Below are positions 1 through 64,000 of a stretch of DNA of 64,000 nucleotides, one piece after another. The DNA lies in the NCBI GenBank assembly GCA_900316665.1, contig ONDV01000001.1, positions 1 through 64,000 on the forward strand, in the 5' to 3' direction. Made by a program: the position numbers and the translations under genes. Origin of the DNA: an uncultured Lachnospiraceae bacterium. GTDB lineage: Bacteria > Bacillota > Clostridia > Lachnospirales > Lachnospiraceae. Under the pieces are notes generated by a model that was not told where the DNA came from, searched no databases, and was given only the letters and a program-made list of their open reading frames with translations. Position 1 is the first letter of the stretch. Every line of letters begins with the position of its first letter.

Positions 1-18
1 TATAAGAATAACAGGAAA

Positions 19-957
19 TTAGAAAAATCGAAAGGCCAGAAGCTGTGTTTCATAACCACTTTGATGCCTTTCGAAGAAAGGCACATGTATAATAATGAAA
101 AGTATCACAGACAGCGCGCCGCCCATGCCGTAGTTTCTGGAGAACAGGTGTTTGTTCAGTCTCATGATCATTGTCATCGTGGTCTCGTTTGGAGCGCCGG
201 ATCCGGATGTAAGGATCTGAGGCACATCGAACATCTGCAGACCTCCGATAAGAGATGTGATGAGAACGTAGATGAGTATCGGTTTCAGAAGCGGAAGTGT
301 TATTTTAAAGAATATCTCCGTACTTGTGGCTCCGTCTACTTCTGCAGCCTCAAAAAGAGAAGTATCGATTCCCATCATGCCAGCCATAAGCAGGATAGTT
401 GTATTTCCGAACCACATCAGGAAGTTCATGAATCCTACCAGTCCTCTGGACCATGCAGAGCTGCTGAAGAAATCAATATCCTTTGTAGTGATGTGAAGTG
501 CCTGCAAAATGTCATTTACAGGACCTACTCTGGAGAATAAAGCGAAGAACAGCATTGCGAATGCAGCTGCCATGATCAGGTTTGGCAGATAAATGACTGT
601 CTTGAAGAACTGCTGGCACTTGAGCCTGAGAGAAGGGTCGGTGAACCATGCAGCCAGAAGAAGCGATACTATTATCTGCGGAATAAATCCTATTATCCAC
701 ATAACAAGAGTATTGCCCATATCATGGAACATGTCGCCGCCTTTGGTCAGGAGCATTATATAGTTATGCAGCCCCACAAACCTCGGTCCAACTTCGTTCA
801 GACCGCCGCCTGCGAAATAGTGTTCAAAGAAGCTGTTATAAATTGTATTGATGAGAGGTATCAGCTGAAATATCGTATATATTACTACGAACGGCAGCAG
901 GAAAATATAACCCCATCTGTTGTATTTGACAACATTCTTGTTAGGTTTTGAATTCAT
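19..957 (-). CDS. Sugar ABC transporter permease, MalF/UgpA type
   Basis: Integral membrane permease of a carbohydrate ABC importer, expected to pair with a second permease lying beyond the window. Several hydrophobic segments are visible, the first starting about 20 residues in (FLLPFVVIYTIF). The EAA-type cytoplasmic loop appears as EAAEVDGATSTEIFFKITLP, which contacts the ATPase. The ATG at 957 is chosen because AAGGGGGA lies just upstream; a longer frame reaches 1038 but has no ribosome site and runs through the intercistronic hairpin. The gene follows the binding-protein gene and probably shares its transcript. Odd: the last membrane helix stops after about 12 residues (ALSVILFIII) and the frame ends in a polar tail unlike the family. 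Another frame gives a longer helix that ends in an ATGA overlap, so a frameshift near 65-85 is possible. Family call is firm; substrate is inferred from neighbours. Confidence 0.85.
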   Translation of the reverse strand: MNSKPNKNVVKYNRWGYIFLLPFVVIYTIFQLIPLINTIYNSFFEHYFAGGGLNEVGPRFVGLHNYIMLLTKGGDMFHDMGNTLVMWIIGFIPQIIVSLLLAAWFTDPSLRLKCQQFFKTVIYLPNLIMAAAFAMLFFALFSRVGPVNDILQALHITTKDIDFFSSSAWSRGLVGFMNFLMWFGNTTILLMAGMMGIDTSLFEAAEVDGATSTEIFFKITLPLLKPILIYVLITSLIGGLQMFDVPQILTSGSGAPNETTMTMIMRLNKHLFSRNYGMGGALSVILFIIIHVPFFERHQSGYETQLLAFRFF

Positions 958-978
958 ACTTTTCCCCCTTGAAATAGA

Positions 979-1008
979 ATTGCCTGTCCTGAATTCAGGC
1001 CAGGCAAT
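979..1008 (-). repeat. Intercistronic stem-loop between binding-protein and permease genes
   Basis: An outer arm ATTGCCTG pairs with CAGGCAAT, and an inner palindrome CCTGAATTCAGG extends the stem. No long T-run follows in the direction of transcription. Hairpins here in ABC importer operons commonly protect the binding-protein message and lower permease expression; that role is inferred. Confidence 0.7.
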
Positions 1009-1057
1009 CCATGCGTCTCCTCTATATGAGTGGTTCAAGATTCTTTATCAGTTGCTA

Positions 1058-2461
1058 TCATTTCTTGGAAAGATCAGGATACTTTGTAACGATATTCTTG
1101 TAGAATGTGTCAATTGCGGCATCCTTGTCAACCTTGCCTGTGAAGTAATCCTTCATAGCACTCTGGAATTCCTCTGTGATACCCTGTGTATAGATACCAT
1201 CAGCATATTTGAAGTCTACCTTCTCAGCATTCTTGGTGAAAAGAGGAAGAGGATTCTGTCCGCCGAGGACCTTGAAGCCTTCGCCGTTCTTTGCAGCTTC
1301 TTCCATAGCAGGCTTGTTGTTAACAAAGTCTGAATCCTTCTTGGTGATGTCAAGCATGATATCCTTGTCGCATGTCAGCTTCTTCATGATATCAGCTACA
1401 AGGGTCTTGTTGTCAGTTCCCTTTGCTGCACAGATCCATGTGCCGCCCCAGTTGAACGCCTGAGGTCCTGCAGTAGCTCTCCAGCCGCCCTGGAATGCGA
1501 TCGAGCCATCATCGCCTTTGTCTGAATCAGGCGCATTACCCATTGAGAAATTGATCAGCCATGCAGGTCCGAAGTAGCAGAAGGTATCGCCGGGAGCCTT
1601 GAATCCAGCTGACCAGCCGTCTGACCAGAGATCATCTGTGGTGCACTCACCCTTGTCGACCATTTCCTTTGCCTTGTCAGCCCATTCAAGATCGGACTTT
1701 GGAATGTCAATCTTTCCGTTATCGACCCATGCTGACTTCTTGTTATCATCATATACACGATATGTATCGTTTGCTGTAGCTGTCATCTTGAAGCCGCTAG
1801 CCTTCATTGTCTCAGCTGTCTTATAGAAAGTATCCCAGTCAGCTACTGATTTCTGAACTGTGTCAGGATCGTCAGAGCCAAGAACCTGCTTTGCGATTGC
1901 TGCGTTGTAAATAAGAACGCCCGGGCAGCCCTGCCATGAAAGTCCGCGAAGATCGCCCTTGGTGTCAGTAACCATATCCTTTGTGTACTTATACTGATCT
2001 TTGATATCGTCATCTGTGATTCCAAGATCCTTGATCTTCTCTGTGACTTCTGTTGAAGAGTTTGTGTACTTCTTTGCGTAGTCAGCCTCTACAAGGAAGA
2101 TATCAACCTTGCTGTCTGCCTTTGCCGAAGCGTTTCCGGGAAGGACTTTGTCCAGATTGTTCTGGTAAGCGTTGTCCTTTGAAGGTGTGACAGTGAATTT
2201 AACTTCCACATCGCCAATCTTTCCGCCCTTGGTTGCATCCTTCTCGTCATTTTTCTTGTAGCCGGGATAGTGATCTGCGAGACGGTTTGCGAACTCGTCG
2301 TTCCAGCACTGAATGTTGAGGATCTTGCCCTCAGCTTCCTTCTTGCCGGACTTGCTGCCGGATCCGCCTGTGGATGTTGATGCCTTGTTGCCGCAGGCAG
2401 CCATCGGCACGACCATGGCGCCAGCAAGCACCAGTCCAAGTACCTTCTTCATGTTCTTCAT
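1058..2461 (-). CDS. Extracellular solute-binding protein (family 1), sugar ABC transporter lipoprotein
   Basis: Captures sugar outside the membrane and delivers it to the MalF-type permease. The N-terminus is a lipoprotein signal peptide: MKNMKK, a hydrophobic core, then MAAC as lipobox, followed by a Ser/Gly/Lys-rich tether. The mature part has the length (about 445 residues) and Trp-rich pattern (GGWRATAGPQAFNWGGTW) of family 1 binding proteins. The start at 2461 has AAAGGAGGAAGAACT before it; the open frame extends to 2506 without a ribosome site. It lies 31 bp after the LacI-type gene, so it is probably read from the regulator's promoter. The sugar is not shown by sequence; the adjacent cellobiose phosphorylase suggests cellobiose or cellodextrins. 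Confidence 0.9.
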   Translation of the reverse strand: MKNMKKVLGLVLAGAMVVPMAACGNKASTSTGGSGSKSGKKEAEGKILNIQCWNDEFANRLADHYPGYKKNDEKDATKGGKIGDVEVKFTVTPSKDNAYQNNLDKVLPGNASAKADSKVDIFLVEADYAKKYTNSSTEVTEKIKDLGITDDDIKDQYKYTKDMVTDTKGDLRGLSWQGCPGVLIYNAAIAKQVLGSDDPDTVQKSVADWDTFYKTAETMKASGFKMTATANDTYRVYDDNKKSAWVDNGKIDIPKSDLEWADKAKEMVDKGECTTDDLWSDGWSAGFKAPGDTFCYFGPAWLINFSMGNAPDSDKGDDGSIAFQGGWRATAGPQAFNWGGTWICAAKGTDNKTLVADIMKKLTCDKDIMLDITKKDSDFVNNKPAMEEAAKNGEGFKVLGGQNPLPLFTKNAEKVDFKYADGIYTQGITEEFQSAMKDYFTGKVDKDAAIDTFYKNIVTKYPDLSKK

Positions 2462-2492
2462 AGTTCTTCCTCCTTTATGTGTGAGAATAAAT

Positions 2493-3521
2493 TCAGCCGA
2501 GCACACTTCTGTGCCGGATCTGACCTACTGAATGACCTTCGATAAGCCTTCCTTCTACGTTGATCGTCTCAGGGACGCATGTCTTTGGTCTCTCTATTGA
2601 CTCAACAAGCTTATCGACTGACAATCTTCCAAGCTTGTCTGTGTCCTGAAAATATGTTGTAAGTCTTGGATGCATGATCCCCGAAAGTGAAATGCCGTCG
2701 TAACCGACGCAGCTCACATCACGTGGAACAGACATTCCCATACGTTCCAGCTCCATCAGCCCTCCCATGTATGCGTAATCATCCGGATACATTATGGCTG
2801 TCGGCCTGTCCTTCAGATTCATAAGAGCCCGTGTGGCTTCTCCGGCCATCTCCGGATCGTGATATCTGGCAGACACGATGTAGCTGTCCGGAACTGTTAT
2901 TGACTCTTCTCCAAGCGCCCGGTAGAAACCTACCATCCTCTTCTTGGTGACTGATGTGTTCTCTCCATGTATGAAAGCTATCTTCCGATGCCCGTGCATG
3001 ATGAGATATTTCGTCAGTACATAGCCTCCGTTCACATTGTCAGCCATTACGCTTGACTTGTCATTGAAGCTGTAGTCAATGGTCACGGTAGGTATCTCGC
3101 TTGCCACCAGTTCCTTGACGGAAGTGCTTGTAAAATCAATACAGGCTATAAGTACTCCGTCACATCTTCTGTATCTGGCATGTTCGAGATACGTTGCTTC
3201 CTTCCCTCCTATGTTTTTACTTATAAAAGTAATGTCATATCCCAGGCTCTCAGCTTCATCCTTGGCGGAATTAAGAATCTTTGAAAAGAATTCATGTGTA
3301 AGTCCGCTGTTGGTCTCGTCAAAAAACAGAACCCCTATTGAATGCGAAATATTTGTCTTCAGCTGGCGGGCTGCCGCGTTCGGCATGTAGTGCATCTCGT
3401 GGGCAGTCTTCAGAATCTTTTCCGCTGTCTCCGCGCTGATGTCTCCATATCCGTTCAGAGCCTTGCTGACAGTTGCTGTTGAAACTCCACAAGCATTCGC
3501 TATGTCTCTTACAGTTACCAT
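2493..3521 (-). CDS. LacI family transcriptional regulator
   Basis: DNA-binding repressor that releases its operators on sugar binding. The N-terminal helix-turn-helix is textbook LacI (VRDIANACGVSTATVSKALN, residues 3-22), followed by the hinge helix region (NAAARQLKT) and a periplasmic-binding-protein-like sensor domain of about 280 residues. Length 342 is normal. GGAGGTTCGCGG precedes the ATG. It is first in the leftward run regulator - binding protein - permease and diverges from the cellobiose phosphorylase gene. Operator-like CG-centred sites lie in the shared promoter region, including inside its own promoter spacer, so it probably represses both directions and itself. The effector is unknown; a gluco-oligosaccharide is inferred from context. 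Confidence 0.93.
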   Translation of the reverse strand: MVTVRDIANACGVSTATVSKALNGYGDISAETAEKILKTAHEMHYMPNAAARQLKTNISHSIGVLFFDETNSGLTHEFFSKILNSAKDEAESLGYDITFISKNIGGKEATYLEHARYRRCDGVLIACIDFTSTSVKELVASEIPTVTIDYSFNDKSSVMADNVNGGYVLTKYLIMHGHRKIAFIHGENTSVTKKRMVGFYRALGEESITVPDSYIVSARYHDPEMAGEATRALMNLKDRPTAIMYPDDYAYMGGLMELERMGMSVPRDVSCVGYDGISLSGIMHPRLTTYFQDTDKLGRLSVDKLVESIERPKTCVPETINVEGRLIEGHSVGQIRHRSVLG

Positions 3522-3549
3522 CCGCGAACCTCCCAGCTATAAAACATCT

Positions 3550-3588
3550 CGAATTCGTTTTCGTGACCTCATTCTAACTCGTTTTCGT
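3550..3588. promoter_or_regulatory. Direct-repeat operator-like sites over the regulator promoter
   Basis: CGTTTTCGT occurs at 3556-3564 and again at 3580-3588, 24 bp apart, the first preceded by the palindrome CGAATTCG at 3550-3557. The second copy falls between the -35 and -10 boxes of the leftward promoter. CG-centred A/T-flanked sites are typical of LacI-family operators. Binding is inferred. Confidence 0.55.
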
Positions 3589-3599
3589 ATAGTCGTCAA
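3571..3599 (-). promoter_or_regulatory. Promoter for the LacI-type regulator and sugar transport genes
   Basis: TTGACG (3599-3594), a 17-bp spacer, then TAGAAT (3576-3571), about 50 bp before the regulator start. The spacer contains one of the CG-centred repeats, which would allow autorepression. Confidence 0.7.
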
Positions 3600-3654
3600 T
3601 CGGAATTTTTCACAATACAATTAGCCATTTATACGACGAAATACACAAAAAACT

Positions 3655-3664
3655 TTTTCGAAAA
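3655..3664. promoter_or_regulatory. Palindrome TTTTCGAAAA, possible upstream operator
   Basis: A perfect 10-bp CG-centred palindrome just upstream of the rightward -35 box, of the same style as the other candidate LacI-type sites in this 318-bp intergenic region. Role inferred. Confidence 0.4.
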
Positions 3665-3674
3665 TGCGAAAGTC

Positions 3675-3703
3675 TTGCTATTTCGTACAATTCATTTTAC
3701 TAT
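3675..3703 (+). promoter_or_regulatory. Promoter for cellobiose phosphorylase
   Basis: TTGCTA (3675-3680), a 17-bp spacer, then TACTAT (3698-3703). Transcription would start near 3710, about 130 bp before the gene. Confidence 0.6.
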
Positions 3704-3717
3704 GTGGTTGATAAGTG

Positions 3718-3731
3718 CGAAACCGTATTCG
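3718..3731. promoter_or_regulatory. LacI-type operator candidate downstream of the phosphorylase promoter
   Basis: CGAAACCGTATTCG is an imperfect inverted repeat with arms CGAA/TTCG around a central CG step. It starts about 8 bp after the predicted transcription start, the classic position for a LacI-family roadblock. Confidence 0.55.
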
Positions 3732-3839
3732 TGCTTAATATATCGGTCTTTTTTTGGCATTTCCGTTTATCTGTAAAGGAATATGCCAATTTGATAGAAA
3801 TTCAGTGGTTTACGAAACATTACAAAGGAGGGTAATTTT

Positions 3840-6275
3840 ATGAAGTACGGTTACTTCGATGATGATCACAAAGAATATGTGATCACTACTCCGAAGACTC
3901 CGCTCCCCTGGATCAACTACTTGGGGTCCGGCAGCTTCTTCAGGCTGATTTCCAACACATCCGGAGGCTATGCCTTCTATAAGGATGCAAAGTTGCTTCG
4001 GATCACGCGTTACCGCTACAACAATTCTCCGATAGACTCCAACGGAATTTACTTCTATATAAAGGACGGAGATGCTGTATGGAACCCCGGATGGCAGCCG
4101 ACGCAGACGTCTCTCGATTCATATGAATGCAGACACGGGCTCGGCTATTCCGTTTTTTATTCATCCAGAGACGGTATCAGTGTTCGCCAGGAGAGCTTCG
4201 TTCCCGTAGATGATCCCTGTGAGATAGACAGGATCACGATCACTAATGATTCTAAAGAGAACCGTAAGCTTGACCTCTTCAGCTTTGTAGAGTTCTGTCT
4301 CTGGAATGCAGAGGACGACGCTACTAATTTTCAGCGAAATTTCTCCACCGGAGAAGTAGAGGTAGTAGGATCAGATATCTATCATAAGACAGAATACAGG
4401 GAACGTCGCAATCATTTTGCAGTATTTTCTGTAAATAAGGAAGTATGCGGATTCGACACTTCACGTGATGAATTTGTCGGACTCTACAACAGCTTCAGGA
4501 ATCCTCAGGCAATCGCAGAGGGCAAATGCCATGATTCAATTGCTCACGGCTGGGCTCCCGTCGGCGCCCATCAACTGAAGGTGGACCTGGCTCCCGGAGA
4601 ATCGGAATCCTTTATATTTGTATTGGGTTTCTGTGAAAATCCCAATGACAAAAAATTCTCTGCCCCCGGAATAATTAATAAAGAGCCGGCAGAAAAGCTC
4701 CTGTCGAAATACAGGACTGACGATCAGGTAGACAAGGCTCTCTCTGAGCTTCATACCTACTGGGATGATCTCCTGTCCACATACAGCGTAAACACCGGCG
4801 ACGAGAAATTGAACCGGCTCGTGAATATCTGGAACCAATATCAGTGCATGGTCACTTTCAATATGTCCAGATCGGCATCATATTATGAATCCGGCATGGG
4901 ACGCGGCATGGGATTCCGTGATTCCTGCCAGGATCTGCTCGGCTTCGTCCACCTCATTCCATCGAGAGCACGTGAGAGAATCATTGATATCGCAAATACC
5001 CAGTTCCAGGACGGATCTACATATCACCAGTACCAGCCGCTTACCAAAAAGGGCAACGCTGATATCGGAGGCGGTTTCAACGATGACCCGCTCTGGCTTA
5101 TCGCCGGAACATGCGCATATATAAGAGAGACAGGCGATTATTCTATCCTTGATGAACCCTGCGCATTCGACAGCGATATGTCAAAGGCAAAGCCTCTCAT
5201 AGATCATTTGAGACTTTCCTTCAACTACACCCGCACTCACCTCGGTCCTCATGGACTTCCTCTGATAGGACGCGCTGACTGGAATGATTGTCTTAATCTG
5301 AATTGTTTCTCAGACAAACCCGGACAGTCATTCCAGACAAGCGGTCCGTCCGAAGGTCCGGTTGCCGAATCTGTATTCATAGGAGGAATGTTTGTAAAAT
5401 ACGGAAGAGAATTTGCAGATCTCCTGAGGCATATTGATAAAGCTGATGAAGCAGCTGACGTAGACAGCGCAGCAGATTCCATGGAGTCTGTTTGCCAGGA
5501 TGCCGGATGGGACGGCAAATGGTTTATCCGCGCATATGACGCTAAATCGAATCCGGTAGGCTCACACGTGTGTGAAGAAGGTCAGATTTATATCGAACCT
5601 CAGGGTATGTGTGTTATGGCCGGCATAGGAAAGGACAACGGAATAGCAGAGACTGCCCTCCAAAGCGTAAAAGACAGACTGGACAGCAAATACGGCATAG
5701 TACTTCTGCAGCCCGCCTATACAAAATACCATCTGGAGCTTGGCGAGATATCTTCCTATCCACCAGGATACAAGGAGAACGCCGGCATCTTCTGCCACAA
5801 TAATCCCTGGATAGTATGCGCCGAAACCGTGCTCGGTCACGGCGACAGAGCCTTTGAGGTATTTAAAAAGACCTGCCCCGTATATCTTGAAGATATCGGA
5901 GAGATCCATAGAACTGAACCCTATGTATATTGCCAGATGGTGGCAGGAGTCGATGCTCCTACTTTCGGAGAAGGCAAAAACAGCTGGCTCACCGGAACAG
6001 CAGCCTGGACCTTCACGGCAATATCTCAATACGTCCTCGGCATCAAGCCTACACTTGACGGTCTTTTGATAGATCCGTGCATACCGCACGATGTGGACGG
6101 CTATAAGGTTGACAGAAAGTTCAGAAATGCCTTATTCCACATATCAATAACCAATCCTTCGCATGTGCAGCATGGCGTTAAATCCATCACTGTAGATGGA
6201 AAGACAATCGATTCCGCCATTATTCCTGCCGGACTCGAAGGAGAGGAACATAACGTCCTGGTAACAATGGGCTGA
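3840..6275 (+). CDS. Cellobiose phosphorylase (glycoside hydrolase family 94)
   Basis: Cytoplasmic enzyme that splits cellobiose with phosphate into glucose 1-phosphate and glucose, saving ATP in anaerobes. The 811-residue length matches clostridial cellobiose phosphorylases. The N-terminal beta-sandwich ([20 protein letters not shown]) is followed by a helical linker and the (alpha/alpha)6 catalytic barrel with [30 protein letters not shown] and [12 protein letters not shown], where the Asp of RADWND is the general acid of the family. GENKNSW-like [14 protein letters not shown] is near the C-terminus. AGGAGGG precedes the ATG. It is monocistronic between a LacI-controlled promoter and a terminator. 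A chitobiose phosphorylase is the main alternative in GH94; overall similarity and the transporter context favour cellobiose. Confidence 0.93.
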
Positions 6276-6331
6276 TATATCAGACCCCTCTTGATGTATC
6301 ATCTAAACCCATTGCTATATATACCCTCTAT

Positions 6332-6367
6332 AAAGAGAAGCTCCTTTTTAGGGAGCTTCTCTTTTTT
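6332..6367 (+). terminator. Intrinsic terminator after cellobiose phosphorylase
   Basis: A 13-bp stem (AAAGAGAAGCTCC paired with GGAGCTTCTCTTT), a short T-rich loop and a T-run, about 55 bp after the stop codon. Confidence 0.9.
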
Positions 6368-6397
6368 GACTTAACAGAATATCTTTACCAATATAAA

Positions 6398-6425
6398 ACA
6401 GCCGGTGCTTTTTTGCACCGGCTGT
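6398..6425 (-). terminator. Intrinsic terminator after hsp20
   Basis: ACAGCCGGTGC pairs with GCACCGGCTGT around a 6-nt loop. Read leftward it is followed by TTTTAT, placing it just after the hsp20 stop codon. It faces the phosphorylase terminator. Confidence 0.85.
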
Positions 6426-6439
6426 AAAATATCTTGTTT

Positions 6440-6868
6440 TTATCCTTCTATCGATATCGTCTTCTTTTCCGGAATCTTCTTCTCCGGATCAGGAACTGTT
6501 ATCTTCAATATGCCGTCCTCGAATCTCGCTCGTATCTCATTATCCGAGATATCCTCACCGAGATAGAAACTTCTCTCTACAGAACCATTATAACGCTCGC
6601 GGCGAATGATCTTGCCCCGACCATCCTTCTCGTCTTTTTCGCTGCCACGCGATGCCTTGATAGTAAGATTTCCCTGATTAAGCTCGATCTGGACATCATC
6701 TTTCTTGTATCCCGGAAGCTCTATGTCAAGCTCATACTCTCCGTCAAGTTTTCTGATATCAGTCTTCATAAGACCTGTCCTTGACTGCTGAGACGGTACA
6801 CGGAAAAAATCGTCCTCAAAAAAATCGTTCATAAGGTCATCGCCAAAGATACCGGGTAAATACATCAT
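6440..6868 (-). CDS. Hsp20/alpha-crystallin small heat-shock protein
   Basis: ATP-independent holdase chaperone that keeps unfolding proteins soluble. After a short N-terminal arm rich in Asp and Phe (NDFFEDDFF), the alpha-crystallin domain spans about residues 35-135. It includes YELDIELPGYKKDDVQIEL, the GNLTIKA strand and RSFYLGEDI, then GILKITVP, and a C-terminal extension ending in an I-x-I-like segment (KKTISIEG). Length 142 is normal. AAGGAGG lies 7 bp before the first of two adjacent ATG codons. The gene stands alone between its own promoter and terminator. A CIRCE element over the promoter indicates repression by HrcA. Confidence 0.95.
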   Translation of the reverse strand: MMYLPGIFGDDLMNDFFEDDFFRVPSQQSRTGLMKTDIRKLDGEYELDIELPGYKKDDVQIELNQGNLTIKASRGSEKDEKDGRGKIIRRERYNGSVERSFYLGEDISDNEIRARFEDGILKITVPDPEKKIPEKKTISIEG

Positions 6869-6938
6869 AACAGTGCCTCCTTATATTTCACATTAGGGGA
6901 TTTATTTTTTCAAATCCCTTATCTCTCTGTCTGAATGT

Positions 6939-6966
6939 ATTATACCACGATTATTAGCACTGTCAA
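6939..6966 (-). promoter_or_regulatory. hsp20 promoter
   Basis: Perfect hexamers: TTGACA (6966-6961) and TATAAT (6944-6939) with a 16-bp spacer, about 65 bp before the gene. The -35 box lies inside the CIRCE element. Confidence 0.85.
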
Positions 6967-6980
6967 CAGGTGAGTGCTAA
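6954..6980. promoter_or_regulatory. CIRCE operator (HrcA binding site)
   Basis: TTAGCACTG, a 9-bp spacer, then GAGTGCTAA. This matches the 9-9-9 CIRCE consensus TTAGCACTC/GAGTGCTAA with one mismatch at the inner base of the left arm. It overlaps the -35 region of the hsp20 promoter, so HrcA would block RNA polymerase until heat shock. Confidence 0.92.
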
Positions 6981-7049
6981 TTATTTTTTTCCATACAATT
7001 TTTCTCAGGAATTAAACCCTTCCGATAGATAAAAATCGGACTTCCCTGC

Positions 7050-8072
7050 TCAAATTACATAGAACCAGGTGCTGTCCTGATGCAGTTCTGACGACTTTAT
7101 TTCTTCCTTTCCGTCTTCTCCTGATTTGATACTGAGCTCCTGATTCTTTATAGTCACTCTGGTATTGGCAGGGATCGAGCTTGTAATAAATGCGTTAGAT
7201 CCAATCACAGAATCCTCTCCAATTACCGTATTGCCACCCAGTATAGATGCTCCGGAATATATGGTTACATTGTCCTCGATCGTAGGATGACGCTTCTTTC
7301 CTCTCAGCTTCTGCCCGCCGCGCGTAGACAGGGCTCCGAGCGTCACTCCCTGATAAACTTTTACATGAGAGCCTATTATGGTAGTAGAGCCTATGACTAT
7401 TCCTGTACCATGATCGATAAAGAAATATTTTCCTATGGACGCGCCGGGATGGATGTCAATTCCGGTGATTGAATGCGCATATTCCGTCATCATACGCGGT
7501 ATCAGCGGGACATTTAGAAGGAAGAGCTCGTGTGCGATCCTGTAAACCGTTATAGCAGTGATCCCCGGATAAGACAGTACTATTTCATCCTTATTCAAGG
7601 CAGCTGGATCACCCTCAAGAGTTGCCTCCAGATCTGTATCCAGATACTCCCTTATCTTTGGGATCTGATGCATAAACTTCATTGTGATCCGGGCTGCATC
7701 CCTGTCTACCAGAGGCTGGCAAACATAGGCTCTGGGATCCTCGCCTTCCTTCTGATAGCGAAGCACTATGGCTATCTGCTTGTTCAGATTGTAGATGACA
7801 TCTTCGATCCACACTGTAAGATTTGAATCCAGATTATAAAATTTAAGCACGCTGTCTCTGTAATATCCGGGATAGAGTATCCTCATCAGCTTCTGGATTA
7901 TAGCCCTTACCGCGCTTTGATCCGGCTGGGAATATACGGTCATTTTGTCGATATCGCGTCCCTTATGATAATCAAGCAAAATATCATCCACAAGAGCCTT
8001 GACCTTATCAGGTCCCTGTGCCTCTATTCCGTCAACTTTCTGAATATGCCTCTTTTCGTTTGAATTATCCAT
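7050..8072 (-). CDS. cysE: Serine O-acetyltransferase, CysE/EpsC family
   Basis: Catalyses acetyl transfer from acetyl-CoA to L-serine, the first step of cysteine synthesis. The C-terminal half is a left-handed beta helix of hexapeptide repeats, with DIHPGASIGKYFFIDHGTGI, YQGVTLGALSTRGG and RHPTIEDNVTIYSGASILGG; the His-Asp-His elements of the family are visible. The N-terminal 170 residues are longer than in E. coli CysE and match the clostridial long form. A GTG at 8093 overlapping the previous stop (GTGA) is possible, but the ATG at 8072 has TGAGGAA 6 bp upstream and is preferred. It is the last gene of the arcC-valS operon. Substrate serine is a family inference; other acyl acceptors cannot be excluded. 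Confidence 0.85.
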   Translation of the reverse strand: MDNSNEKRHIQKVDGIEAQGPDKVKALVDDILLDYHKGRDIDKMTVYSQPDQSAVRAIIQKLMRILYPGYYRDSVLKFYNLDSNLTVWIEDVIYNLNKQIAIVLRYQKEGEDPRAYVCQPLVDRDAARITMKFMHQIPKIREYLDTDLEATLEGDPAALNKDEIVLSYPGITAITVYRIAHELFLLNVPLIPRMMTEYAHSITGIDIHPGASIGKYFFIDHGTGIVIGSTTIIGSHVKVYQGVTLGALSTRGGQKLRGKKRHPTIEDNVTIYSGASILGGNTVIGEDSVIGSNAFITSSIPANTRVTIKNQELSIKSGEDGKEEIKSSELHQDSTWFYVI

Positions 8073-8089
8073 ATTTTCCTCATTAAAAG

Positions 8090-9610
8090 TCACTGTGCCG
8101 CTTCAGCATTGTTTCCGGCATCTGTACCTGCAGCGCCATTATCTCCGTTATTGCCGGCATTATCGTTATTTTCGGTCAAATTATTATCATTTCCGGCATT
8201 CTCATTATTATCTTCATTCTGAGACGTAGAGCTTGTCTTGCTCTGAATACGGTTCAGACGGTTTTTCGCCTTCCTTGCGTCCTCCTTGTCAGGAAGCAGT
8301 TCGACTATACGCTGGTATGATGCTACCGCTTTGTCATATTGCTGCAATCCCTCATAACATTCGCCCAGACGATAAAGGGCGTCGCCATCTCCGTATGTCT
8401 CTTCGATAGCGGTTATTTGAGAATAATTATTAATAGCGTTCTGATAATCCTTCTTGCTGTAGGCCTCTTCTCCGGCGTCATACAGCTTCTTCAACTGATC
8501 AGCATTGACGGCTGCGTTCACACTGTTATACAAGGACTGGGCATTGGTTCCAAGCAAACTCGTATTCACACTTTGTAAAAGTGACTTGGCGGAATCCATA
8601 TCACCGGATGATACAGCTGCCTGAGCCGCTATGATCTGTTCGTAGGATGACTGCATATCCGCCTTGCCGGTATAATTTTCAAGCTCTTTTTTCAGTGACT
8701 TTACTTCTGCCTGCAGCTGGCTGATGGAGTTTTTATTTGTCGTAGCTGTCTGATTGGACTTTACAAGCTTATTTGAAGCCTTGTTCTCCGCTTCCTGTCT
8801 TATTGTCGGCACGACCAGGAAAAAGCAGATAAGGAGTCCTATTCCTATACCTATAATAATATTGATTATCGTTGACCTGGAGCCGTTAATTAAATCTCCT
8901 GCAGACATCCGCGGCATAGTCACGCTGTCATTGCCGTCCTGAAATGAGATGACGGTCGCCTTTTTCCCGTGGCTGCCTTTGCCGCTCTCCTTCAGCGCCA
9001 CCCTTATCGCTTCCTGATAACGAAGCGAAGTAATGTTGCCTGCATCGATCTTCAGCGCGTCACGAACTGTATCTGCCGCTTCCCCGTACCTCTCCATCCT
9101 GATCAAAATAAGAGTCAGAAGGTTTATGGCACGAATATTATTCCTGTCCTTCTGCAATAGCCGCTTCAGCTGAAGTCTCGCCAGATCGCAGCTTCCTTCA
9201 TGGCAATATGAAAGCGCCTGGTTATATTTTTTTGCAGATTCATTGATTCCGGCAGTCTCTCCCGGTCTGCTGAAAAGATCCAGATAATATGCCGCCCTGT
9301 TGTCGTGGCGCAGAAGATTTGCTGAAATCACCCATTCCGCAAGAGCAGATACATAGTCACCTGTCTCAGCGTAAACAAGACCGAGAAGATTTCGTGCGTC
9401 AATATTATTTTTGTCCATACGAAGGCTGTCTTTAAGAAGCCTTATGGCTCCGGTCAGATCGTGGGATCCGGCGTGGCTTATGGCCTCGTTATAATATTTA
9501 CGCGAGAGGTTTTCTATATAAAAAGCGTCCCCGAGATCTGCTCCGCAAAAAGGACATGTCTTTTCATTCTCCGGCAGCATCCTGCCGCAGTATATACATC
9601 TTTCTGACAT
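8090..9610 (-). CDS. Zinc-ribbon and TPR membrane protein
   Basis: Function unknown. The N-terminus is a zinc ribbon with CIYC (residues 5-8) and CPFC (19-22). Residues 35-205 are TPR-like helical repeats (AGSHDLTGAIRLLKDSLRMD). A single membrane segment lies at about 248-270 (IIIGIGIGLLICFFLVVP). A short coiled coil follows (SQLQAEVKSLKKELE), then two further TPRs (YSKKDYQNAINNYSQI; YDKAVASYQRIVELLP) and an Asn/Asp/Gly-rich tail from about 455. The inside-zinc-ribbon, outside-TPR arrangement suggests a scaffold spanning the membrane. The start codon overlaps the stop of the 47-aa gene upstream (TAATG), implying translational coupling. Confidence 0.85.
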   Translation of the reverse strand: MSERCIYCGRMLPENEKTCPFCGADLGDAFYIENLSRKYYNEAISHAGSHDLTGAIRLLKDSLRMDKNNIDARNLLGLVYAETGDYVSALAEWVISANLLRHDNRAAYYLDLFSRPGETAGINESAKKYNQALSYCHEGSCDLARLQLKRLLQKDRNNIRAINLLTLILIRMERYGEAADTVRDALKIDAGNITSLRYQEAIRVALKESGKGSHGKKATVISFQDGNDSVTMPRMSAGDLINGSRSTIINIIIGIGIGLLICFFLVVPTIRQEAENKASNKLVKSNQTATTNKNSISQLQAEVKSLKKELENYTGKADMQSSYEQIIAAQAAVSSGDMDSAKSLLQSVNTSLLGTNAQSLYNSVNAAVNADQLKKLYDAGEEAYSKKDYQNAINNYSQITAIEETYGDGDALYRLGECYEGLQQYDKAVASYQRIVELLPDKEDARKAKNRLNRIQSKTSSTSQNEDNNENAGNDNNLTENNDNAGNNGDNGAAGTDAGNNAEAAQ

Positions 9611-9753
9611 TATTTACCGCCCGTTTCGTCGTCTGTCTCGTCTCTTATAAAATCCAAAAGATCCTTCAGTTCCCTGTTCCTGACGCTTTCTTCCACATCG
9701 CTTATCAGCGGCTGCGGCTTATATTTTTTCAGTTCCTCGTCAAAATCAATCAT
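9610..9753 (-). CDS. 47-residue hypothetical protein
   Basis: A small open frame between valS and the TPR gene, starting MIDFDEELKKYKPQP and ending with an acidic tail (RDETDDETGGK). GAGG lies 7 bp before the ATG, and the stop overlaps the next start as TAATG, which supports real translation. It has no signal peptide or membrane segment. Charged, helix-prone residues suggest a small cytoplasmic adaptor or regulator, but no function can be assigned. Confidence 0.7.
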   Translation of the reverse strand: MIDFDEELKKYKPQPLISDVEESVRNRELKDLLDFIRDETDDETGGK

Positions 9754-9767
9754 ATCATTTCCTCTGA

Positions 9768-12443
9768 TCAGCCTTTAAGCTCCGAGATTCTTCGCTCTAC
9801 ATCTTTCATCATGTTTTCATATTTAGTAAGCTTGGCTCTCTCCGCCTCGACCTTCGCCGCCGGAGCTTTCTCGACAAAATTCCTGTTTGAAAGCATTCCG
9901 TGAGACCTCTTCAACTCTCCCTCAAGTTTCTCACGTTCCTTCTCAAGTCGCTCAAGCTCCTTTTTGATATCAACAAGGTCGTTTACAGGCATACATGCCA
10001 CAGCGTCAGGCACAATGACAGTCACGGCGCCTTCGTCTATACCTTCTCTCGAAGACCTTACTTCGACAAGAGATGCCATAGCCAGTGTCTTATATACATC
10101 AGCAAGGCTCTCGTAGACATTTCTTACGTCTTCGCGCCCGGACACTATGATGACCTTTGCTTTTCTGGACGGAGGCACATTCATTCCTGTACGCGCGTCT
10201 CTGATGCCTTTTACAAGATCGATCACCCTTCTTATATCTGCTTCAGCCTGTTCGTTTGAGAGTTTCTCATCATAAAGAGGCCAGCTCGATATCATTATCG
10301 ATTCTTCCTCAGGATGGAGTGAACAGAATATTTCTTCCGTAATGAAAGGCATGAAGGGATGCAGCAGCTTCAGAGCGTTCGTAAGAACTTCCTTCAGCGT
10401 CCAGAGAGCTGCGTTTCTTGATCTAAGCGCGGCGCTGTCTCCGTCCTTGGCATATATCCTCGGTTTTACAAGCTCTATATACCAGTCGCAGAACTCATCC
10501 CAGATGAAGTCATATACCTTTTGTACGGAAATTCCGAGTTCAAATTTATCGAGAGCTTCCGTGACTTCTTTGATAACAGTATTCATTCTCGATAAGATCC
10601 ACTGATCTACTCTGTTAAAGTCTCCATCAAGAGGCTTTTCAAGTCCGGTCCCGTCAAGGTTCATCATAATAAATCTGGACGCATTCCAGACCTTGTTTGC
10701 AAAATTCCTGGAATTTTCGACACGCTCCCAGTAGAATCTCATATCGTTGCCGGGCGCGTTACCGGTAATAAGCGTAAGTCTCAGCGCATCTGCTCCGTAT
10801 TTGTCTATAACCTCAAGCGGATCTATTCCGTTGCCGAGAGACTTCGACATCTTTTGTCCCTTATCGTCTCTTACAAGTCCGTGGAAAAGCACTGTATGGA
10901 AGGGAGCCTGACCCATCGACTCATATCCTGAGAATATCATTCGAATGACCCAGAAGAAAATAATGTCATATCCTGTCACAAGCACGTCGTTCGGATAGAA
11001 ATATTTAAGCTCCGGTGTGTCTTTCGGCCAGCCAAGCGTTGAGAAGGGCCAGAGCGCCGATGAAAACCATGTGTCCAATGTATCCGGATCCTGATGAAGG
11101 TGGCTGCTGCCGCAGTGACTGCAGCAGGACGGCGCTTCTTTTTGCACCATCACTTCTCCGCAGTCATCACAGTACCAGGCAGGAATTCTGTGTCCCCACC
11201 ACAGCTGTCTTGAAATACACCAGTCGCGGATATTGTCAGTCCAGTTGAAATAAGTTTTCTCCATCCGCTTTGGAAGAAGCTTTATCTCACCGTCTTTTAC
11301 AGCCTTTACCGCCGGCTTTATCAGTTCGTCCATCTTGACAAACCACTGTTCCTTCACCATGGGCTCGACAGTGGTTCCACACCTGTCATGTGTGCCGACA
11401 TTATGTTTCAGATCTTCTATGGATACCAGAAGACCCATGTCATCAAGTTCTTTTACAATTGCCTTTCTGGCTTCATATCTGTCCATTCCGGCGAATTTTC
11501 CGCCGTTTTCATTTATTGTGGCGTCATCATTCAGAATATTTATTACAGGAAGGTCATGCCGCAAACCGACTTCAAAATCGTTTGGATCATGGGCAGGCGT
11601 GATCTTCACGACACCTGTTCCCTCTTCCATATCGGCATGCTCATCGCCGACTATTGGAATCGGACGGTTTATTATTGGAAGCATTACTTTCCTGCCTATA
11701 AGATCTTTGTACCGCTCGTCTGCGGGATTTACAGCCACAGCGGTATCGCCAAGCATGGTCTCAGGTCTGGTAGTGGCGAATTCAAGAAATCTTTCCGTAG
11801 AAACTGTGCCGTCGTCATTTATAAGCGGATATTTGATATGCCAGAAATGACTGTGCTGTTCCTGATATTCCACTTCCGCATCAGAAATGGATGTATGGCA
11901 TACCGGACACCAGTTGATGATCTTCTTGCCTTTGTATATATATCCTTTGTTGTAGAGATTTACGAATACTGTCCTGACAGCGTCACTTAAACCTTCATCC
12001 ATTGTGAAGCGTTCTCTCTGCCAGTCAGCTGACGAACCCAGCTTTTTCAGCTGCTTTATTATCCTTCCGCCATACTCATCTCTCCATTCCCAGCATTTTT
12101 TCAGAAATCCATCTCTGCCGAGATCGTGCTTGTCTATGCCCTTCTTCTTGAGTTCTTTAATAACTTTAACTTCGGTTGCAATAGAAGCATGATCTGTACC
12201 GGGCTGCCAGAGGACGTTATATCCCTCCATCCGCTTGTAACGGGACAGAATATCCTGCATAGTATTGTCAAGCGCATGTCCCATATGCAGCTGTCCTGTA
12301 ATATTGGGAGGCGGCATCATTATTGTGAAGGGTTTTTTCTTCGGATCTACCTCTGCATGAAAATATCCGTTTTCTTCCCACTTGGCATACAGTCTGTCTT
12401 CTATCTTTTTGGGGTCATAAGTCTTCTCTAGTTCCTTAGTCAT
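9768..12443 (-). CDS. valS: Valyl-tRNA synthetase
   Basis: Charges tRNA-Val with valine in the cytoplasm. Class I signature motifs are clear: the HIGH-type HMGH at residues 53-56 within PPPNITGQL, and KMSKS at 531-535. The editing (CP1) domain lies between (TTRPETMLGDTAVAV, GTGVVKITPAHDPNDF). A zinc-binding insert with CDDC (about 425-428) and SCCSHCG (about 439-445) is present. The C-terminal anticodon domain (about 610-760) and a coiled-coil tail (from about 820) complete the 891 residues, a normal length. AAGGATGAGAA precedes the ATG. I looked for a T-box leader upstream and found none; it sits inside an operon after a small membrane-peptide gene. Confidence 0.98.
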   Translation of the reverse strand: MTKELEKTYDPKKIEDRLYAKWEENGYFHAEVDPKKKPFTIMMPPPNITGQLHMGHALDNTMQDILSRYKRMEGYNVLWQPGTDHASIATEVKVIKELKKKGIDKHDLGRDGFLKKCWEWRDEYGGRIIKQLKKLGSSADWQRERFTMDEGLSDAVRTVFVNLYNKGYIYKGKKIINWCPVCHTSISDAEVEYQEQHSHFWHIKYPLINDDGTVSTERFLEFATTRPETMLGDTAVAVNPADERYKDLIGRKVMLPIINRPIPIVGDEHADMEEGTGVVKITPAHDPNDFEVGLRHDLPVINILNDDATINENGGKFAGMDRYEARKAIVKELDDMGLLVSIEDLKHNVGTHDRCGTTVEPMVKEQWFVKMDELIKPAVKAVKDGEIKLLPKRMEKTYFNWTDNIRDWCISRQLWWGHRIPAWYCDDCGEVMVQKEAPSCCSHCGSSHLHQDPDTLDTWFSSALWPFSTLGWPKDTPELKYFYPNDVLVTGYDIIFFWVIRMIFSGYESMGQAPFHTVLFHGLVRDDKGQKMSKSLGNGIDPLEVIDKYGADALRLTLITGNAPGNDMRFYWERVENSRNFANKVWNASRFIMMNLDGTGLEKPLDGDFNRVDQWILSRMNTVIKEVTEALDKFELGISVQKVYDFIWDEFCDWYIELVKPRIYAKDGDSAALRSRNAALWTLKEVLTNALKLLHPFMPFITEEIFCSLHPEEESIMISSWPLYDEKLSNEQAEADIRRVIDLVKGIRDARTGMNVPPSRKAKVIIVSGREDVRNVYESLADVYKTLAMASLVEVRSSREGIDEGAVTVIVPDAVACMPVNDLVDIKKELERLEKEREKLEGELKRSHGMLSNRNFVEKAPAAKVEAERAKLTKYENMMKDVERRISELKG

Positions 12444-12468
12444 TTCTCATCCTTTAATAAAATTTTGC

Positions 12469-12627
12469 TCAGATGTTCGGGTTCCCGTCATCTTCATCCT
12501 TGTGGTTCAGTTCGTTGGCGATCGCACCGAATATTGATGACAAGCCGCCGATCACTGCTATTACAGCAATAATAGATACCGCGATCACCACTATCAGAAA
12601 GATTACAATAAATGATTCCCCTGTCAT
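12469..12627 (-). CDS. 52-residue single-pass membrane peptide
   Basis: A small frame lying between the glycosyltransferase gene and valS. ACAGGAGG lies 5 bp before the ATG, an excellent ribosome site. The product starts MTGESF, then has one hydrophobic helix of about 22 residues (FIVIFLIVVIAVSIIAVIAV), a Gly-Leu-Ser-Ser turn and a charged tail (NELNHKDEDDGNPNI). No signal cleavage site is apparent. It is 25 bp upstream of valS and 13 bp downstream of the glycosyltransferase, so it is co-transcribed with both. Function unknown. The strong ribosome site and coding-like structure make it likely to be expressed. Confidence 0.75.
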   Translation of the reverse strand: MTGESFIVIFLIVVIAVSIIAVIAVIGGLSSIFGAIANELNHKDEDDGNPNI

Positions 12628-12640
12628 AATAACCTCCTGT

Positions 12641-13699
12641 CTATCTCAAAAATCTGAGAAGCAGATCCGGGAATACTTTTCCGAATCTTATAAGCCACTT
12701 TGTTGTTGCAGCAGCGCCTCTCATGTTCCCTTCGGCGATAAGGCTTCTCAATACCCGGTCTGCCCTGCTCTCAGGTACAAATTTATCCGCCAGTTCCCTG
12801 TATAAAAGAAGATGCGATTCATTCTCCAGAAGCTGTGCCGCGTCATTCTTACTCATGCCGTGTGACATCTCTCTCTGTGTGCCTGATGAAAGCACACGGA
12901 TATACATATGAGCCAGAACCTTTATTGTGTCATCATCATATATAGAAAGAGCAATAAGTAGATTTTTCAATCTCTCTATACCCTTTTTATGAAGATCAAT
13001 ATAGTCAGGCAGATATTCTCCGGTTCTTTTGTCTCCTCGCACATTTCTGCAGTGGTAGAGCTCATCCGGCAGAGTCACTACAGCAGGCTGTGACGATAGC
13101 GTGTCTACATCGAAAAGCATTCCGTCGATCTGGCTTACATCCTGAAACTGTATTTTCTTCTCCCGAAGCCAGCCGAGCCTGTACGCCTTGTTCCAGACAT
13201 GACCTGCAGCATTGCAGGACAGCATGGTCTTTACAGTCTTTTTAAAATCAGTCTCGCCCGTATCATATATCTCCGGCAGCCTGTGGATCTTGGTATATAG
13301 AACCATTCCACGTTTTGACAGAAACTGCTCAGAGTAAGAATAGCATACTATGTCAGCCGGTTCTTTATTAATCGCATCTCTCACTCTCTCCAGAAGGTCA
13401 CACTCAAAGCGGTCATCGGGATCCAGCATAATGACATAATCCCCGTCAGCTGCTTTAAGTCCCTCGTTTCTGGCAGCTGCCCTTCCCTGATTCGTCTCAT
13501 TTGTAATCAGACGGACATCGCTGTAAAGCGACTTGAAATGCTCTGCGATTTTACCTGTCTTATCTTTTGATCCATTATCTACGATAATGAGCTCAAAATT
13601 ACCGTAAGTCTGGTGCAGGACTGATTCCACGGCATTTTCCAGGTTCCTTTCCTCGTTATATGCGGGAAGAACAACGGAAAATCTGATATCAGAATCCAT
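12641..13699 (-). CDS. Glycosyltransferase family 2
   Basis: Cytoplasmic GT-A fold enzyme transferring a nucleotide-activated sugar. The first 110 residues carry the family 2 core: FSVVLPAYNEERNLENAVES, VDNGSKDKT, GRAAARNEGLKAADGDYVIM and the metal-binding LDPDDR (DxD-type). The C-terminal 200 residues are helical and lack obvious membrane segments, so the product probably works at the membrane face on a soluble or lipid-linked acceptor. It starts 20 bp after the arcC stop within the same operon. Ribosome site is modest (GGGTGAAGAG). The sugar and acceptor are not predictable from sequence; a cell-surface polysaccharide or teichoic-acid-like polymer is plausible. Confidence 0.9.
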   Translation of the reverse strand: MDSDIRFSVVLPAYNEERNLENAVESVLHQTYGNFELIIVDNGSKDKTGKIAEHFKSLYSDVRLITNETNQGRAAARNEGLKAADGDYVIMLDPDDRFECDLLERVRDAINKEPADIVCYSYSEQFLSKRGMVLYTKIHRLPEIYDTGETDFKKTVKTMLSCNAAGHVWNKAYRLGWLREKKIQFQDVSQIDGMLFDVDTLSSQPAVVTLPDELYHCRNVRGDKRTGEYLPDYIDLHKKGIERLKNLLIALSIYDDDTIKVLAHMYIRVLSSGTQREMSHGMSKNDAAQLLENESHLLLYRELADKFVPESRADRVLRSLIAEGNMRGAAATTKWLIRFGKVFPDLLLRFLR

Positions 13700-13718
13700 A
13701 ATCTCTTCACCCGCCGGT

Positions 13719-14648
13719 TCACTTGGAAATCATGGTGCCGGCCACGCCGTCAGGCGCAGCTCCTTTTGAATCAAGCTTTGTAATCAGAACCTTTCTGATT
13801 GCCGAGTCACCTATAAAGCGAATGGCTGCTTCTATCTTAGGAAGCATTGTGCCTTCCTCAAACTGGCCTTCTTCAATATAACGTCTGGCATCGCTTACAG
13901 TCATATAGTCAAGCGGCTTTGCATCAGCTGTACCGTAATTCAATTCTACTTTCTCAATACCGGTAAGTATTACCAGCATATCGCAGTCCAGTTCAGACGC
14001 CAGAAGTCCGGCTGCCGTATCTTTTTCAATTACAGCAGAAGCGCCCTTAAGCTCACTTCCCTGCTCCAGCACCGGTATTCCACCGCCGCCTGCGGCTATA
14101 ACCACATGTCCCGCCTCCATCAGCGTCTTTATCGCATCGATCTCCACGATCGAGATCGGCTCCGGAGTCGCAACTATTCTTCTGAATCCCTTATCTGTCT
14201 TTACGGTATGATTGCCTTTTTTCTCTTCTTCCTCTGCTTCCGCTTCTGTCATCACACGTCCTATTATCTTTGTCGGATGATAGAATGCTTCATCATAAGG
14301 ATCTACAGTGATCTGTGTGAGAACGGTTGATACCGTCTTCATAATACCACGGCTTACAAGCTCTGACCGTATGGCGTTCTGCAGATCATAACCTATATAT
14401 CCCTGGCTCATTGCCGAGCAGACACACATAGGAGTACTTGTATATTCCGGATGAGTCCTGTGCAGTTCAGCCATAGCAGTATGTATCATGCCTACCTGCG
14501 GTCCGTTTGAATGTGTGATAACCACTTCCATTCCGCGCGCAATAAATTCGGCGGCTGCCTTTGCAGCACGCTTTGTCGCGAGCTGCTGTTCCGGAAGCGT
14601 AGTTCCGAGCGCGTCATGGCCGAGCGCGATTACTATTTTTTTCTTCAT
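13719..14648 (-). CDS. arcC: Carbamate kinase
   Basis: Interconverts carbamoyl phosphate plus ADP with carbamate plus ATP; in arginine or agmatine fermentation it yields ATP. The amino-acid-kinase fold is clear: KKIVIALGHDALG at the N-terminus, THSNGPQVGMI near residue 45, VIAAGGGGIPVLE for the phosphate loop, and ILTGIEKVELNYG near the nucleotide site. Length 309 is usual. GACAGGAGGAAGC precedes the ATG. It is the first gene of a leftward operon, without arginine deiminase or ornithine transcarbamoylase beside it, so its substrate route may be allantoin, agmatine or pyrimidine-linked carbamoyl phosphate. The upstream region carries a small palindrome TGATATGAGTATCA (14678-14691) that could be a regulatory site. 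Confidence 0.95.
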   Translation of the reverse strand: MKKKIVIALGHDALGTTLPEQQLATKRAAKAAAEFIARGMEVVITHSNGPQVGMIHTAMAELHRTHPEYTSTPMCVCSAMSQGYIGYDLQNAIRSELVSRGIMKTVSTVLTQITVDPYDEAFYHPTKIIGRVMTEAEAEEEEKKGNHTVKTDKGFRRIVATPEPISIVEIDAIKTLMEAGHVVIAAGGGGIPVLEQGSELKGASAVIEKDTAAGLLASELDCDMLVILTGIEKVELNYGTADAKPLDYMTVSDARRYIEEGQFEEGTMLPKIEAAIRFIGDSAIRKVLITKLDSKGAAPDGVAGTMISK

Positions 14649-14788
14649 GCTTCCTCCTGTCAGTATGAATTTATAACTGATATGAGTATCAATAAGTCCT
14701 GCCGCTCACTCATTAAGAGACATAGCCGCGAACTTTTGACACTGCAATCTTGATACTTCATTTTACCACATATACGATCTCTTATACT

Positions 14789-14818
14789 AAAAAACAGCCG
14801 CATCCGCGGCTGTTTTTT
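14789..14818 (-). terminator. Intrinsic terminator after the HtrA protease gene
   Basis: CAGCCGC pairs with GCGGCTG, extended by A/T pairs, with T-runs on both sides. It follows the protease stop codon within 10 bp and separates it from the arcC operon. Confidence 0.9.
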
Positions 14819-14826
14819 GGTATTTG

Positions 14827-16530
14827 TCATTCCCTGCTCTCTGATTCAGACCTGCTGCCAAGCTTTACTTCTATTGTCTTGGTGGTATATTTGCTGTTTC
14901 CTTTTGCGATCTTCATCTTTACCTTGTCTCCCGGATTCATCTTGGAAAGGGCTGTCTTCAGGTCATCGAAGGAACTTATATCTTTACCGTCCAGAGTCTC
15001 GATCACATCTCCTTTTTCGATTCCCGCCTTCTCGGCTGCGCTGTCTTTAGTTACCTGCATTACATATACGCCTTCGGGAATCTTGTACTGCATGGATGTG
15101 GATAAATCTATATCCATTCCGTATATCCCGAGATAAGCACCCGACCCTGTAGATTCAGATCCGCCGTCATTGCTCACGGTTCCGCCGTCCATCAGAGTCT
15201 GGATAATGGACGAGGCCTTGCTGATGGGGATGGCATATCCCATTCCCTCGACACTTGTATCCGAATATTTTGCAGATACTATTCCTACGACTTCTCCCTT
15301 CATATTGAGAAGGGCTCCGCCTGAGTTACCGGGGTTGACCGCTGCGTCCGTCTGTATCAGTTTGTTGGATATGGTGTTGCCGTTGTCATCCTGTATCGAG
15401 ACTTTGCGGTCAAGGGCGCTTATTACGCCTGTCGTCACAGACTGACCATAGCCAAGCGCATTCCCGATCACAACTGCGGATTCACCTACACTCAGATTAT
15501 CTGATGATCCAATGGTCGCTACCTTTATGGAATTCATGGTTTTTGTAGATATATCAGACTTCTTTACGCTTACAACCGCAAGATCTGAGTTCTCATCCGT
15601 GCCCTTCACTTCGGCAGAAACTGATTTTCCGTCGTTGAATGTAATCGTGAGTGAAGTTGAATTTGATACAACGTGATTATTTGTGGCTATATATACATAG
15701 TCATCGTCTTCACTTACTATTATGCCGCTTCCTGCTGATTCCGTCGGCTTCCTGTATGTTCCGAAAAAGCTCTGGACATCCTCAACCGACATATTTGTTA
15801 CCTGTACGATTGCAGGCATTACATTTTTTACAATATCAGATACATCATTTACTGTTGTAGCCGATGATGTCGCAGTTGAAGAGATTGATTTTTTGTCAGC
15901 GGTGCTTAAACTCCTGCCACTTGCAGCAGTACCGGTTCCATTCAGCTTCCTGCCGGCAATATAAGACGTACCCTCGAATGCAGCTCCCGCAACTATTCCA
16001 AAAACCGCAGCTACAGCAGCTGCTGTTCCTACTTTCCTTAAGAAAGGATGGGCGCTTCCGTTTGTTTTCCCGGCAGCTCTTCTTGCCTTTTTCTTACGAA
16101 TCTTTTCTTCGCGCTTTCTCTGCTTTTCCTGCCTTTTTGCTTCTGCAAAAGCTTTTGCTCCGGCATTCGGATTAAATCCATTTTGATTATATCCGCCATT
16201 TGAGTTATATCCATTCTGCCCGTTCCAGGCGCCGGACGTGTTATAAGAATTATTTCCAAACCATGCACCATTCATGTTGGCGTATCCGTTGCCTGTCGAC
16301 CCGGCATTCACGCTGCTGTCCGGCATTCCATTTCCGGCGTTCACATTGCCGGTGCCAGCATTGCCGTTCGGCATTCCATTGCCGGCATTCACATTGCCAT
16401 CCGGCATTCCACTGCCGGCATTCACATTGCCATCCGGCATTCCGCCGCCGGCATTCACATTGCCATCCGGCATTCCGCCGCCGGCATTCTGATCAGATTC
16501 TCCGTTTATTCCATGTTCGTAAAGGCTCAT
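14827..16530 (-). CDS. htrA: HtrA/DegP-family membrane-anchored serine protease
   Basis: Quality-control protease acting outside the membrane. The cytoplasmic N-terminus (about 160 residues) is Asn/Gly-rich, then strongly basic (KRQEKQRKREEKIRKKKARR). One membrane anchor lies at about 166-187. The trypsin-like domain has the triad His286 (TNNHVV), Asp316 (NSDLAVV) and Ser403 (PGNSGGALLN). A PDZ domain fills the C-terminal 100 residues (EKAGIEKGDVIETLDG). Residues 15-74 are 11-residue repeats (NAGxGMPDGNV). The ATG at 16530 is preferred because AAAGGA lies 9 bp upstream; an ATG at 16539 abuts the ribosome site. Single-gene unit with its own terminator. Protease call is firm; the repeat tract's role is unknown. 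Confidence 0.93.
   Translation of the reverse strand: MSLYEHGINGESDQNAGGGMPDGNVNAGGGMPDGNVNAGSGMPDGNVNAGNGMPNGNAGTGNVNAGNGMPDSSVNAGSTGNGYANMNGAWFGNNSYNTSGAWNGQNGYNSNGGYNQNGFNPNAGAKAFAEAKRQEKQRKREEKIRKKKARRAAGKTNGSAHPFLRKVGTAAAVAAVFGIVAGAAFEGTSYIAGRKLNGTGTAASGRSLSTADKKSISSTATSSATTVNDVSDIVKNVMPAIVQVTNMSVEDVQSFFGTYRKPTESAGSGIIVSEDDDYVYIATNNHVVSNSTSLTITFNDGKSVSAEVKGTDENSDLAVVSVKKSDISTKTMNSIKVATIGSSDNLSVGESAVVIGNALGYGQSVTTGVISALDRKVSIQDDNGNTISNKLIQTDAAVNPGNSGGALLNMKGEVVGIVSAKYSDTSVEGMGYAIPISKASSIIQTLMDGGTVSNDGGSESTGSGAYLGIYGMDIDLSTSMQYKIPEGVYVMQVTKDSAAEKAGIEKGDVIETLDGKDISSFDDLKTALSKMNPGDKVKMKIAKGNSKYTTKTIEVKLGSRSESESRE
16309..16488 (-). repeat. 33-bp in-frame tandem repeats in htrA
   Basis: Five imperfect copies of a 33-bp unit encode NAGGGMPDGNV, with variants NAGSGMPDGNV and NAGNGMPDSSV; one copy carries a 5-codon insertion. 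The first two protein copies are identical. Such repeats can change copy number by slippage without shifting frame. Confidence 0.9.
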
Positions 16531-16694
16531 ATCTGTCATTCCTTTCTGTCGTAAGCTCTTAATTCTTACTTTCTGAAATGCAGTATAAATGCGTGCTGTG
16601 ATGATTTTGTGAAGTAATGGTTTTCATTATGTGAAATCTTCTTGCTTAATAATACCTGCATAAAAAATGATTTATCATGGAAAGAATTCATTTA

Positions 16695-18167
16695 TTAAAA
16701 CCTGTAATTATCAATTCCCATCGGAAGATTCGGATTATAATACGGATCTCCCGGCGCCAGCCGGATATGTTTGCTGGTACCGTTTGGTCCGTACATTTTC
16801 ATGATGAGATCCTTTGAACCGGTGCTGCTTACATCCGCCTTTCCTTTTCTTGTCACTCTGACAGATGACACATATACGATCCGAAAGCCTGCCGCCCTAG
16901 CTCTGAGACAATAATCCAGCATCATTTCATTTTTTCCGAGTCCCCGCATGAACCCTCTTAATTTTTTATATATGGCAGCATCCAGCATACAGCAGCCCGG
17001 GTCAGCGCATGATATGTCAGAAGACAGAGCAATTCTTCCCTCATAACCGGGATCAGCCGGACTCTGCGAATGGCACGCGCCATACAGGTTTCCCTTTTCA
17101 TCATACAAATAACCGCAATTATCGATAAGGCCCTTATCATCGAGACAAAGCGGCACTGCTGCAGCTACGGTTCCGTCCAGATAAGAAAAGAGATGTTCCA
17201 TGGCGTATCCGGATCTCAGGCTTATGTCCTTGTCTCTTAGAAATATATAAGAGCTGCTGTGAGTCTTTACGTCACGGCTTCCCCGTTCCAGCTTCCAGTA
17301 TCTCATTGAACTGTCATTTTTTATCCGGCCTTTTATCCCGTTTTTCTGAATAAATCTCTTCGCTGCGCTTACATAGTCCTTATAGATATCTTTTCTTAAA
17401 GTATCTCTGACGCTATCCGGCAGCTCTCTTATCCTCTTATGATACAGAAGCGAACATATATGGTCAGTCTTTACTTCAGTCCCCTTCATCATAAGAGTCA
17501 GGATACACAGGAGATAATCATACAGGCATGCTCTGCCTGCATTCTCATTTATCAGCCCCGTCAGTTTCAGAAGCCTTCTGGAGACGGAAAATGCCGGTCC
17601 AATGTAATCGCTCTGAATCAGAAGCTCCCTGTTAAAAGCACCCTTGAAATGCGGATTCATCCTGATTCCCGATACCAGCTCATCATGATCTGAATAAATA
17701 AGATCCGGCGCTGTATCACGCCAGGCTCTTAATATGTTCCCCGATGCAGCTCTTGCTATATCATCGATGGAGAGTTCTTCCGGTCTTTTTGGCAGAAGAG
17801 AAGATACTATCTTCTCTTCCATCTTCTTTAAGTATTCCGGAGACAATATATCACACTGACCTATAAAGAAGATATAATCACCTTCAGACCGTCTGATCCC
17901 TTCGTTTATGCATTGACCCGGAGTGGCTTCATATCCCATCTGCATATAGTGGATATTGTCTCTTCGGGAAACACTCCTTATTATTCTAGCAAACGGATCA
18001 GAAGGAGACACATCAGCTGTCATAGTCTTCCGCTCACCTATCATTGATAAAATGTATATCTCATAATTGGAATAATCGAGGGAGTCAATAGCTCTGATGC
18101 TATCTCGAAGACCATCCGGATCGGGATCCTGTATCACCATGATCCCTGTAAAACGAACATCGCCCAT
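16695..18167 (-). CDS. GT-A type glycosyltransferase, family 2-like
   Basis: Probable sugar transferase. The N-terminal domain resembles family 2 enzymes but is divergent: FTGIMVIQDPDPDGLRDSI at the start, GQCINEGIRRSEGDYIFFIG around residues 85-105, and SDHDELVSG at about 160. A second half (from about 290) has another transferase-like segment (SYIFLRDKDISLRSGY; CLRARAAGFRIVYV), so the protein may be a fused pair or an enlarged domain. No membrane helix is apparent. The ATG overlaps the leuA stop as TGATG, so translation is coupled. The TTG at 18170 is rejected for lack of advantage. It is the last gene of the comFC-to-leuA run. Substrate unknown; a surface polymer is likely. Confidence 0.75.
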   Translation of the reverse strand: MGDVRFTGIMVIQDPDPDGLRDSIRAIDSLDYSNYEIYILSMIGERKTMTADVSPSDPFARIIRSVSRRDNIHYMQMGYEATPGQCINEGIRRSEGDYIFFIGQCDILSPEYLKKMEEKIVSSLLPKRPEELSIDDIARAASGNILRAWRDTAPDLIYSDHDELVSGIRMNPHFKGAFNRELLIQSDYIGPAFSVSRRLLKLTGLINENAGRACLYDYLLCILTLMMKGTEVKTDHICSLLYHKRIRELPDSVRDTLRKDIYKDYVSAAKRFIQKNGIKGRIKNDSSMRYWKLERGSRDVKTHSSSYIFLRDKDISLRSGYAMEHLFSYLDGTVAAAVPLCLDDKGLIDNCGYLYDEKGNLYGACHSQSPADPGYEGRIALSSDISCADPGCCMLDAAIYKKLRGFMRGLGKNEMMLDYCLRARAAGFRIVYVSSVRVTRKGKADVSSTGSKDLIMKMYGPNGTSKHIRLAPGDPYYNPNLPMGIDNYRF

Positions 18168-19843
18168 CAATATTCTCTTGATTTCATTACCATTCTGTTA
18201 AGAGCGGAGAAGAGCGCTCTGATACTTGCCTTTGTTATATTTGAACTTACGCCCACTCCAAAGCACTCATTCTCGTTTCTTACGTCTTCAAGTTCTATGT
18301 AAGCGGCTGCCTTGGCATGCGAGCCCACGCCCAGAGTATGCTCCGAATAATCCACAAGATTGAAATCCAGTTCAGGCACCTCCTGTCTTACGGCAAATTT
18401 CGCCGCATCGACAGGTCCGTTTCCTTCAGCTTCTGATGTGATAAGATTTCCGTTATATCGGAAGGTGACCTTGACTGTCGTATCATCAGAATTCTGCTGA
18501 TCCTCTATCTCGCATGAGACAAACTCGAACGGATCTGAAAGTTCCAGATACTGAGCCTTGAATTCCTTCATAATGCGCTCGGGCTTCACTTCTCCGCCTT
18601 CTTTTTCGGATACTTCCTGAATGACATCGGCAAATTCTCTCTGCATCTTCTTCGGAATCTTGAATCCGTATACCTGATCCATAACAAATGCCACACCGCC
18701 TTTTCCGGACTGTGAATTGATACGGACAACAGGCTCATATTCCCTTCCGATATCAGAAGGATCAATTGGAAGATACGGCACCTGCCAGATAGCAGAATTT
18801 CTCTCCTTCATAGCAAGCTCACCCTTATTGATGGCATCCTGATGAGAGCCTGAAAATGCGGTGAATACAAGTTTCCCGGCATAAGGATGACGGGGATCCA
18901 CGCTCATCTTCGTACAGCGCTCGCAAGTCTCTATTATTTCATTTATATTCTCAAGATTAAGCTTAGGATCTATTCCCTGGGAGAACATATTGTAGGCCAC
19001 ATTTAAAATATCGACATTTCCTGTTCTCTCGCCATTGCCAAGGAGGGTTCCTTCCACTCTGTCAGCTCCGGCCAGAAGAGCAAGCTCTGTGCAGGCTATT
19101 CCTGTACCTCTGTCATTATGTGGATGAACAGATACTATTACATTCTCTCTGTCATCAAGATGCTTCGACACCCACTCTATCTGATCCGCGTAGACATTAG
19201 GCGTATTCATCTCGACTGTTGCAGGGAGATTTATTATTACAGGGTTCGGTGTGGCATGATTCCATTCATGGATCACAGCGTTGCAAATTTCAGCTGCATA
19301 GTCCGGTTCTGTACCGGTAAATGATTCCGGAGAATATTCAAGCCAGAGATTGCCGTCAAAATTTTTAAGTCTATCCTTCACCATCCTTGTGCCGTCAAGC
19401 GCAATTTGGGTTATCTCATCCTTGTCCTTATGGAAGACCACATCTCTCTGCAGGGTAGATGTTGAATTATATATATGGAATATGACATTCTTAATACCCT
19501 TTATCGCTTCAAATGTCCTGTCTATAAGCGGTTCTCTGCACTGAGTCAGAACCTGGACCTTCACGTCGTCAGGAATCATATTCTCATCGACAAGCTTTCT
19601 TAAGAAATCAAATTCTATCTGTGAAGCTGCCGGAAATCCGATCTCTATTTCCTTGAATCCAAGCTTCAGGAGGAGCTTGAACATCTCCATCTTTTCTTCT
19701 ACATTCATAGGTTCCACGAGAGCCTGGTTACCATCTCTCAGATCCACGGATACCCAGATTGGAGCTTTCTCGATCTCCTTATCGGGCCACGTGCGTTCCG
19801 GATAATTCATGACCGGGTTCCTGCGATACTTCTTGTAATTCAT
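18167..19843 (-). CDS. leuA: 2-isopropylmalate synthase (long, LeuA type 2)
   Basis: Condenses acetyl-CoA with 2-ketoisovalerate, the committed step of leucine synthesis. The TIM-barrel opens with VSVDLRDGNQALVEPM (metal-binding DRDGNQ type motif) and contains VSVHPHNDRGTG and ADRVEGTLLGNGERTGN. The C-terminal regulatory domain (about 430-555) with CFGVGVSSNITKASI is the site of leucine feedback in the family. Length 558 fits the type found in yeast, actinobacteria and many Clostridia. AGAAAGGACAAGCA precedes the ATG. It lies 46 bp after the HPr gene and no other leucine genes are present, so its position in the c-di-AMP/wall operon is unusual. Confidence 0.96.
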   Translation of the reverse strand: MNYKKYRRNPVMNYPERTWPDKEIEKAPIWVSVDLRDGNQALVEPMNVEEKMEMFKLLLKLGFKEIEIGFPAASQIEFDFLRKLVDENMIPDDVKVQVLTQCREPLIDRTFEAIKGIKNVIFHIYNSTSTLQRDVVFHKDKDEITQIALDGTRMVKDRLKNFDGNLWLEYSPESFTGTEPDYAAEICNAVIHEWNHATPNPVIINLPATVEMNTPNVYADQIEWVSKHLDDRENVIVSVHPHNDRGTGIACTELALLAGADRVEGTLLGNGERTGNVDILNVAYNMFSQGIDPKLNLENINEIIETCERCTKMSVDPRHPYAGKLVFTAFSGSHQDAINKGELAMKERNSAIWQVPYLPIDPSDIGREYEPVVRINSQSGKGGVAFVMDQVYGFKIPKKMQREFADVIQEVSEKEGGEVKPERIMKEFKAQYLELSDPFEFVSCEIEDQQNSDDTTVKVTFRYNGNLITSEAEGNGPVDAAKFAVRQEVPELDFNLVDYSEHTLGVGSHAKAAAYIELEDVRNENECFGVGVSSNITKASIRALFSALNRMVMKSREY

Positions 19844-19889
19844 TGCTTGTCCTTTCTACAGATTTTCTACAGTTCCGATACAGGATATT

Positions 19890-20165
19890 CTATGCTTCTC
19901 CGAATCCGCCATCAAACAGCTTCGATAAAACATTCATTGCTTCTTCTTCATCAGGGCCGTCAGTCACGAGTTCAATTGTGTCACCGTATTTTACACAAGA
20001 ACCCAGTATCGACAGGACGGACTTGGCGTTTGCCTCTGATTCCATATCCTCGCCATATCTGAACATAATATGCGCTTTATATCTGACGGCGGTGTCACAC
20101 AAGACTCCTGCCGGTCGGAGATGAAGTCCTGTCGGGTTTTTGACCACGATCTTCTTTTCGATCAT
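19890..20165 (-). CDS. HPr-family phosphocarrier protein
   Basis: Small phosphotransfer protein of the sugar phosphotransferase system or its regulatory branch. TGLHLRPAG carries His15, the residue phosphorylated by enzyme I, with the conserved Arg17. Ser49 in NAKSVLSILG corresponds to the HPr-kinase site (Ser46 of Bacillus HPr), displaced by a short insertion before it. Length 91 is slightly above the usual 85-88. GAGGTGGGAT precedes the ATG. It is embedded between glmM and leuA, and no enzyme I or enzyme II gene is in the window. It could be the general HPr or a regulatory paralogue; sequence alone does not decide. Confidence 0.88.
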   Translation of the reverse strand: MIEKKIVVKNPTGLHLRPAGVLCDTAVRYKAHIMFRYGEDMESEANAKSVLSILGSCVKYGDTIELVTDGPDEEEAMNVLSKLFDGGFGEA

Positions 20166-20178
20166 ATCCCACCTCGAA

Positions 20179-21531
20179 TCAATTCATAACTTTTTCTATC
20201 AGTGAAGCAAGGCTTCTGGCATCACTCTCTATTTCCTTCTGGTCCTTGCCTTCTATCATAACACGAACCAAAGGCTCAGTACCGGATGGACGGATAAGTA
20301 CCCTGCCGGCTCCGTTGAATTTATCCTCAAGCTTTTTGATGGCGGTTCTTATTTCCGAATAATCATTATAACTTGCCTTCCTGTCATTCGGCACATGCGC
20401 ATTCACCAGTGCTTGCGGAAGGACTTCCATGACAGATGCCAGAACTGACAGCGGCTTTTTCTCATTGACCATGACATCCAGAAGTTTCAGTGCCGAAAGC
20501 ATTCCGTCACCGGTAGTATTGTCGTCAAGGAAAATAATATGTCCGGACTGCTCTCCGCCTATATTATACCCTTCCGCCTTCATCCGCTCGAGCACATACC
20601 TGTCTCCGACCTGAGTAGTGGCTATATTTATCCCCTCGCGTTCTCCCATCATTGTAAATCCGAGATTGGACATCACAGTCACAACGACTGTGTTCTTCTT
20701 CAGGAGACCCTTCTTCTGCATATATTTCGCGCAGACCGCCATTATCTGATCGCCGTCCACTATATGACCTTTTTCATCCACAGCCAGCATTCTGTCCGCA
20801 TCACCGTCAAAGGCTATACCCACATCAGCTTTTTCATCGATTACTCTCTGGCAGAGCTGCTCCATATGAGTGGATCCGCAATGATCATTGATATTGGTTC
20901 CTGTCGGATGCACATGAATTGCGACAACATCAGCTCCGAGATCCTTAAGCACCTGAGTATTTGTGCGGTAAGAAGCGCCCTCTGCACAGTCCACAACTAT
21001 CTTCATTCCCATGAGATCCGGATGAGCAGCGCTCTTCTCGAAGTCAATGTATTCCTGACCCATATCAAAAGCGTATGTTACTCTTCCAATTTTTTCTCCC
21101 TCCGGAAATTCAATATCCGCCATACCCTTCTCAATTTCAGCCTGGATCTTGTCTTCCATCTCGTCAGGGAGCTTATATCCGTCACGATTGAAAAATTTTA
21201 TGCCGTTGAATTCCATGGGATTATGTGATGCAGAAATCACAACTCCGGCGTCATAACCATGTTTTCTTGTAAGAAAAGCAATTGCCGGCGTCGGCAAAAT
21301 ACCACAGTAGACTGCGTCAGCTCCTACCGAGCATATGCCTGCGATCATGGCATTTGCAAGCATTCCGCCGGAAATTCTGGTATCGCAGCCAACCAGGATC
21401 ACAGGTCTCTTCCCATTGTTCCCACCGGTCAGCACATAGGCGCCGGCCTGTCCAAGCTTAGTTGCAAGATCTATATCCAGTTCTCTTCCTGCAACTCCTC
21501 TTACTCCATCGGTTCCAAACATTCTAGACAT
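20179..21531 (-). CDS. glmM: Phosphoglucosamine mutase
   Basis: Converts glucosamine 6-phosphate to glucosamine 1-phosphate for UDP-GlcNAc and peptidoglycan synthesis. It starts SRMFGTDGVRGVAG, has the phosphoserine loop ISASHNP (Ser102), the metal loop DGDADRML, GEQSGHIIF, and the phosphate-binding RPSGTEPLVRVM at the C-terminus. Length 450 is standard. AAGGAGTTAATA precedes the ATG. It is 13 bp after cdaR, in the conserved cdaA-cdaR-glmM arrangement in which CdaR and GlmM modulate the diadenylate cyclase. Confidence 0.98.
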   Translation of the reverse strand: MSRMFGTDGVRGVAGRELDIDLATKLGQAGAYVLTGGNNGKRPVILVGCDTRISGGMLANAMIAGICSVGADAVYCGILPTPAIAFLTRKHGYDAGVVISASHNPMEFNGIKFFNRDGYKLPDEMEDKIQAEIEKGMADIEFPEGEKIGRVTYAFDMGQEYIDFEKSAAHPDLMGMKIVVDCAEGASYRTNTQVLKDLGADVVAIHVHPTGTNINDHCGSTHMEQLCQRVIDEKADVGIAFDGDADRMLAVDEKGHIVDGDQIMAVCAKYMQKKGLLKKNTVVVTVMSNLGFTMMGEREGINIATTQVGDRYVLERMKAEGYNIGGEQSGHIIFLDDNTTGDGMLSALKLLDVMVNEKKPLSVLASVMEVLPQALVNAHVPNDRKASYNDYSEIRTAIKKLEDKFNGAGRVLIRPSGTEPLVRVMIEGKDQKEIESDARSLASLIEKVMN

Positions 21532-21544
21532 TATTAACTCCTTT

Positions 21545-22795
21545 TTAATTCGTAGTCCTGGCTTTTTCGGTAATAGTAACTTTGACCGTCACAGACGATG
21601 CACTTACTCCTTCAGGCAGATTTGAAAATGTAACCGGCAGAACATGTGAACCGGCAGACAGTCCTGAGGCATTCACAGTTCCTGTAATGCTGCCTGCATT
21701 CAAAGATGCCACCGTGCTCTCCGTACCGCTAAGTACCACGGAAATGCTGTCTGTCTCAAAAGCCGCGCTCATACCGGCCGGCACATTCAAAATTGAAATA
21801 TTGGATGACGGCACTGTCATCGTAGAAGAATTCTTGCCCGATACCGACACATTTATTTTTACCTGCGAAGAAGAGTCATCCGTAAGCTCAACTCCTTCCG
21901 GAAGATAGCTCGTCAGATCCACGGTAGTTGACCAGTCGCCATTTATTGCTGACAGGTCGACTACGGAAGAAGGTATCGTTATCTCAGATATCTCATTCAA
22001 TTTCTCAGGCAGACCCATAATGGATACCGTAGTCGGATCAGTAGTGATTCCGGCAAGTTCCATTCCGTCCGGCAGCTTTCCTTGTGACTGCACATTGATC
22101 CTTACAGACTTACTCATCCGTATAGTCACAGAAATATTGACAGAATCCTTGCTGAAGGTCAGACCGGTTGTATTTATCTGCACTCCGTTCTTGTCATAGA
22201 ATTTAGGAACCACAGCCTCAGTCATGTCAGCGCTTATTCCATCTATATTGCATGTGGCAGTCACGCTTGCGATCTTCGATACCTTGTCCTCAGGTCCGCT
22301 CACGCTTATGGCATTCGGCGATACTTTCACTGAATCAAGGACATATCCCTTCTCAGGCGTTCCGGTAGTCTTTGCGTCAATAATGAAACGGTTGGAAGCA
22401 TTCTTTCCTATTTTCAGTTTCAGATAATGCTGTGTCTGAGATATCGTGACCTTGTTGGTATATCTCATTGCAGCAATGGTCACAGGAACGCGTCCGCTTG
22501 AATCCATCAGCGACAAATCCGCTGTCGCGGAAAAATCCGACGCCGTCAGCTTTTCAAGAATCGATCTCTTCGCCTGGACATGGAACTGAACCGGATTTCC
22601 ATCCTCTACTGTATAATATTCACCCTTATCCTTAAGGACGTTTTCATTTGTCACATTTACGCTTATACGAAATGAAGCGGTCGTGACAGGATCATTCAGA
22701 TTTACGATCGTGACCCAGAGGATGATGGAAAGCACAGCTGCCAGAATCTTCAGTCCTATGTTTTTGGTAAAAGCCTCTTTGATCTTCTCTTTCAA
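21545..22795 (-). CDS. cdaR: CdaR, YbbR-domain regulator of diadenylate cyclase
   Basis: Membrane-anchored protein that regulates CdaA. A short basic N-terminus is followed by one membrane helix (NIGLKILAAVLSIILWVTIV) and an extracytoplasmic part made of repeated YbbR-type beta domains of about 80 residues each, such as VTNENVLKDKGEYYTVEDG and NVTGTPEKGYV-like TTGTPEKGYVLDSV. About 416 residues is normal. Two starts compete: ATG at 22804 touches the AGGAGG directly, while TTG at 22795 lies 9 bp from it and starts KEKIKEAF like other family members; TTG is preferred. It is 1 bp after the cdaA stop. Operon order strongly supports the call. Confidence 0.92.
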   Translation of the reverse strand: MKEKIKEAFTKNIGLKILAAVLSIILWVTIVNLNDPVTTASFRISVNVTNENVLKDKGEYYTVEDGNPVQFHVQAKRSILEKLTASDFSATADLSLMDSSGRVPVTIAAMRYTNKVTISQTQHYLKLKIGKNASNRFIIDAKTTGTPEKGYVLDSVKVSPNAISVSGPEDKVSKIASVTATCNIDGISADMTEAVVPKFYDKNGVQINTTGLTFSKDSVNISVTIRMSKSVRINVQSQGKLPDGMELAGITTDPTTVSIMGLPEKLNEISEITIPSSVVDLSAINGDWSTTVDLTSYLPEGVELTDDSSSQVKINVSVSGKNSSTMTVPSSNISILNVPAGMSAAFETDSISVVLSGTESTVASLNAGSITGTVNASGLSAGSHVLPVTFSNLPEGVSASSVTVKVTITEKARTTN

Positions 22796-22796
22796 T

Positions 22797-23744
22797 TTAA
22801 GCATCCTCCTTTCCGGAAGATACCTTTTTCATCTCCTTGTCGATCGCCTCCGCTTCCGGAAGCCTACCGGTATTTTCAATCGGATTTTCTTCCTCGGTAT
22901 TCTTATTCTCTTCCTTAGGTTTTACATACATTATCTTTTTCAAAACTTCCGTAAGCTCCTCAGGAGTCAGGTCGCGTCGAAGGACCCCGTTCATCGTAAC
23001 GGAAATCTGTCCCGTCTCCTCCGAAACCACGATCGTCAATGCGTCCGAAACCTCTGAAATACCTACAGCTGCACGGTGTCTGGTTCCAAGATCCTTCGAC
23101 AGTTCCAGGTTATCGGTAAGTGGCAGATAGCATGTAGCTGCGATCACCCGGTCACCCCTCACAATGACGGCTCCATCATGAAGAGGCGTATTTTTTTCAA
23201 ATATATTGATAAGAAGCTGTCTGGTCAGGACCGCATCGACCATGATACCGGTCCTGATATATTCATTAAGATGCTCCTCCTGTTCCACAACTATAAGGGC
23301 GCCTGTCTTTACTGCGCCCATCTCGTAGCAGGCTTTCACGATCTCGTTCACGGTCTTGTCCGAGAATCTGGCTTCACCGCTTTTATTGAAGCTGAAAGAA
23401 AACAGGACGTGGAATATGTTCTTTCTACCCAGCTGCTCCAGAGCCTTTCGAAGTTCGGGCTGAAACACCACCACGAGTGCCACCATTCCAACACTCACCA
23501 GTTTCTCGCCCAGCCACAGGATGGTCGACATATGCAAGAGTCCGGCGATCAGGAAGAAGACAAGCACCATGATGATACCCTTGAAAAGCATCCAGGCTCT
23601 GGTGCTCTTGATCCACTTCAGAATCTGATATATGAAAAACGCGATGATGATCATCTCCACGACGTCTATAACCTGAAGCTTCGGTATGCTGATGCCGAAG
23701 TAATCATTCAGACCCGCTTTGATATTCAGCAGAAATTCAGTCAC
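22797..23744 (-). CDS. cdaA: Diadenylate cyclase CdaA
   Basis: Makes cyclic di-AMP from two ATP at the membrane; the messenger controls potassium, osmotic balance and wall homeostasis. Three N-terminal membrane helices (about 28-45, 54-70 and 80-93) precede the DAC domain (about 100-270). The DAC motifs are visible: TPLHDGAVIV (DGA at 190-192) and GTRHRAAVG (RHR at 222-224). A charged tail of about 40 residues follows. GTG is the start, preceded by GAGGAGGGAGTAAC. It is followed directly by cdaR and glmM, the standard regulatory set, and preceded by two membrane-protein genes without a gap. Confidence 0.97.
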   Translation of the reverse strand: MTEFLLNIKAGLNDYFGISIPKLQVIDVVEMIIIAFFIYQILKWIKSTRAWMLFKGIIMVLVFFLIAGLLHMSTILWLGEKLVSVGMVALVVVFQPELRKALEQLGRKNIFHVLFSFSFNKSGEARFSDKTVNEIVKACYEMGAVKTGALIVVEQEEHLNEYIRTGIMVDAVLTRQLLINIFEKNTPLHDGAVIVRGDRVIAATCYLPLTDNLELSKDLGTRHRAAVGISEVSDALTIVVSEETGQISVTMNGVLRRDLTPEELTEVLKKIMYVKPKEENKNTEEENPIENTGRLPEAEAIDKEMKKVSSGKEDA

Positions 23745-23747
23745 GCG

Positions 23748-24680
23748 TTACTCCCTCCTCTTATTACTGCCGGTTATTTTCTTGACTTTCTTTTCTTCTC
23801 TTGCAAGCCTTATTTTCGGAACGGCAGTAACATAATAATAATAGTCATCATCCTCAAACTGTACATTCTGAACCTGACTGTAGTCAAGATCCATAATGAA
23901 GTACGTCAGTATAATTCCGATTGCGAGCACAATGAGGCATGATATCAAAAGCGCTCCTATTGATGATGTTGAACCGGTAAATAGTAAGCCTGCCAGCATT
24001 ATAGAAAAGCATGCTGCGATTCCTACTACATTAGCCAGAACCCATGAAAACCTTATGTTCTGGATCCTTATCGCATAAATAAGGAGAAAGGTCGATACAA
24101 GAGCTATCATATAAAAATAGAACATCTGGTTCTGGAACATCGACGACATCAGGAGATTGAATGACGTCATAGAATTTCCATCCTCAATAAGCGCCAGGTT
24201 GCTGTGAAGTGTATGTAAAAAATAAGCCATAAATCCACCGGATATAACAGACGCCACATCATTTACAGATCCGGTAAGGGCGGCTACGACCGCGCCGGCG
24301 TAAGGAATCCTTATACTGTCAAGCACGGGAAGAACTACCAGATAATATCTTTCCTTCGACTGATAATATACTGAAATCAGATATGTTATCAGAAAAAGTC
24401 CTGCTGCCGTAAGAGCCGCTCCCGGCGAGATCACGATCAGATGAAGCAGGCAGAAAATTATAAGTATCAGCGAACAGCCGCTCATCGGCAGAAAAGCGCC
24501 CAGTAAAGAAAGCACTGCCGCCAGTACCGGACTCTGAAGCGGTCCGTCTATCGGAAAATCTCTCATCAGACAGGCAAGCGCTGTTATCATGATGATTCCA
24601 TGCCATATACGTCTTATTACTATCTCATGTTTAGAGACAAATTCTCTGATCCGGTCGCGGATCACCATGAAAGTTGTCAT
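23748..24680 (-). CDS. Multi-pass membrane protein upstream of cdaA, function unknown
   Basis: A protein of 310 residues with about eight hydrophobic segments between residues 25 and 270 (for example LQSPVLAAVLSLLGAFLP, ALTAAGLFLITYLIS, FYFYMIALVSTFLLIYAI, LLISCLIVLAIGIILTYFI). The cytoplasmic tail contains FEDDDYYYYVTAVPKI and ends in a basic stretch (EEKKVKKITGSNKRRE). The tail motif is so regular that it looks conserved and functional. I do not recognise a named family. It ends 3 bp before cdaA and starts 3 bp after the next gene, so it is co-expressed with c-di-AMP synthesis and may act on the cyclase or on envelope transport. Confidence 0.85.
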   Translation of the reverse strand: MTTFMVIRDRIREFVSKHEIVIRRIWHGIIMITALACLMRDFPIDGPLQSPVLAAVLSLLGAFLPMSGCSLILIIFCLLHLIVISPGAALTAAGLFLITYLISVYYQSKERYYLVVLPVLDSIRIPYAGAVVAALTGSVNDVASVISGGFMAYFLHTLHSNLALIEDGNSMTSFNLLMSSMFQNQMFYFYMIALVSTFLLIYAIRIQNIRFSWVLANVVGIAACFSIMLAGLLFTGSTSSIGALLISCLIVLAIGIILTYFIMDLDYSQVQNVQFEDDDYYYYVTAVPKIRLAREEKKVKKITGSNKRRE

Positions 24681-24683
24681 ATA

Positions 24684-25106
24684 TCATCTCTCTTCTTCCT
24701 GGTTATTGATATTGTATTCTTCCATTCTGTACATATGGAGCAGTTTCTTTTTCTCATTATCAAAATATTTCATTTTCTTATAAGCATTCTCATACTTTTT
24801 TTTGGAACTTTTTGATATATATCTGAGATAGAAAAACATCACAAGAATATATATCAAAAGACCCGCGAAAACAGCAGCGAGCACCTCTGTGGAATGAATG
24901 ACCATCACATAATTATAAACAACATAGGCGGCAACGGCTCCATAAAGAATAATGAAAAGAAGCGTACCGAGAAGGAAGGCGCCAACCATCCGCATTCCCT
25001 TGTAATCAGACTTTCTGTAGTCGTTTGCCAGACGAAGATCATGCCTTTCCTTTTTCTCGTACAAGGCCATCCTTGTCATTTGTTTTACACGTTCTTCATT
25101 GAGCAT
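24684..25106 (-). CDS. Small two-helix membrane protein, function unknown
   Basis: A 140-residue protein. A charged N-terminus (NEERVKQMTRMALYEKKERHDLRL) is followed by two adjacent membrane helices (about 42-63 and 74-95: GAFLLGTLLFIILYGAVAAYV and VLAAVFAGLLIYILVMFFY) and a basic, helix-prone tail (KSSKKKYENAYKKMKYFDNEKKK). Both termini should be cytoplasmic. GAGGTGATTTGA precedes the ATG. It lies 5 bp after yvyF and 3 bp before the eight-helix protein. No family recognised; the operon suggests an envelope role. Confidence 0.8.
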   Translation of the reverse strand: MLNEERVKQMTRMALYEKKERHDLRLANDYRKSDYKGMRMVGAFLLGTLLFIILYGAVAAYVVYNYVMVIHSTEVLAAVFAGLLIYILVMFFYLRYISKSSKKKYENAYKKMKYFDNEKKKLLHMYRMEEYNINNQEEER

Positions 25107-25111
25107 TCAAA

Positions 25112-25519
25112 TCACCTCATGAAACGCATTCTGTCATTTTTGTCTGGTTTTAACGGTTCGGTCGTTTTCTTCGGTCTTCCGTCAGAGAAAGCATTATTTA
25201 ATCCTGATGCCATCTTCATTTTACACTCATTGCAGAATCTCCCTGTCCTTATGGGCGCTCCGCATCTCTCGCACTTTATGATAAGCGGCGAATCCTTGGA
25301 AAGTTCCAGTCTCTCCTCTCTGATCCACTGATTTATCTGATGGGTCGACACTTCTGTATCTTCTGAAATTTTCCTGATATCCGAACCGGGATTTTCATCA
25401 AGATATTTTTTCACTTTCTCAAAATTTTCTTCTTCCTTTTTCCTGCATGAATCACAAATCGGTGACGCTCCGGTATAATTAAAAAGTTTTCCGCACCTCT
25501 TGCAGTATCTTACTTCCAT
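25112..25519 (-). CDS. yvyF: YvyF-type flagellar operon protein (zinc ribbons plus helix-turn-helix)
   Basis: A 135-residue protein with an N-terminal zinc ribbon (CKRC at 6-9, CDSC at 22-25), a short helix-turn-helix (DIRKISEDTEVSTHQINQWI) and a second zinc ribbon (CERC, CNEC). This layout matches YvyF, which in Bacillus lies next to comFC and before flgM. Here too it follows comFC, by 31 bp. GAAAGGAAGGG precedes the ATG. The flagellar link is by family and neighbour; no flgM follows here, and the flagellar rod genes lie about 5 kb away. A role in coupling flagellin or anti-sigma factor expression is inference. Confidence 0.8.
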   Translation of the reverse strand: MEVRYCKRCGKLFNYTGASPICDSCRKKEEENFEKVKKYLDENPGSDIRKISEDTEVSTHQINQWIREERLELSKDSPLIIKCERCGAPIRTGRFCNECKMKMASGLNNAFSDGRPKKTTEPLKPDKNDRMRFMR

Positions 25520-25550
25520 ATCGGCCCTTCCTTTCTAAACAGCAAAGGCA

Positions 25551-26291
25551 TTACTTTCTTAAATCTTCGCCCGTGCATACCGTAAGCGCCGAAACTTCCA
25601 TAGCGCCCGCATTAAGCAGGGCATTTGCGCAGGCATCAATAGTTGCGCCTGTAGTATATATATCGTCAACAAGCAATATTTTCTTTGATTTTACACCAGA
25701 TCCGCGGTATTGAAAAGCACCGGAGAGTGTCAGCCTCCTCTCGGACGGATTCATTGTCTTCAAAGCCTTTGTGTCCTTTACTCTTACAAGGCTTTTATTG
25801 TCCGTAAGAATATCCTTTCTGCTGCCGGCAGAAGCAAGTTTTCGGGTCAGAGAATATGCTATGTCTTCCGCCTGATTATAACCCCGCTTTCTCTTTTTCT
25901 TTGAAAACATAGGGACAGGCATAACTATGTCAGGTTTTACAAAAGAAAGCCAGCTGCCGCAGATCCTGTATGCATCGTCTGCAAATACTTCTGCGTAATC
26001 TCTCCTTCCGGAATATTTGAAACGATACATGATGTTCTTCATTTCCCCTTCATATAAATATACGGATCTGGCTGTAGAGAAGCGGTGTGCTATGGCTTCA
26101 CAGTCATTACAATATTCCCTGTCGTCACAAACCATCTTTCCGCACTTCATGCAAAGTCTGCCGGATATAAAGGTTATTTTCTTCCTGCATTTATCGCAGA
26201 ATCCGGGTCTTGCCAGCACTTTATCGCAAAGCGGACAGCGTGGAGGATAGACCAAATTTAAAAGGACATCTTTCATTTTCTCTGCAATCAT
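25551..26291 (-). CDS. comFC: ComF family protein (phosphoribosyltransferase-like)
   Basis: Competence-associated protein needed in DNA uptake systems and thought to act in the cytoplasm on incoming DNA. Residues 15-75 carry zinc-binding pairs (CPLC, CDKC, CMKC, CNDC). The C-terminal half is a phosphoribosyltransferase-type fold with KKILLVDDIYTTGATIDAC (PRPP-binding VDDxxTTGAT loop). Length 246 is usual. GGCAGGAGTAAAAT precedes the ATG. It is the first gene of a leftward run into yvyF and the c-di-AMP genes. No comFA helicase lies beside it. Confidence 0.93.
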   Translation of the reverse strand: MIAEKMKDVLLNLVYPPRCPLCDKVLARPGFCDKCRKKITFISGRLCMKCGKMVCDDREYCNDCEAIAHRFSTARSVYLYEGEMKNIMYRFKYSGRRDYAEVFADDAYRICGSWLSFVKPDIVMPVPMFSKKKRKRGYNQAEDIAYSLTRKLASAGSRKDILTDNKSLVRVKDTKALKTMNPSERRLTLSGAFQYRGSGVKSKKILLVDDIYTTGATIDACANALLNAGAMEVSALTVCTGEDLRK

Positions 26292-26305
26292 ATTTTACTC
26301 CTGCC

Positions 26306-26334
26306 TTGACGTTATCAGATTATGCGATTAAAAT
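26306..26334 (+). promoter_or_regulatory. Promoter for the rightward substrate-binding lipoprotein gene
   Basis: TTGACG (26306-26311), a 17-bp spacer, then TAAAAT (26329-26334). The start codon is about 27 bp after the predicted transcription start. Confidence 0.7.
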
Positions 26335-26366
26335 CTCCATAGACTGCATGGAGGTACAGCTTACCC

Positions 26367-27767
26367 ATGAATAATAAACTTAGTAAAAAAATCATCGCAT
26401 CGCTTGTCATTGCCGCATCTGTTACTATGATGTGTGCCTGCTCAGGCTCCCGCTCCAACAGCGACGCAAAATACAAGCCGCTCAGCAGCAAGGATGACTC
26501 TATGTATAACATCTCTGTCATTACCGGCGATGACGACGCATACTCGACCGGAATCCGGAAAGGCTTCCGCGATGCAATGGACGATCTTATAGGCAGCGGC
26601 CATTACAAGCTCAGCACAGTAAACGGCACCACCGGCGTATCTACCGCAAAACAGGCTATAGATACTGAGCTTTCAAAGGAAGATAAGCCTGATCTCCTTT
26701 TGACCGTCGGAAACAATGTCCTTACAGCAGCTTCCGAATCCACGGACAGCATTCCCGTGATAGGAACCGATGTACTTGATTTCCAGACGCTTCTCCATCT
26801 GAACGGCAGCAAATGGTCCAGCCCTACCGGAAGCAATATCACCGGTGTGTCTACCCGGGCTCCCATGGCTGATGTGATGTCTCTTATTGTAGAATCATGT
26901 CCTCAGCTGTCTTCGGTAGGACTACTTTACAGCCCGGAGGATTCGGACGCTATTTACCAGAACGAGATCCTTGAATCCTATATGGACGAGGCAGGCATTC
27001 CCTGGAGAGAATATGAGCTTCAGTCAACTGACGCCGCTATTGCTGCCCACAAGGTCAAAAACCCCGAATCTGATTCATCTATTGTAAAAAAGACATCTCC
27101 TTCTGTTCATGACAGTATGGAAGGACCCTATCCTGATCCTGAGCCGGTTTCACCCGGAGGACTATCCACTGTGCTTAATGCCCCTGCCAGTGCCAGATCT
27201 GCCAAGGCTTCCGCTAACTGGAAGGGCGGCAGAATGGCAGAAGAATATTCAAAGCAGCATATTATAGAGCAGGTCGGGGCCGACGATCCTGATTCAACAG
27301 GGTCCGCCATTCCGGCAAACACTTCATCTACTATAGAAGGCAACGCCCAGGTTCTTTCCACTGCTGCCGCAGAATGCAGTGTGCTTTTCATATCCGCAGG
27401 ATCAGATCTTTCTGATCAGATGGAATCGATCAGGAACACTGCCATGAACGCGAAAACCGCGACTGTCTCCTGTGACGGATCTCTTGGGATCAAGACTCTC
27501 ACCTGTCTCTACACCGACCCTTACGCCATGGGTTACGCTGCCGGCAAACAGGCTTACCGGATCTTGATAGGACATGAGGATCCGGGCAAGATGAATATAG
27601 AGTGTGCGCCCTCTTCATCCATAGTAAAGCTCTACCAGGACGATATAGCCGATCAGCTTGGGATGACATTTCCGAAATCATTCCACGAAGTGGATGACTA
27701 TCTGGAAAATAATCCACCCGGTACAACTACTGAAAGAGTCAAAAATAATTCGACTGATAAAAAATAA
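26367..27767 (+). CDS. ABC transporter substrate-binding lipoprotein (ABC_sub_bind family) with an inserted segment
   Basis: Extracytoplasmic ligand-binding protein. A signal peptide ends in a lipobox with Cys25 (MMCAC). Two lobes resemble the ABC_sub_bind/TrpX-type family: DAYSTGIRKGFRDAMDD, LLLTVGNNVLTAASESTDSIPVIGTDVLDF and NITGVSTRAPM in lobe one, and VGLLYSPEDSDA and FISAGSDL in lobe two. GGAGG lies upstream, with a long spacing. Odd: about 95 residues (about 228-322), rich in Pro, Ser and Ala, interrupt lobe two where relatives have only a short turn. No permease or ATPase genes adjoin it. The gene is alone, between a promoter and a bidirectional terminator. Ligand unknown. Confidence 0.8.
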   Translation: MNNKLSKKIIASLVIAASVTMMCACSGSRSNSDAKYKPLSSKDDSMYNISVITGDDDAYSTGIRKGFRDAMDDLIGSGHYKLSTVNGTTGVSTAKQAIDTELSKEDKPDLLLTVGNNVLTAASESTDSIPVIGTDVLDFQTLLHLNGSKWSSPTGSNITGVSTRAPMADVMSLIVESCPQLSSVGLLYSPEDSDAIYQNEILESYMDEAGIPWREYELQSTDAAIAAHKVKNPESDSSIVKKTSPSVHDSMEGPYPDPEPVSPGGLSTVLNAPASARSAKASANWKGGRMAEEYSKQHIIEQVGADDPDSTGSAIPANTSSTIEGNAQVLSTAAAECSVLFISAGSDLSDQMESIRNTAMNAKTATVSCDGSLGIKTLTCLYTDPYAMGYAAGKQAYRILIGHEDPGKMNIECAPSSSIVKLYQDDIADQLGMTFPKSFHEVDDYLENNPPGTTTERVKNNSTDKK

Positions 27768-27768
27768 T

Positions 27769-27802
27769 AAGAGGTCCGTCCGCTAAACCGGACGGATCTC
27801 TT
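27769..27802. terminator. Bidirectional intrinsic terminator
   Basis: A 14-bp stem (AAGAGGTCCGTCCG pairing with CGGACGGATCTCTT, one G-T wobble) with a 5-6 nt loop. It overlaps the last codons of recD2 and follows the lipoprotein stop codon by 2 bp, ending both converging genes. Confidence 0.85.
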
Positions 27803-30005
27803 CTATTATTCTGTCTTTCAGTCCCGAATACCTCTTGTTGTCGGACACATTCCCCTCCATCAGCTTGAATGTATTCTGTTCTCCTACCAGAACTACGCAC
27901 TTCTTTGCTCGTGTAACCGCGGTATATAATATATTTCTCGTCATAAGAGGACGGGGTCCCGCCATAACCGGCATAACTACAGCCGGATATTCCGAGCCCT
28001 GGGATTTATGAATGGTAACAGCATATGACAGCATAAGATCTTCCAGACCTTCAAAGCCATAACTTACTATATGATCATCCTCATATCTCACTGTAACTGT
28101 CTCGTCAAAAGGATTTACCTCTTCTATTATTCCACAGTCTCCGTTGAACACACCCGTTCCTGATTCCAGAACGACATTATTGACACCGTATACCTTCCAC
28201 TCTAATTGATAATCATTCCTGATTTGCATTACCTTATCGCCTTCGCGGAATATGGTATCTCCTGATGTGTATTCATTTTTCCCATCACCTTGAGGATTAA
28301 GATAGCGCTGAAATATCTTATTCAGATTTTCAGCTCCGAGCTTTCCTTTCTTCATCGGAGTAAGCACCTGAATATCCTGCGGTTTGATCTTTAGATAAGA
28401 AGGCAGATTCTTCATGACAAGATCAAGCATTATTTTTATTACATGAGATGAATCATCACGCTCCATAAAAAAGAAATCATTATCATTTTTGAATGTCACC
28501 GGCTCTCCGTTATTGATCCTGTGAGCGTTCATTATGATGTCGCTTTCCTGAGCCTGTCTGAATATGGTCTCAAGTCTGATAACGGAAAACATATCCGAAT
28601 CAATTATATCTTTAAGGACATTTCCGGGACCGACTGAAGGCAGCTGATTTACATCTCCTGACATAATAAGTCTGGTTCCTTTGCCTACAGCTCTAAGCAA
28701 AGCATCAAAAAGAGAAATATCCACCATAGACATCTCATCTATTATTATCGCATCGTATTCAATCGGATTATCTTCGTTCCTTGAAAAAACACTTCTCCTT
28801 GAATCATCTCCGGCCGGCTGGACCTCCAGCAGCCTGTGTATAGTCTTTGCCTCATGACCGGTCGCCTCAGTCATCCGTCTTGCCGCCCTTCCGGTAGGAG
28901 CCGCAAGAGCCACATCGTCACCTCTCAGAACAAGTGCTTCAATTATAGCCTTTATTGTCGTGGTCTTGCCTGTACCTGGACCTCCGGTAAGGATAAACAC
29001 ACCCCTTTTCAGAGCTTCCTTCACGGCTTCCCTTTGTCTTTTTTCAAGCGAAAGCCCTGTGGATCTCTCAATTTCATCTATCAGACCCTCGCTGAAAATT
29101 TCTCTTGAAACGGGTTTATCATCCAGATCTATAAGTCTTCTGGCAGCATCGGTCTCAATGTTATAATAATAAGACAGATATATTTCATCGCCGTTTACTA
29201 CATTGATTTTTCCGTCAACAAGCAGATTATCAATTGCTGTTTGAAAACCTTCCGGTTCCTTTCCCATCAGATCGGAAAGATTCGACCGGAGAATGTCAGA
29301 CGGTAAAAAAGTATTGCCGTCTTTTGCAGATCGCTCAAGTATATAAATAACAGCAGCTCTGGTTCTGAATTCGGAATCCTTGAATACACCCAGTTTTGAC
29401 GCTATCCTGTCGGCTGTCATGAATCCGACGCCGTCCACATCTTCAGCAACCTGATAGGGGTTGGCCCTTATCACATTTTTCATGTTGCTGCCGTATGTCT
29501 TATAAATATTTATGGCAGTCTGACCATTTACTCCCAGCTCCTGGAGAAAAATCATCGCAGAGCGCATCTCGCGTTTCCCGACTATCTGATCGGATATGGA
29601 CATAGCCTTGTTTTCGCTGATGCCGCGCACCTCCGCCAGCCTCTCCGGCTCTTCTTCGATGATCCTGATCGTATCTCTGCCGAATTCCGACACTATTCTC
29701 TTGGCCAGAGCAGGTCCTATTCCTTTTATTAATCCGGAGCCCAGATATCTTTCAATGCCGGCAGTATCATCCGGCATGACCTCCTCAAATGACACCGCCC
29801 GAAACTGTCTGCCATAAGAAGCATGATTAAAAAAGCTTCCCTTTACTTTTATTAATGTTCCGGTCGATACTCCTCCGGGAAATATTCCCGTCACAGTCGT
29901 CTCTGATCCATCATCGGACTTTATTATCAGTACGGAATATTCATTTTCGACATTCCTGAATAAAACCTCTGACACATATCCGCTGACTTCCTCATTGCTC
30001 TCCAT
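27783..30005 (-). CDS. recD2: RecD2 ATP-dependent DNA helicase
   Basis: 5'-3' superfamily 1 helicase acting in DNA repair without RecBC. N-terminal OB-like domain (YVSEVLFRNVENEYSVLII) and helix-hairpin-helix region (GSGLIKGIGPALAKRI; VRGISENKAMSI) distinguish RecD2 from RecD. Walker A is LTGGPGTGKTTTIKAI near residue 345, Walker B is IIIDEMSMVD, and SGDVNQLPSVGPG, YAVTIHKSQGSEYPAV and NILYTAVTRAK are SF1 motifs. Length 740 is standard. The ATG lies 14 bp inside the end of flgJ, so the two are translationally linked. It shares its end with the bidirectional terminator. Confidence 0.96.
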   Translation of the reverse strand: MESNEEVSGYVSEVLFRNVENEYSVLIIKSDDGSETTVTGIFPGGVSTGTLIKVKGSFFNHASYGRQFRAVSFEEVMPDDTAGIERYLGSGLIKGIGPALAKRIVSEFGRDTIRIIEEEPERLAEVRGISENKAMSISDQIVGKREMRSAMIFLQELGVNGQTAINIYKTYGSNMKNVIRANPYQVAEDVDGVGFMTADRIASKLGVFKDSEFRTRAAVIYILERSAKDGNTFLPSDILRSNLSDLMGKEPEGFQTAIDNLLVDGKINVVNGDEIYLSYYYNIETDAARRLIDLDDKPVSREIFSEGLIDEIERSTGLSLEKRQREAVKEALKRGVFILTGGPGTGKTTTIKAIIEALVLRGDDVALAAPTGRAARRMTEATGHEAKTIHRLLEVQPAGDDSRRSVFSRNEDNPIEYDAIIIDEMSMVDISLFDALLRAVGKGTRLIMSGDVNQLPSVGPGNVLKDIIDSDMFSVIRLETIFRQAQESDIIMNAHRINNGEPVTFKNDNDFFFMERDDSSHVIKIMLDLVMKNLPSYLKIKPQDIQVLTPMKKGKLGAENLNKIFQRYLNPQGDGKNEYTSGDTIFREGDKVMQIRNDYQLEWKVYGVNNVVLESGTGVFNGDCGIIEEVNPFDETVTVRYEDDHIVSYGFEGLEDLMLSYAVTIHKSQGSEYPAVVMPVMAGPRPLMTRNILYTAVTRAKKCVVLVGEQNTFKLMEGNVSDNKRYSGLKDRIIEEIRPV

Positions 30006-30387
30006 CAGAACCCTTTTCCTCGGAATCTCCGGAGATGTCTATATGATAATTCCTGGCCATCTGCTCCACCATGGAATCCGTAAATCTTCCGCCGTATCTT
30101 TTTACTATGGTATCGGAAATATCACCAAGCACCGAGTCCATATAAAGGTCGGTATATTGCGATATGCTGCTGTCCTCTGATTTTATGCTTTTAACAGTTT
30201 CCTTCAAAAACTGCTCTACAAAATATGATTCGAATGTCTCAGCCGCTTTTTCCAGTTCTTCTTTTGAAGAAGACGAAGAGAGACCGGACAGTTTGCTGCG
30301 CGTCTTATCATAACGCGCGCTGCTGCCAGCCTCTCCCGCTCTTGTCATCATATAATTATCTAAATTCCCGGAGATAGAAATACTCAT
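29992..30387 (-). CDS. flgJ: FlgJ-type rod-binding protein (N-terminal domain only)
   Basis: Flagellar rod-assembly cap protein. The rod-binding domain covers residues 50-115 (LEKAAETFESYFVEQFLKETVKSI and DLYMDSVLGDISDTIVKRYG). The muramidase domain of enterobacterial FlgJ is absent, as in other Firmicutes. The ATG at 30387 has GAGGTGTAT before it; the open frame extends to 30438 without a ribosome site and is rejected. It follows the FlgG-type gene by 81 bp and overlaps recD2 by 14 bp. Confidence 0.85.
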   Translation of the reverse strand: MSISISGNLDNYMMTRAGEAGSSARYDKTRSKLSGLSSSSSKEELEKAAETFESYFVEQFLKETVKSIKSEDSSISQYTDLYMDSVLGDISDTIVKRYGGRFTDSMVEQMARNYHIDISGDSEEKGSDGEQ

Positions 30388-30468
30388 ATACACCTCATAT
30401 GATAAAGTGATATAAGTGTCAAAAATACATTTTGCCACTCATTTTGAATTAAAAAATCCGTCTGACCA

Positions 30469-31287
30469 TCATCTCTTCAGATTATTTGCCTCCTCAAGCA
30501 TGGTATCGCTTGTAGTGATTGCCTTGGAATTCAGCTCATATGCTCTCTGGGCAATAATCATATCTACCATCTGTGTTGCTACATCTACGTTGGATCCTTC
30601 CAGATATCCCTGCACTATCACTGATGGAGTGACACCGTTCGTAGTGGATTCATTAAGCGGATTGCCCGAATTCACGGTCGCTGCGAGGAGATTTGATCCC
30701 CGTTTTTCAAGTCCGCCCGGATTGGCGAACTGATACAGAGCCACATATTGACCTGTTTGTACGGGAGTGCCGTCTGATCTCTTATAGGATACAGCTCCGT
30801 CTGAACCGAATGTTACGCTGTCCGTGCCTGCCTCTGCAGGAATTTTTACAGCCTGTCCGTTTCTGTCAAGGACTTTATAACCGCTTGCATTAGTAAGAAC
30901 TCTGCCGCCGTCATTATCAATAGCCCAGTTAAAATCACCGTTTCTGGAAAAAAACGTCTCTCCATCGCCTCCGCTTAAAGCAAAGAATCCCTGACCGTTT
31001 ATGCAGAGAGCCGTATTTGAGTCGCTCTCCAGTTCCTCACCCTGAGTATAGACTGAATTTATGGATGAGACTCTGGTGCCGAGACCTACCTGGGCTCCCG
31101 TCGGCTTGTCATCTCCATTCGCGGTAGTAGTCTTTTCCTGAAGAGTCTGGTAAAGAAGCGAGCGGAACTGTGTGCTCTGCGTCTTGAAGCCGGTGGTATT
31201 GACATTAGCCAGATTGTTTGCGATAGTGTCAACATTCGTCTGCTGCGCTCTCATTCCGGATGCAGCTGTCCAAAGTGATCTCATCAT
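30469..31287 (-). CDS. flgG: Flagellar rod/hook-basal body protein, FlgG type (FlhP)
   Basis: Distal-rod protein of the flagellum, exported through the flagellar secretion system. N-terminal rod signature ASGMRAQQTNVDTIANNLANVNTTGFK (residues 9-35 approximately), the D1 segment INGQGFFAL, and the C-terminal coiled-coil-forming GSNVDVATQMVDMIIAQRAYELNSKAI are all present. Length 272 is close to FlgG. GGAGTAAGGCATT precedes the first of two ATGs. It is the second of two rod-type genes after mbl, matching mbl-flhO-flhP of Bacillus. Confidence 0.93.
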   Translation of the reverse strand: MMRSLWTAASGMRAQQTNVDTIANNLANVNTTGFKTQSTQFRSLLYQTLQEKTTTANGDDKPTGAQVGLGTRVSSINSVYTQGEELESDSNTALCINGQGFFALSGGDGETFFSRNGDFNWAIDNDGGRVLTNASGYKVLDRNGQAVKIPAEAGTDSVTFGSDGAVSYKRSDGTPVQTGQYVALYQFANPGGLEKRGSNLLAATVNSGNPLNESTTNGVTPSVIVQGYLEGSNVDVATQMVDMIIAQRAYELNSKAITTSDTMLEEANNLKR

Positions 31288-31301
31288 AATGCCTTACTCC
31301 T

Positions 31302-32102
31302 TTAGACCTTTCCTACCTGATTTACAGCGTGATCAAGAGTCGAATCCTCTGTCTGGATCATTTTCTGTCCTGCCTCGTAGCTTCTCTGGATAGTGATCAT
31401 CTCTACCATCTCGTCTACCACGTTCACATTGGACATCTCAAGAGCCCCCTGCTCTATTCCTGAATCGGAAGCTGTCACATTGCCTCCGTTTACAAGATCA
31501 TAATAATTATCGCCGTATTTTGACAGATAATTATAATTATTAATATCTACAATGCCAATCTGTCCTACCAGCTGATTATCCTGATAGATCTGTCCCTGCT
31601 GATTGATCTGATAATCACTGAGCGGGTCTATCCTGACATAGTTGCCGGGATTGTTTGCGGAATTTATGGCTCCGTATTGATTTAAAACATAATCTCCGTC
31701 ATTTGTGCGTAGATATCCGTTCTTATCTACGGTAAAGCTGCCGTCTCTGGTATATTTGATCGACTGATTTCCATTTTTGTCGCGAAATGATACGGCAAAA
31801 AAGCCTTTGCCCGTCAGCGCCAGATCAGACTTTACGTCAGTGACCTTCAAAGACCCCTGTGACCAGTCGGTATATGTCTCTCCGATCTTATCTCCGAGCC
31901 TTACATTCCCAATAGCTGACGGATAATACATAGTGCCCGAATCTTTGATGCGAAGAGCCAGCCTGTTCTTAAACGAACGATTTACCGTGCCTTCTTTCTT
32001 GAAACCGGTCGTATCGGAATTTGCCAGATCGTTCGCAAGCACATCAAGCCTTCTCTGTTCTTCCGCCATGCCTGTATATGCAGTATATAGCCCTCTGACC
32101 AT
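31302..32102 (-). CDS. flgF: Flagellar rod protein, FlgF/FlgG type (FlhO)
   Basis: Proximal-rod or hook-basal-body protein paralogous to its downstream neighbour. It opens VRGLYTAYTGMAEEQRRLDV, continues NDLANSDTTGFKK, has the core GKGFFAVSF, and ends with NVNVVDEMVEMITIQRSYEAGQKMI, the standard C-terminal rod motif. Length 266. AAGAGGGACTGATTT precedes the ATG. It lies 20 bp after mbl and 14 bp before the FlgG-type gene. By gene order it corresponds to FlhO of Bacillus; the FlgF name is by position in the rod. Confidence 0.9.
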   Translation of the reverse strand: MVRGLYTAYTGMAEEQRRLDVLANDLANSDTTGFKKEGTVNRSFKNRLALRIKDSGTMYYPSAIGNVRLGDKIGETYTDWSQGSLKVTDVKSDLALTGKGFFAVSFRDKNGNQSIKYTRDGSFTVDKNGYLRTNDGDYVLNQYGAINSANNPGNYVRIDPLSDYQINQQGQIYQDNQLVGQIGIVDINNYNYLSKYGDNYYDLVNGGNVTASDSGIEQGALEMSNVNVVDEMVEMITIQRSYEAGQKMIQTEDSTLDHAVNQVGKV

Positions 32103-32122
32103 AAATCAGTCCCTCTTAAATA

Positions 32123-33121
32123 TCAGCCCAGATCCTTATGGTCGCCCGCAAGGAATTCGACGTATTTGCCTGTTCCGATGGCAACGCAAGTCATGGGATC
32201 ATCTGCTGTGATGGTGTTGATTCCCGTACGCTCCTCCATCAGCTGCTCAAGCCCCCGGAGGAGAGAGCCGCCTCCTGTCAGTACAATACCACGCTCTGAA
32301 ACATCTGCCGCCAGTTCGGGAGGTGTCTTCTCAAGAACGCTGTGCACTGCATCAACTATCTGAATCGTAGGTTCTCTAAGCGCTTCCTCCGTCTCCTCTG
32401 ATGATATCTCTATAGTCTTCGGAAGACCCGTGACCAGGTTTCTGCCCCTTACTTCCATAGTCATAGGTTCCGGAAGCGGATAGCAGGTTCCAATCTTTAT
32501 CTTCATATCCTCAGCAGTCCTCTCGCCGATCAGGATATTGTGTTTTTTCCTCATATAACGGACGATTGCCTCGTCAAAGTCGTCTCCGGCAATCTTTATA
32601 GATGTGGATACGACAGATCCGCCGAGAGAGATAACTGCAATATCCGCAGTACCTCCTCCTATATCCACTATCATATTACCGCAGGGTCTTGAAATATCAA
32701 TTCCCGCTCCTATGGCCGCTGCTATGGGTTCCTCTATGATTGCGACTTCTCTTGCTCCTGCAGCATATGTCGCATCCTCAACGGCTCTCTTCTCAACTTC
32801 TGTCACTCCGGAAGGGACGCATACGGAGATCCTCGGCTTTCTGTATGACTTCTTGCCGAGAGCCTTCTGTATGAAATATTTAATCATCTTCTCAGTAACT
32901 GTGTAATCGGAAATGACGCCCTGTCTCAAGGGGCGGACAGCCACAATATTGCCCGGTGTACGTCCGAGCATCAGGCGTGCCTCTTCTCCTATCGCCTTGA
33001 TTTTATTGGTATCGCGGTCAAATGCGACAACGGACGGTTCCTTCAGTACCACTCCCTTGCCTCTTATATATACAAGTATACTCGCGGTACCAAGATCGAT
33101 TCCTATATCTGATGCAACCAT
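32123..33121 (-). CDS. mbl: MreB/Mbl actin-like cell-shape protein
   Basis: Actin homologue forming membrane-bound filaments that direct lateral wall synthesis. Nucleotide-binding motifs are intact: IGIDLGTASILVY (phosphate 1), IVDIGGGTADIAVISLGG (phosphate 2) and GIVLTGGGSLLRGL (adenosine). EEPIAAAIGAGIDI is the family connecting motif. Length 332 is normal. AAAGGA lies upstream of the ATG at a longish spacing. A near-consensus promoter is about 90 bp upstream. The following flhO-flhP pair indicates the Mbl paralogue rather than the mreBCD-linked one, but sequence alone does not separate them. Confidence 0.93.
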   Translation of the reverse strand: MVASDIGIDLGTASILVYIRGKGVVLKEPSVVAFDRDTNKIKAIGEEARLMLGRTPGNIVAVRPLRQGVISDYTVTEKMIKYFIQKALGKKSYRKPRISVCVPSGVTEVEKRAVEDATYAAGAREVAIIEEPIAAAIGAGIDISRPCGNMIVDIGGGTADIAVISLGGSVVSTSIKIAGDDFDEAIVRYMRKKHNILIGERTAEDMKIKIGTCYPLPEPMTMEVRGRNLVTGLPKTIEISSEETEEALREPTIQIVDAVHSVLEKTPPELAADVSERGIVLTGGGSLLRGLEQLMEERTGINTITADDPMTCVAIGTGKYVEFLAGDHKDLG

Positions 33122-33209
33122 AACGGTTTAAATCCTTTCTGTCAGCTGCCGGCCTCCGTTCCATCCGGCATAATATCCTCATTAAGCATTTTTTCACATA
33201 CTTATTTAT

Positions 33210-33237
33210 ATTATAATCGCCGTACCGGTTTTTTCAA
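33210..33237 (-). promoter_or_regulatory. Promoter for mbl and flagellar rod genes
   Basis: TTGAAA (33237-33232), 16-bp spacer, TATAAT (33215-33210), about 90 bp before mbl. It looks like a housekeeping promoter, not a flagellar sigma-D site. Confidence 0.75.
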
Positions 33238-33284
33238 CTGCTTTTGCGGGAAGATTCGAGAAAATCTGCATATTTCACGATTTA

Positions 33285-34094
33285 TTAATAATCCACTCCC
33301 ATCAGCATCAGTCCTTTCGCCGGTGCCGTAGGTCCCGCCTTTTTTCTGTCGCGTGCCTCAAGGACAGTCTTTACATCATCCGGCTTCATTCTGCCATATC
33401 CCACTTCTATAAGAGTCCCGACAATGATCCTCACCATATTCTGCAGAAATCCGCTTCCATGTACAGTGATGATCACCCTGTCTCTGTTCCTCTCTATATT
33501 AAGAGAATCCACAAGACGAACTGTGGATTTTTTCATTCGGGAGTTACCGCAGAAGCTCTTGAAATCATGTTCACCTATTATGTAGCGGGAAGCCTCTTTC
33601 ATAAGCTCCGTATCCAGCGGTCTGTCAAGGCATGTGATATATCTCCTGTCGAACACACTTTTCACAGGTCCGTCTTCTATCATATATCGATATGTCTTCC
33701 CTGCTGCATTATATCTGGCATGAAATCTGTCTGATGCTTCGTGAACCTCGGTAACAGATATATCATCGGGAAGATACCTGTTCAGGTAATTTCGCATTTC
33801 GCTCGTAGATACCGTTTTCTCCTTTTGCCCTGATGAAAAAATCACCTTTTCTGTATCAAGTTTTACTGATGCTGTCATTGCAAGAGCATGCACTCCGGCG
33901 TCGGTCCTGCCTGCACCTATCAGATCAACAGGAGGATCATCATTAAAAAATTCAGATGCTAAAGGATCCATCCCGCACATTCTTGCCAGCACCATCTCGA
34001 TCCTGCCCTGGACAGAATCCCTTCCGGGCTGATGTTCCCAGCCACAGTAACGTGTGCCGTCGTAGCATATAGTCAGCTTATAATTTTTTACCAT
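33285..34094 (-). CDS. truA: tRNA pseudouridine synthase A
   Basis: Forms pseudouridine at positions 38-40 of tRNA anticodon arms. The family signature LTICYDGTRYCGWEHQPG is at the N-terminus and the catalytic GAGRTDAGVHA (Asp in RTDAGV) at about residues 60-70. YRYMIEDG, HDFKSFCG and FLQNMVRIIVGTLIEVG follow in order. Length 269 is slightly longer than E. coli TruA, mainly from an acidic insert before the catalytic loop. AATAAGGTATATGGATT precedes the ATG. It stands alone between the amt terminator and the mbl promoter. Confidence 0.97.
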   Translation of the reverse strand: MVKNYKLTICYDGTRYCGWEHQPGRDSVQGRIEMVLARMCGMDPLASEFFNDDPPVDLIGAGRTDAGVHALAMTASVKLDTEKVIFSSGQKEKTVSTSEMRNYLNRYLPDDISVTEVHEASDRFHARYNAAGKTYRYMIEDGPVKSVFDRRYITCLDRPLDTELMKEASRYIIGEHDFKSFCGNSRMKKSTVRLVDSLNIERNRDRVIITVHGSGFLQNMVRIIVGTLIEVGYGRMKPDDVKTVLEARDRKKAGPTAPAKGLMLMGVDY

Positions 34095-34168
34095 AATCCA
34101 TATACCTTATTCGGAAAAAATAATTTCAGTGTCGATTATCATGCCAATAAATGCGGTATGACTTTGAT

Positions 34169-34203
34169 ACCCTGCTATAATAACATACATCTTTCAGCAG
34201 GGT
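34169..34203. repeat. Inverted repeat between amt and truA
   Basis: ACCCTGCT and AGCAGGGT are exact 8-bp arms separated by 19 bp. It lies about 75 bp before truA and just after the amt terminator. No T-run follows; role unknown. Confidence 0.5.
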
Positions 34204-34207
34204 TACG

Positions 34208-34236
34208 AAAAAAAGACTCCGGGATTTCCCGGAGCC
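34208..34236 (-). terminator. Intrinsic terminator after amt
   Basis: CTCCGGG pairs with CCCGGAG around ATTT/AAAT, and leftward reading continues into TCTTTTTTT. It is about 50 bp after the amt stop. Confidence 0.88.
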
Positions 34237-34281
34237 TTCGGTAAAAGTGTATCGAAAATGGTAGAAGAAAGAACTGTATTA

Positions 34282-36045
34282 TTACTCTACATCCTGAAGT
34301 GCAGCTACATCTTCTTCGCCTGTACGTACCTTGACTACCTTGGAGACGTTATATACGAAGATCTTGCCGTCACCTATATGTCCGGTGTAGAGGGCTCTCT
34401 TGGCTGCGTCAATTACCTTATCGACAGGTATCTTTGCTACGATCACTTCAAGCTTCACCTTTGGAAGAAGTGTTGAATCAACGACAGCGCCACGATATCT
34501 CTCTGTAGTACCCTTCTCAATGCCGCAGCCCATTACCTGTGTCATTGTCATTCCGGTTACACCGAGATCATTAAGAGCTTTTTTCAGTGTATCAAATCGT
34601 GCCAGTTTTGCGATAATTACGATCTTATGCATGCCTGTATCAAGTTCAGGTACAAGAGGTGCCTCAGACTTTACAGGTACTGCAGCATTCTTCTTGGCCT
34701 CGCTTGCATTATCATAAGAATCTTCACCGAGGTCAGTATTCTCATTCACATCGACATTCATATCTGTGACATCAGTGATTGCAAATCCGGAGAAAGCTGA
34801 TGTAAGACCATGCTCATGAATATCAAGACCATCTATCTCGACCTCTTCCGGTACACGGAGACCGACTGCCTTGTCAATAATCTTAAAGATAATGAACATT
34901 GTGATCGATACAAAGGCATCGATTGCTATAATTCCAAGAACCTGGATGCCAAGCAGCTTTGCGCCGCCGCCGTAGAAAAGACCCTTCATCACTCCGTCAG
35001 CTCCGTTAGAGAAGAGACCTACAGCAAGAGTGCCCCAGATACCATTTACCATATGTACTGAAATGGCACCAACAGGGTCATCGATCTTTGCTACATTATC
35101 AAAGAATTCAACTGAGAATACTACAAGGAAGCCTGCTATTAATCCGATAAAGAATGCACCTACAGGTGTTACGCAGTCACATCCTGCTGTGATGGCTACA
35201 AGACCGGCAAGTGCCGCATTCATTGTCATCGAAACATCCGGCTTGCCATAACGGAACCATGTGAAAATCATTGCCACAAAGGTTGCTACAGCAGCTGCCA
35301 GGTTTGTGTTCATGAAAGCAAGAGAAGCTGTCTTTGCGTTATCAGCTGTGCTCATGGCGATCGTAGAACCGCCATTGAATCCAAACCAGCAGAACCAGAG
35401 GATAAATACGCCGAGAGCCACGCTGACCATATTTGATCCGGGAATAGCTCTTGCTTTACCGTCTTTATCGTACTTGCCGATTCTTGGTCCGAGAATGGAC
35501 GCACCGATCAGTGCGATTACACCGCCTACGTTATGTACCAGAGATGATCCGGCGAAATCATGATATCCGAGTGTTGAGAGCCAGCCGCCGCCCCATGCCC
35601 AGTGACCTGTCACAGGGTAAATGAGAAGTGATATGCATGCGGAGTAGATGCAGTATGCTTTGAAATTCGTACGCTCTGCCATGGATCCTGAAACAATAGT
35701 AGCTGCTGTCGCGCAGAATACTGTCTCAAAAATTACAAAGCACCAAAGCGGCATTCCCTGAGCTACCGCCGTATTCTTTGCGGTATAGAATGAAGTGTCC
35801 CTGATAAAGAAGTCTGGAGTTCCTATGAACCCTCCGAGTCCGCCATGGAACATAAGTCCGAAGCCGATAAGCCAGAAGCACGGCGTACCTATACAGAAAT
35901 CCATCATATTTTTCATCAGGATGTTACCTGTATTCTTGGCTCTGGTGAGACCTGATTCGCAGAGAGCAAATCCTGCCTGCATAAAATACACCAATGCCGA
36001 ACACAGGAGAACCCAGATGACAGTTGTCAAACTAATCTTATCCAT
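34282..36045 (-). CDS. amt: Ammonium transporter fused to a PII domain
   Basis: Ammonium channel with a covalently attached PII regulator. Residues 1-about 405 form the Amt domain of about 11 helices (MQAGFALCESGLTRAKNTGNI, GHWAWGGGWLS, FNGGSTIAMS). A linker rich in Asp, Asn and Ala follows, then a complete PII domain at about 472-587. In it IEKGTTERYRG is the T-loop and HIGDGKIFV plus VRTGEED are the ATP/trimer motifs. PII position 51, the uridylylated Tyr of GlnK, is Val here, and Gln39 is Glu. Start at 36045 has AGGAGG 8 bp upstream; the ATG at 36051 is only 2 bp from it. Expression probably depends on the leader terminator described separately. Confidence 0.94.
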   Translation of the reverse strand: MDKISLTTVIWVLLCSALVYFMQAGFALCESGLTRAKNTGNILMKNMMDFCIGTPCFWLIGFGLMFHGGLGGFIGTPDFFIRDTSFYTAKNTAVAQGMPLWCFVIFETVFCATAATIVSGSMAERTNFKAYCIYSACISLLIYPVTGHWAWGGGWLSTLGYHDFAGSSLVHNVGGVIALIGASILGPRIGKYDKDGKARAIPGSNMVSVALGVFILWFCWFGFNGGSTIAMSTADNAKTASLAFMNTNLAAAVATFVAMIFTWFRYGKPDVSMTMNAALAGLVAITAGCDCVTPVGAFFIGLIAGFLVVFSVEFFDNVAKIDDPVGAISVHMVNGIWGTLAVGLFSNGADGVMKGLFYGGGAKLLGIQVLGIIAIDAFVSITMFIIFKIIDKAVGLRVPEEVEIDGLDIHEHGLTSAFSGFAITDVTDMNVDVNENTDLGEDSYDNASEAKKNAAVPVKSEAPLVPELDTGMHKIVIIAKLARFDTLKKALNDLGVTGMTMTQVMGCGIEKGTTERYRGAVVDSTLLPKVKLEVIVAKIPVDKVIDAAKRALYTGHIGDGKIFVYNVSKVVKVRTGEEDVAALQDVE

Positions 36046-36094
36046 TTTCATGTCCTCCTATTTTCTTTCATCTACACTTTTTCTATATTGCACG

Positions 36095-36149
36095 AAAAAT
36101 GGCATCTGAGAAAATAATGAAACCATTATCTTCTTAGACGCCCTTGTCC
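36095..36149 (-). promoter_or_regulatory. amt leader: ANTAR-type hairpin overlapping an intrinsic terminator
   Basis: Read leftward: hairpin GGAC-AAGGGC-GTCT (36149-36136), whose hexaloop has A at position 1 and G at position 4. Its loop end and 3' arm form the start of a terminator stem of about 19 bp with one mismatch (5' arm GGCGTCTAAGAAGATAATG, 3' arm ending AGATGCC) followed by ATTTTT at 36100-36095. The two structures exclude each other. Antitermination by the linked ANTAR protein is inferred from the shared motif with gltB and glnN leaders. Confidence 0.7.
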
Positions 36150-36241
36150 GAGAATACCGTATTATTTTTTGATCACACATATCGATCAGTCATTCTGTCG
36201 CATATTTGCATGCTATGTGATACAGTGATCCGTATGTTTTT

Positions 36242-36285
36242 TAAAAAAGAAAAATGCCGGTAAAGCAGCTATCTGCTCGACCGAC
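36242..36285 (-). terminator. Intrinsic terminator after gltD
   Basis: GTCGGT and AGCAG arms pair with CTGCT and ACCGGC, with a small internal loop, followed by ATTTTTCTTTTTT. It lies about 90 bp after gltD. The rest of the 36052-36375 interval holds the amt leader and an AT-rich stretch where I could not place a convincing amt promoter. Confidence 0.75.
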
Positions 36286-36375
36286 ACCTTTGCCGTATTT
36301 CAATTATGTATTGTATACAGTTGACTTATGAATGTAAAGTATTTTTTTTAATCCAAAACTCATAAGCGGTTATCA

Positions 36376-37929
36376 TCAGGCAAGTCCGGAATATCCCATC
36401 AGATATTCATCAACTTCTCTTGCCGCAGAGCGGCCTTCTACTATACCCCAGACCACCAGGGACTGACCTCTTCTCATATCACCCGCGGCAAATACTCCGG
36501 GAACAGAAGTAGCATATTTCCCTTCAGCAGTCTCAGCCACATTTCTCTGGGTACGCTTGATATTGAAAGCCTCGGCCGTATAATCTTCGCATCCTACAAA
36601 TCCTGCGGCAATCAAAAGTATGTCACATGGATATGTCTTTTCAGAGCCTTCAACTTCCACCATCTTACGGTTTTCGAATCTCACCTTCACTGTCGTAACA
36701 GACTTTATCAAGCCGTCTTTTTTAGTCTCTACAGACTTGACAGTTGTCTCGTAAATTCTCGGATCGTGTCCAAAGAGAGCTATAGCCTCCTCCTGACCAT
36801 AATCGGTCTTCAGAGTCTTCGGCCACTCAGGCCAGGGATTTGATTCCGCCCTTTCTGACGGAGGACATGGCATCATCTCAAGCTGTATCACGGACTTTGC
36901 GCCCTGTCTTATAGAAGTAGCCGTGCAGTCATTTCCTGTATCTCCGCCGCCGACGATAATTACATTCTTTCCGGCAGCAAACATCTTTGCACCATCAGGC
37001 GAGAGCTGCTTCTCTTCTTCCTTTGCCGATGTCTTTTTCTTTTTCTTCGAAAATTCCAAAGCCTCGCTTCTTCCGCCTGTCACTGCTCCGCTTAAGAGAT
37101 CTCTTGTGGCCTGTGAGAGATAATCCACGGCATAATAGACTCCGCCGATCTTTGCCGGATCTGCTGCCGGAAGAGATCTCGGTTTTTTTGCGCCGCAGCA
37201 AAGTACGATGGCATCATATTGCTTTTTCAGCTCATCTGCTGTAATATCAACGCCCACATTAACTCCGGTCTTGAAAACAACGCCTTCTTCCTCCATCAGC
37301 TTCTTACGACGGATAATAACCTCCTTCGGCAGCTTCATATTTGGAATACCGTACATAAGAAGTCCGCCGATCTGAGGCTCACGTTCATATACTGTCACAT
37401 TATGACCCCGTCTGTTCAGCCTGTCTGCACAGGCAAGTCCTGCGGGGCCGGCTCCAATCACAGCTACTTTTTTGGAACTGCGGTTTTCAGGTATCCTTGG
37501 CTTTATATATCCCTTTTCAAATGCGGTCTCTATTACATAAAGCTCATTGTCACGGATGGTGACAGGGTCGTCATTCTCACCCTCGACGCAAGCCTTCTCG
37601 CAGAGCGCCGGACATACTCTTCCTGTGAATTCAGGAAAATTATTAGTCTTCTGAAGTCTCGAAAATGCGTATGCAGGATGACTGTGATATACTTCATCAT
37701 TCCATTCGGGTATAAGGTTATGCAGCGGACAACCCGTATACATCCCGGACAATTTCATTCCGGACTGGCAGAGCGGAACGCCGCAGTTCATGCAGCGCGC
37801 CCCCTGTTCTCGTCTTTCTTCTTCCTTAAGCGGCTCATGAAACCACTCATAATTTTCTATTCTCTTCTGAGGATCAATATCTTTGTTATCTTCTCTTTTG
37901 TATTCCAGAAATCCGGTCGGCTTACCCAT
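36376..37929 (-). CDS. gltD: Glutamate synthase small subunit
   Basis: NADPH-oxidising subunit that feeds electrons to GltB. The N-terminal Fe-S region has CMNCGVPLC, GCPLHNLIPEWN and CPALCEKACV. Two Rossmann motifs follow: KVAVIGAGPAGLACADRLNRRGH for FAD, and NVIIVGGGDTGNDCTATSIRQG for NADPH. FAAGDMRRGQSLVVWGI is the C-terminal FAD motif. Length 517 is longer than the usual 480-490. The excess is a Lys-rich segment (FSKKKKKTSAKEEEKQL, about residues 300-316) just before the second nucleotide-binding site. ATAGGAGGCAAAC precedes the ATG. It is 26 bp after gltB, co-transcribed. Confidence 0.96.
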   Translation of the reverse strand: MGKPTGFLEYKREDNKDIDPQKRIENYEWFHEPLKEEERREQGARCMNCGVPLCQSGMKLSGMYTGCPLHNLIPEWNDEVYHSHPAYAFSRLQKTNNFPEFTGRVCPALCEKACVEGENDDPVTIRDNELYVIETAFEKGYIKPRIPENRSSKKVAVIGAGPAGLACADRLNRRGHNVTVYEREPQIGGLLMYGIPNMKLPKEVIIRRKKLMEEEGVVFKTGVNVGVDITADELKKQYDAIVLCCGAKKPRSLPAADPAKIGGVYYAVDYLSQATRDLLSGAVTGGRSEALEFSKKKKKTSAKEEEKQLSPDGAKMFAAGKNVIIVGGGDTGNDCTATSIRQGAKSVIQLEMMPCPPSERAESNPWPEWPKTLKTDYGQEEAIALFGHDPRIYETTVKSVETKKDGLIKSVTTVKVRFENRKMVEVEGSEKTYPCDILLIAAGFVGCEDYTAEAFNIKRTQRNVAETAEGKYATSVPGVFAAGDMRRGQSLVVWGIVEGRSAAREVDEYLMGYSGLA

Positions 37930-37955
37930 GTTTGCCTCCTATTTATTGTTGGTTG

Positions 37956-40900
37956 TCAGGCTCTCATTTCCTCGAATGCTTCTGTGACAGCATGCTCATG
38001 GCTTATGCCCTGTTCCTCAAACTTGCTTATCTCCACAAGCATTCTGTGGTAATCATTAGGAATTATCTTCTTGAAGAAGGGAAGATATTTATCGAAATGA
38101 GTAATCACTTCATTGCCGAGAGCAGAACCCGTCTCTCTTACATAATCATCAAGTATACCTCTGAGCTCTGCCACATCATACTTCTCTGTAACCTCAGTAA
38201 GAGAAACCATATCCTTGTTGATCTTTCTGTAAAGATCATGCTTCATATCAAGCACATAGGCAATGCCGCCTGACATACCGGCTGCCAGGTTCTTGCCTGT
38301 AGGTCCGAGTATTACGGCTCTTCCTCCGGTCATGTATTCAAGACCATGATCTCCACATCCTTCAGCGACAGCCGTAGCTCCGGAGTTTCTCACAAGGAAT
38401 CTCTCGCCGGCTACGCCCTCTATATATGCCTTGCCGCTTGTAGCTCCGTAAAGCGCCACATTTCCGATGATTATATTTTCAGAAGGCTTATAAGCCGCTC
38501 CCTTAGGAGGAACCACAACGAGCTTTCCGCCGGAAAGTCCCTTTCCGAAACCATCGTTTGCATCGCCTTCCAGCCTGAGCGTCATTCCTTTTGGAATAAA
38601 TGCTCCGAACGACTGGCCGCCGGCGCCGACGCAGTTGACTACGAACATATCCTCATCCAAAGTTTCAGCGCCATATTTTTCAGTAATTACAGAGCCAAGA
38701 ATTGTTCCAACCGATCTATCCGTACCTTTGACTCTGACAGTAGCTGAATGATGTTCCTTCTCTCCGATGGCATTCTCGAATTCAGGAATCAGGACAGCTT
38801 CATCGACCGTCTTCTCGAGATGGAAATCATAGACCTTTGCCGGATCAAAATGCGAACCGCTTGCGCCTGCAAATCTGGTATCAAGTATTCCCGAAAGATC
38901 GACAGAACCTGCTCTCTTGGTGATGGGATGATTTCTTACTTCGAGACAGTCAGTTCTTCCTATCATCTCGCTTACAGTATGGAATCCGAGATATGCCATG
39001 ATCTCACGCATTTCCTGAGCCACGAAGCACATGAAATTGATCACATGCTCAGGCTGACCCTTGAAGCGCTTGCGAAGCTCCGGATTCTGAGTAGCTATTC
39101 CGACAGGACATGTATCTTTTGAGCATACTCTCATCATCATGCATCCCATAGCTACCAGAGCTGCTGTGCCGAAACCATATTCCTCAGCGCCAAGAAGTGC
39201 TGCTATAGCCACATCTCTTCCGGTCATCAGCTTGGAATCAGCTTCAAGTATCACCCTATCTCTGAGTCCGTTCTCCATCAGAGTCTGATGAGCCTCGGCA
39301 ATACCAAGCTCCCAGGGGAGACCTGCGTGATGAACTGATGAATAAGGAGCAGCTCCGGTACCTCCGTCATAACCCGAAATAAGAATTACCTGAGCGCCTG
39401 CCTTTGCAACGCCGCTGGCTATGGTTCCCACTCCTGCTTCAGACACAAGCTTTACGGAAATACGCGCCTTTCTGTTTGCATTCTTAAGATCATAAATAAG
39501 CTGCGCCAGATCCTCTATCGAATATATGTCATGGTGAGGAGGCGGCGAGATAAGAGATACTCCCGGAGTGGAATATCTGGTTCTCGCAACCCAGGGATAT
39601 ACCTTTCTTCCCGGGAGGTTACCGCCTTCACCGGGCTTTGCGCCCTGAGCCATCTTGATCTGGATCTCATCGCCGGATATCAGATAATCTTCCGTCACGC
39701 CGAATCGTCCGGAAGCCACCTGCTTGACGGCAGAATTTCTTTCCGTACCGAATCTCTCAGGATCTTCTCCGCCTTCACCTGTGTTTGAACGTCCGCCGAT
39801 GCGGTTCATGGCGACTGCCAGCGTCTCATGAGCTTCTTTTGAAATAGCTCCGAAAGACATGGCTCCGGTCTGAAATCTCTTCACGATTGATTCTATCGGC
39901 TCTACCTCCTCAACCGGAATAGGCTTGTTGACCTGGCGGAATTTCATAAGTCCCCTCAGAGTATGAGGTTTCTCGTCATCCACTCCGGATGAATAATCCT
40001 TGAAAAGTTTATAATCTTTTCTGCGAACTGCCTCCTGCAGAGTCACTATGGTCTGCGGCCTGAACATATGGTCTTCAGCATCGGGACCGGATCTCAGTTT
40101 ATGGAATCCGGTAGAATCGATTGTTGTATCCTCCGTAAGTCCGAGCGGATCGTATGCTCTGTTGTGTCTGAATGTAACGCTTTCCGCTATCTCACCGAGC
40201 CCTATTCCGCCTACCCTTGAAACTGTGCCCGTGAAGTATTTGTCTATTACTTCTTTTGACAGACCGATGGCCTCGAAGATCTTTGCGGACTGATAGGACT
40301 GCAGCGTCGATATTCCCATCTTGGCTGATATCTTTACTATTCCCTTGAGGATTGCCTTGTTGTAATCCTCTATGGCCGTATGATAATCCTTGTCAAGTAT
40401 TCCGGAATCAATAAGCTCCGAAATACACTCCTGAGCTAAATAAGGATAGATCGCGCGCGCGCCGAATCCCAGCAGGGTAGCGAACTGATGAACGCTCCTG
40501 GGTTCTCCGGATTCAAGTATCAGAGATACCGCAGTCCTCTTCTTGGTTCTGACCAGATGCTGCTCAACAGAAGACACTGCCAGAAGAGAGGGAATAGGCA
40601 CATGGTTTTCATCGATCCCTCTGTCTGAAAGGATTATAATGTTATAACCTCTCTCAAAAGCACGATCTACCGATACATTCAGCTGATCCAACGCCTTTTC
40701 AAGCGAAGTGTTCTTGTAATAGATTATCTGCAGGGTGACCGCACGAAATCCGGGCTGGTCAAGAGATCTTATCTTCATCAGGTCAACGCCTGTAAGTATA
40801 GGGTTATTTACCTCCAGTACCCGGCAGTTCTGGCTGTTCTCTTCCAGCAGATTTCCATCAGAACCTATATAAACAGTCGTATCCGTTACTATCTTCTCAC

Positions 40901-42470
40901 GCAGTGAATCTATAGGCGGATTTGTAACCTGAGCGAAGAGCTGCTTGAAATAATTGAAGAGTGGCTGATGTTTCTCGGAAAGCACCGCAAGAGGCACATC
41001 ATGTCCCATGGACACGGTCGGCTCTACAGCATTTTCAGCCATGGGAAGAATATTGTCATTAACATCCTCATAAGTATATCCGAATACCTTATAAAGCCTG
41101 TCTCTCTGTTTCTGGTCGTAGACCGGTATCTTCTTGTTGGGAATAGCCAGATCTTCCAGATGAAGAAGCGACATATCAAGCCACTCGCCGTAAGGCTTTC
41201 TTGTGGAATAATACCGCTTGCATTCATCATCAGGAATCATCCTGCCTGCTTTTGTATCTATAAGGAGGATCCTGCCCGGCATAAGGCGCGATTTCTTTAC
41301 GATATGTTCGGCAGGTATGTCAAGAACGCCGACCTCGGAAGACAGGATCAGTCTGTTGTCATCAGTTATATAGTATCTGGAAGGACGCAGACCGTTTCTG
41401 TCAAGTGAAGCGCCGACAAGGTCTCCGTCTGAGAAGAGGATAGCTGCCGGTCCGTCCCATGGTTCCATCATGGTGGCGTAATAATGATAGAAATCCTTTT
41501 TTTCACGGCTCATGAATCCATTGTGTTTCCAAGGCTCCGGGATGGTAGCCATCACCGCAAGAGGAAGATCCATGCCTGACATATACAGGAATTCCAGAGT
41601 GTTGTCGAGTACGGCTGAGTCTGATCCTTTCGTGTCTATCACAGGGCAGATCTTGTCCATATCGTCCTCGAGATACGGCGACTTCATCGTCTCCTCACGA
41701 GCCAGCATACGATCCATATTTCCCCGGATAGTATTGATCTCACCGTTATGCGCGATCATTCTGTAGGGATGAGCACGTTCCCAGCTGGGCGTCGTATTGG
41801 TCGAGAATCTGCTGTGTACTATGGAAATAGCGCTTTCGTAATCAGGATCCTCAAGATCAGTGTAGAATTTTCTCAGCTGACCCACGAGAAACATTCCCTT
41901 ATATACGACAGTACGCGAAGAAAGTGAGCAGATGTAGGTGTCACTCTCTGACTGCTCGAATTCACGCATGGTGACATAAAGTTTTCTGTCAAAATCTATT
42001 CCGCGATTCACGTTCTCCGGTCTTCCCAAAAATGCCTGGGAAATGTAAGGCATGCAGTCATAAGCAACCTTTCCGAGAATTCCCGGATTCGTCGGCACGT
42101 CTCTCCATCCGAGAAAAGGAATTCCGTTCTTTTCTGCAATGACCTGGAACATTCTCTGCATCATGGTACGCTTTACGCGATCCTGAGGCAGAAAGAACAT
42201 ACCTATTCCATAATCTCCCTCTCCGCCCAGTGTAATACCTGACTTAAGGCAAGCCTTGCTGAAGAATTTGTGTGATATCTGCAGAAGTATGCCGACACCA
42301 TCTCCGACCTTGCCGCTTGCGTCTTTGCCCGCACGATGCTCCAGACGTTCTACTATATGAAGCGCGTCGTCCACATTTCTGTGATCCTTATGGCCGTCGA
42401 TATTTACTACCGTACCGATACCGCAGGCATCATGCTCTCTTTCATTGTATAGCAGGGATGGATTTTTCAT
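37956..42470 (-). CDS. gltB: Glutamate synthase large subunit
   Basis: Makes two glutamates from glutamine and 2-oxoglutarate. The glutaminase domain is Ntn-type with catalytic Cys15 in DACGIG, so a 14-residue propeptide must be removed. The central domain and FMN/2-oxoglutarate domain (MKFRQVNKPIPVEEVEPI, SNTGEGGEDPERF, KPGEGGNLPG, GASGYDGGTGAAP-like ISGYDGGTGAAP) follow. The 3Fe-4S cluster ligands lie in CSKDTCPVGIATQ. The C-terminal beta-helix domain (GNVALYGATSGKAYIEGVAGERF) ends the 1504 residues, the normal length. ACAGGAGGAAAACTAATA precedes the ATG. It has its own promoter and a long attenuated leader after the ANTAR gene. Confidence 0.98.
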   Translation of the reverse strand: MKNPSLLYNEREHDACGIGTVVNIDGHKDHRNVDDALHIVERLEHRAGKDASGKVGDGVGILLQISHKFFSKACLKSGITLGGEGDYGIGMFFLPQDRVKRTMMQRMFQVIAEKNGIPFLGWRDVPTNPGILGKVAYDCMPYISQAFLGRPENVNRGIDFDRKLYVTMREFEQSESDTYICSLSSRTVVYKGMFLVGQLRKFYTDLEDPDYESAISIVHSRFSTNTTPSWERAHPYRMIAHNGEINTIRGNMDRMLAREETMKSPYLEDDMDKICPVIDTKGSDSAVLDNTLEFLYMSGMDLPLAVMATIPEPWKHNGFMSREKKDFYHYYATMMEPWDGPAAILFSDGDLVGASLDRNGLRPSRYYITDDNRLILSSEVGVLDIPAEHIVKKSRLMPGRILLIDTKAGRMIPDDECKRYYSTRKPYGEWLDMSLLHLEDLAIPNKKIPVYDQKQRDRLYKVFGYTYEDVNDNILPMAENAVEPTVSMGHDVPLAVLSEKHQPLFNYFKQLFAQVTNPPIDSLREKIVTDTTVYIGSDGNLLEENSQNCRVLEVNNPILTGVDLMKIRSLDQPGFRAVTLQIIYYKNTSLEKALDQLNVSVDRAFERGYNIIILSDRGIDENHVPIPSLLAVSSVEQHLVRTKKRTAVSLILESGEPRSVHQFATLLGFGARAIYPYLAQECISELIDSGILDKDYHTAIEDYNKAILKGIVKISAKMGISTLQSYQSAKIFEAIGLSKEVIDKYFTGTVSRVGGIGLGEIAESVTFRHNRAYDPLGLTEDTTIDSTGFHKLRSGPDAEDHMFRPQTIVTLQEAVRRKDYKLFKDYSSGVDDEKPHTLRGLMKFRQVNKPIPVEEVEPIESIVKRFQTGAMSFGAISKEAHETLAVAMNRIGGRSNTGEGGEDPERFGTERNSAVKQVASGRFGVTEDYLISGDEIQIKMAQGAKPGEGGNLPGRKVYPWVARTRYSTPGVSLISPPPHHDIYSIEDLAQLIYDLKNANRKARISVKLVSEAGVGTIASGVAKAGAQVILISGYDGGTGAAPYSSVHHAGLPWELGIAEAHQTLMENGLRDRVILEADSKLMTGRDVAIAALLGAEEYGFGTAALVAMGCMMMRVCSKDTCPVGIATQNPELRKRFKGQPEHVINFMCFVAQEMREIMAYLGFHTVSEMIGRTDCLEVRNHPITKRAGSVDLSGILDTRFAGASGSHFDPAKVYDFHLEKTVDEAVLIPEFENAIGEKEHHSATVRVKGTDRSVGTILGSVITEKYGAETLDEDMFVVNCVGAGGQSFGAFIPKGMTLRLEGDANDGFGKGLSGGKLVVVPPKGAAYKPSENIIIGNVALYGATSGKAYIEGVAGERFLVRNSGATAVAEGCGDHGLEYMTGGRAVILGPTGKNLAAGMSGGIAYVLDMKHDLYRKINKDMVSLTEVTEKYDVAELRGILDDYVRETGSALGNEVITHFDKYLPFFKKIIPNDYHRMLVEISKFEEQGISHEHAVTEAFEEMRA

Positions 42471-42522
42471 TATTAGTTTTCCTCCTGTAACCTACTGTTA
42501 TACCTCTTAACCAATAAACCAT

Positions 42523-42583
42523 AAAAAAAGCCGTCAGCAAACAGACAGATCTCAATCTGTCCACTCGCAGACGCCATTGTCTG
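42523..42583 (-). promoter_or_regulatory. gltB leader: ANTAR-type hairpins overlapping an intrinsic terminator
   Basis: Hairpin one is CAGAC-AATGGC-GTCTG (42583-42568), a hexaloop with A1 and G4 as in known ANTAR targets. A second stem GACAGAT/ATCTGTC lies at 42561-42544. The loop end and 3' arm of hairpin one (GGCGTCTGC, 42575-42567) can instead pair with GCTGACGGC (42538-42530), 7 of 9 positions, followed by TTTTTTT. Hairpin one and the terminator are therefore alternatives. The ANTAR gene ends about 80 bp upstream. Confidence 0.75.
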
Positions 42584-42610
42584 AATATCATATTTATTTT
42601 TTGCTTTGCT

Positions 42611-42639
42611 ATTTTATAACTGAATCATATTCATGTCAA
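42611..42639 (-). promoter_or_regulatory. gltBD promoter
   Basis: TTGACA (42639-42634), 17-bp spacer, TAAAAT (42616-42611). It gives a leader of about 130 nt that contains the ANTAR-type element. Confidence 0.75.
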
Positions 42640-42664
42640 GAGTGAATTTGTATCAAGTGCGTTT

Positions 42665-43219
42665 TTATATCATTGCAATGACCATCTCAGCTGTCTCGAC
42701 AAGAGACCTTCCCATATCCATGCTGTTCTTCTGAATATATCTGAATGCTTCCGGTTCTGTCATATGGTTTCGCTCCATCAGAAGAGCCTTGGCATCGTCT
42801 ATCTTCTTCTGCTCTTCAGGCGTACGCTTTCTCGGCATTTCGCGGCGCTTCTTCTTCTCGCGCCGCATTATGTGCTCCATCTGGGCAAGCATCATAAAAA
42901 CCGTATCTGTAAGCGCTGTACCCTTAACCGGCAGCGTCAGCGCCATCACGTCCGATTCTCGCCTCCCGGCTACAGACTGTGCGCTGTCAATCAGAAGAAT
43001 ACTGAAGAACTGCGGCAGATCCGCTAACAATCCTGTATAATCCATATCCTTAAGCCTTACAGGGCATATAAGGATACCTGTATTTCCCTCCTGCATCTCA
43101 CGAAGCGCCTCGCGTCCGTTAGACACAATCTGTATGTTCTGTATACCAGCATGCATCAGGACAGATCGTATCTTTTCCGACATTCTTTCGCCCGGAAATG
43201 CAATAATGATCTGACTCAA
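42665..43219 (-). CDS. ANTAR-domain RNA-binding antiterminator (NitR type)
   Basis: Predicted RNA-binding protein that prevents leader termination. The C-terminal ANTAR domain is clear (about 125-180: EEQKKIDDAKALLMERNHMTE, EAFRYIQKNSMDMGRSLVETAE). The N-terminal 115 residues look like a response-regulator receiver but lack the acidic pair in strand one, and the phosphoacceptor Asp is replaced by Cys52 (GILICPVRL); a Lys (LPVKGTAL) remains. So signalling is probably not by phosphorylation. A basic linker (RREKKKRREMPRKR) joins the domains. Start is TTG with GGCGGGAAG upstream. Order GlnA-like - ANTAR - gltBD matches the glnA-nitR-gltAB arrangement of solvent-producing clostridia, where NitR controls nitrogen genes. 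Confidence 0.92.
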   Translation of the reverse strand: MSQIIIAFPGERMSEKIRSVLMHAGIQNIQIVSNGREALREMQEGNTGILICPVRLKDMDYTGLLADLPQFFSILLIDSAQSVAGRRESDVMALTLPVKGTALTDTVFMMLAQMEHIMRREKKKRREMPRKRTPEEQKKIDDAKALLMERNHMTEPEAFRYIQKNSMDMGRSLVETAEMVIAMI

Positions 43220-43284
43220 AAAGACTTCCCGCCTTTCATTTAGCAGTAATCATTCCTGTTTACCGGTTCATGACATTTATCAGT

Positions 43285-44589
43285 TCAGATCCTGTGCAGA
43301 TACTCACGTATCTCCCAGTCTGTAACTTCGCCGGCATAGCGTTCCCATTCGCATGCTTTTTTGTCGGAATATATCCTGACATAATTTTCTCCGCATACCT
43401 CATTCATGAATTTGTCTCCGGAGAAAACATCTATGGCATCTCTCAGCGTTCTGGGAAGCGTACCCGTGCTTGTATCAGGTTCCGGAAGCGAAGTCTTCTT
43501 TTCTACACCATCAAGTCCGGCTGCTATCATACATGAAATGACAAGATAAGGATTTGTGGCGCCGTCCGGAAGCTCCCATTCTATAGCGGACTTTCCGTTT
43601 TCACCCTTCATCACTCTTACCGGAGCATTGTAATCATCCAAAGACCAGTAAATCCCCTTTTCGGTATAGAACCTTCCGCCGCTTCTCTTATAAGAATTGA
43701 CAATGGGATTTGCAATTGCAGTCATGGCTGCCATATGATCAAGTATTCCTGCCAGAAAATGCTTTCCGTCTTCTGACAGACCGGTCGGATCAGACTTGTC
43801 TGTGATCTTGTCCTTGCTTCCGTCAGCAGCAACAATATTAAGAGCCATGGCTGAGCCCGGCAGATCTGTTCTGGGCTTCGGCATAAAAGTAGCATGAAAA
43901 CCATGACGGCCGGCAATTGTTCTCACGGTATTTCTGAGCGTAAGTATCTGGTCTGCCATCTTGACGCCTTTTGCGCGTCTGAAAGCGACGGCATGCTGCG
44001 CGGGAGCATCTTCATGGTGAGACGATTCCATCTCAAAGCCCAGCTCCTCGAGAGCATATATTATGTCACGTCTGGCATTTTCACCCGAATCAAGAGGCGC
44101 CATATCAAGGTATAAAGCTCTCTCTTTTGTAGTATTTGTAGGATAGCCGTCCTCGTCCGTATCAAAGAGGAAGAATTCGCATTCAGGATTCATCTCGAAC
44201 TCAAATCCCATACTCTTTGCGCGTTTTAAAACATTTCTAAGAATAAACCTGGGACTCGGGGTTATAAGATTTCCTTTCTCGTCAGCCAGATCACAGAGGA
44301 ATCTCGCCACCTTGCCCTGCTGAGGTCTCCAGGGAAGTATGGCAAATGTGTCCGGATCAGGAATAAGATATATATTTCTGAGGCCAAACTCTCTTGCGCC
44401 GAGTATATGATAACCATCCACCGAACATCTGCCGTCCATAGCCTTTACTATCTCTGAGCCGGTAACAGCTATATTTCTCAGCACTCCAAAAAAATCGGAA
44501 AACTGCAGGCGTATAAATTTGACATCGTCATCTTCTATCATCTGCATTATTTCTTCTCTAGGCATATTCATGTCTTTATCACGCTGCAT
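43285..44589 (-). CDS. Glutamine synthetase I-like protein with degenerate active site
   Basis: A 434-residue homologue of GlnA. Colinear family segments include KFIRLQFSDFFGVLRNIAV, ECEFFLFDTD, HATFMPKP and NPIVNSYKR. Several catalytic positions are changed: the DGSSI loop reads DGYHI; the QHE metal ligand is Ala200 (AQHAV); the GSGMH metal/substrate His is Ala249 (GSAMA); the NRSP Arg is Tyr320 (DYNAP); and the RxExR Arg is Glu339 (IEWEL). Glu136, Glu138, Glu193 and Glu337 remain. Genuine glutamine synthesis therefore seems unlikely; a sensor or altered specificity is possible. AAAGGAGA precedes the ATG. It lies 46 bp after pyrG and 65 bp before the ANTAR gene. Confidence 0.85.
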   Translation of the reverse strand: MQRDKDMNMPREEIMQMIEDDDVKFIRLQFSDFFGVLRNIAVTGSEIVKAMDGRCSVDGYHILGAREFGLRNIYLIPDPDTFAILPWRPQQGKVARFLCDLADEKGNLITPSPRFILRNVLKRAKSMGFEFEMNPECEFFLFDTDEDGYPTNTTKERALYLDMAPLDSGENARRDIIYALEELGFEMESSHHEDAPAQHAVAFRRAKGVKMADQILTLRNTVRTIAGRHGFHATFMPKPRTDLPGSAMALNIVAADGSKDKITDKSDPTGLSEDGKHFLAGILDHMAAMTAIANPIVNSYKRSGGRFYTEKGIYWSLDDYNAPVRVMKGENGKSAIEWELPDGATNPYLVISCMIAAGLDGVEKKTSLPEPDTSTGTLPRTLRDAIDVFSGDKFMNEVCGENYVRIYSDKKACEWERYAGEVTDWEIREYLHRI

Positions 44590-44634
44590 AGCTTGCAGCT
44601 TCTCCTTTCATACAAAATTTAAAAGAACCAACCG

Positions 44635-46248
44635 TCAGCCTTTATTCGTTCTATATTCCACAGCGGCCTGAACCAACCCCGAAAACAGAGGATGTGCCTT
44701 ATTGGGGCGTGACTTGAATTCCGGATGAGCCTGCGTGCCGATATAGAAAGGATGATCGGTAAGCTCTATCATCTCGACAATTCTGTCGTCCGGAGACACA
44801 CCGCACAGCTTCATTCCTTTTTTCGTCATTATCTCCCTGTAATCATTATTGAATTCATATCTGTGTCTGTGACGCTCGGATATATCCTTCTTCCCGTACA
44901 GCTTATATGCAATCGATGTCTCATCAAGCACACACGGATATGCGCCCAGTCTCATTGTACCGCCCAGATTCTCGACATCGCGCTGTTCCGGCATAAGATC
45001 AATGACAGGATGAAGGGTATCGGGAGCAAACTCCGTCGAATTGGCATCATGATACGCAAGCACATCCCGCGCAAATGATACGACTGCCATCTGCATGCCA
45101 AGGCATATTCCAAGGAAGGGGATCTTTTTCTCTCTGGCATAACCTGCTGCCATGATCATACCCTGTGTTCCTCTGTCTCCGAAGCCGCCGGGGATCAGTA
45201 TGCCATCCACACCGTCAAGAAGTTCTTCGCAGCCCTTTTCTTCGACCTTCTCTGAATCGACCCATCTGATATCTACATCCGTCATAGTCTTGATTCCGCC
45301 ATGCTTAAGCGCCTCTACGACAGAAAGATAAGCATCATGCAGAGTGATATATTTACCGACTATGGCTATCTCCGCCTTATGCTTGGGATGGCGGAGATCC
45401 TCGACCATTTTTTCCCATTCCTTAAGTCCGACAGGCTCGCTCTCAGGAAGGTTCAGGCATTCAAGGACCGCATCAGCAAGGTGCTCCTTCTCCATAAGAA
45501 GCGGTACGGAATATAGGGAATCAGCATCCAGATTCTGAAGCACATGATTTGCAGGCACATTGCAGAAGAGCGCTATCTTGTCTTTTATAGACTGGGTAAG
45601 AGGCATCTCTGTCCGGCAGACAAGAATATCGGGCTGAATTCCGATTTCCAGGCATTTCTTTACAGATGTCTGCGTGGGCTTTGTCTTCATCTCTCCTGAT
45701 ACACGAAGATAAGGGATCAGGGTCACATGGATCATTATGGCATTTTCTCTGCCCACATCATGCTGAAACTGCCTTATTGCCTCCAGAAAGGGCTGGCTCT
45801 CTATATCTCCGACAGTTCCGCCCACTTCAATTATCGCTATACGCTCGTCATTTGGATCACTGCTTCTGAAAAACCTGGACTTTATTTCATTTGTGATATG
45901 GGGAATGACCTGGACGGTACCGCCGCCGTAATCTCCGTGTCTTTCCTTATTTAATACAGACCAGTAGATCTTTCCGGATGTTACGTTGGCATTATGATCC
46001 AGGGACTCATCAATAAAGCGCTCATAATGACCAAGATCCAGATCTGTCTCCGTACCGTCATCCGTAACAAAAACCTCACCATGCTGAATAGGATTCATGG
46101 TACCCGGATCCACATTGATATAAGGATCGAATTTCTGCATTGTCACACGATAGCCGCGGGCTTTCAAAAGTCTTCCGAGCGAAGCTGCCGTAATGCCTTT
46201 CCCCAGTCCTGACACCACGCCACCTGTAACAAAAACATATTTTATCAT
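44635..46248 (-). CDS. pyrG: CTP synthase
   Basis: Converts UTP to CTP using glutamine and ATP. The synthetase domain begins [23 protein letters not shown], with [16 protein letters not shown] and [16 protein letters not shown]. The C-terminal class I glutaminase has GGFGDRG, the nucleophile Cys in FLGICLGMQ and the His/Glu pair in AHPEFKSRP. Length 537 is standard. CAGGAGGACAGG precedes the ATG. It has its own promoter and a leader terminator, and runs toward the GlnA-like and ANTAR genes. Confidence 0.98.
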
Positions 46249-46277
46249 CCTGTCCTCCTGATCTTTTGTTTTTTACC

Positions 46278-46316
46278 AAAAAAGCGCCGGGCAAAAGACT
46301 TTAATGCCTTGGCACT
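46278..46316 (-). terminator. Leader terminator (attenuator) before pyrG
   Basis: Read leftward, AGTGCC pairs with GGCGCT (one wobble) with an inner GGC/GCC pairing, followed by TTTTTTGG. It lies between the pyrG promoter and gene, so it should attenuate pyrG. In Bacillus pyrG, CTP-sensitive stuttering on an initial GGG run controls such a terminator; I see no initial G-run here. Confidence 0.65.
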
Positions 46317-46330
46317 TATAAACTGTCATT

Positions 46331-46359
46331 AATATACATTCACTCGGCGAAAATGTAAA
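46331..46359 (-). promoter_or_regulatory. pyrG promoter
   Basis: TTTACA (46359-46354), 17-bp spacer, TATATT (46336-46331), giving a leader of about 75 nt. Confidence 0.65.
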
Positions 46360-46399
46360 CCATAAAAACTTTTTCAGCAGACGGATTTCAATATTTCTG

Positions 46400-46428
46400 T
46401 TGACAAAACAATTTCACTTTGATAATAT
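46400..46428 (+). promoter_or_regulatory. glnN promoter
   Basis: TTGACA (46400-46405), 17-bp spacer, TAATAT (46423-46428). Transcription would start near 46435, right at the base of the leader hairpin. Confidence 0.8.
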
Positions 46429-46436
46429 CGCTTCAA

Positions 46437-46480
46437 CAGGGCAAAGGCGCTCTGGGCATAGCCCGGAGCGCTTTTTCTAT
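46437..46480 (+). promoter_or_regulatory. glnN leader: ANTAR-type hairpin overlapping an intrinsic terminator
   Basis: Hairpin CAGGGC-AAAGGC-GCTCTG (46437-46454), a 6-bp stem with a hexaloop having A1 and G4. Its loop end and 3' arm (GCGCTC and GGGC) pair instead with GCCC and GAGCGC to make a terminator followed by TTTTTCTATTTTT. The same alternative-structure logic is seen before gltB and amt. The hairpin starts within a few nt of the predicted transcript end, leaving no room for a first ANTAR hairpin. Confidence 0.7.
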
Positions 46481-46530
46481 TTTTCGGAGTTTTTCCGATT
46501 TAGCGGTATAAGTGGAAAGGAGCTTATAAA

Positions 46531-48636
46531 ATGGCAGATATCTCAATTCCGGAAATCTACGGAAGCATGGTCTTCAATGACAAGGTTATGCATGAGCGTC
46601 TCCCCAAGGATACCTACAAGGCTATCCACAAGACGATCAAGGACGGCACCAGCCTTACACTTGAAGTTGCAAATACTGTTGCAGCTACAATGAAGGAATG
46701 GGCAATCGAACATGGTGCCACACATTTCACACACTGGTTCCAGCCAATGACAGGCTTCACTGCTGAAAAGCATGACAGCTTCATCAGCCCTCAGTCAGAC
46801 GGGACCGTGATCATGAGTTTCTCAGGAAAAGAGCTCATCAAGGGCGAGCCTGATGCATCTTCATTCCCTTCAGGAGGACTTCGCGCGACATTCGAGGCTC
46901 GCGGATATACAGCATGGGATCCCAGCTCACCTGCATTCGTAAAAGACGGCACTCTCTATATACCCACCGCATTCTGCTCCTACTCCGGAGAGTCACTCGA
47001 CAAGAAGACTCCTCTTCTTCGTTCCATGGATGCTTTGAACCATGAAGCAGTCAGACTTCTTCATCTTCTCGGCAAGACCGATGTCACACGTGTAGACACC
47101 ACAGCCGGAAGCGAACAGGAATATTTCCTTATTGATAAAGATCTCTATATGCAGAGAAAGGATCTTATCTTCTGCGGTCGCACTCTTATCGGCGCTCCTG
47201 CTCCTAAGGGACAGGAAATGGAAGATCATTACTTCGGTGTGCTGAAGCCAAAGGTTTCGTCTTTCATGCATGACCTCGACGAAGAGCTCTGGAAGCTCGG
47301 CGTACCGGCTAAGACAAAGCACAATGAAGTTGCGCCTTCTCAGCACGAGCTGGCTCCCATATTTGAGACCGCAAACGTCGCAGTTGATCATAACCAGCTG
47401 ACTATGGAAATCATGAAAAAGGTTGCTGACAAGCATCACATGGCATGCCTCCTTCATGAGAAGCCTTTCGAGGGAATCAACGGTTCCGGAAAGCATGTGA
47501 ACTGGTCTATGTCAACAGATACAGGCGAAAACCTTCTCGAGCCCGGAAAGACACCTGCCGAAAATACTCAGTTCCTTGTTTTCCTTCTGGCAACGATCGC
47601 AGCTGTAGATAACTATGCTGATCTTATGAGAATTTCCGTAGCATCAGCAGGAAATGATCACCGTCTCGGAGCAAATGAAGCGCCTCCCGCTGTTATCTCC
47701 ATTTTCGTCGGCGATGAGCTCGAGCAGATCCTCGATGCTATCGACAAAGGCATCAGTCCTGAGGATGCAGAGCATACTCTTATGGATATAGGTGCAAAGA
47801 TCCTTCCTACGTTTATGAAGGATACTACCGACAGAAACAGGACTTCACCGTTTGCATTCACAGGAAATAAATTCGAGTTCCGTATGCCCGGTTCTTCCGT
47901 GTCAGTAGCTGATCCTATTGTAATTCTCAATACTGCCGTAGCAGAATCGCTCAGAAAGATCAGAAAGACACTTGAAGGAGTGCCTGAAGCAGATCTTCAG
48001 CAGAACATAATGAAACTACTTCAGGAAATCATGAATGAGCATAAGAAGGTCATCTTCAACGGCAACGGCTATACCGATGAATGGATTTCGGAAGCTGAAA
48101 AGAGAGGTCTTTATAATCTTAAGTCCCTTCCTGAAGCTATGCCTTCACTCCTTGCAGAAAAGAACGTAAAGCTCTTCACCCAGTTCCATATCTTTGATAA
48201 GAAAGAACTTGAAGCCCGTTATGAGATCCTGCTTGAGAATTATTCCAAGACTATTCATATCGAAAGCCTTACAATGCTCGATATTGTCAAGAAAGACTTC
48301 ATCCCCGGACTTCTTGATTATATGTCAGACGTCACTGCTGAAGCGATTTCAAAGAAGGAACTTTCTGACAGCCTGTCAGTCGGTCTCGAAACCGATCTTC
48401 TTTCTTCACTTTCATCTTCATCTGATGACATTATGAAGAGTGTCAAGAAACTTGATGATGATACAAAAAATGCAGAAGCATTAACTGATGAAAAGACCAA
48501 GGCTACAGATTATCATGATGTGATCTTAAGCGATATGGATGATTTGAGAAAAGTTGTAGATACAGCGGAAGCGCTTATTCCTGCCGCATATCTTGATTAT
48601 CCTACATATGATCAGCTGTTGTTCTCACTTCGCTGA
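46531..48636 (+). CDS. glnN: Glutamine synthetase type III
   Basis: ATP-dependent synthesis of glutamine from glutamate and ammonia; type III enzymes are large dodecamers found in Bacteroides and many Clostridia. Type III signatures are present: HFTHWFQPMTGFTAEKHDSF, the Ser/Gly-rich PSGGLRATFEARGYTAWDP, KHNEVAPSQHELAPIFE, NGSGKHVNWSMST and NRTSPFAFTGNKFEFR. All canonical metal and substrate motifs look intact, unlike the GlnA-like paralogue. Length 701 is normal. AAGGAGCTTATAAA precedes the ATG. It is likely the working glutamine synthetase here and is controlled through its leader terminator; asnB follows without a terminator. Confidence 0.97.
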   Translation: MADISIPEIYGSMVFNDKVMHERLPKDTYKAIHKTIKDGTSLTLEVANTVAATMKEWAIEHGATHFTHWFQPMTGFTAEKHDSFISPQSDGTVIMSFSGKELIKGEPDASSFPSGGLRATFEARGYTAWDPSSPAFVKDGTLYIPTAFCSYSGESLDKKTPLLRSMDALNHEAVRLLHLLGKTDVTRVDTTAGSEQEYFLIDKDLYMQRKDLIFCGRTLIGAPAPKGQEMEDHYFGVLKPKVSSFMHDLDEELWKLGVPAKTKHNEVAPSQHELAPIFETANVAVDHNQLTMEIMKKVADKHHMACLLHEKPFEGINGSGKHVNWSMSTDTGENLLEPGKTPAENTQFLVFLLATIAAVDNYADLMRISVASAGNDHRLGANEAPPAVISIFVGDELEQILDAIDKGISPEDAEHTLMDIGAKILPTFMKDTTDRNRTSPFAFTGNKFEFRMPGSSVSVADPIVILNTAVAESLRKIRKTLEGVPEADLQQNIMKLLQEIMNEHKKVIFNGNGYTDEWISEAEKRGLYNLKSLPEAMPSLLAEKNVKLFTQFHIFDKKELEARYEILLENYSKTIHIESLTMLDIVKKDFIPGLLDYMSDVTAEAISKKELSDSLSVGLETDLLSSLSSSSDDIMKSVKKLDDDTKNAEALTDEKTKATDYHDVILSDMDDLRKVVDTAEALIPAAYLDYPTYDQLLFSLR

Positions 48637-48670
48637 TTATCTGTCAGATTTCGACCTATAATATTTTTTC

Positions 48671-48725
48671 GGATGATCTCATGATCTCTGCGGCACAGAA
48701 GCCACCGGATCATGAGATTCATTCG
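48671..48725. repeat. Long inverted repeat in the glnN-asnB interval
   Basis: Arms around TGATCTCATGATC and GATCATGAGATTCA pair over about 15 bp with one bulge, enclosing about 20 nt. No T-run follows. It may be a processing site or regulatory hairpin; its loop contains a small GGC-ACAGAA-GCC hairpin. Confidence 0.6.
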
Positions 48726-48747
48726 GTTTAGAAAAGAGGTACATGTA

Positions 48748-50334
48748 ATGTGCTCCATTCTGGCGTGGTGCCGAAAAGACGCGCCTAAGGACAAATTTCA
48801 GGAATCCCTCATGCGAACCACATCAAGAGGTCCTGATGCTACCAAGACGATTGATACGGGAAAAGGTCTGATGGGCTTCAACAGGCTGGCCATAATGGGA
48901 CTGACAGCCTCAGGCATGCAGCCCTTTCAGTTGGGAGGCGATGCTTTAGTCTGTAACGGAGAGATCTATAATTTCCGTCCGAGAAAGCAGGAGCTTATCA
49001 CAAAGGGTTATACTTTCTCATCTGACAGCGACTGCGAGATTCTGCTTCCTCTTTATAGAGAGCTTGGTTGCAGCATGTTTGAGACGCTTGACGCTGAATA
49101 TGCTTTAGTTTTATATGACAGCGTCTCAGATTCCTATGTTGCCGCAAGAGATCCGATCGGCATCAGACCTCTCTACTATGGTTATGATGAAAGCGGAGCC
49201 ATAATCTTTGCTTCAGAGCCCAAGAACCTTGTCGGCTTAACTGAAAAAATCATGCCTTTCCCTCCCGGTCATTATTATAAGGACGGCGAATTCGTGCAAT
49301 ATGCTGATCCCGCTCATGTAGATCATATCAGGCATGACAGTATGGAACTTGTAGCAGGCAATATTCATGATCTCCTAGTTGCCGGTGTCGAAAAGAGGCT
49401 TGATTCTGACGCTCCGGTCGGATTTCTCCTCTCCGGAGGTCTCGACAGTTCGCTCGTATGCGGCATCTCTGCAAAGCTGATGAAAAAACCTCTTGAGACC
49501 TTTGCAATTGGTATGGACATTGATGCCATCGACTTAAAATATGCCAGACAGGTTGCTGACTATATAGGTTCAAACCATCATGAAGTGATTATTTCAAGAG
49601 ACGATGTAATAAATGCTCTTGAGCCTGTTATCGCTGCACTTGGGACATATGACATCACTACGATCAGAGCCTCCATCGGTATGTATCTGTGCTGTAAATG
49701 GATACATGAGAATACTGATGTCCGCGTTCTTCTTACCGGTGAAATAAGCGATGAGTTATTTGGTTACAAATATACCGACTTTGCCCCGAATGCTTTTGCT
49801 TTCCAGGAAGAAGCTGAAAAAAGAGTGCGTGAGCTTCATATGTATGATGTCCTGAGGGCTGACCGCTGCATCAGCGTCAATTCTCTTGAGGCGCGTGTCC
49901 CCTTCGGCGATCTTGCCTTTGTGGATTATGTAATGTCAATTGATCCTGAGATGAAGCTAAATAAATACAACAAGGGCAAGTATCTTCTCCGCCATGCTTT
50001 TGAGAACGACCACCTTATTCCTGACGATATTCTCTGGAGAGAAAAGGCAGCTTTCTCTGACGCTGTAGGTCACTCTTTAAAGGATGATCTGGCGGATTAT
50101 GCTGAGAGCCATTTCACTGACATCGAATTCCAGGAAAAGCGTAAAAAATACACACACGCACAGCCCTTCACGAAAGAATCTCTTCTCTATCGTGAGATCT
50201 TCGAGAAATATTATCCCGGTCAGTCACAGATGGTCAAAGATTTCTGGATGCCAAACAAATCATGGGATGGTCTTCAGAACGTCAATGATCCATCAGCAAG
50301 AGTTCTTTCAAACTACGGTGCAAGTGGAATCTGA
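48748..50334 (+). CDS. asnB: Asparagine synthase (glutamine-hydrolysing)
   Basis: Makes asparagine from aspartate, ATP and glutamine. The ATG at 48748 gives the required N-terminal Cys2 (MCSILAW), the Ntn glutaminase nucleophile, and AAGAGG lies 8 bp upstream; the frame open from 48712 is rejected. Glutaminase motifs are FNRLAIMGL, LVCNGEIYNFR and SDSDCEILL. The synthetase domain has the pyrophosphate loop LLSGGLDSSLVCG, ARQVADYIGSNHHEVII, TGEISDELFGYKYT and LEARVPFGD. Length 528 is close to E. coli AsnB (554). It follows glnN by 111 bp, so glutamine is produced and used by adjacent genes. Confidence 0.96.
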   Translation: MCSILAWCRKDAPKDKFQESLMRTTSRGPDATKTIDTGKGLMGFNRLAIMGLTASGMQPFQLGGDALVCNGEIYNFRPRKQELITKGYTFSSDSDCEILLPLYRELGCSMFETLDAEYALVLYDSVSDSYVAARDPIGIRPLYYGYDESGAIIFASEPKNLVGLTEKIMPFPPGHYYKDGEFVQYADPAHVDHIRHDSMELVAGNIHDLLVAGVEKRLDSDAPVGFLLSGGLDSSLVCGISAKLMKKPLETFAIGMDIDAIDLKYARQVADYIGSNHHEVIISRDDVINALEPVIAALGTYDITTIRASIGMYLCCKWIHENTDVRVLLTGEISDELFGYKYTDFAPNAFAFQEEAEKRVRELHMYDVLRADRCISVNSLEARVPFGDLAFVDYVMSIDPEMKLNKYNKGKYLLRHAFENDHLIPDDILWREKAAFSDAVGHSLKDDLADYAESHFTDIEFQEKRKKYTHAQPFTKESLLYREIFEKYYPGQSQMVKDFWMPNKSWDGLQNVNDPSARVLSNYGASGI

Positions 50335-50341
50335 TATACAA

Positions 50342-50370
50342 AAACGTCTGCTTTCAGGCAGACGTTTTTT
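50342..50370 (+). terminator. Intrinsic terminator after asnB
   Basis: AAACGTCTGC pairs with GCAGACGTTT around TTTCAG, followed by TTTTATTTC. A degenerate second copy of the hairpin follows at 50381-50408. Confidence 0.9.
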
Positions 50371-50380
50371 ATTTCAATAT

Positions 50381-50408
50381 ACGTTCGCTTTCAGGCAGGC
50401 GTTTCTTG
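50381..50408. repeat. Degenerate tandem copy of the asnB terminator hairpin
   Basis: ACGTTCGCTTTCAGGCAGGCGT repeats the terminator core with two changes, keeping the loop CTTTCAGGCAG identical. It looks like a tandem duplication that has decayed, or a backup terminator. Confidence 0.6.
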
Positions 50409-50458
50409 TCAATATGATCACAAAGGAGTATAAAAAAGTACTTTTGATACTTATATCA

Positions 50459-51640
50459 TCAAAGTTTCACATTCGACATCTCGAATATCATTTTTATTCT
50501 GTCATCCATTCTGAAAGCTGCCTGAATCTTTGCGTAGGCATTTTCCACACACTTTTCCCGTATTCCGTCATTCCTTATGAAAAACTGCATGAGGTCATAG
50601 GCTTCTTCATAACTTGAATACATTGCACAGTCATTCGAATCAAAATATTCCAAAAGCTCACTCTGGGCGTTACAGAGGAGAAAACCATGACTGGCCATAA
50701 TATCCAGCATTCTTAGTGGTATCCCTGTACCTATACAGCGAAGGGTGGGGCAGAGATTTATTTTGGAATGCCTGAACACATATGGCATCTCAGTCAAATA
50801 ATCGACAGACGGACGAATATCAACAGAAGATAGCATACTCTTTTCTGAATCATTTACTTTATATGAGTAAAGAGCAACATCATCCGATACTTTCTTTGTC
50901 ATCTTTAAAATCATCAGTCGGTCTTTATAAGTAATATAATTTGCAATCAGAAAGACCAGCTGCTTTCTCGTCAATTCGTCCGCTCCTGTTTCATTTTTTA
51001 CATAGCGGGTGACTTTATCATTTATGAGATCAGGAATTATCCAGTAATTAAAAAGATTCGACTGAGCGCTTACTAATCCTCTTATGTATCCTTTGAAATA
51101 TGAATTCTCCGGCATACTTAAAAGCATAGCATTATAGTCATATGATGTATAAAGATTCCCAACAAAAGATATTTCTGATGTAAGATTTCTTTTTATTCCT
51201 GCAGTGTCTTTACCGGCTGACATCTTATCAAAGAGATCCGGGTCTGTTGCCAGAGGCATATGGAATACCCGGCTCAATCCTTCTTTTCTATACTGTTCAA
51301 CCTCACTCCTGTCAAAAAGATATATATAATTCGTCTCAAAGTCCATGCAGTCATTTGTCTTCAAATTCTGCGGACAATCATAGCTCCATGCTATATAAGG
51401 GAGAGATAATTCATGACAGACATTCGCGACAAGAGGCCAGAAATTTACAGTAAAAACAGAATCAATATTATTATCCCTTATATCTGTCATTAACATCTCA
51501 AAAAGAACAGGATCATTATAGACATTTTTGGGGGTAAAATATTTTTTTTCAATAAAATCAGCCTGATCAACCTTAAAGGCCTTTATTATTGTGTCATCAG
51601 TATAAGATAAAAAAAGCCTTGCAAATAATATCTTACTCAT
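50459..51640 (-). CDS. CgeB-like glycosyltransferase (DUF3880-type N-terminus)
   Basis: Predicted GT-B fold transferase. The N-terminal part (IDSVFTVNFWPLVANVC, LPYIAWSYDCPQ) resembles DUF3880, and the C-terminal part (FRHSKINLCPTLRCIGTGIPLRMLDIMASHGFLLCN) resembles the CgeB/Glyco_trans_1_2 nucleotide-sugar domain, with S-ELLEYF close behind. Length 393. No signal peptide or membrane helix. The ATG lies inside the end of the upstream gene, 8 bp overlap. Base composition is clearly more AT-rich than the flanking nitrogen and translation genes. CgeB-like proteins decorate spores, flagellins or surface polymers; target here unknown. Confidence 0.75.
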   Translation of the reverse strand: MSKILFARLFLSYTDDTIIKAFKVDQADFIEKKYFTPKNVYNDPVLFEMLMTDIRDNNIDSVFTVNFWPLVANVCHELSLPYIAWSYDCPQNLKTNDCMDFETNYIYLFDRSEVEQYRKEGLSRVFHMPLATDPDLFDKMSAGKDTAGIKRNLTSEISFVGNLYTSYDYNAMLLSMPENSYFKGYIRGLVSAQSNLFNYWIIPDLINDKVTRYVKNETGADELTRKQLVFLIANYITYKDRLMILKMTKKVSDDVALYSYKVNDSEKSMLSSVDIRPSVDYLTEMPYVFRHSKINLCPTLRCIGTGIPLRMLDIMASHGFLLCNAQSELLEYFDSNDCAMYSSYEEAYDLMQFFIRNDGIREKCVENAYAKIQAAFRMDDRIKMIFEMSNVKL

Positions 51641-52811
51641 TTATAGCCTCTAAATAATTCTTATACATATCTAAAACTCTCTTATCCTTATTGAAAAATA
51701 AGTACTGATTATTTAATACGCCCTTTATGCAGGATAATGAAATATTTTTTTCTTTCATCCATCTTAAGGCATCGAGTTGATAAGTTTCAGGAAGAAAATA
51801 TTGAATTCTCCTCATCGATTGCAATAATGTAATGAATTTATTATTCATTTCATCGTATGATGTAAGACCATTGATAAAAAATATATCCTCATTATATTTC
51901 AATTCATATATACTTATTCGCCGGACGGCATCAATAAGAAAGCCTGTATAAGAGTATTTATAAAATTTAGTAAGTTTTGAAGATCCGAAAAATGAATCGA
52001 AAAACGCCGGATTCTGATACGAAAGATTCTTATCAACCATTTCCTTTAATGAAGATAAAATTATATTGTAATCTTTTATTTCCTGGTAAAAGAAAATCTG
52101 ATGCGACGAATCATCTTCATTATAAACAGGTCTGCTATTTTTATCCGACAGATCATATTCCGACAATAAGATATCCCTGTATTTATTATAATTCCTAAAA
52201 TCCAGTATGACTCCATCCTCATGGAAAACCATCGGCTGAGTCATAACAGGAACGACTACACTGTAACCATGCCTTCTCATTTCAAAAGACTGTGATACAT
52301 CGTAAAAATCAAAACCATCAAACAGATCCTCTCTCCAATCAACATCATGGGATGTCGCCATAAGTAGTCCGTCGATAGCTTCCACATCATATAATTTATC
52401 ATCAGGTGAAGGAAATAAGGAGTTAACGGTTGATTTATTAAATTTTGAAAAATCAGGTGTAATGGCACCTACTCGAAATGTCTGCCACATTATTCCGGTA
52501 TAAGGCATCCGAGGAGCACCGACTATTCCAATCATTCCGATCTTTTCATCTGTATTAAAAATATACAATATATTATCAAGAAAAAACCTGTTTACAATAT
52601 ATACATCCTGATGCATATATATTTTGTATTTTGCATCAGACGACTTCATTGCCTCCTCATAACCGCTGCACATAGATTTTGCATCCGTAACAGTAATTAT
52701 ATCAGTAGAGTAACCTTCAGGAACATGAAGTAGTTTCAAATAATTAATACATTCATTTAGTTTAAGATCGTTATTAGTACATAATATAAAACAGAATTTA
52801 TGATCGTCCAT
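51633..52811 (-). CDS. Glycosyltransferase, Glyco_tranf_2_5-like
   Basis: Predicted GT-A fold transferase. The start MDDHKFCFILCTNNDLKLNE is followed by AMKSSDAKYKIYMHQDVYIVN, in which the HQD is the probable metal motif, and by GMIGIVGAPRMP and DVEAIDGLLMATSHDVDWRED, features of the family. Residues 220-392 are helical and not recognised. The ATG at 52811 has AAAGGT 7 bp upstream; a TTG at 52832 opens the frame but is not preferred. The gene is strongly AT-rich. It shares a promoter with the overlapping CgeB-like gene. Together they likely add sugars to a surface protein or polymer. Confidence 0.75.
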   Translation of the reverse strand: MDDHKFCFILCTNNDLKLNECINYLKLLHVPEGYSTDIITVTDAKSMCSGYEEAMKSSDAKYKIYMHQDVYIVNRFFLDNILYIFNTDEKIGMIGIVGAPRMPYTGIMWQTFRVGAITPDFSKFNKSTVNSLFPSPDDKLYDVEAIDGLLMATSHDVDWREDLFDGFDFYDVSQSFEMRRHGYSVVVPVMTQPMVFHEDGVILDFRNYNKYRDILLSEYDLSDKNSRPVYNEDDSSHQIFFYQEIKDYNIILSSLKEMVDKNLSYQNPAFFDSFFGSSKLTKFYKYSYTGFLIDAVRRISIYELKYNEDIFFINGLTSYDEMNNKFITLLQSMRRIQYFLPETYQLDALRWMKEKNISLSCIKGVLNNQYLFFNKDKRVLDMYKNYLEAINE

Positions 52812-52898
52812 TAGGATTACCTTTGAATTCAAGTCAACACGTTCTATCAGCGTCCTGAAAAATACAGCCTGTATTCACAGACTCATAAAGTATATCGG

Positions 52899-52926
52899 AT
52901 ATTATCGAAAAAAATATATATGACAA
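52899..52926 (-). promoter_or_regulatory. Promoter for the AT-rich glycosyltransferase pair
   Basis: TTGTCA (52926-52921), 16-bp spacer, TAATAT (52904-52899), directly after the tuf terminator. A palindrome AATACAG-G-CTGTATT-like repeat (52861-52875) lies in the leader. Confidence 0.55.
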
Positions 52927-52927
52927 G

Positions 52928-52960
52928 AAAAAAACTCCTCTCAGTTTCCTGAGAGGAGTT
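52928..52960 (-). terminator. Intrinsic terminator after tuf
   Basis: A perfect 12-bp stem AACTCCTCTCAG/CTGAGAGGAGTT with a 4-nt loop, followed leftward by seven T, 13 bp after the tuf stop. Confidence 0.95.
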
Positions 52961-52973
52961 GAAATCATAATGA

Positions 52974-54212
52974 TTACTCGATGATAGAAGCAACTCTACC
53001 TGATCCTACAGTGTGTCCACCTTCACGAATAGCGAATGTAAGACCCTGCTCCATAGCAACAGGATGGATAAGCTCGATCGTCATCTCAACGTTATCGCCG
53101 GGCATGCACATCTCAGTTCCCTCAGGAAGTGTGATGACACCAGTTACGTCAGTTGTACGGAAGTAGAACTGAGGACGGTAGTTTGATACGAAAGGAGTAT
53201 GACGTCCACCCTCTTCCTTCTTCAGTACGTAAACCTGAGCTGTGAATTTCTTGTGGCATGTAACTGTGCCGGGCTTTGCGATGACCTGACCCTTTTCGAT
53301 CTGATCACGGTCGATACCACGGAGAAGAACACCGATGTTATCACCTGCTTCAGCGAAATCAAGAGTCTTACGGAACATTTCAATACCGGTTGCGACAGAC
53401 TCTTCCTTGTCTTCACGGATACCAAGAATCTCGACAGGGTCATTGAGCTTGAGAGTACCACGCTCAACACGTCCTGTAGCAACAGTACCACGACCAGAGA
53501 TCGTGAATACATCCTCGACAGGCATAAGGAAAGGCTTGTCGTTATCACGAACAGGTTCAGGGATATATTCATCAACTGTGTTCATGAGTTCCATGATGCA
53601 GTCGCCCCAGTTCTTGTCAGGGTTCTCAGGATCAAGAGGATCACCGTTAGCAAGCTTTGCAGGAGCCTTGTCGTCCTGAAGTGCCTGGTAAGCAGATCCC
53701 TTGATAATCGGGCATCCTTCAAATCCATACTCTTCGAGCTGCTCTGTAACTTCCATCTCAACGAGCTCAAGAAGCTCAGGATCATCGATCATATCACACT
53801 TGTTAAGGAATACAACGATGTAAGGAACACCGACCTGACGTGCAAGAAGGATGTGCTCCTTTGTCTGAGCCATAACACCGTCAGTAGCTGCAACAACGAG
53901 GATAGCGCCATCCATCTGAGCAGCACCAGTGATCATGTTCTTTACATAGTCAGCGTGACCCGGGCAGTCAACGTGAGCATAGTGTCTCTTGTCTGTCTGA
54001 TACTCAACGTGTGCTGTGGAGATCGTGATTCCTCTTTCTCTCTCCTCCGGAGCCTTATCGATCTGGTCGAATGCTTCAGCAACGTTACCATCTACTCTCT
54101 CAGAGAGAACCTTGGTTATAGCTGCTGTAAGTGTTGTCTTACCATGGTCAACGTGACCTATGGTACCAATGTTGACATGCGGTTTCGTTCTGTCAAATTT
54201 AGCCTTTGCCAT
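52974..54212 (-). CDS. tuf: Elongation factor Tu
   Basis: GTPase delivering aminoacyl-tRNA to the ribosome. G-domain motifs are GHVDHGKTT (P-loop), RGITI with Thr for magnesium, [12 protein letters not shown] and NKCDM. Domains two ([16 protein letters not shown]) and three ([20 protein letters not shown]) follow. Length 412 exceeds the usual 394-400. The extra residues are a Pro/Asp/Asn-rich loop at about 185-200 ([19 protein letters not shown]), near the end of the G domain. AAGGAGGAAATATTAAAA precedes the ATG. It has its own promoter besides the str-operon transcript. Confidence 0.98.
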
Positions 54213-54295
54213 TTTTAATATTTCCTCCTTAAAAGTCTGCCTTACGGCAATTCACTTTACAATCCATGTTTTGCCATAAACTCTCGCATAATGCA

Positions 54296-54324
54296 ATTAT
54301 AACGAAAAAATCAGCACTTTTCAA
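54296..54324 (-). promoter_or_regulatory. tuf promoter
   Basis: TTGAAA (54324-54319), 17-bp spacer, TATAAT (54301-54296), just after fusA. It allows tuf to be expressed above the rest of the operon. Confidence 0.75.
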
Positions 54325-54327
54325 CAA

Positions 54328-56445
54328 TTATTTCTTCTGATCGTCAATGACTTTCTGCTGTACATTCTTGGGAGCAGGCTGATACTTCTCAAAGAACATT
54401 GAGTAGTTGCCTCGACCCTGGGTCTCGGATCTGAGTGTAGTTGAATATCCGAACATCTCAGCGAGTGGTACGAAAGCCTTAACTATCTTGCCGTTTCCTA
54501 CATCATCCATTCCTTCGATCTGACCACGTCTTGCATTAAGATCTCCGATCACATCGCCCATGTATTCCTCAGGCATTGTAACTTCGACCTTCATGATCGG
54601 CTCAAGGAGAACCGGTGCAGACTTCTGCATAGCTTCCTTGAAACACATTGAACCTGCGATATGGAAAGCCATCTCGGATGAATCGACTTCATGATAAGAA
54701 CCATCATAGAGCTCGGCAGAGATACCGATCACAGGATAACCTGCAACACAGCCGGACTGCATTGCTTCCTCGATACCATCGCCGACAGCCGGTATGTATT
54801 CCTTTGGAATTGCACCACCGGAGATATTGTTGATGAAGTCGTATTCCTTTTCTCCATTCGGATCCATGGGAGTGAACCTGACTTTACAATGTCCGTACTG
54901 TCCGCGTCCGCCGGTCTGCTTGGCATATTTGTATTCCTGATCAACAGGCTTTGTGAATGTCTCCTTGTAAGCAACCTGAGGAGCTCCTACGTTTGCTTCA
55001 ACGTTGTATTCTCTCTTCAGTCTGTCAACAATGATCTCAAGATGGAGCTCACCCATTCCTGCGATAATAGTCTGTCCGGTCTCGGTATCAGTATGTGCTC
55101 TGAACGTAGGATCTTCTTCAGCAAGCTTTGCGAGAGCCTCGCCCATCTTCTGCTGATCGTTCTTTGTCTTCGGCTCGATTGCGAGCTGAATAACAGGTTC
55201 AGGGAATTCCATCGACTCAAGAATAACAGGGTGATTCTCATCGCAGATGGTATCTCCTGTGGACGAATTCTTGAATCCGACTACAGCAGCTATATCACCG
55301 GCATATACCTCATCCAACTCCTGTCTCTTATCTGCATGCATAAGAAGCAGACGGCCGACACGTTCCTTTTTATCCTTTGTGGAATTAAGCACATAAGAGC
55401 CTGACTTCATCGTTCCGGAATATACACGGATGAATGCAAGTCTTCCGACGAAAGGATCTGATATGATCTTGAAAACGAGTGCTGAGAAAGGCTCATCATC
55501 TGTAGTACGACGCTCAATAGGATTGCCTTCAAGGTCGGTACCTTCAACGTCAGGAATATCAGTAGGAGCAGGCATGTACTCGATAACACCATCGAGAAGC
55601 TTCTGTATGCCCTTGTTCTGATGTGCAGATCCGCAGAATACGGGAACTGCCTTATTGCTTACTGTACCCTTTCTCAGTGCCTTCTTCATCTCTTCGATTG
55701 AAGGCTCCTTTCCGTCAAGATACTGCATCATAAGATCGTCATCAAGATCACAGATCTTTTCAACCATCTCTGTATGCCATTTCTCAGCGGTCTCTTTTAA
55801 TTCGGGACGAATATCCTGAATAGTAATATCCTGTCCGGTCTTATCGTTATAGACATATTCCTTCATCTCGAAAAGGTCGATGATTCCTTCGAAATAATCT
55901 TCCTTTCCTATGGGATATTCTACACAGACAGGGTTCTTGCCAAGCTTTGAAACGATCTCGCTGACGGTATTTTCGAAATTTGCTCCGAGAATATCCATCT
56001 TGTTGACAAATGCCATACGCGGAACGTTATAAGTATCCGCCTGTCTCCAGACATTTTCCGACTGGGGCTCAACACCGCCCTTTGCATCAAAGACACCGAC
56101 GGCACCGTCGAGAACTCTGAGTGAACGCTCAACCTCTACTGTGAAGTCAACGTGACCCGGAGTATCGATAATATTGATACGGTGCGGAAGCGCTCCTTTT
56201 TTAGGTTTATTCTGTTCCTGCTCCGTCCAGTGGCATGTGGTAGCAGCTGATGTGATGGTAATACCACGCTCACGCTCCTGATCCATATAATCCATTGTCG
56301 AAGTACCCTCGTAGGTCTCACCGATCTTATAGTTCACACCTGTATAATACAGGATACGCTCTGTAAGAGTGGTCTTTCCTGCATCGATGTGCGCCATAAT
56401 ACCGATGTTTCTGGTACGCTCGAGGGGAAATTCTCTCTTTCCCAT
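54328..56445 (-). CDS. fusA: Elongation factor G
   Basis: GTPase that drives translocation on the ribosome. GTP-binding motifs: [42 protein letters not shown] and NKMD. Later domains include [44 protein letters not shown] (domain IV with the conserved GGRGQYG) and [16 protein letters not shown]. Length 705 is slightly longer than the usual 690-700. AGAGGAATAATAA precedes the ATG. It is 44 bp after rpsG in the str operon. Confidence 0.98.
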
Positions 56446-56489
56446 TTATTATTCCTCTATTTTTACTCTGCTGTCACTATGCTGCTAAA

Positions 56490-57008
<519 letters not shown>

Positions 57009-57092
57009 TCAGATGTGTTCGTGCGAATATATCTTCCTGAGTGAAAAATAAATCAACACCAAACCATATAACTTTGCGAATCATGACATGAA

Positions 57093-57512
57093 TTACTTTG
57101 AAGCCTTCGGTTTCTTCACGCCATACTTGGAACGAGCCTGCTTCCTGTCAGCGACACCTGCGGTATCAAGCGTACCGCGAATAATGTGATAACGGGTACC
57201 GGGAAGATCCTTTACACGTCCTCCACGGATCATCACAACGCTGTGCTCCTGAAGATTGTGTCCTTCGCCGGGGATATACGAGGTTACCTCGATACCATTC
57301 GACAGACGGACTCTCGCGATCTTGCGGAGTGCGGAGTTAGGCTTCTTAGGGGTTGCAGTCTTTACTGCTGTGCAGACACCGCGCTTCTGCGGAGAATTTG
57401 TCTCGATGGGACGCTTTGTGAGTGAATTGAATCCGCTCAGAAGTGCCGGGGACTTTGATTTCTTCGTTGATGTCTGTCTGCCCTTTCTTACTAACTGGTT
57501 GAATGTTGGCAT
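57093..57512 (-). CDS. rpsL: Ribosomal protein S12
   Basis: Decoding-centre protein of the small subunit, and the classical streptomycin-resistance locus. The ATG at 57512 gives [12 protein letters not shown] and has CAGGAGGTGAAAATA upstream. Signature segments are [18 protein letters not shown] and [20 protein letters not shown], with the Lys of TPKKPNSA (Lys42-type) and of GRVKDLPG (Lys87-type) unchanged, so streptomycin sensitivity would be expected. Length 139 is normal. First gene of the str operon after the rpoC terminator. Confidence 0.98.
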
Positions 57513-57589
57513 TATTTTCACCTCCTGTGGTCATTCTATGCCAAATACTACTGCTATCGGCTTTATGCCGATTTTTGACACGCTAGATT

Positions 57590-57619
57590 ATTATACAAGC
57601 CATGTATACTCTTTGTCAA
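57590..57619 (-). promoter_or_regulatory. str operon promoter
   Basis: Perfect TTGACA (57619-57614) and TATAAT (57595-57590) with an 18-bp spacer. It starts only 2 bp after the T-run of the rpoBC terminator and drives rpsL-rpsG-fusA-tuf. Confidence 0.85.
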
Positions 57620-57621
57620 GT

Positions 57622-57649
57622 AAAAAACCGGACAGCTTACGCTGTCCGG
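57622..57649 (-). terminator. Intrinsic terminator after rpoC
   Basis: CCGGACAGC pairs with GCTGTCCGG around a 4-nt loop, followed by TTTTTTA leftward, about 48 bp after the rpoC stop. Confidence 0.95.
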
Positions 57650-57696
57650 CATAATTCCAAATAAACCGTCAAATCCTGGAGAAGTTCTCCATCAGC

Positions 57697-60600
57697 TTAC
57701 TCTTCATCGTCACTTCCATTATCGATGTCAGAAGAATCGATGACTTCATCATCATCAGACTTTTCATCGTTTCGATCCAGCCTTGCCGCTTCTCTTGCGG
57801 CACGGCGCGCAGCCTCTTCTTCAGCAGCCTTCAGCTTCTTTCTCATTGCTTCGGCATAATCAGTAGAAAGACCGATTTTTCTGTAACGCTTCATTCCGGT
57901 TCCTGCAGGAATCAACTGACCGATAATGACATTTTCCTTGAGTCCGACAAGGTGATCTTCCTTGCCCTTGATCGCGGCATCGGTAAGTACCTTTGTTGTC
58001 TCCTGGAAGGATGCGGCCGACATCCATGACTCAGTTGCCAGGCTGGCCTTTGTAATTCCAAGAAGCTCTCTTTCTCCTTCAGCCGGTTCTTTGCCCTCAT
58101 TGATAAGCTGCTTATTCATATTATCAAAATCAAGCCAGTCAACAAGCGAACCCGGAAGCAGATTTGAATCGCCCTGCTTTTCGATACGCACCCTCTTCAG
58201 CATCTGATGAATGACGACCTCTATATGCTTATCGTTGATATCAACACCCTGGAGTCTGTATACTCTTAAGACTTCACGAAGCAGATAATCCTGAACAGCC
58301 TTAAGACCCTTGACCTTCAGAAGATCATGCGGGTTCACAGAACCTTCGGTAAGCGGATCGCCAGCCTTAAGTTCCTGTCCGTCAGCTATCTTTATGTGAG
58401 ATCCGAAAGGAATCAAATACTTCTTGCTCTCTCCGGTCTCAGGATTTGTAACAGTAGCTTCCTTTGCACGGCCTTTGTCAGTGATCCTGACGGTACCGTC
58501 GATCTCTGTAATGAGAGCAAGTCCCTTAGGACGTCTTGCCTCAAAAAGTTCCTCGACACGGGGAAGACCCTGTGTGATATCAGAACCGGCGACACCACCT
58601 GTATGGAAGGTTCTCATTGTAAGCTGGGTACCGGGCTCACCGATAGACTGAGCTGCGATGATACCGATTGCCTCACCTACCTGAACAGGCTGACCTGTAG
58701 CAAGGTTCATGCCGTAGCACTTCGCGCATACACCGTCCTTGCAGCGGCAGGTCAGGATAGTACGGATCTTTACTTTTTTGATCTTTTCGCCATTTTCATC
58801 CACACCTTCGTTGACCACACGCTTAGCGCGGGCTCTGGTGATCATATGATTTTTCTTGACGATGAGATCGCCTTTGCCGTCGAAGATATCGTTGCATGAG
58901 AAACGGCCTGTAATTCTCTCCTCAAGAGACTCAATTACTTCATCGCCGTCCGTAAAGGCTTCAACCCACATTCCGGGAATTTCCTCGTCAGGCTCTATGC
59001 AGTCAGTTGTCCTGATTATCAGTTCCTGAGAGACATCCACAAGTCGACGTGTAAGATAACCTGAGTTCGCGGTACGAAGAGCTGTATCGGAAAGTCCTTT
59101 TCTTGCTCCGTGAGCAGACATGAAATATTCGAGTACGTCAAGACCTTCACGGAAATTCGACTTGATCGGGAGCTCGATGGTACGTCCTGTTGTATCAGCC
59201 ATGAGTCCGCGCATACCGGCAAGCTGCTTGATCTGCTTATCGGAACCACGGGCTCCGGAATCAGCCATCATGAATACGTTATTGTATTTATCAAGACCAT
59301 TCAGAAGATCCTTTGTGAGCTTGTCATCAGTCTTCTTCCATGTATCAATAACTTCCTTATAACGACCTTCCTCCGTCAGCTGACCTCTCTTATATCTCTT
59401 TGTGATCTCAGCAACAGTCTTTTCAGCCTTATCAAGAAGTTCCTTCTTCGTAGCCGGCACGGTCATATCTGCGACAGATACAGTCATTGCAGAAATCGTT
59501 GAATACTTGTAACCAATTGCCTTCACATCATCAAGCACTTCCGCCGTCTTTGTAGCTCCGTGCAGATTGATGACATGTTCCAGTATATCCTTCAGATTCT
59601 TCTTCTTTACAAGAAAGTCAATCTCCAGCTTAAGAGCATTTTCAGGATCAGATCTGTCAACATAACCCAGATCCTGAGGAATGATCTCGTTAAATAAAAG
59701 TCTGCCGAGTGAAGTATCGATCATTCCGGAGATTTCCGTCCCATCAGCCATGCGAGCCTTGCGGCGGCATTTGATCTTTGTCTGAAGAGTGATCTGATGG
59801 TTGACATATGCCATTATTGCTTCATTAATATCCTTGAAGCATCTTCCCTCTCCCGGCTCTCCGTCACGGATCTGAGTCAGGTAATAAATACCCAGAACCA
59901 TATCCTGCGAAGGAACAGCCACGACACCGCCGTCGGACGGCTTTAAGAGGTTATTCGGAGACAGAAGCATGAAACGGCATTCTGCCTGAGCTTCCTGAGT
60001 AAGAGGAAGGTGAACGGCCATCTGGTCTCCATCGAAATCGGCGTTGAACGCCATACAGGAGAGAGGATGAAGTCTTATTGCCTTTCCTTCTACAAGGATG
60101 GGCTCAAACGCCTGTATTCCCAGACGGTGAAGGGTAGGCGCACGGTTAAGCATTACGGGATGCTCTTTGATCACGTCCTCGAGCACATCCCATACTGCAG
60201 GATCGACCCTCTCAACCATCTTCTTTGCGCCCTTGATATTATGAGCAGTTCCGTCTTCTACAAGTTCCTTCATTACAAAAGGTTTGAATAATTCGAGAGC
60301 CATTTCCTTAGGCAGACCGCACTGATAAATCTTCAGCGAAGGACCTACGGCGATAACGGAACGTCCCGAATAGTCTACTCGTTTTCCAAGCAGATTCTGT
60401 CTGAAACGGCCTGACTTGCCCTTGAGCATGTCCGAAAGAGACTTAAGCGGTCTGTTTCCGGGTCCCACTACAGGTCTGCCCCTCCTGCCGTTATCTATAA
60501 GCGCATCAACAGCTTCCTGAAGCATACGCTTCTCATTTCTGACAATTATGTCGGGGGCTTCCAGTTCCAGAAGCTTTCTGAGACGATTGTTTCTGTTTAT

Positions 60601-61407
60601 TATTCTTCTGTATAGATCATTAAGATCAGATGTGGCAAATCTGCCTCCATCCAGCTGAACCATGGGGCGAAGATCCGGAGGGATGACAGGAATTACAGTA
60701 AGTATCATCCATTCAGGTCTGTTGCCGGACTTTCTGAACGCATCCACGACATCCAGTCTCTTTACGATCCTGGCTCTCTTCTGTCCGTTAGCATCCTTAA
60801 GCTCAGCGGTCAGTTCTTCCGCTTCCTTATCTAGATCAATATTCTGGAGAAGCTCCTGGATAGATTCAGCTCCCATTCCTGCACGGAAATGATCGCCATA
60901 CTTGTCTCTGGCATCGCTGTATTCTGCCTCGGACAAAACCTGCTTATAGGTAAAAGGCGTATCGCCCGGATCAAGAACTATATATGCCGCGAAATAAAGC
61001 ACACGCTCCAGAACACGCGGGGATATGTCAAGTATCAGACCCATGCGGCTTGGAATGCCTTTAAAATACCATATATGCGATACCGGAGCTGCGAGTTCGA
61101 TATGACCCATACGCTCACGACGGACTGAAGCCTTTGTCACTTCAACGCCACATCGTTCACAGACCACACCCTTGTAACGGATCTTCTTGTATTTTCCGCA
61201 GTGACATTCCCAGTCTTTTGTAGGTCCGAATATCTTCTCGCAGAAGAGTCCGTCTTTCTCAGGCTTCAATGTACGGTAATTGATGGTCTCCGGCTTCTTT
61301 ACTTCGCCATATGACCATTCACGGATTTTCTCAGGTGAAGCGAGCCCAATCCTGATAGAATCAAAGGAAACTGCTTCCTTTATGTCATTGTTCTTCATAT
61401 CTGGCAT
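57697..61407 (-). CDS. rpoC: RNA polymerase beta' subunit
   Basis: Catalytic subunit of RNA polymerase. The N-terminal zinc site [20 protein letters not shown], the catalytic [12 protein letters not shown], the trigger-loop region [23 protein letters not shown] and the second zinc site [13 protein letters not shown] are all present, followed by [28 protein letters not shown]. The C-terminus is acidic and Ser/Asp-rich ([24 protein letters not shown]). The ATG at 61407 has AAGGAG 8 bp upstream; a GTG overlapping the rpoB stop (GTGA) is the other possibility. 1236 residues is typical of Firmicutes. Confidence 0.98.
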
Positions 61408-61424
61408 CAGTGAAACTCCTTCCG

Positions 61425-64000
61425 TCACTCTCCATCATAATCATCATCATCAAATGAATCATCGTCAAAGTCTGACGAATCTGAGTCATCATCTTCGATA
61501 TTTTCAATGGAGCCATTTTCTTCATTGACAGCCTGTTTTGTAAATTCATCATGGCTGAATGTGTTGTCGTCATCGAAGGCGTAATTCTTCTCTTCGCGGT
61601 CAGAGCCGGAAATAACCGACTCGATATTTGTGTTACCGTATTCACTGGTCTCTTTCAGCTTGACCTGGTTGCCGTCTTCATCAAGAAGAGTCACATCCAG
61701 CGCCAGAGACTGAAGCTCTTTAAGAAGAACCTTGAACGATTCTGGTATACCGGCTTCAGGGATATTCTCGCCCTTTATTATTGCCTCGTAAGTCTTGACA
61801 CGACCAACCACATCATCGGACTTGACTGTCAGAATCTCTCTCAAAGTATAAGCAGCGCCGTATGCCTCGAGAGCCCAGACTTCCATTTCTCCGAAACGCT
61901 GTCCGCCAAACTGAGCCTTGCCTCCGAGAGGCTGCTGGGTAACCAGTGAATAAGGACCGGTTGAACGTGCATGGATCTTATCATCTACCAGGTGATGGAG
62001 CTTCAGATAATGCATGTGTCCGATAGTTACGGGCGCATCGAATTTTTCTCCTGTACGTCCGTCACGAAGCTGAACCTTACCGTCTCTTCTTATTGGAACT
62101 CCTTCCCAGAGTTTTCTATGATCGAGATGATCACCGAGATACTGCATTACCTCAGGTCTGATCGCGTCCTTATATTTCTCCTGGAAATCTTCCCATGGCG
62201 TATTGACATAATCATTCGCCATCTCAAGGAGATTTCCGATGTCGTCCTCGTTTGCTCCGTCAAATACCGGTGTTGCTATATTGAATCCGAGAACCTTTGC
62301 CGCAAGAGAGAGATGGATCTCAAGGACCTGTCCTATATTCATACGAGAAGGCACGCCCAGAGGGTTCAGCACAATGTCGAGCGGTCTGCCGTTCGGAAGA
62401 AATGGCATATCCTCTACCGGCAGCACTCTAGAAACGACACCCTTGTTACCATGACGGCCTGCCATCTTATCTCCAACAGAGATCTTACGTTTTTGAGCTA
62501 TATAGATTCTGACTGACTTATTTACTCCGGGAGGAAGCTCATCGCCGTTTTCCCTTGTGAATACCTTTGCATCTACGACAATTCCATATTCACCGTGCGG
62601 CACCTTTAAAGATGTATCTCTGACTTCTCTCGCCTTTTCGCCGAAAATAGCGCGAAGCAGACGTTCCTCTGCGGTAAGCTCGGTCTCACCCTTCGGCGTG
62701 ACCTTTCCGACCAGAATATCTCCTGCTCTGACTTCAGCACCGATCCTTATGATTCCATTCTCATCCAGATCCTTAAGAGCGTCATCGCCTACGCCGGCAA
62801 CATCTCTTGTGATCTCTTCAGCTCCAAGCTTGGTCTCTCTGGCCTCAGTCTCGAATTCCTCTATATGAATAGATGTATAAACATCATTTTCAACCATGCG
62901 CTCAGAAAGGAGAACAGCATCCTCGTAGTTATATCCTTCCCATTCCATAAATCCAATAAGAGGATTTTTGCCGAGAGCCAGCTCTCCGTCGCAGGTGGAA
63001 GGACCGTCAGCTATTACCTCGCCCTCATCGACATGATCGCCCTTGAATACGATCGGGCGCTGGTTATAGCAGTTTGACTGATTAGATCTCTCAAATTTAG
63101 TGAGAATATATTCGTCTCTTGTACCGTCATCAGCCTTGACTACGATGCGGTTGGATTCGCTGCGCTCTACGGTACCGGAATGCTTTGCGATTACGCAGAC
63201 ACCGGAGTCTACAGCAGTCTTGGCTTCCATTCCGGTTCCTATTACAGGCCGCTCTGTGGTAAGCAGAGGGACTGCCTGACGCTGCATGTTGGAGCCCATC
63301 AGGGCACGGTTAGCATCATCATTCTGAAGGAAAGGAATCAGAGCCGTAGCAACTGAGAATACCATTCTGGGCGAGACATCCATGAATTCAAACATGGTCT
63401 TGTCATAGGATGCAGTCTCATCTCTGAAACGTCCTGATACGGAATCGTTTATGAAATGTCCGTCGTCATCAAGCCGAGCTGACGCCTGAGCCACATGATA
63501 ATTATCCTCTTCATCAGCTGTCATATATACAACATCGTTGGTTACTCGAGGATTCTTAGGATCGGACCTGTCAATCTTTCTGTATGGAGCCTCTATAAAT
63601 CCGTATTCATTGATACGAGCATAAGAAGCCAGCGAATTGATAAGACCGATATTAGGACCTTCGGGAGTCTCGATAGGACACATTCTGCCATAGTGGGTAT
63701 AATGGACATCTCGAACCTCGAATCCCGCACGGTCACGTGAAAGACCACCGGGGCCAAGGGCAGAAAGACGTCTCTTATGAGTCAGCTCACCCAGAGGGTT
63801 ATTCTGATCCATGAACTGTGACAGCTGTGATGATCCAAAGAATTCCTTGACAGCAGCTGTTACAGGTTTGATATTTATCAGACTCTGCGGAGAAATGCCC
63901 TCAACATCCTGTGTGGACATACGCTCTCTGACCGTACGCTCCATCCTTGACAGACCGATTCTGTACTGATTCTGAAGAAGCTCACCTACAGCGCGGATCC
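61425..64000 (-). CDS. rpoB: RNA polymerase beta subunit (5' end outside window)
   Basis: C-terminal two-thirds of the beta subunit; the frame is open to the window edge, reading [22 protein letters not shown] there, so the gene continues beyond. The rifampicin region is [22 protein letters not shown], with the Asp, His and Ser positions associated with resistance unchanged. [31 protein letters not shown] and the C-terminal [24 protein letters not shown] are intact. The tail is extremely acidic ([22 protein letters not shown] region). It ends 17 bp before rpoC. Confidence 0.98.

Follow-up and report, generated by a model that had tools for sequence, protein, structure and literature searches.

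The closest described counterparts of the elements considered here are the RNA targets of ANTAR antiterminators. Those of EutV consist of two hexaloop hairpins; deletion of one of these, P1, abolished induction, and linkers of 3 or 14 nt between the hairpins fail (Ramesh 2012, PMC3369931). A single hexaloop is enough for EutV to bind, and antitermination needs two in succession (Walshe 2022, PMC8934654). ANTAR targets have already been described upstream of genes for PII, ammonium transporters, and glutamine and glutamate synthases, as have the occurrence of several such elements in one genome and the overlap of the other hairpin, P2, with the terminator (Ramesh 2012, PMC3369931). The account in PMC6316151 further cites NitR of C. 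saccharobutylicum as an ANTAR antiterminator that induces GS/GOGAT genes on nitrogen limitation (Stutz 2007).

We examined a nitrogen-assimilation cluster in the light of these systems. It lies in the window, by which we mean the whole stretch of 64,000 nucleotides that was analysed, a part of contig C22 of a 2.07 Mb genome in 97 contigs from a Lachnospiraceae bacterium of the rumen. As read from Pfam matches, the minus strand carries pyrG, glnA, an ANTAR gene, gltB, gltD and amt-PII in that order, and glnN and asnB lie divergently on the plus strand, with the following genes and leader features:

34282–36051, minus strand: amt-PII fusion, an ammonium transporter with a C-terminal PII domain, target (Pfam)
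36095–36154, minus strand: amt element 2, TTCTcGGAC[AAGGGC]GTCTaAGAA, loop 36145–36140, overlapping a terminator (model R1, 42.2 bits)
36250–36298, minus strand: amt element 1, CGGC[AAAGGT]GTCG, loop 36291–36286, overlapping a terminator (hexaloop-over-terminator scan)
36310–36338, minus strand: predicted amt promoter, TTTACA 36338–36333, 17 nt, TACAAT 36315–36310 (10/12 consensus)
36376–37929, minus strand: gltD-like gene for the small subunit, following gltB in the same unit (Pfam)
37956–42470, minus strand: gltB, glutamate synthase large subunit, target (Pfam)
42523–42575, minus strand: gltB intrinsic terminator, its 5′ arm running from the hexaloop GGC through the hairpin 3′ arm (fold)
42568–42583, minus strand: gltB antiterminator hairpin CAGAC[AATGGC]GTCTG, predicted ANTAR-type (sequence; model R1)
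42611–42639, minus strand: predicted gltB promoter, TTGACA 42639–42634, 17 nt, TAAAAT 42616–42611 (11/12 consensus)
42665–43219, minus strand: ANTAR protein, 184 aa, with a receiver-like domain lacking the phospho-Asp, a coiled coil and an ANTAR domain (Pfam PF03861)
43285–44589, minus strand: glnA, encoding a type I glutamine synthetase, next upstream neighbor of the ANTAR gene and candidate sensor (Pfam)
44635–46248, minus strand: pyrG, CTP synthase, first gene of a probable pyrG-glnA-ANTAR unit (Pfam)
46400–46428, plus strand: predicted glnN promoter, TTGACA 46400–46405, 17 nt, TAATAT 46423–46428 (promoter match)
46437–46454, plus strand: glnN antiterminator hairpin CAGGGC[AAAGGC]GCTCTG, at the predicted transcript 5′ end (sequence; R1)
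46443–46482, plus strand: glnN intrinsic terminator, stem 46443–46475 followed by a U-rich tract (fold z −5.3)
46531–48636, plus strand: glnN, type III glutamine synthetase, target (Pfam)
48712–50334, plus strand: asnB, glutamine-hydrolysing asparagine synthetase, downstream of glnN (Pfam)

The leaders of gltB, amt-PII and glnN are very probably ANTAR-operated one-hairpin transcription attenuators with GlnA as their likeliest sensor, a reading in which we infer protein binding, read-through, the direction of control and the link to GlnA. Four elements were found in the window, one ahead of gltB, one ahead of glnN and two in tandem in the amt-PII leader. In each, a hairpin carries an AANGGC/T hexaloop, and an intrinsic terminator takes its 5′ arm from this loop and the hairpin's 3′ arm. 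The preliminary description of this DNA had reported hairpins at gltB (AATGGC), amt (AAGGGC) and glnN (AAAGGC), all of which are present on the strands it assigned; its observation that the loop GGC and the 3′ arm double as the 5′ arm of the terminator is borne out by the folds and by the covariation of both helices, and it overlooked the more upstream of the two amt elements (element 1) and the wider regulon. In all four elements the lowest-energy fold is the terminator, at −23 to −27 kcal/mol; the lone hairpin accounts for −5 to −9. For instance, the gltB hairpin (5′ arm 42583–42579, loop 42578–42573) folds alone at −5.0 kcal/mol and its terminator (U-tract 42529–42523) at −24.2 kcal/mol (z −2.9); the glnN hairpin (loop 46443–46448) reaches −8.9 kcal/mol alone, and amt element 1 has a fold z of −5.1.

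We built a covariance model, R1, trained on this genus and one relative. A direct search of the window with R1 recovered precisely these four elements, all of which are in its training set, including gltB at 42524–42585 (40.8 bits, sequence in the training set), amt element 1 (28.2 bits) and glnN at 46436–46478 (29.1 bits). A search of Rfam at gathering and relaxed thresholds recovered no relevant family match to the hairpins. Elsewhere in the source genome a fifth element (C39:15634–15681, L064) lies ahead of a putative 2-aminoethylphosphonate ABC transporter ATPase (TIGR03265 above cut-off), which suggests an organic-nitrogen scavenging part of the regulon; R1 matches in the same genome at E>0.04, some of them pairs from opposite strands of a single site, were classed as plain terminators. 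Between the two amt elements, the minus strand of 36155–36245 has a strong fold with a long GATCAC...GTGATC hairpin (whole region z −4.3).

Plain counting of the AANGGC string is uninformative (153 in the window vs 110 expected). The hexaloop-over-terminator arrangement itself is not due to chance: a scan of 218 kb of sequence from the genus and a single relative, open to any loop sequence, yielded 22 hexaloop hairpins over strong terminators, 16 of them with A1/G4 and only 6 with the remaining 15 base combinations together. We then used an alignment of 20 diverse elements (alignment A1) for analysis of pairing and covariation. The middle strand is paired with the 5′ arm in 86.7% of cells, 5 of 6 pairs being altered on both sides; for its pairing with the terminator 3′ arm the figures are 87.5% and 7 of 10. 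A shift of either partner by 1–3 columns drops pairing to 27–63%. These percentages are biased upward, the elements having been collected by scanning for hairpins, a bias to which ANTAR co-occurrence, the invariant loop bases and the association with genes are less exposed. With regard to the P2 part of an ANTAR antiterminator RNA, the short stem with an A1/G4 hexaloop is present in all four window elements, and its overlap with and exclusion of an intrinsic terminator are found in the folds and in the covariation of both helices.

The preliminary description had proposed conservation and covariation of the hairpins in relatives as a test: each of the seven congeners with an ANTAR gene has the hairpin-terminator design, and both helices covary in the 20 aligned elements. 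In loci picked by gene, without regard to the motif, an element lies ahead of gltB in 8/8 ANTAR-bearing genomes of the genus (window genome included), ahead of the amt-PII orthologue in 6/6 (as a tandem pair in G000, G003, G004 and G005), and ahead of glnN or asnB-glnN in 8/8 cluster leaders of ANTAR-bearing members. It is absent from the second glnN paralogue of the genus in the 8 loci examined. G002, the sole congener without an ANTAR gene, lacks gltB, amt and the regulated glnN alike and keeps only this second paralogue. The pyrG leader carries the element in 6 of 7 congeners, the seventh (G003) having a degenerate loop; pyrG heads pyrG-glnA-ANTAR in most of these six, which points to autoregulation. 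In the window pyrG leader (46249–46360, minus strand) a promoter match (TTTACA-17-TATATT) and a terminator-like hairpin are present and no closing A1/G4 hexaloop was found; the leader here may no longer have the switch, or have it in changed form. The loops seen across the genus are AAAGGC, AAGGGC, AATGGC, AATGGT and AAAGGT, with AAGGGT, AAAGAA, AAAGAC, AATGAC and AAAGAG as further variants. We also observed tandem elements with the loops AAAGGC and AAAGAG immediately ahead of glnA in RUG12483 (L003:8547–8670).

The feature that distinguishes these elements, overlooked in the preliminary description, is the absence of the partner hairpin P1. Predicted sigma-70 promoters matching at least 9 of 12 consensus positions lie within 110 nt of 71 of 93 elements versus 8.4 in shuffles, and the stem begins a median of 10 nt past the −10 box (at most 12 nt in 48 of the 71). 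Transcription typically starts about 6–8 nt past the −10 box; with the start so predicted, the stem of most elements would begin between about +1 and +8. In the window, 8 nt separate the end of the −10 box from the stem at glnN and 14 nt at amt element 1; at gltB the predicted start lies about 20 nt ahead of the hairpin, with no A1/G4 hexaloop hairpin in between. The 60 nt scanned upstream hold A1/G4 hexaloops in 8 of 93 elements versus 5.6 in shuffles, which is the chance level. The two amt elements, about 145 nt apart and each with a separate terminator, are a tandem switch, not a P1-P2 pair. Judged by the predicted promoters, then, no P1 stands a short linker upstream (5–12 nt in E. faecalis eut). 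As a positive control, the same scan recovered no two-hairpin element in eut loci (G187, G246, G211) or in other two-ANTAR genomes, so the claim that P1 is absent rests on promoter position.

EutV, the best-studied case, requires P1 and so stands against a one-hairpin switch, and P1 and P2 occur together in all characterised ANTAR antiterminators (PMC3369931). The elements might instead be ordinary two-hairpin antiterminators whose transcripts start further upstream than predicted and whose P1 is degenerate or not a hexaloop; a hairpin is indeed possible just upstream in the gltB leaders of G003 and G004. We consider this unlikely: in most of the 93 elements a consensus promoter stands directly ahead of the hairpin, placing the −10 box where P1 would be, upstream hexaloops do not exceed chance, and the hairpins of G003 and G004 lie over the predicted start and are not common to the other congeners. 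One-hairpin nitrogen ANTAR systems in clostridia were not found in the literature searched. Within that literature, the predicted one-hairpin, 5′-terminal architecture with a GlnA-linked pseudo-receiver ANTAR protein looks like a new variant.

A search of related genomes with a covariance model had been suggested along with the original proposal. Of 250 Lachnospiraceae genomes, each from a different genus, 70 gave R1 matches at E≤10⁻³, mainly ahead of nitrogen genes. The genome-wide search scores only some first-look candidates and has known misses, such as the window glnN element, recovered by direct search. We read the downstream genes for 69 of the best matches in other genera (E below about 3×10⁻⁴): 48 precede glnN (20), amt (10), gltB (7), asnB (6), pyrG (4) or glnA (1), and Pfam and N-terminal sequence place others ahead of five gdhA-type glutamate dehydrogenases and one carA (carbamoyl-phosphate synthase small chain). 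The rest lie ahead of, among others, amino-acid permease genes and one for a nitrilase-type hydrolase, except for two at contig ends that have no readable downstream gene. Matches at E≤10⁻³ occur in 68 of 219 ANTAR-bearing versus 2 of 31 ANTAR-less genomes of the family (p=0.002) and, class-wide, in 20 of 73 versus 2 of 75 (p=1.3×10⁻⁵; p=6×10⁻⁵ with the own family removed); about one-third of ANTAR-bearing family genomes thus yield a match at this threshold, with few candidates scored and some missed. The two family genomes that have a match and no ANTAR gene are 81% and 70% complete. In a class-level genome, G319, a second hexaloop, AGAC[AAAGCG]GTCT, lies over a terminator upstream of the R1 match before a PII-amt unit (L185), showing tandem switches outside Lachnospiraceae too.

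That the attenuators are worked by some other factor, be it a different RNA-binding protein or a small-molecule riboswitch, is an improbable alternative, even given the want of an Rfam match and the two class-level genomes that have elements without an ANTAR gene. One of these, G295, has its element ahead of a GATase gene of the glutamate-synthase type, and its ANTAR gene may be missing from the assembly only; the other, G299, has 6% contamination. Element presence otherwise tracks ANTAR genes, the only ANTAR gene of the source genome sits inside the regulated cluster, and a hairpin of 16–18 nt is below the size of a typical aptamer. Moreover, the invariant A1 and G4 are, as the preliminary description held of known ANTAR targets, the bases required by NasR and EutV (PMC3369931).

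Among the 69 matches from other genera, A1 is kept in 68 and A2, G4 and the closing C-G pair in all 69, with N3 free. As position 3, the first terminator pair, varies while A1, A2 and G4 do not, the terminator does not explain the invariant bases. Loop positions 5–6 tend to co-vary with their terminator partners (GGC with GCC, GGT with ACC or ACT), and it is by changing along with these partners that the loop comes to be mostly GGC. The AANGGC loop, put forward earlier as new, is thus largely the known A1/G4 pattern plus two bases that have to match the 3′ arm of the terminator. It is most improbable that the elements are mere terminators of upstream transcripts with fortuitous A-rich loops (an A-tract and U-tract giving AAA...TTT): although amt element 1 lies about 80 nt past gltD, which it might terminate, and loop A bases can pair with a U-tract, a promoter mostly intervenes between upstream gene and element, placing the terminator inside a new transcript, the position nearest the terminator helix is free and A1/A2/G4 are fixed, the opposite of what terminator pairing predicts, and the hairpin arm outside the terminator covaries as well.

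The ANTAR gene of the window is the only one in the genome (PF03861, E=8.3×10⁻¹⁸, 64.4 bits vs a cut-off of 27.3), and in phmmer searches its product matches Rv1626 and EutV over almost the full length. At the position of the EutV phospho-acceptor Asp it has a Pro, and 35 other glnA-linked ANTAR sequences mostly have Gly, Pro or another non-Asp residue there; the acidic pair near the N-terminus is also lost in the alignment with relatives. By these residues, the protein is a predicted pseudo-receiver, as is AmiR. Among the RNA contacts of EutV, the Met plug (M172) is kept, Y164 is replaced by F/H, and in most sequences R168 is replaced by Q, R175 by G and R177 by S/T/N (residue list from PMC8934654); with several contact residues changed, binding cannot be assumed.

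The adjacency of this gene to gltB, stated in the preliminary description, is correct, but glnA is its more conserved neighbor: in 36 of the 37 ANTAR loci sampled the ANTAR gene lies directly behind a glnA homologue, at a distance of −4 to 140 nt. At the one locus that differs, L138, the protein resembles EutV and retains the Asp. Further, G001 and G006 (L042, L046, L005, L006) have a second type of both GlnA and ANTAR protein that is nearer to other genera (41% identity for ANTAR, 57% for GlnA) than to congeners (18% and 32%), and the two genes appear, on sequence grounds, to be co-inherited. We note that both genomes have this different GlnA-ANTAR pair and yet keep one-hairpin elements, which offers a natural test of protein-RNA co-specificity. 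The conserved linkage and apparent co-inheritance suggest GlnA as the glutamine sensor; by analogy it would be the likeliest and most economical one for the ANTAR protein. The AmiC-AmiR pair provides one analogy, that of an ANTAR protein gated by its partner. The B. subtilis GS-TnrA pair provides a second, for glutamine synthetase as sensor (PMC6316151).

We accordingly propose the following switch. By default, the nascent leader RNA would fold as the terminator and transcription would stop. When nitrogen, sensed as glutamine, is scarce, the ANTAR protein would be released from glutamine-loaded GlnA, and the single ANTAR protein of the cell could bind the AANGGC/T hexaloop hairpin once this is clear of RNA polymerase. 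The bound hairpin would trap the loop and 3′ arm required by the terminator, letting RNA polymerase read on into amt, gltBD and glnN-asnB. Control by phosphorylation would be absent, with the neighboring GlnA as the likeliest sensor. The direction of control, on when nitrogen is short, is taken from NitR of C. saccharobutylicum as cited in PMC6316151. Speculatively, a hairpin at the 5′ terminus might need no recruitment hairpin, being the first RNA to leave the polymerase.

A bolder and more tentative proposal, possible but on balance doubtful, is that these elements represent a P1-independent ANTAR class, in which one hexaloop at the extreme 5′ end is enough and GlnA, encoded in the same operon, acts directly as the gate on a pseudo-receiver ANTAR protein. 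If true, Lachnospiraceae would have a circuit from glutamine synthetase to RNA over glnN, gltB, amt, asnB, pyrG and gdhA, with GlnA as a feedback-inhibited glutamine sensor. A large natural set of single hexaloops at the message start makes the role of P1 directly testable, R1 singles out the nitrogen regulon of Lachnospiraceae, and a concrete hypothesis for nitrogen sensing is provided for a major gut and rumen bacterial family. Searches based on two hairpins, including the 2012 survey, would probably overlook the one-hairpin form.

The idea of a regulon is right and mostly published in kind: a shared ANTAR-type switch on gltB, amt-PII and glnN is supported by conservation, gene association and ANTAR co-occurrence, whereas the inclusion of amt-PII and glnN and the reuse of the loop in the terminator, for which novelty had been claimed, have precedents (Ramesh 2012, PMC3369931). 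As in EutV/eut of Enterococcus faecalis, NasR/nasF and AmiR/amiE, an A1/G4 hexaloop P2 lies at the base of the terminator and is mutually exclusive with it (PMC3369931), and, as in EutV and AmiR, the protein combines receiver-like, coiled-coil and ANTAR parts. Unlike the targets of EutV, NasR and AmiR, these elements have no P1 and no 5–12 nt linker, P2 lying at the predicted transcript 5′ end; unlike EutV, the protein has Pro/Gly for the phospho-acceptor Asp and several changed RNA-contact residues. Several elements per genome are likewise predicted for the nitrogen ANTAR regulons of Desulfotomaculum acetoxidans, D. reducens and Pelobacter carbinolicus, and the targets in that survey overall include PII, amt, and glutamate and glutamine synthase genes (Ramesh 2012). 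Those regulons follow a two-hairpin model, unlike the single hairpin here, where asnB, pyrG, carA, gdhA and the aminoethylphosphonate transporter are added as targets. The elements at gltB and glnN and the adjacency of the ANTAR gene to glnA would fit a control of GS/GOGAT genes like that cited for NitR of C. saccharobutylicum. Finally, in the minimal-site analysis EutV binds one hexaloop in vitro and takes two for antitermination (Walshe 2022, PMC8934654); here, one is encoded per terminator.

Follow-up and report, generated by a model that had tools for sequence, protein, structure and literature searches.

A glutamine synthetase homologue paired with an ANTAR protein in a Lachnospiraceae genome is probably a former enzyme that now serves to sense nitrogen

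What is the role of a glutamine synthetase (GS) homologue whose active site has been largely replaced, when a second synthetase is encoded close by? The question is raised by a 434-residue protein (P0001) encoded in the 64,000-nucleotide stretch of an uncultured Lachnospiraceae genome analysed here (contig ONDV01000001.1, positions 1 to 64,000, hereafter the window; Table 1). A previous sequence-only reading had described it as a GlnA-like protein with lost metal and substrate residues, and had suggested that this pseudo-enzyme senses glutamine or a related ligand and passes the state to the product of the adjacent ANTAR gene, here called NitR. We favour, with moderate confidence, the explanation that this catalytically dead GSI-alpha homologue is the signal-input partner of the co-encoded NitR, the most likely signal being 2-oxoglutarate, by which cells register nitrogen starvation, bound in an inter-subunit allosteric pocket.

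The family assignment is clear from both sequence and predicted structure. The pseudo-GS contains the Pfam domains Gln-synt_N and Gln-synt_C, and over its full length it can be aligned with GSI-alpha enzymes of known structure (B. subtilis 4s0r, E = 1.8e-99; P. polymyxa 7tfa, E = 3.2e-100). Its AF2 model displays the full-length GSI fold, with a TM of about 0.9 to the GS of M. mazei, B. subtilis and P. polymyxa. Against the NCBIfam GlnA model (TIGR00653) the protein scores 290 bits, below the curated equivalog cut-off of 429.

Table 1. Genes and leader elements of the locus, in window coordinates.
Feature	Position	Strand	Remarks
Pseudo-GS (GSI-alpha homologue)	43285..44589	-	alignment, residue mapping
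NitR-like ANTAR protein, 184 aa (P0002)	42665..43219	-	pseudo-receiver, coiled coil, ANTAR domain; Pfam ANTAR 8.3e-18, alignment, AF2 model
pyrG (CTP synthase)	44635..46248	-	45 bp upstream of pseudo-GS; same order in L004, L005
gltB (glutamate synthase large subunit)	37956..42470	-	predicted NitR target
gltD-like small subunit	36376..37929	-	ORF matches gltD of L004, L005, L014
amt with fused C-terminal P-II domain	34282..36051	-	predicted NitR target
GSIII (glnN type)	46531..48636	+	
asnB	48712..50334	+	downstream of GSIII; order conserved in L004, L005
GSIII leader hexaloop hairpin	46437..46480	+	CAGGGC-AAAGGC-GCTCTG; 3' arm is the terminator 5' arm
gltB leader hexaloop hairpin	42530..42583	-	CAGAC-AATGGC-GTCTG; overlaps terminator
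amt leader proximal hexaloop hairpin	36093..36149	-	GGAC-AAGGGC-GTCT; overlaps terminator
amt leader distal hexaloop hairpin	36243..36295	-	CGGC-AAAGGT-GTCG; overlaps terminator

The active site is heavily altered. Using B. subtilis numbering, which applies to all GS residues below unless window residues are given, the protein carries S55Y, S56H, R62E, E196A, N240P, G243A, H245A, E304Y, R316Y, R331A and R335E. The alignment shows that the five substitutions named in the sequence-only reading (DGYHI, A200, A249, Y320 and E339, in window numbering) were correct, residue numbers included, and that further losses had been missed; the remaining replacements are E67 (R62E), P244 (N240P), A247 (G243A), Y308 (E304Y) and A335 (R331A). 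At the ten metal or catalytic positions that were scored (E132, E134, E189, E196, H245, E304, R298, R316, E333 and R335) we count five replacements in the window protein, where the assignment of Y308 to E304 hangs on an ungapped flap alignment and E310, two residues on, could be the displaced flap residue; across the window clade the scored losses are four to six of ten, and three in L087. In addition, the Y-loop segment (358-388) has 17 residues in the window clade compared with 31, a 14-residue deletion that takes most of the Y loop. The residues E132, E134, E189, E333, R298, G241 and R321 are retained. With such a pattern the pseudo-GS is predicted to be catalytically dead, without glutamine synthesis activity.

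The surrounding genes all belong to one conserved arrangement, in which pyrG, pseudo-GS, the ANTAR gene, gltB, gltD and amt-P-II follow each other on the minus strand, with GSIII and asnB divergent, and the identical order is found in two rumen Lachnospiraceae (L004 and L005). The pyrG and pseudo-GS genes probably form one operon, and the P-II domain fused to Amt is a likely 2-oxoglutarate/ATP sensor. Only two GS genes, the pseudo-GS and GSIII, and one ANTAR gene occur in the 2.07-Mb genome, which is 97% complete. GSIII keeps the catalytic motifs of the solved GSIII 3o6x, in line with the earlier remark that a full type III enzyme is encoded nearby, and it is present in 388 of 397 Lachnospiraceae genomes. 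Where GlnA occurs with no detectable GSIII (G083, G210 and G295) or with weak GSIII hits (G085), it is essentially intact, which is what one would predict if the loss depends on the presence of another synthetase; the number of such cases is small.

The pseudo-GS is not a local defect, because its orthologues within the genus share the core losses and the gene evolves with a dN/dS of about 0.07. Five further genomes of the genus have a pseudo-GS with 68-69% identity, and common to them are E196A, H245A, R316Y, R335E and a replaced E304; homologues with all catalytic residues, which the sequence-only reading had considered the mark of a local defect, were found only among more distant relatives. 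The reading frame is open in every genus orthologue examined, and the dN/dS values, calculated for two pairs of genus mates (L146/L147 and L146/L148), are 0.067-0.086 for pseudo-GS and 0.039-0.040 for NitR, indicating purifying selection. Two genomes of the same genus (G303 and G401) have a much more divergent ANTAR-linked version instead, and one (G397) has none. The divergent version belongs to a clade of ANTAR-linked GlnA (L114-L143 and L149) with 35-39% identity to the window protein, in which most members have a C-terminus about 23 residues shorter, a feature that may block hexamer-hexamer stacking.

At the level of the family, a homologue is present in 340 of 397 Lachnospiraceae genomes, and an ANTAR gene follows every sampled Lachnospiraceae GlnA except one, L122, which lies on a short 3.1-kb locus. 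Among 121 aligned ANTAR-linked GlnA, 46 have all ten catalytic positions, 31 lack one and 44 lack two or more (E304D being counted as tolerated), and a metal ligand is lost in 33, proportions that are not population estimates as the sample was picked by similarity to the window, and counts that are not independent since the sequences are related and the set holds at least two duplicates (L004 and L005 appear to be records G402/L144 and G403/L145). None of the 33 ANTAR-free GlnA from other bacteria shows any catalytic loss. On a quick GlnA tree, from which all ten scored positions and most other such columns had been removed, at least 12 state changes are required, and the window clade (14 rows, 100 percent SH-aLRT) is degenerate throughout. 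The replacements vary even among close relatives, with Y, H, S, C or F at E304 and E, K, T or L at R335. E134 is replaced in a single sampled protein, L179 (E134R), where R298 and G241 remain. A pseudo-GS next to an ANTAR gene is also found in L262, from another clostridial family, where E132K, E196Q, H245F, E333S, E304N and R316K are accompanied by an intact 2-oxoglutarate motif; this protein apparently arose independently.

The ANTAR partner is encoded 65 bp downstream of the pseudo-GS, and combines an ANTAR domain with a receiver-like domain and a coiled coil. As the sequence-only reading had recognised, its receiver cannot be phosphorylated in the usual way: in the alignment the acidic pocket is absent and a Cys occupies the phospho-Asp position. 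The phospho-acceptor Asp is likewise missing in those NitR partners of intact GlnA that were aligned. The AF2 model of NitR resembles EutV-RNA (6ww6), Rv1626 and the AmiR of AmiC-AmiR, and the alignment shows no GlnR-like C-tail, the protein ending right after the ANTAR domain. The locus co-encodes a GS-fold protein with a non-phosphorylated ANTAR protein, and the two are predicted to be in physical contact.

If the pseudo-GS is a sensor, the question becomes which ligand it reads. The 2-oxoglutarate pocket known from methanogen GS consists of Phe18, Arg20, Arg88, Arg174, Arg175 and Ser191 in MtGS (PMC10799026), and of F24, R26, S38, R87, R172, R173 and S189 in M. mazei GS (PMC11957540); mapping by the residue offsets from these two papers leads in both cases to B. 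subtilis positions 20, 22, 83, 169, 170 and 186. In B. subtilis GS itself, Tyr20 and Glu36 would block 2-oxoglutarate, and the equivalent of Arg88 is missing (PMC10799026). In the window protein the pocket is complete (F25, R27, R88, R173, R174 and S190, with N39, A41 and V94), and the clashing equivalents of Tyr20 and Glu36 are absent. The full motif (F20, R22, R83, R169, R170 and S186) is found in 116 of 121 ANTAR-linked proteins, including 43 of the 44 degenerate ones, and in 10 of 33 ANTAR-free GlnA. Of 420 columns, 11 reach a conservation of 97% or more among the ANTAR-linked proteins but stay below 90% in the ANTAR-free set, and five of these are pocket positions (hypergeometric P about 5e-7, ignoring phylogeny). 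The 44 degenerate proteins, whose pairwise identity has a median of 0.43 and a minimum of 0.31, have 41 invariant columns, among them 20, 34, 83, 89, 169, 170 and 186, with position 22 at 98%. Since several GlnA of clostridia and Desulfuromonadales that lack an ANTAR partner carry the motif as well, it is ancestral, and structural constraints could account for part of its conservation; our argument relies on the motif surviving while catalysis is lost, and not on its presence as such. The pattern suggests that the pseudo-GS would bind 2-oxoglutarate.

The fate of the glutamine-feedback pair is the opposite. In the feedback-inhibited GS (FBI-GS), Arg62 and Glu304 bind and lock the feedback glutamine (PMC9249791). 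Both are present in 21 of 46 catalytically intact ANTAR-linked proteins, and together in none of the 31 with one loss and none of the 44 degenerate ones; the window protein has E67 and Y308 in their place. Sensing of glutamine is weakened by this loss, and this part of the earlier suggestion is probably wrong, while the part that sees a pseudo-enzyme sensor acting for the ANTAR protein stands. The alternative that glutamine or glutamate is sensed in the former active site, and the state passed to NitR, is one we consider unlikely. It has a precedent in GS-GlnR/TnrA, where glutamine-bound GS controls a regulator, and E134, G241, H188 and R298 survive in the degenerate proteins, so that the old active site could still accommodate an amino acid; three of these (E134, G241 and R298) touch the amino-acid substrate in GS of known structure and are invariant or nearly so. 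Besides the missing pair, however, the deleted Y loop and the absence of a GlnR-like C-tail on NitR speak against it.

It is also conceivable, though we judge it quite improbable, that the dead GS oligomer is a ligand-independent scaffold or decoy that binds NitR stoichiometrically and sets a threshold, the signal entering elsewhere, for example through the P-II domain of Amt, which is indeed encoded in the cluster. A scaffold does not explain why the pocket residues are the positions that set the conserved core apart from other GlnA, nor why F20, R83 and S186 never vary among proteins that share 31-43% pairwise identity. Some relatives of GS, the gamma-glutamyl-polyamine and methylamide synthetases, act on altered substrates, and a glutamate-methylamine ligase (9qur) is among the structure matches of the pseudo-GS, which would fit a neofunctionalised ligase acting on another substrate. 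We hold this to be highly unlikely, as the metal ligands E196 and H245 and the phosphate or catalytic residues R316, R331 and R335 are lost, and the differing replacements of E304 and R335 among close relatives point to relaxation instead of a new active site. The replaced active-site residues would also suit a decaying gene without function, an explanation that is scarcely credible given the open frames and the low dN/dS described above, together with the retention of the core invariants.

The preferred reading, a 2-oxoglutarate-responsive partner of NitR, calls for RNA targets. The hexaloops recognised by ANTAR proteins have A as their first and G as their fourth nucleotide, and of the two hairpins in a target the second overlaps a terminator (PMC3369931, PMC3369936). 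Hairpins with hexaloops of this kind, whose 3' arm is in each case shared with a terminator, are present in the leaders of GSIII, gltB and amt, the last with two (Table 1), and equivalent elements recur in L004, L005 and L014. Promoter-like sequences lie at 46400-46428 before GSIII (TTGACA/TAATAT) and at 42639-42611 before gltB (TTGACA/TAAAAT). In an alignment of 18 hairpins, some of whose stems carry an unpaired base, 17 cells show changes in both partners of a base pair, compared with 8.6 in shuffles, and sliding the partner abolishes the signal. A chance origin was rejected, as the pattern CAAAGGYGYN{18,48}TTTTT gives four overlapping matches at two window sites, with 0.01 expected. A strict search that demanded two hairpins, each with its hexaloop and a stem of 4 bp or more, returned nothing at the nitrogen genes, and an Rfam scan of 30000-52000 gave no relevant match. 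In the published ANTAR model two hairpins (P1 and P2) are required, whereas a second, upstream hexaloop was not found and each leader element shows one; the promoter-like sequences sit close upstream of the hexaloop hairpins and leave little room for P1. Either P1 is cryptic or these leaders use a single hairpin.

In genus mates, hexaloop-terminator elements are also found ahead of pyrG-pseudoGS-nitR and of asparagine synthase. The window pyrG leader (46249-46310, minus strand) has a terminator-like stem without a hexaloop, at a place where L005 (7078), L234 and L235 have a hexaloop-terminator, and control of the pyrG operon may differ from that in genus mates or include CTP attenuation. A pattern search, by which alone the regulon was sampled, revealed two further sites in the same genome, before an ornithine-cyclodeaminase-like gene (G000:C8:6881-6916, L225) and a PotA-like ABC gene (G000:C39:15640-15680, L226), both named by sequence inspection; these genes are probable further members of the NitR regulon. 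NitR would be expected to bind the GSIII, gltB and amt hairpins. Taking together the strict pairing, the orthologues with the same losses, the purifying selection, the repeated loss and the predicted NitR targets in the leaders of GSIII, gltB and amt, the role of a pseudo-enzyme serving the ANTAR protein is well supported at the level of sequence analysis.

The GlnA of C. saccharobutylicum is an active enzyme, whereas the window GlnA is predicted to be dead and GSIII does the synthesis. In both systems a GS gene lies next to an ANTAR gene and to glutamate synthase, and antitermination acts, or is predicted to act, on nitrogen-assimilation genes; in C. saccharobutylicum, NitR brings about antitermination of GS/GOGAT genes when nitrogen is limiting (PMC6316151). 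The Lachnospiraceae system descends from a glnA-nitR arrangement of this type. As in AmiC-AmiR and NasS-NasT (PMC3795266), the ANTAR protein is not driven by receiver phosphorylation and is co-encoded with a partner that goes back to a metabolic binder, but the sensors of those systems have the periplasmic-binding-protein fold, whereas the window partner has a GS fold and its complex with NitR is a predicted one. The use of a GSI-alpha as signal input to a nitrogen regulator is shared with the Bacillales FBI-GS and GlnR/TnrA (PMC9249791), in which, however, the GS is active and reads glutamine via the two residues lost here, and the regulator has the C-tail that NitR lacks. The 2-oxoglutarate-activated GS of Methanothermococcus and Methanosarcina (PMC10799026, PMC11957540) have the same coordinating residues (F, R, R, RR and S), all conserved in the window protein, but are active enzymes, while the active site is gone here. 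Finally, the leader elements resemble EutV-type target RNA (PMC3369931) in the A1/G4 hexaloop, the short stem overlapping the terminator and the location before nitrogen genes, and differ in having one visible hairpin per element instead of two. We found no relevant report of a GS pseudo-enzyme paired with an ANTAR protein in the openly readable literature.

A possible mechanism can be outlined. Under nitrogen plenty, without 2-oxoglutarate, the pseudo-GS oligomer would hold NitR inactive, in the manner of AmiC/AmiR and NasS/NasT. Under nitrogen shortage, 2-oxoglutarate would change the shape of the oligomer or bring about its assembly, and NitR would be released or activated; by stabilising the hexaloop hairpins of the GSIII, gltBD and amt leaders, NitR could then allow RNA polymerase to pass the terminators. 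This direction of the switch is a suggestion, and the reverse, in which the 2-oxoglutarate-bound ring activates NitR, is equally compatible with the data. On the wider question we see the chances as about even that the pseudo-GS family emerged from glnA-nitR pairs on repeated occasions, with the 2-oxoglutarate pocket as the only site retained, and that its members became dedicated 2-oxoglutarate sensors of an ANTAR RNA antiterminator.

For the clostridial NitR-type ANTAR proteins, the present proposal names a ligand as the signal, together with a pocket residue (Arg88) and an RNA element. Many Lachnospiraceae genes annotated as glutamine synthetase are probably not enzymes. If the proposal is true, an enzyme would have become a dedicated metabolite sensor on many occasions, intermediate forms would survive in related bacteria of the gut and rumen, and a carbon/nitrogen signal would control transcription termination directly through a dead enzyme.
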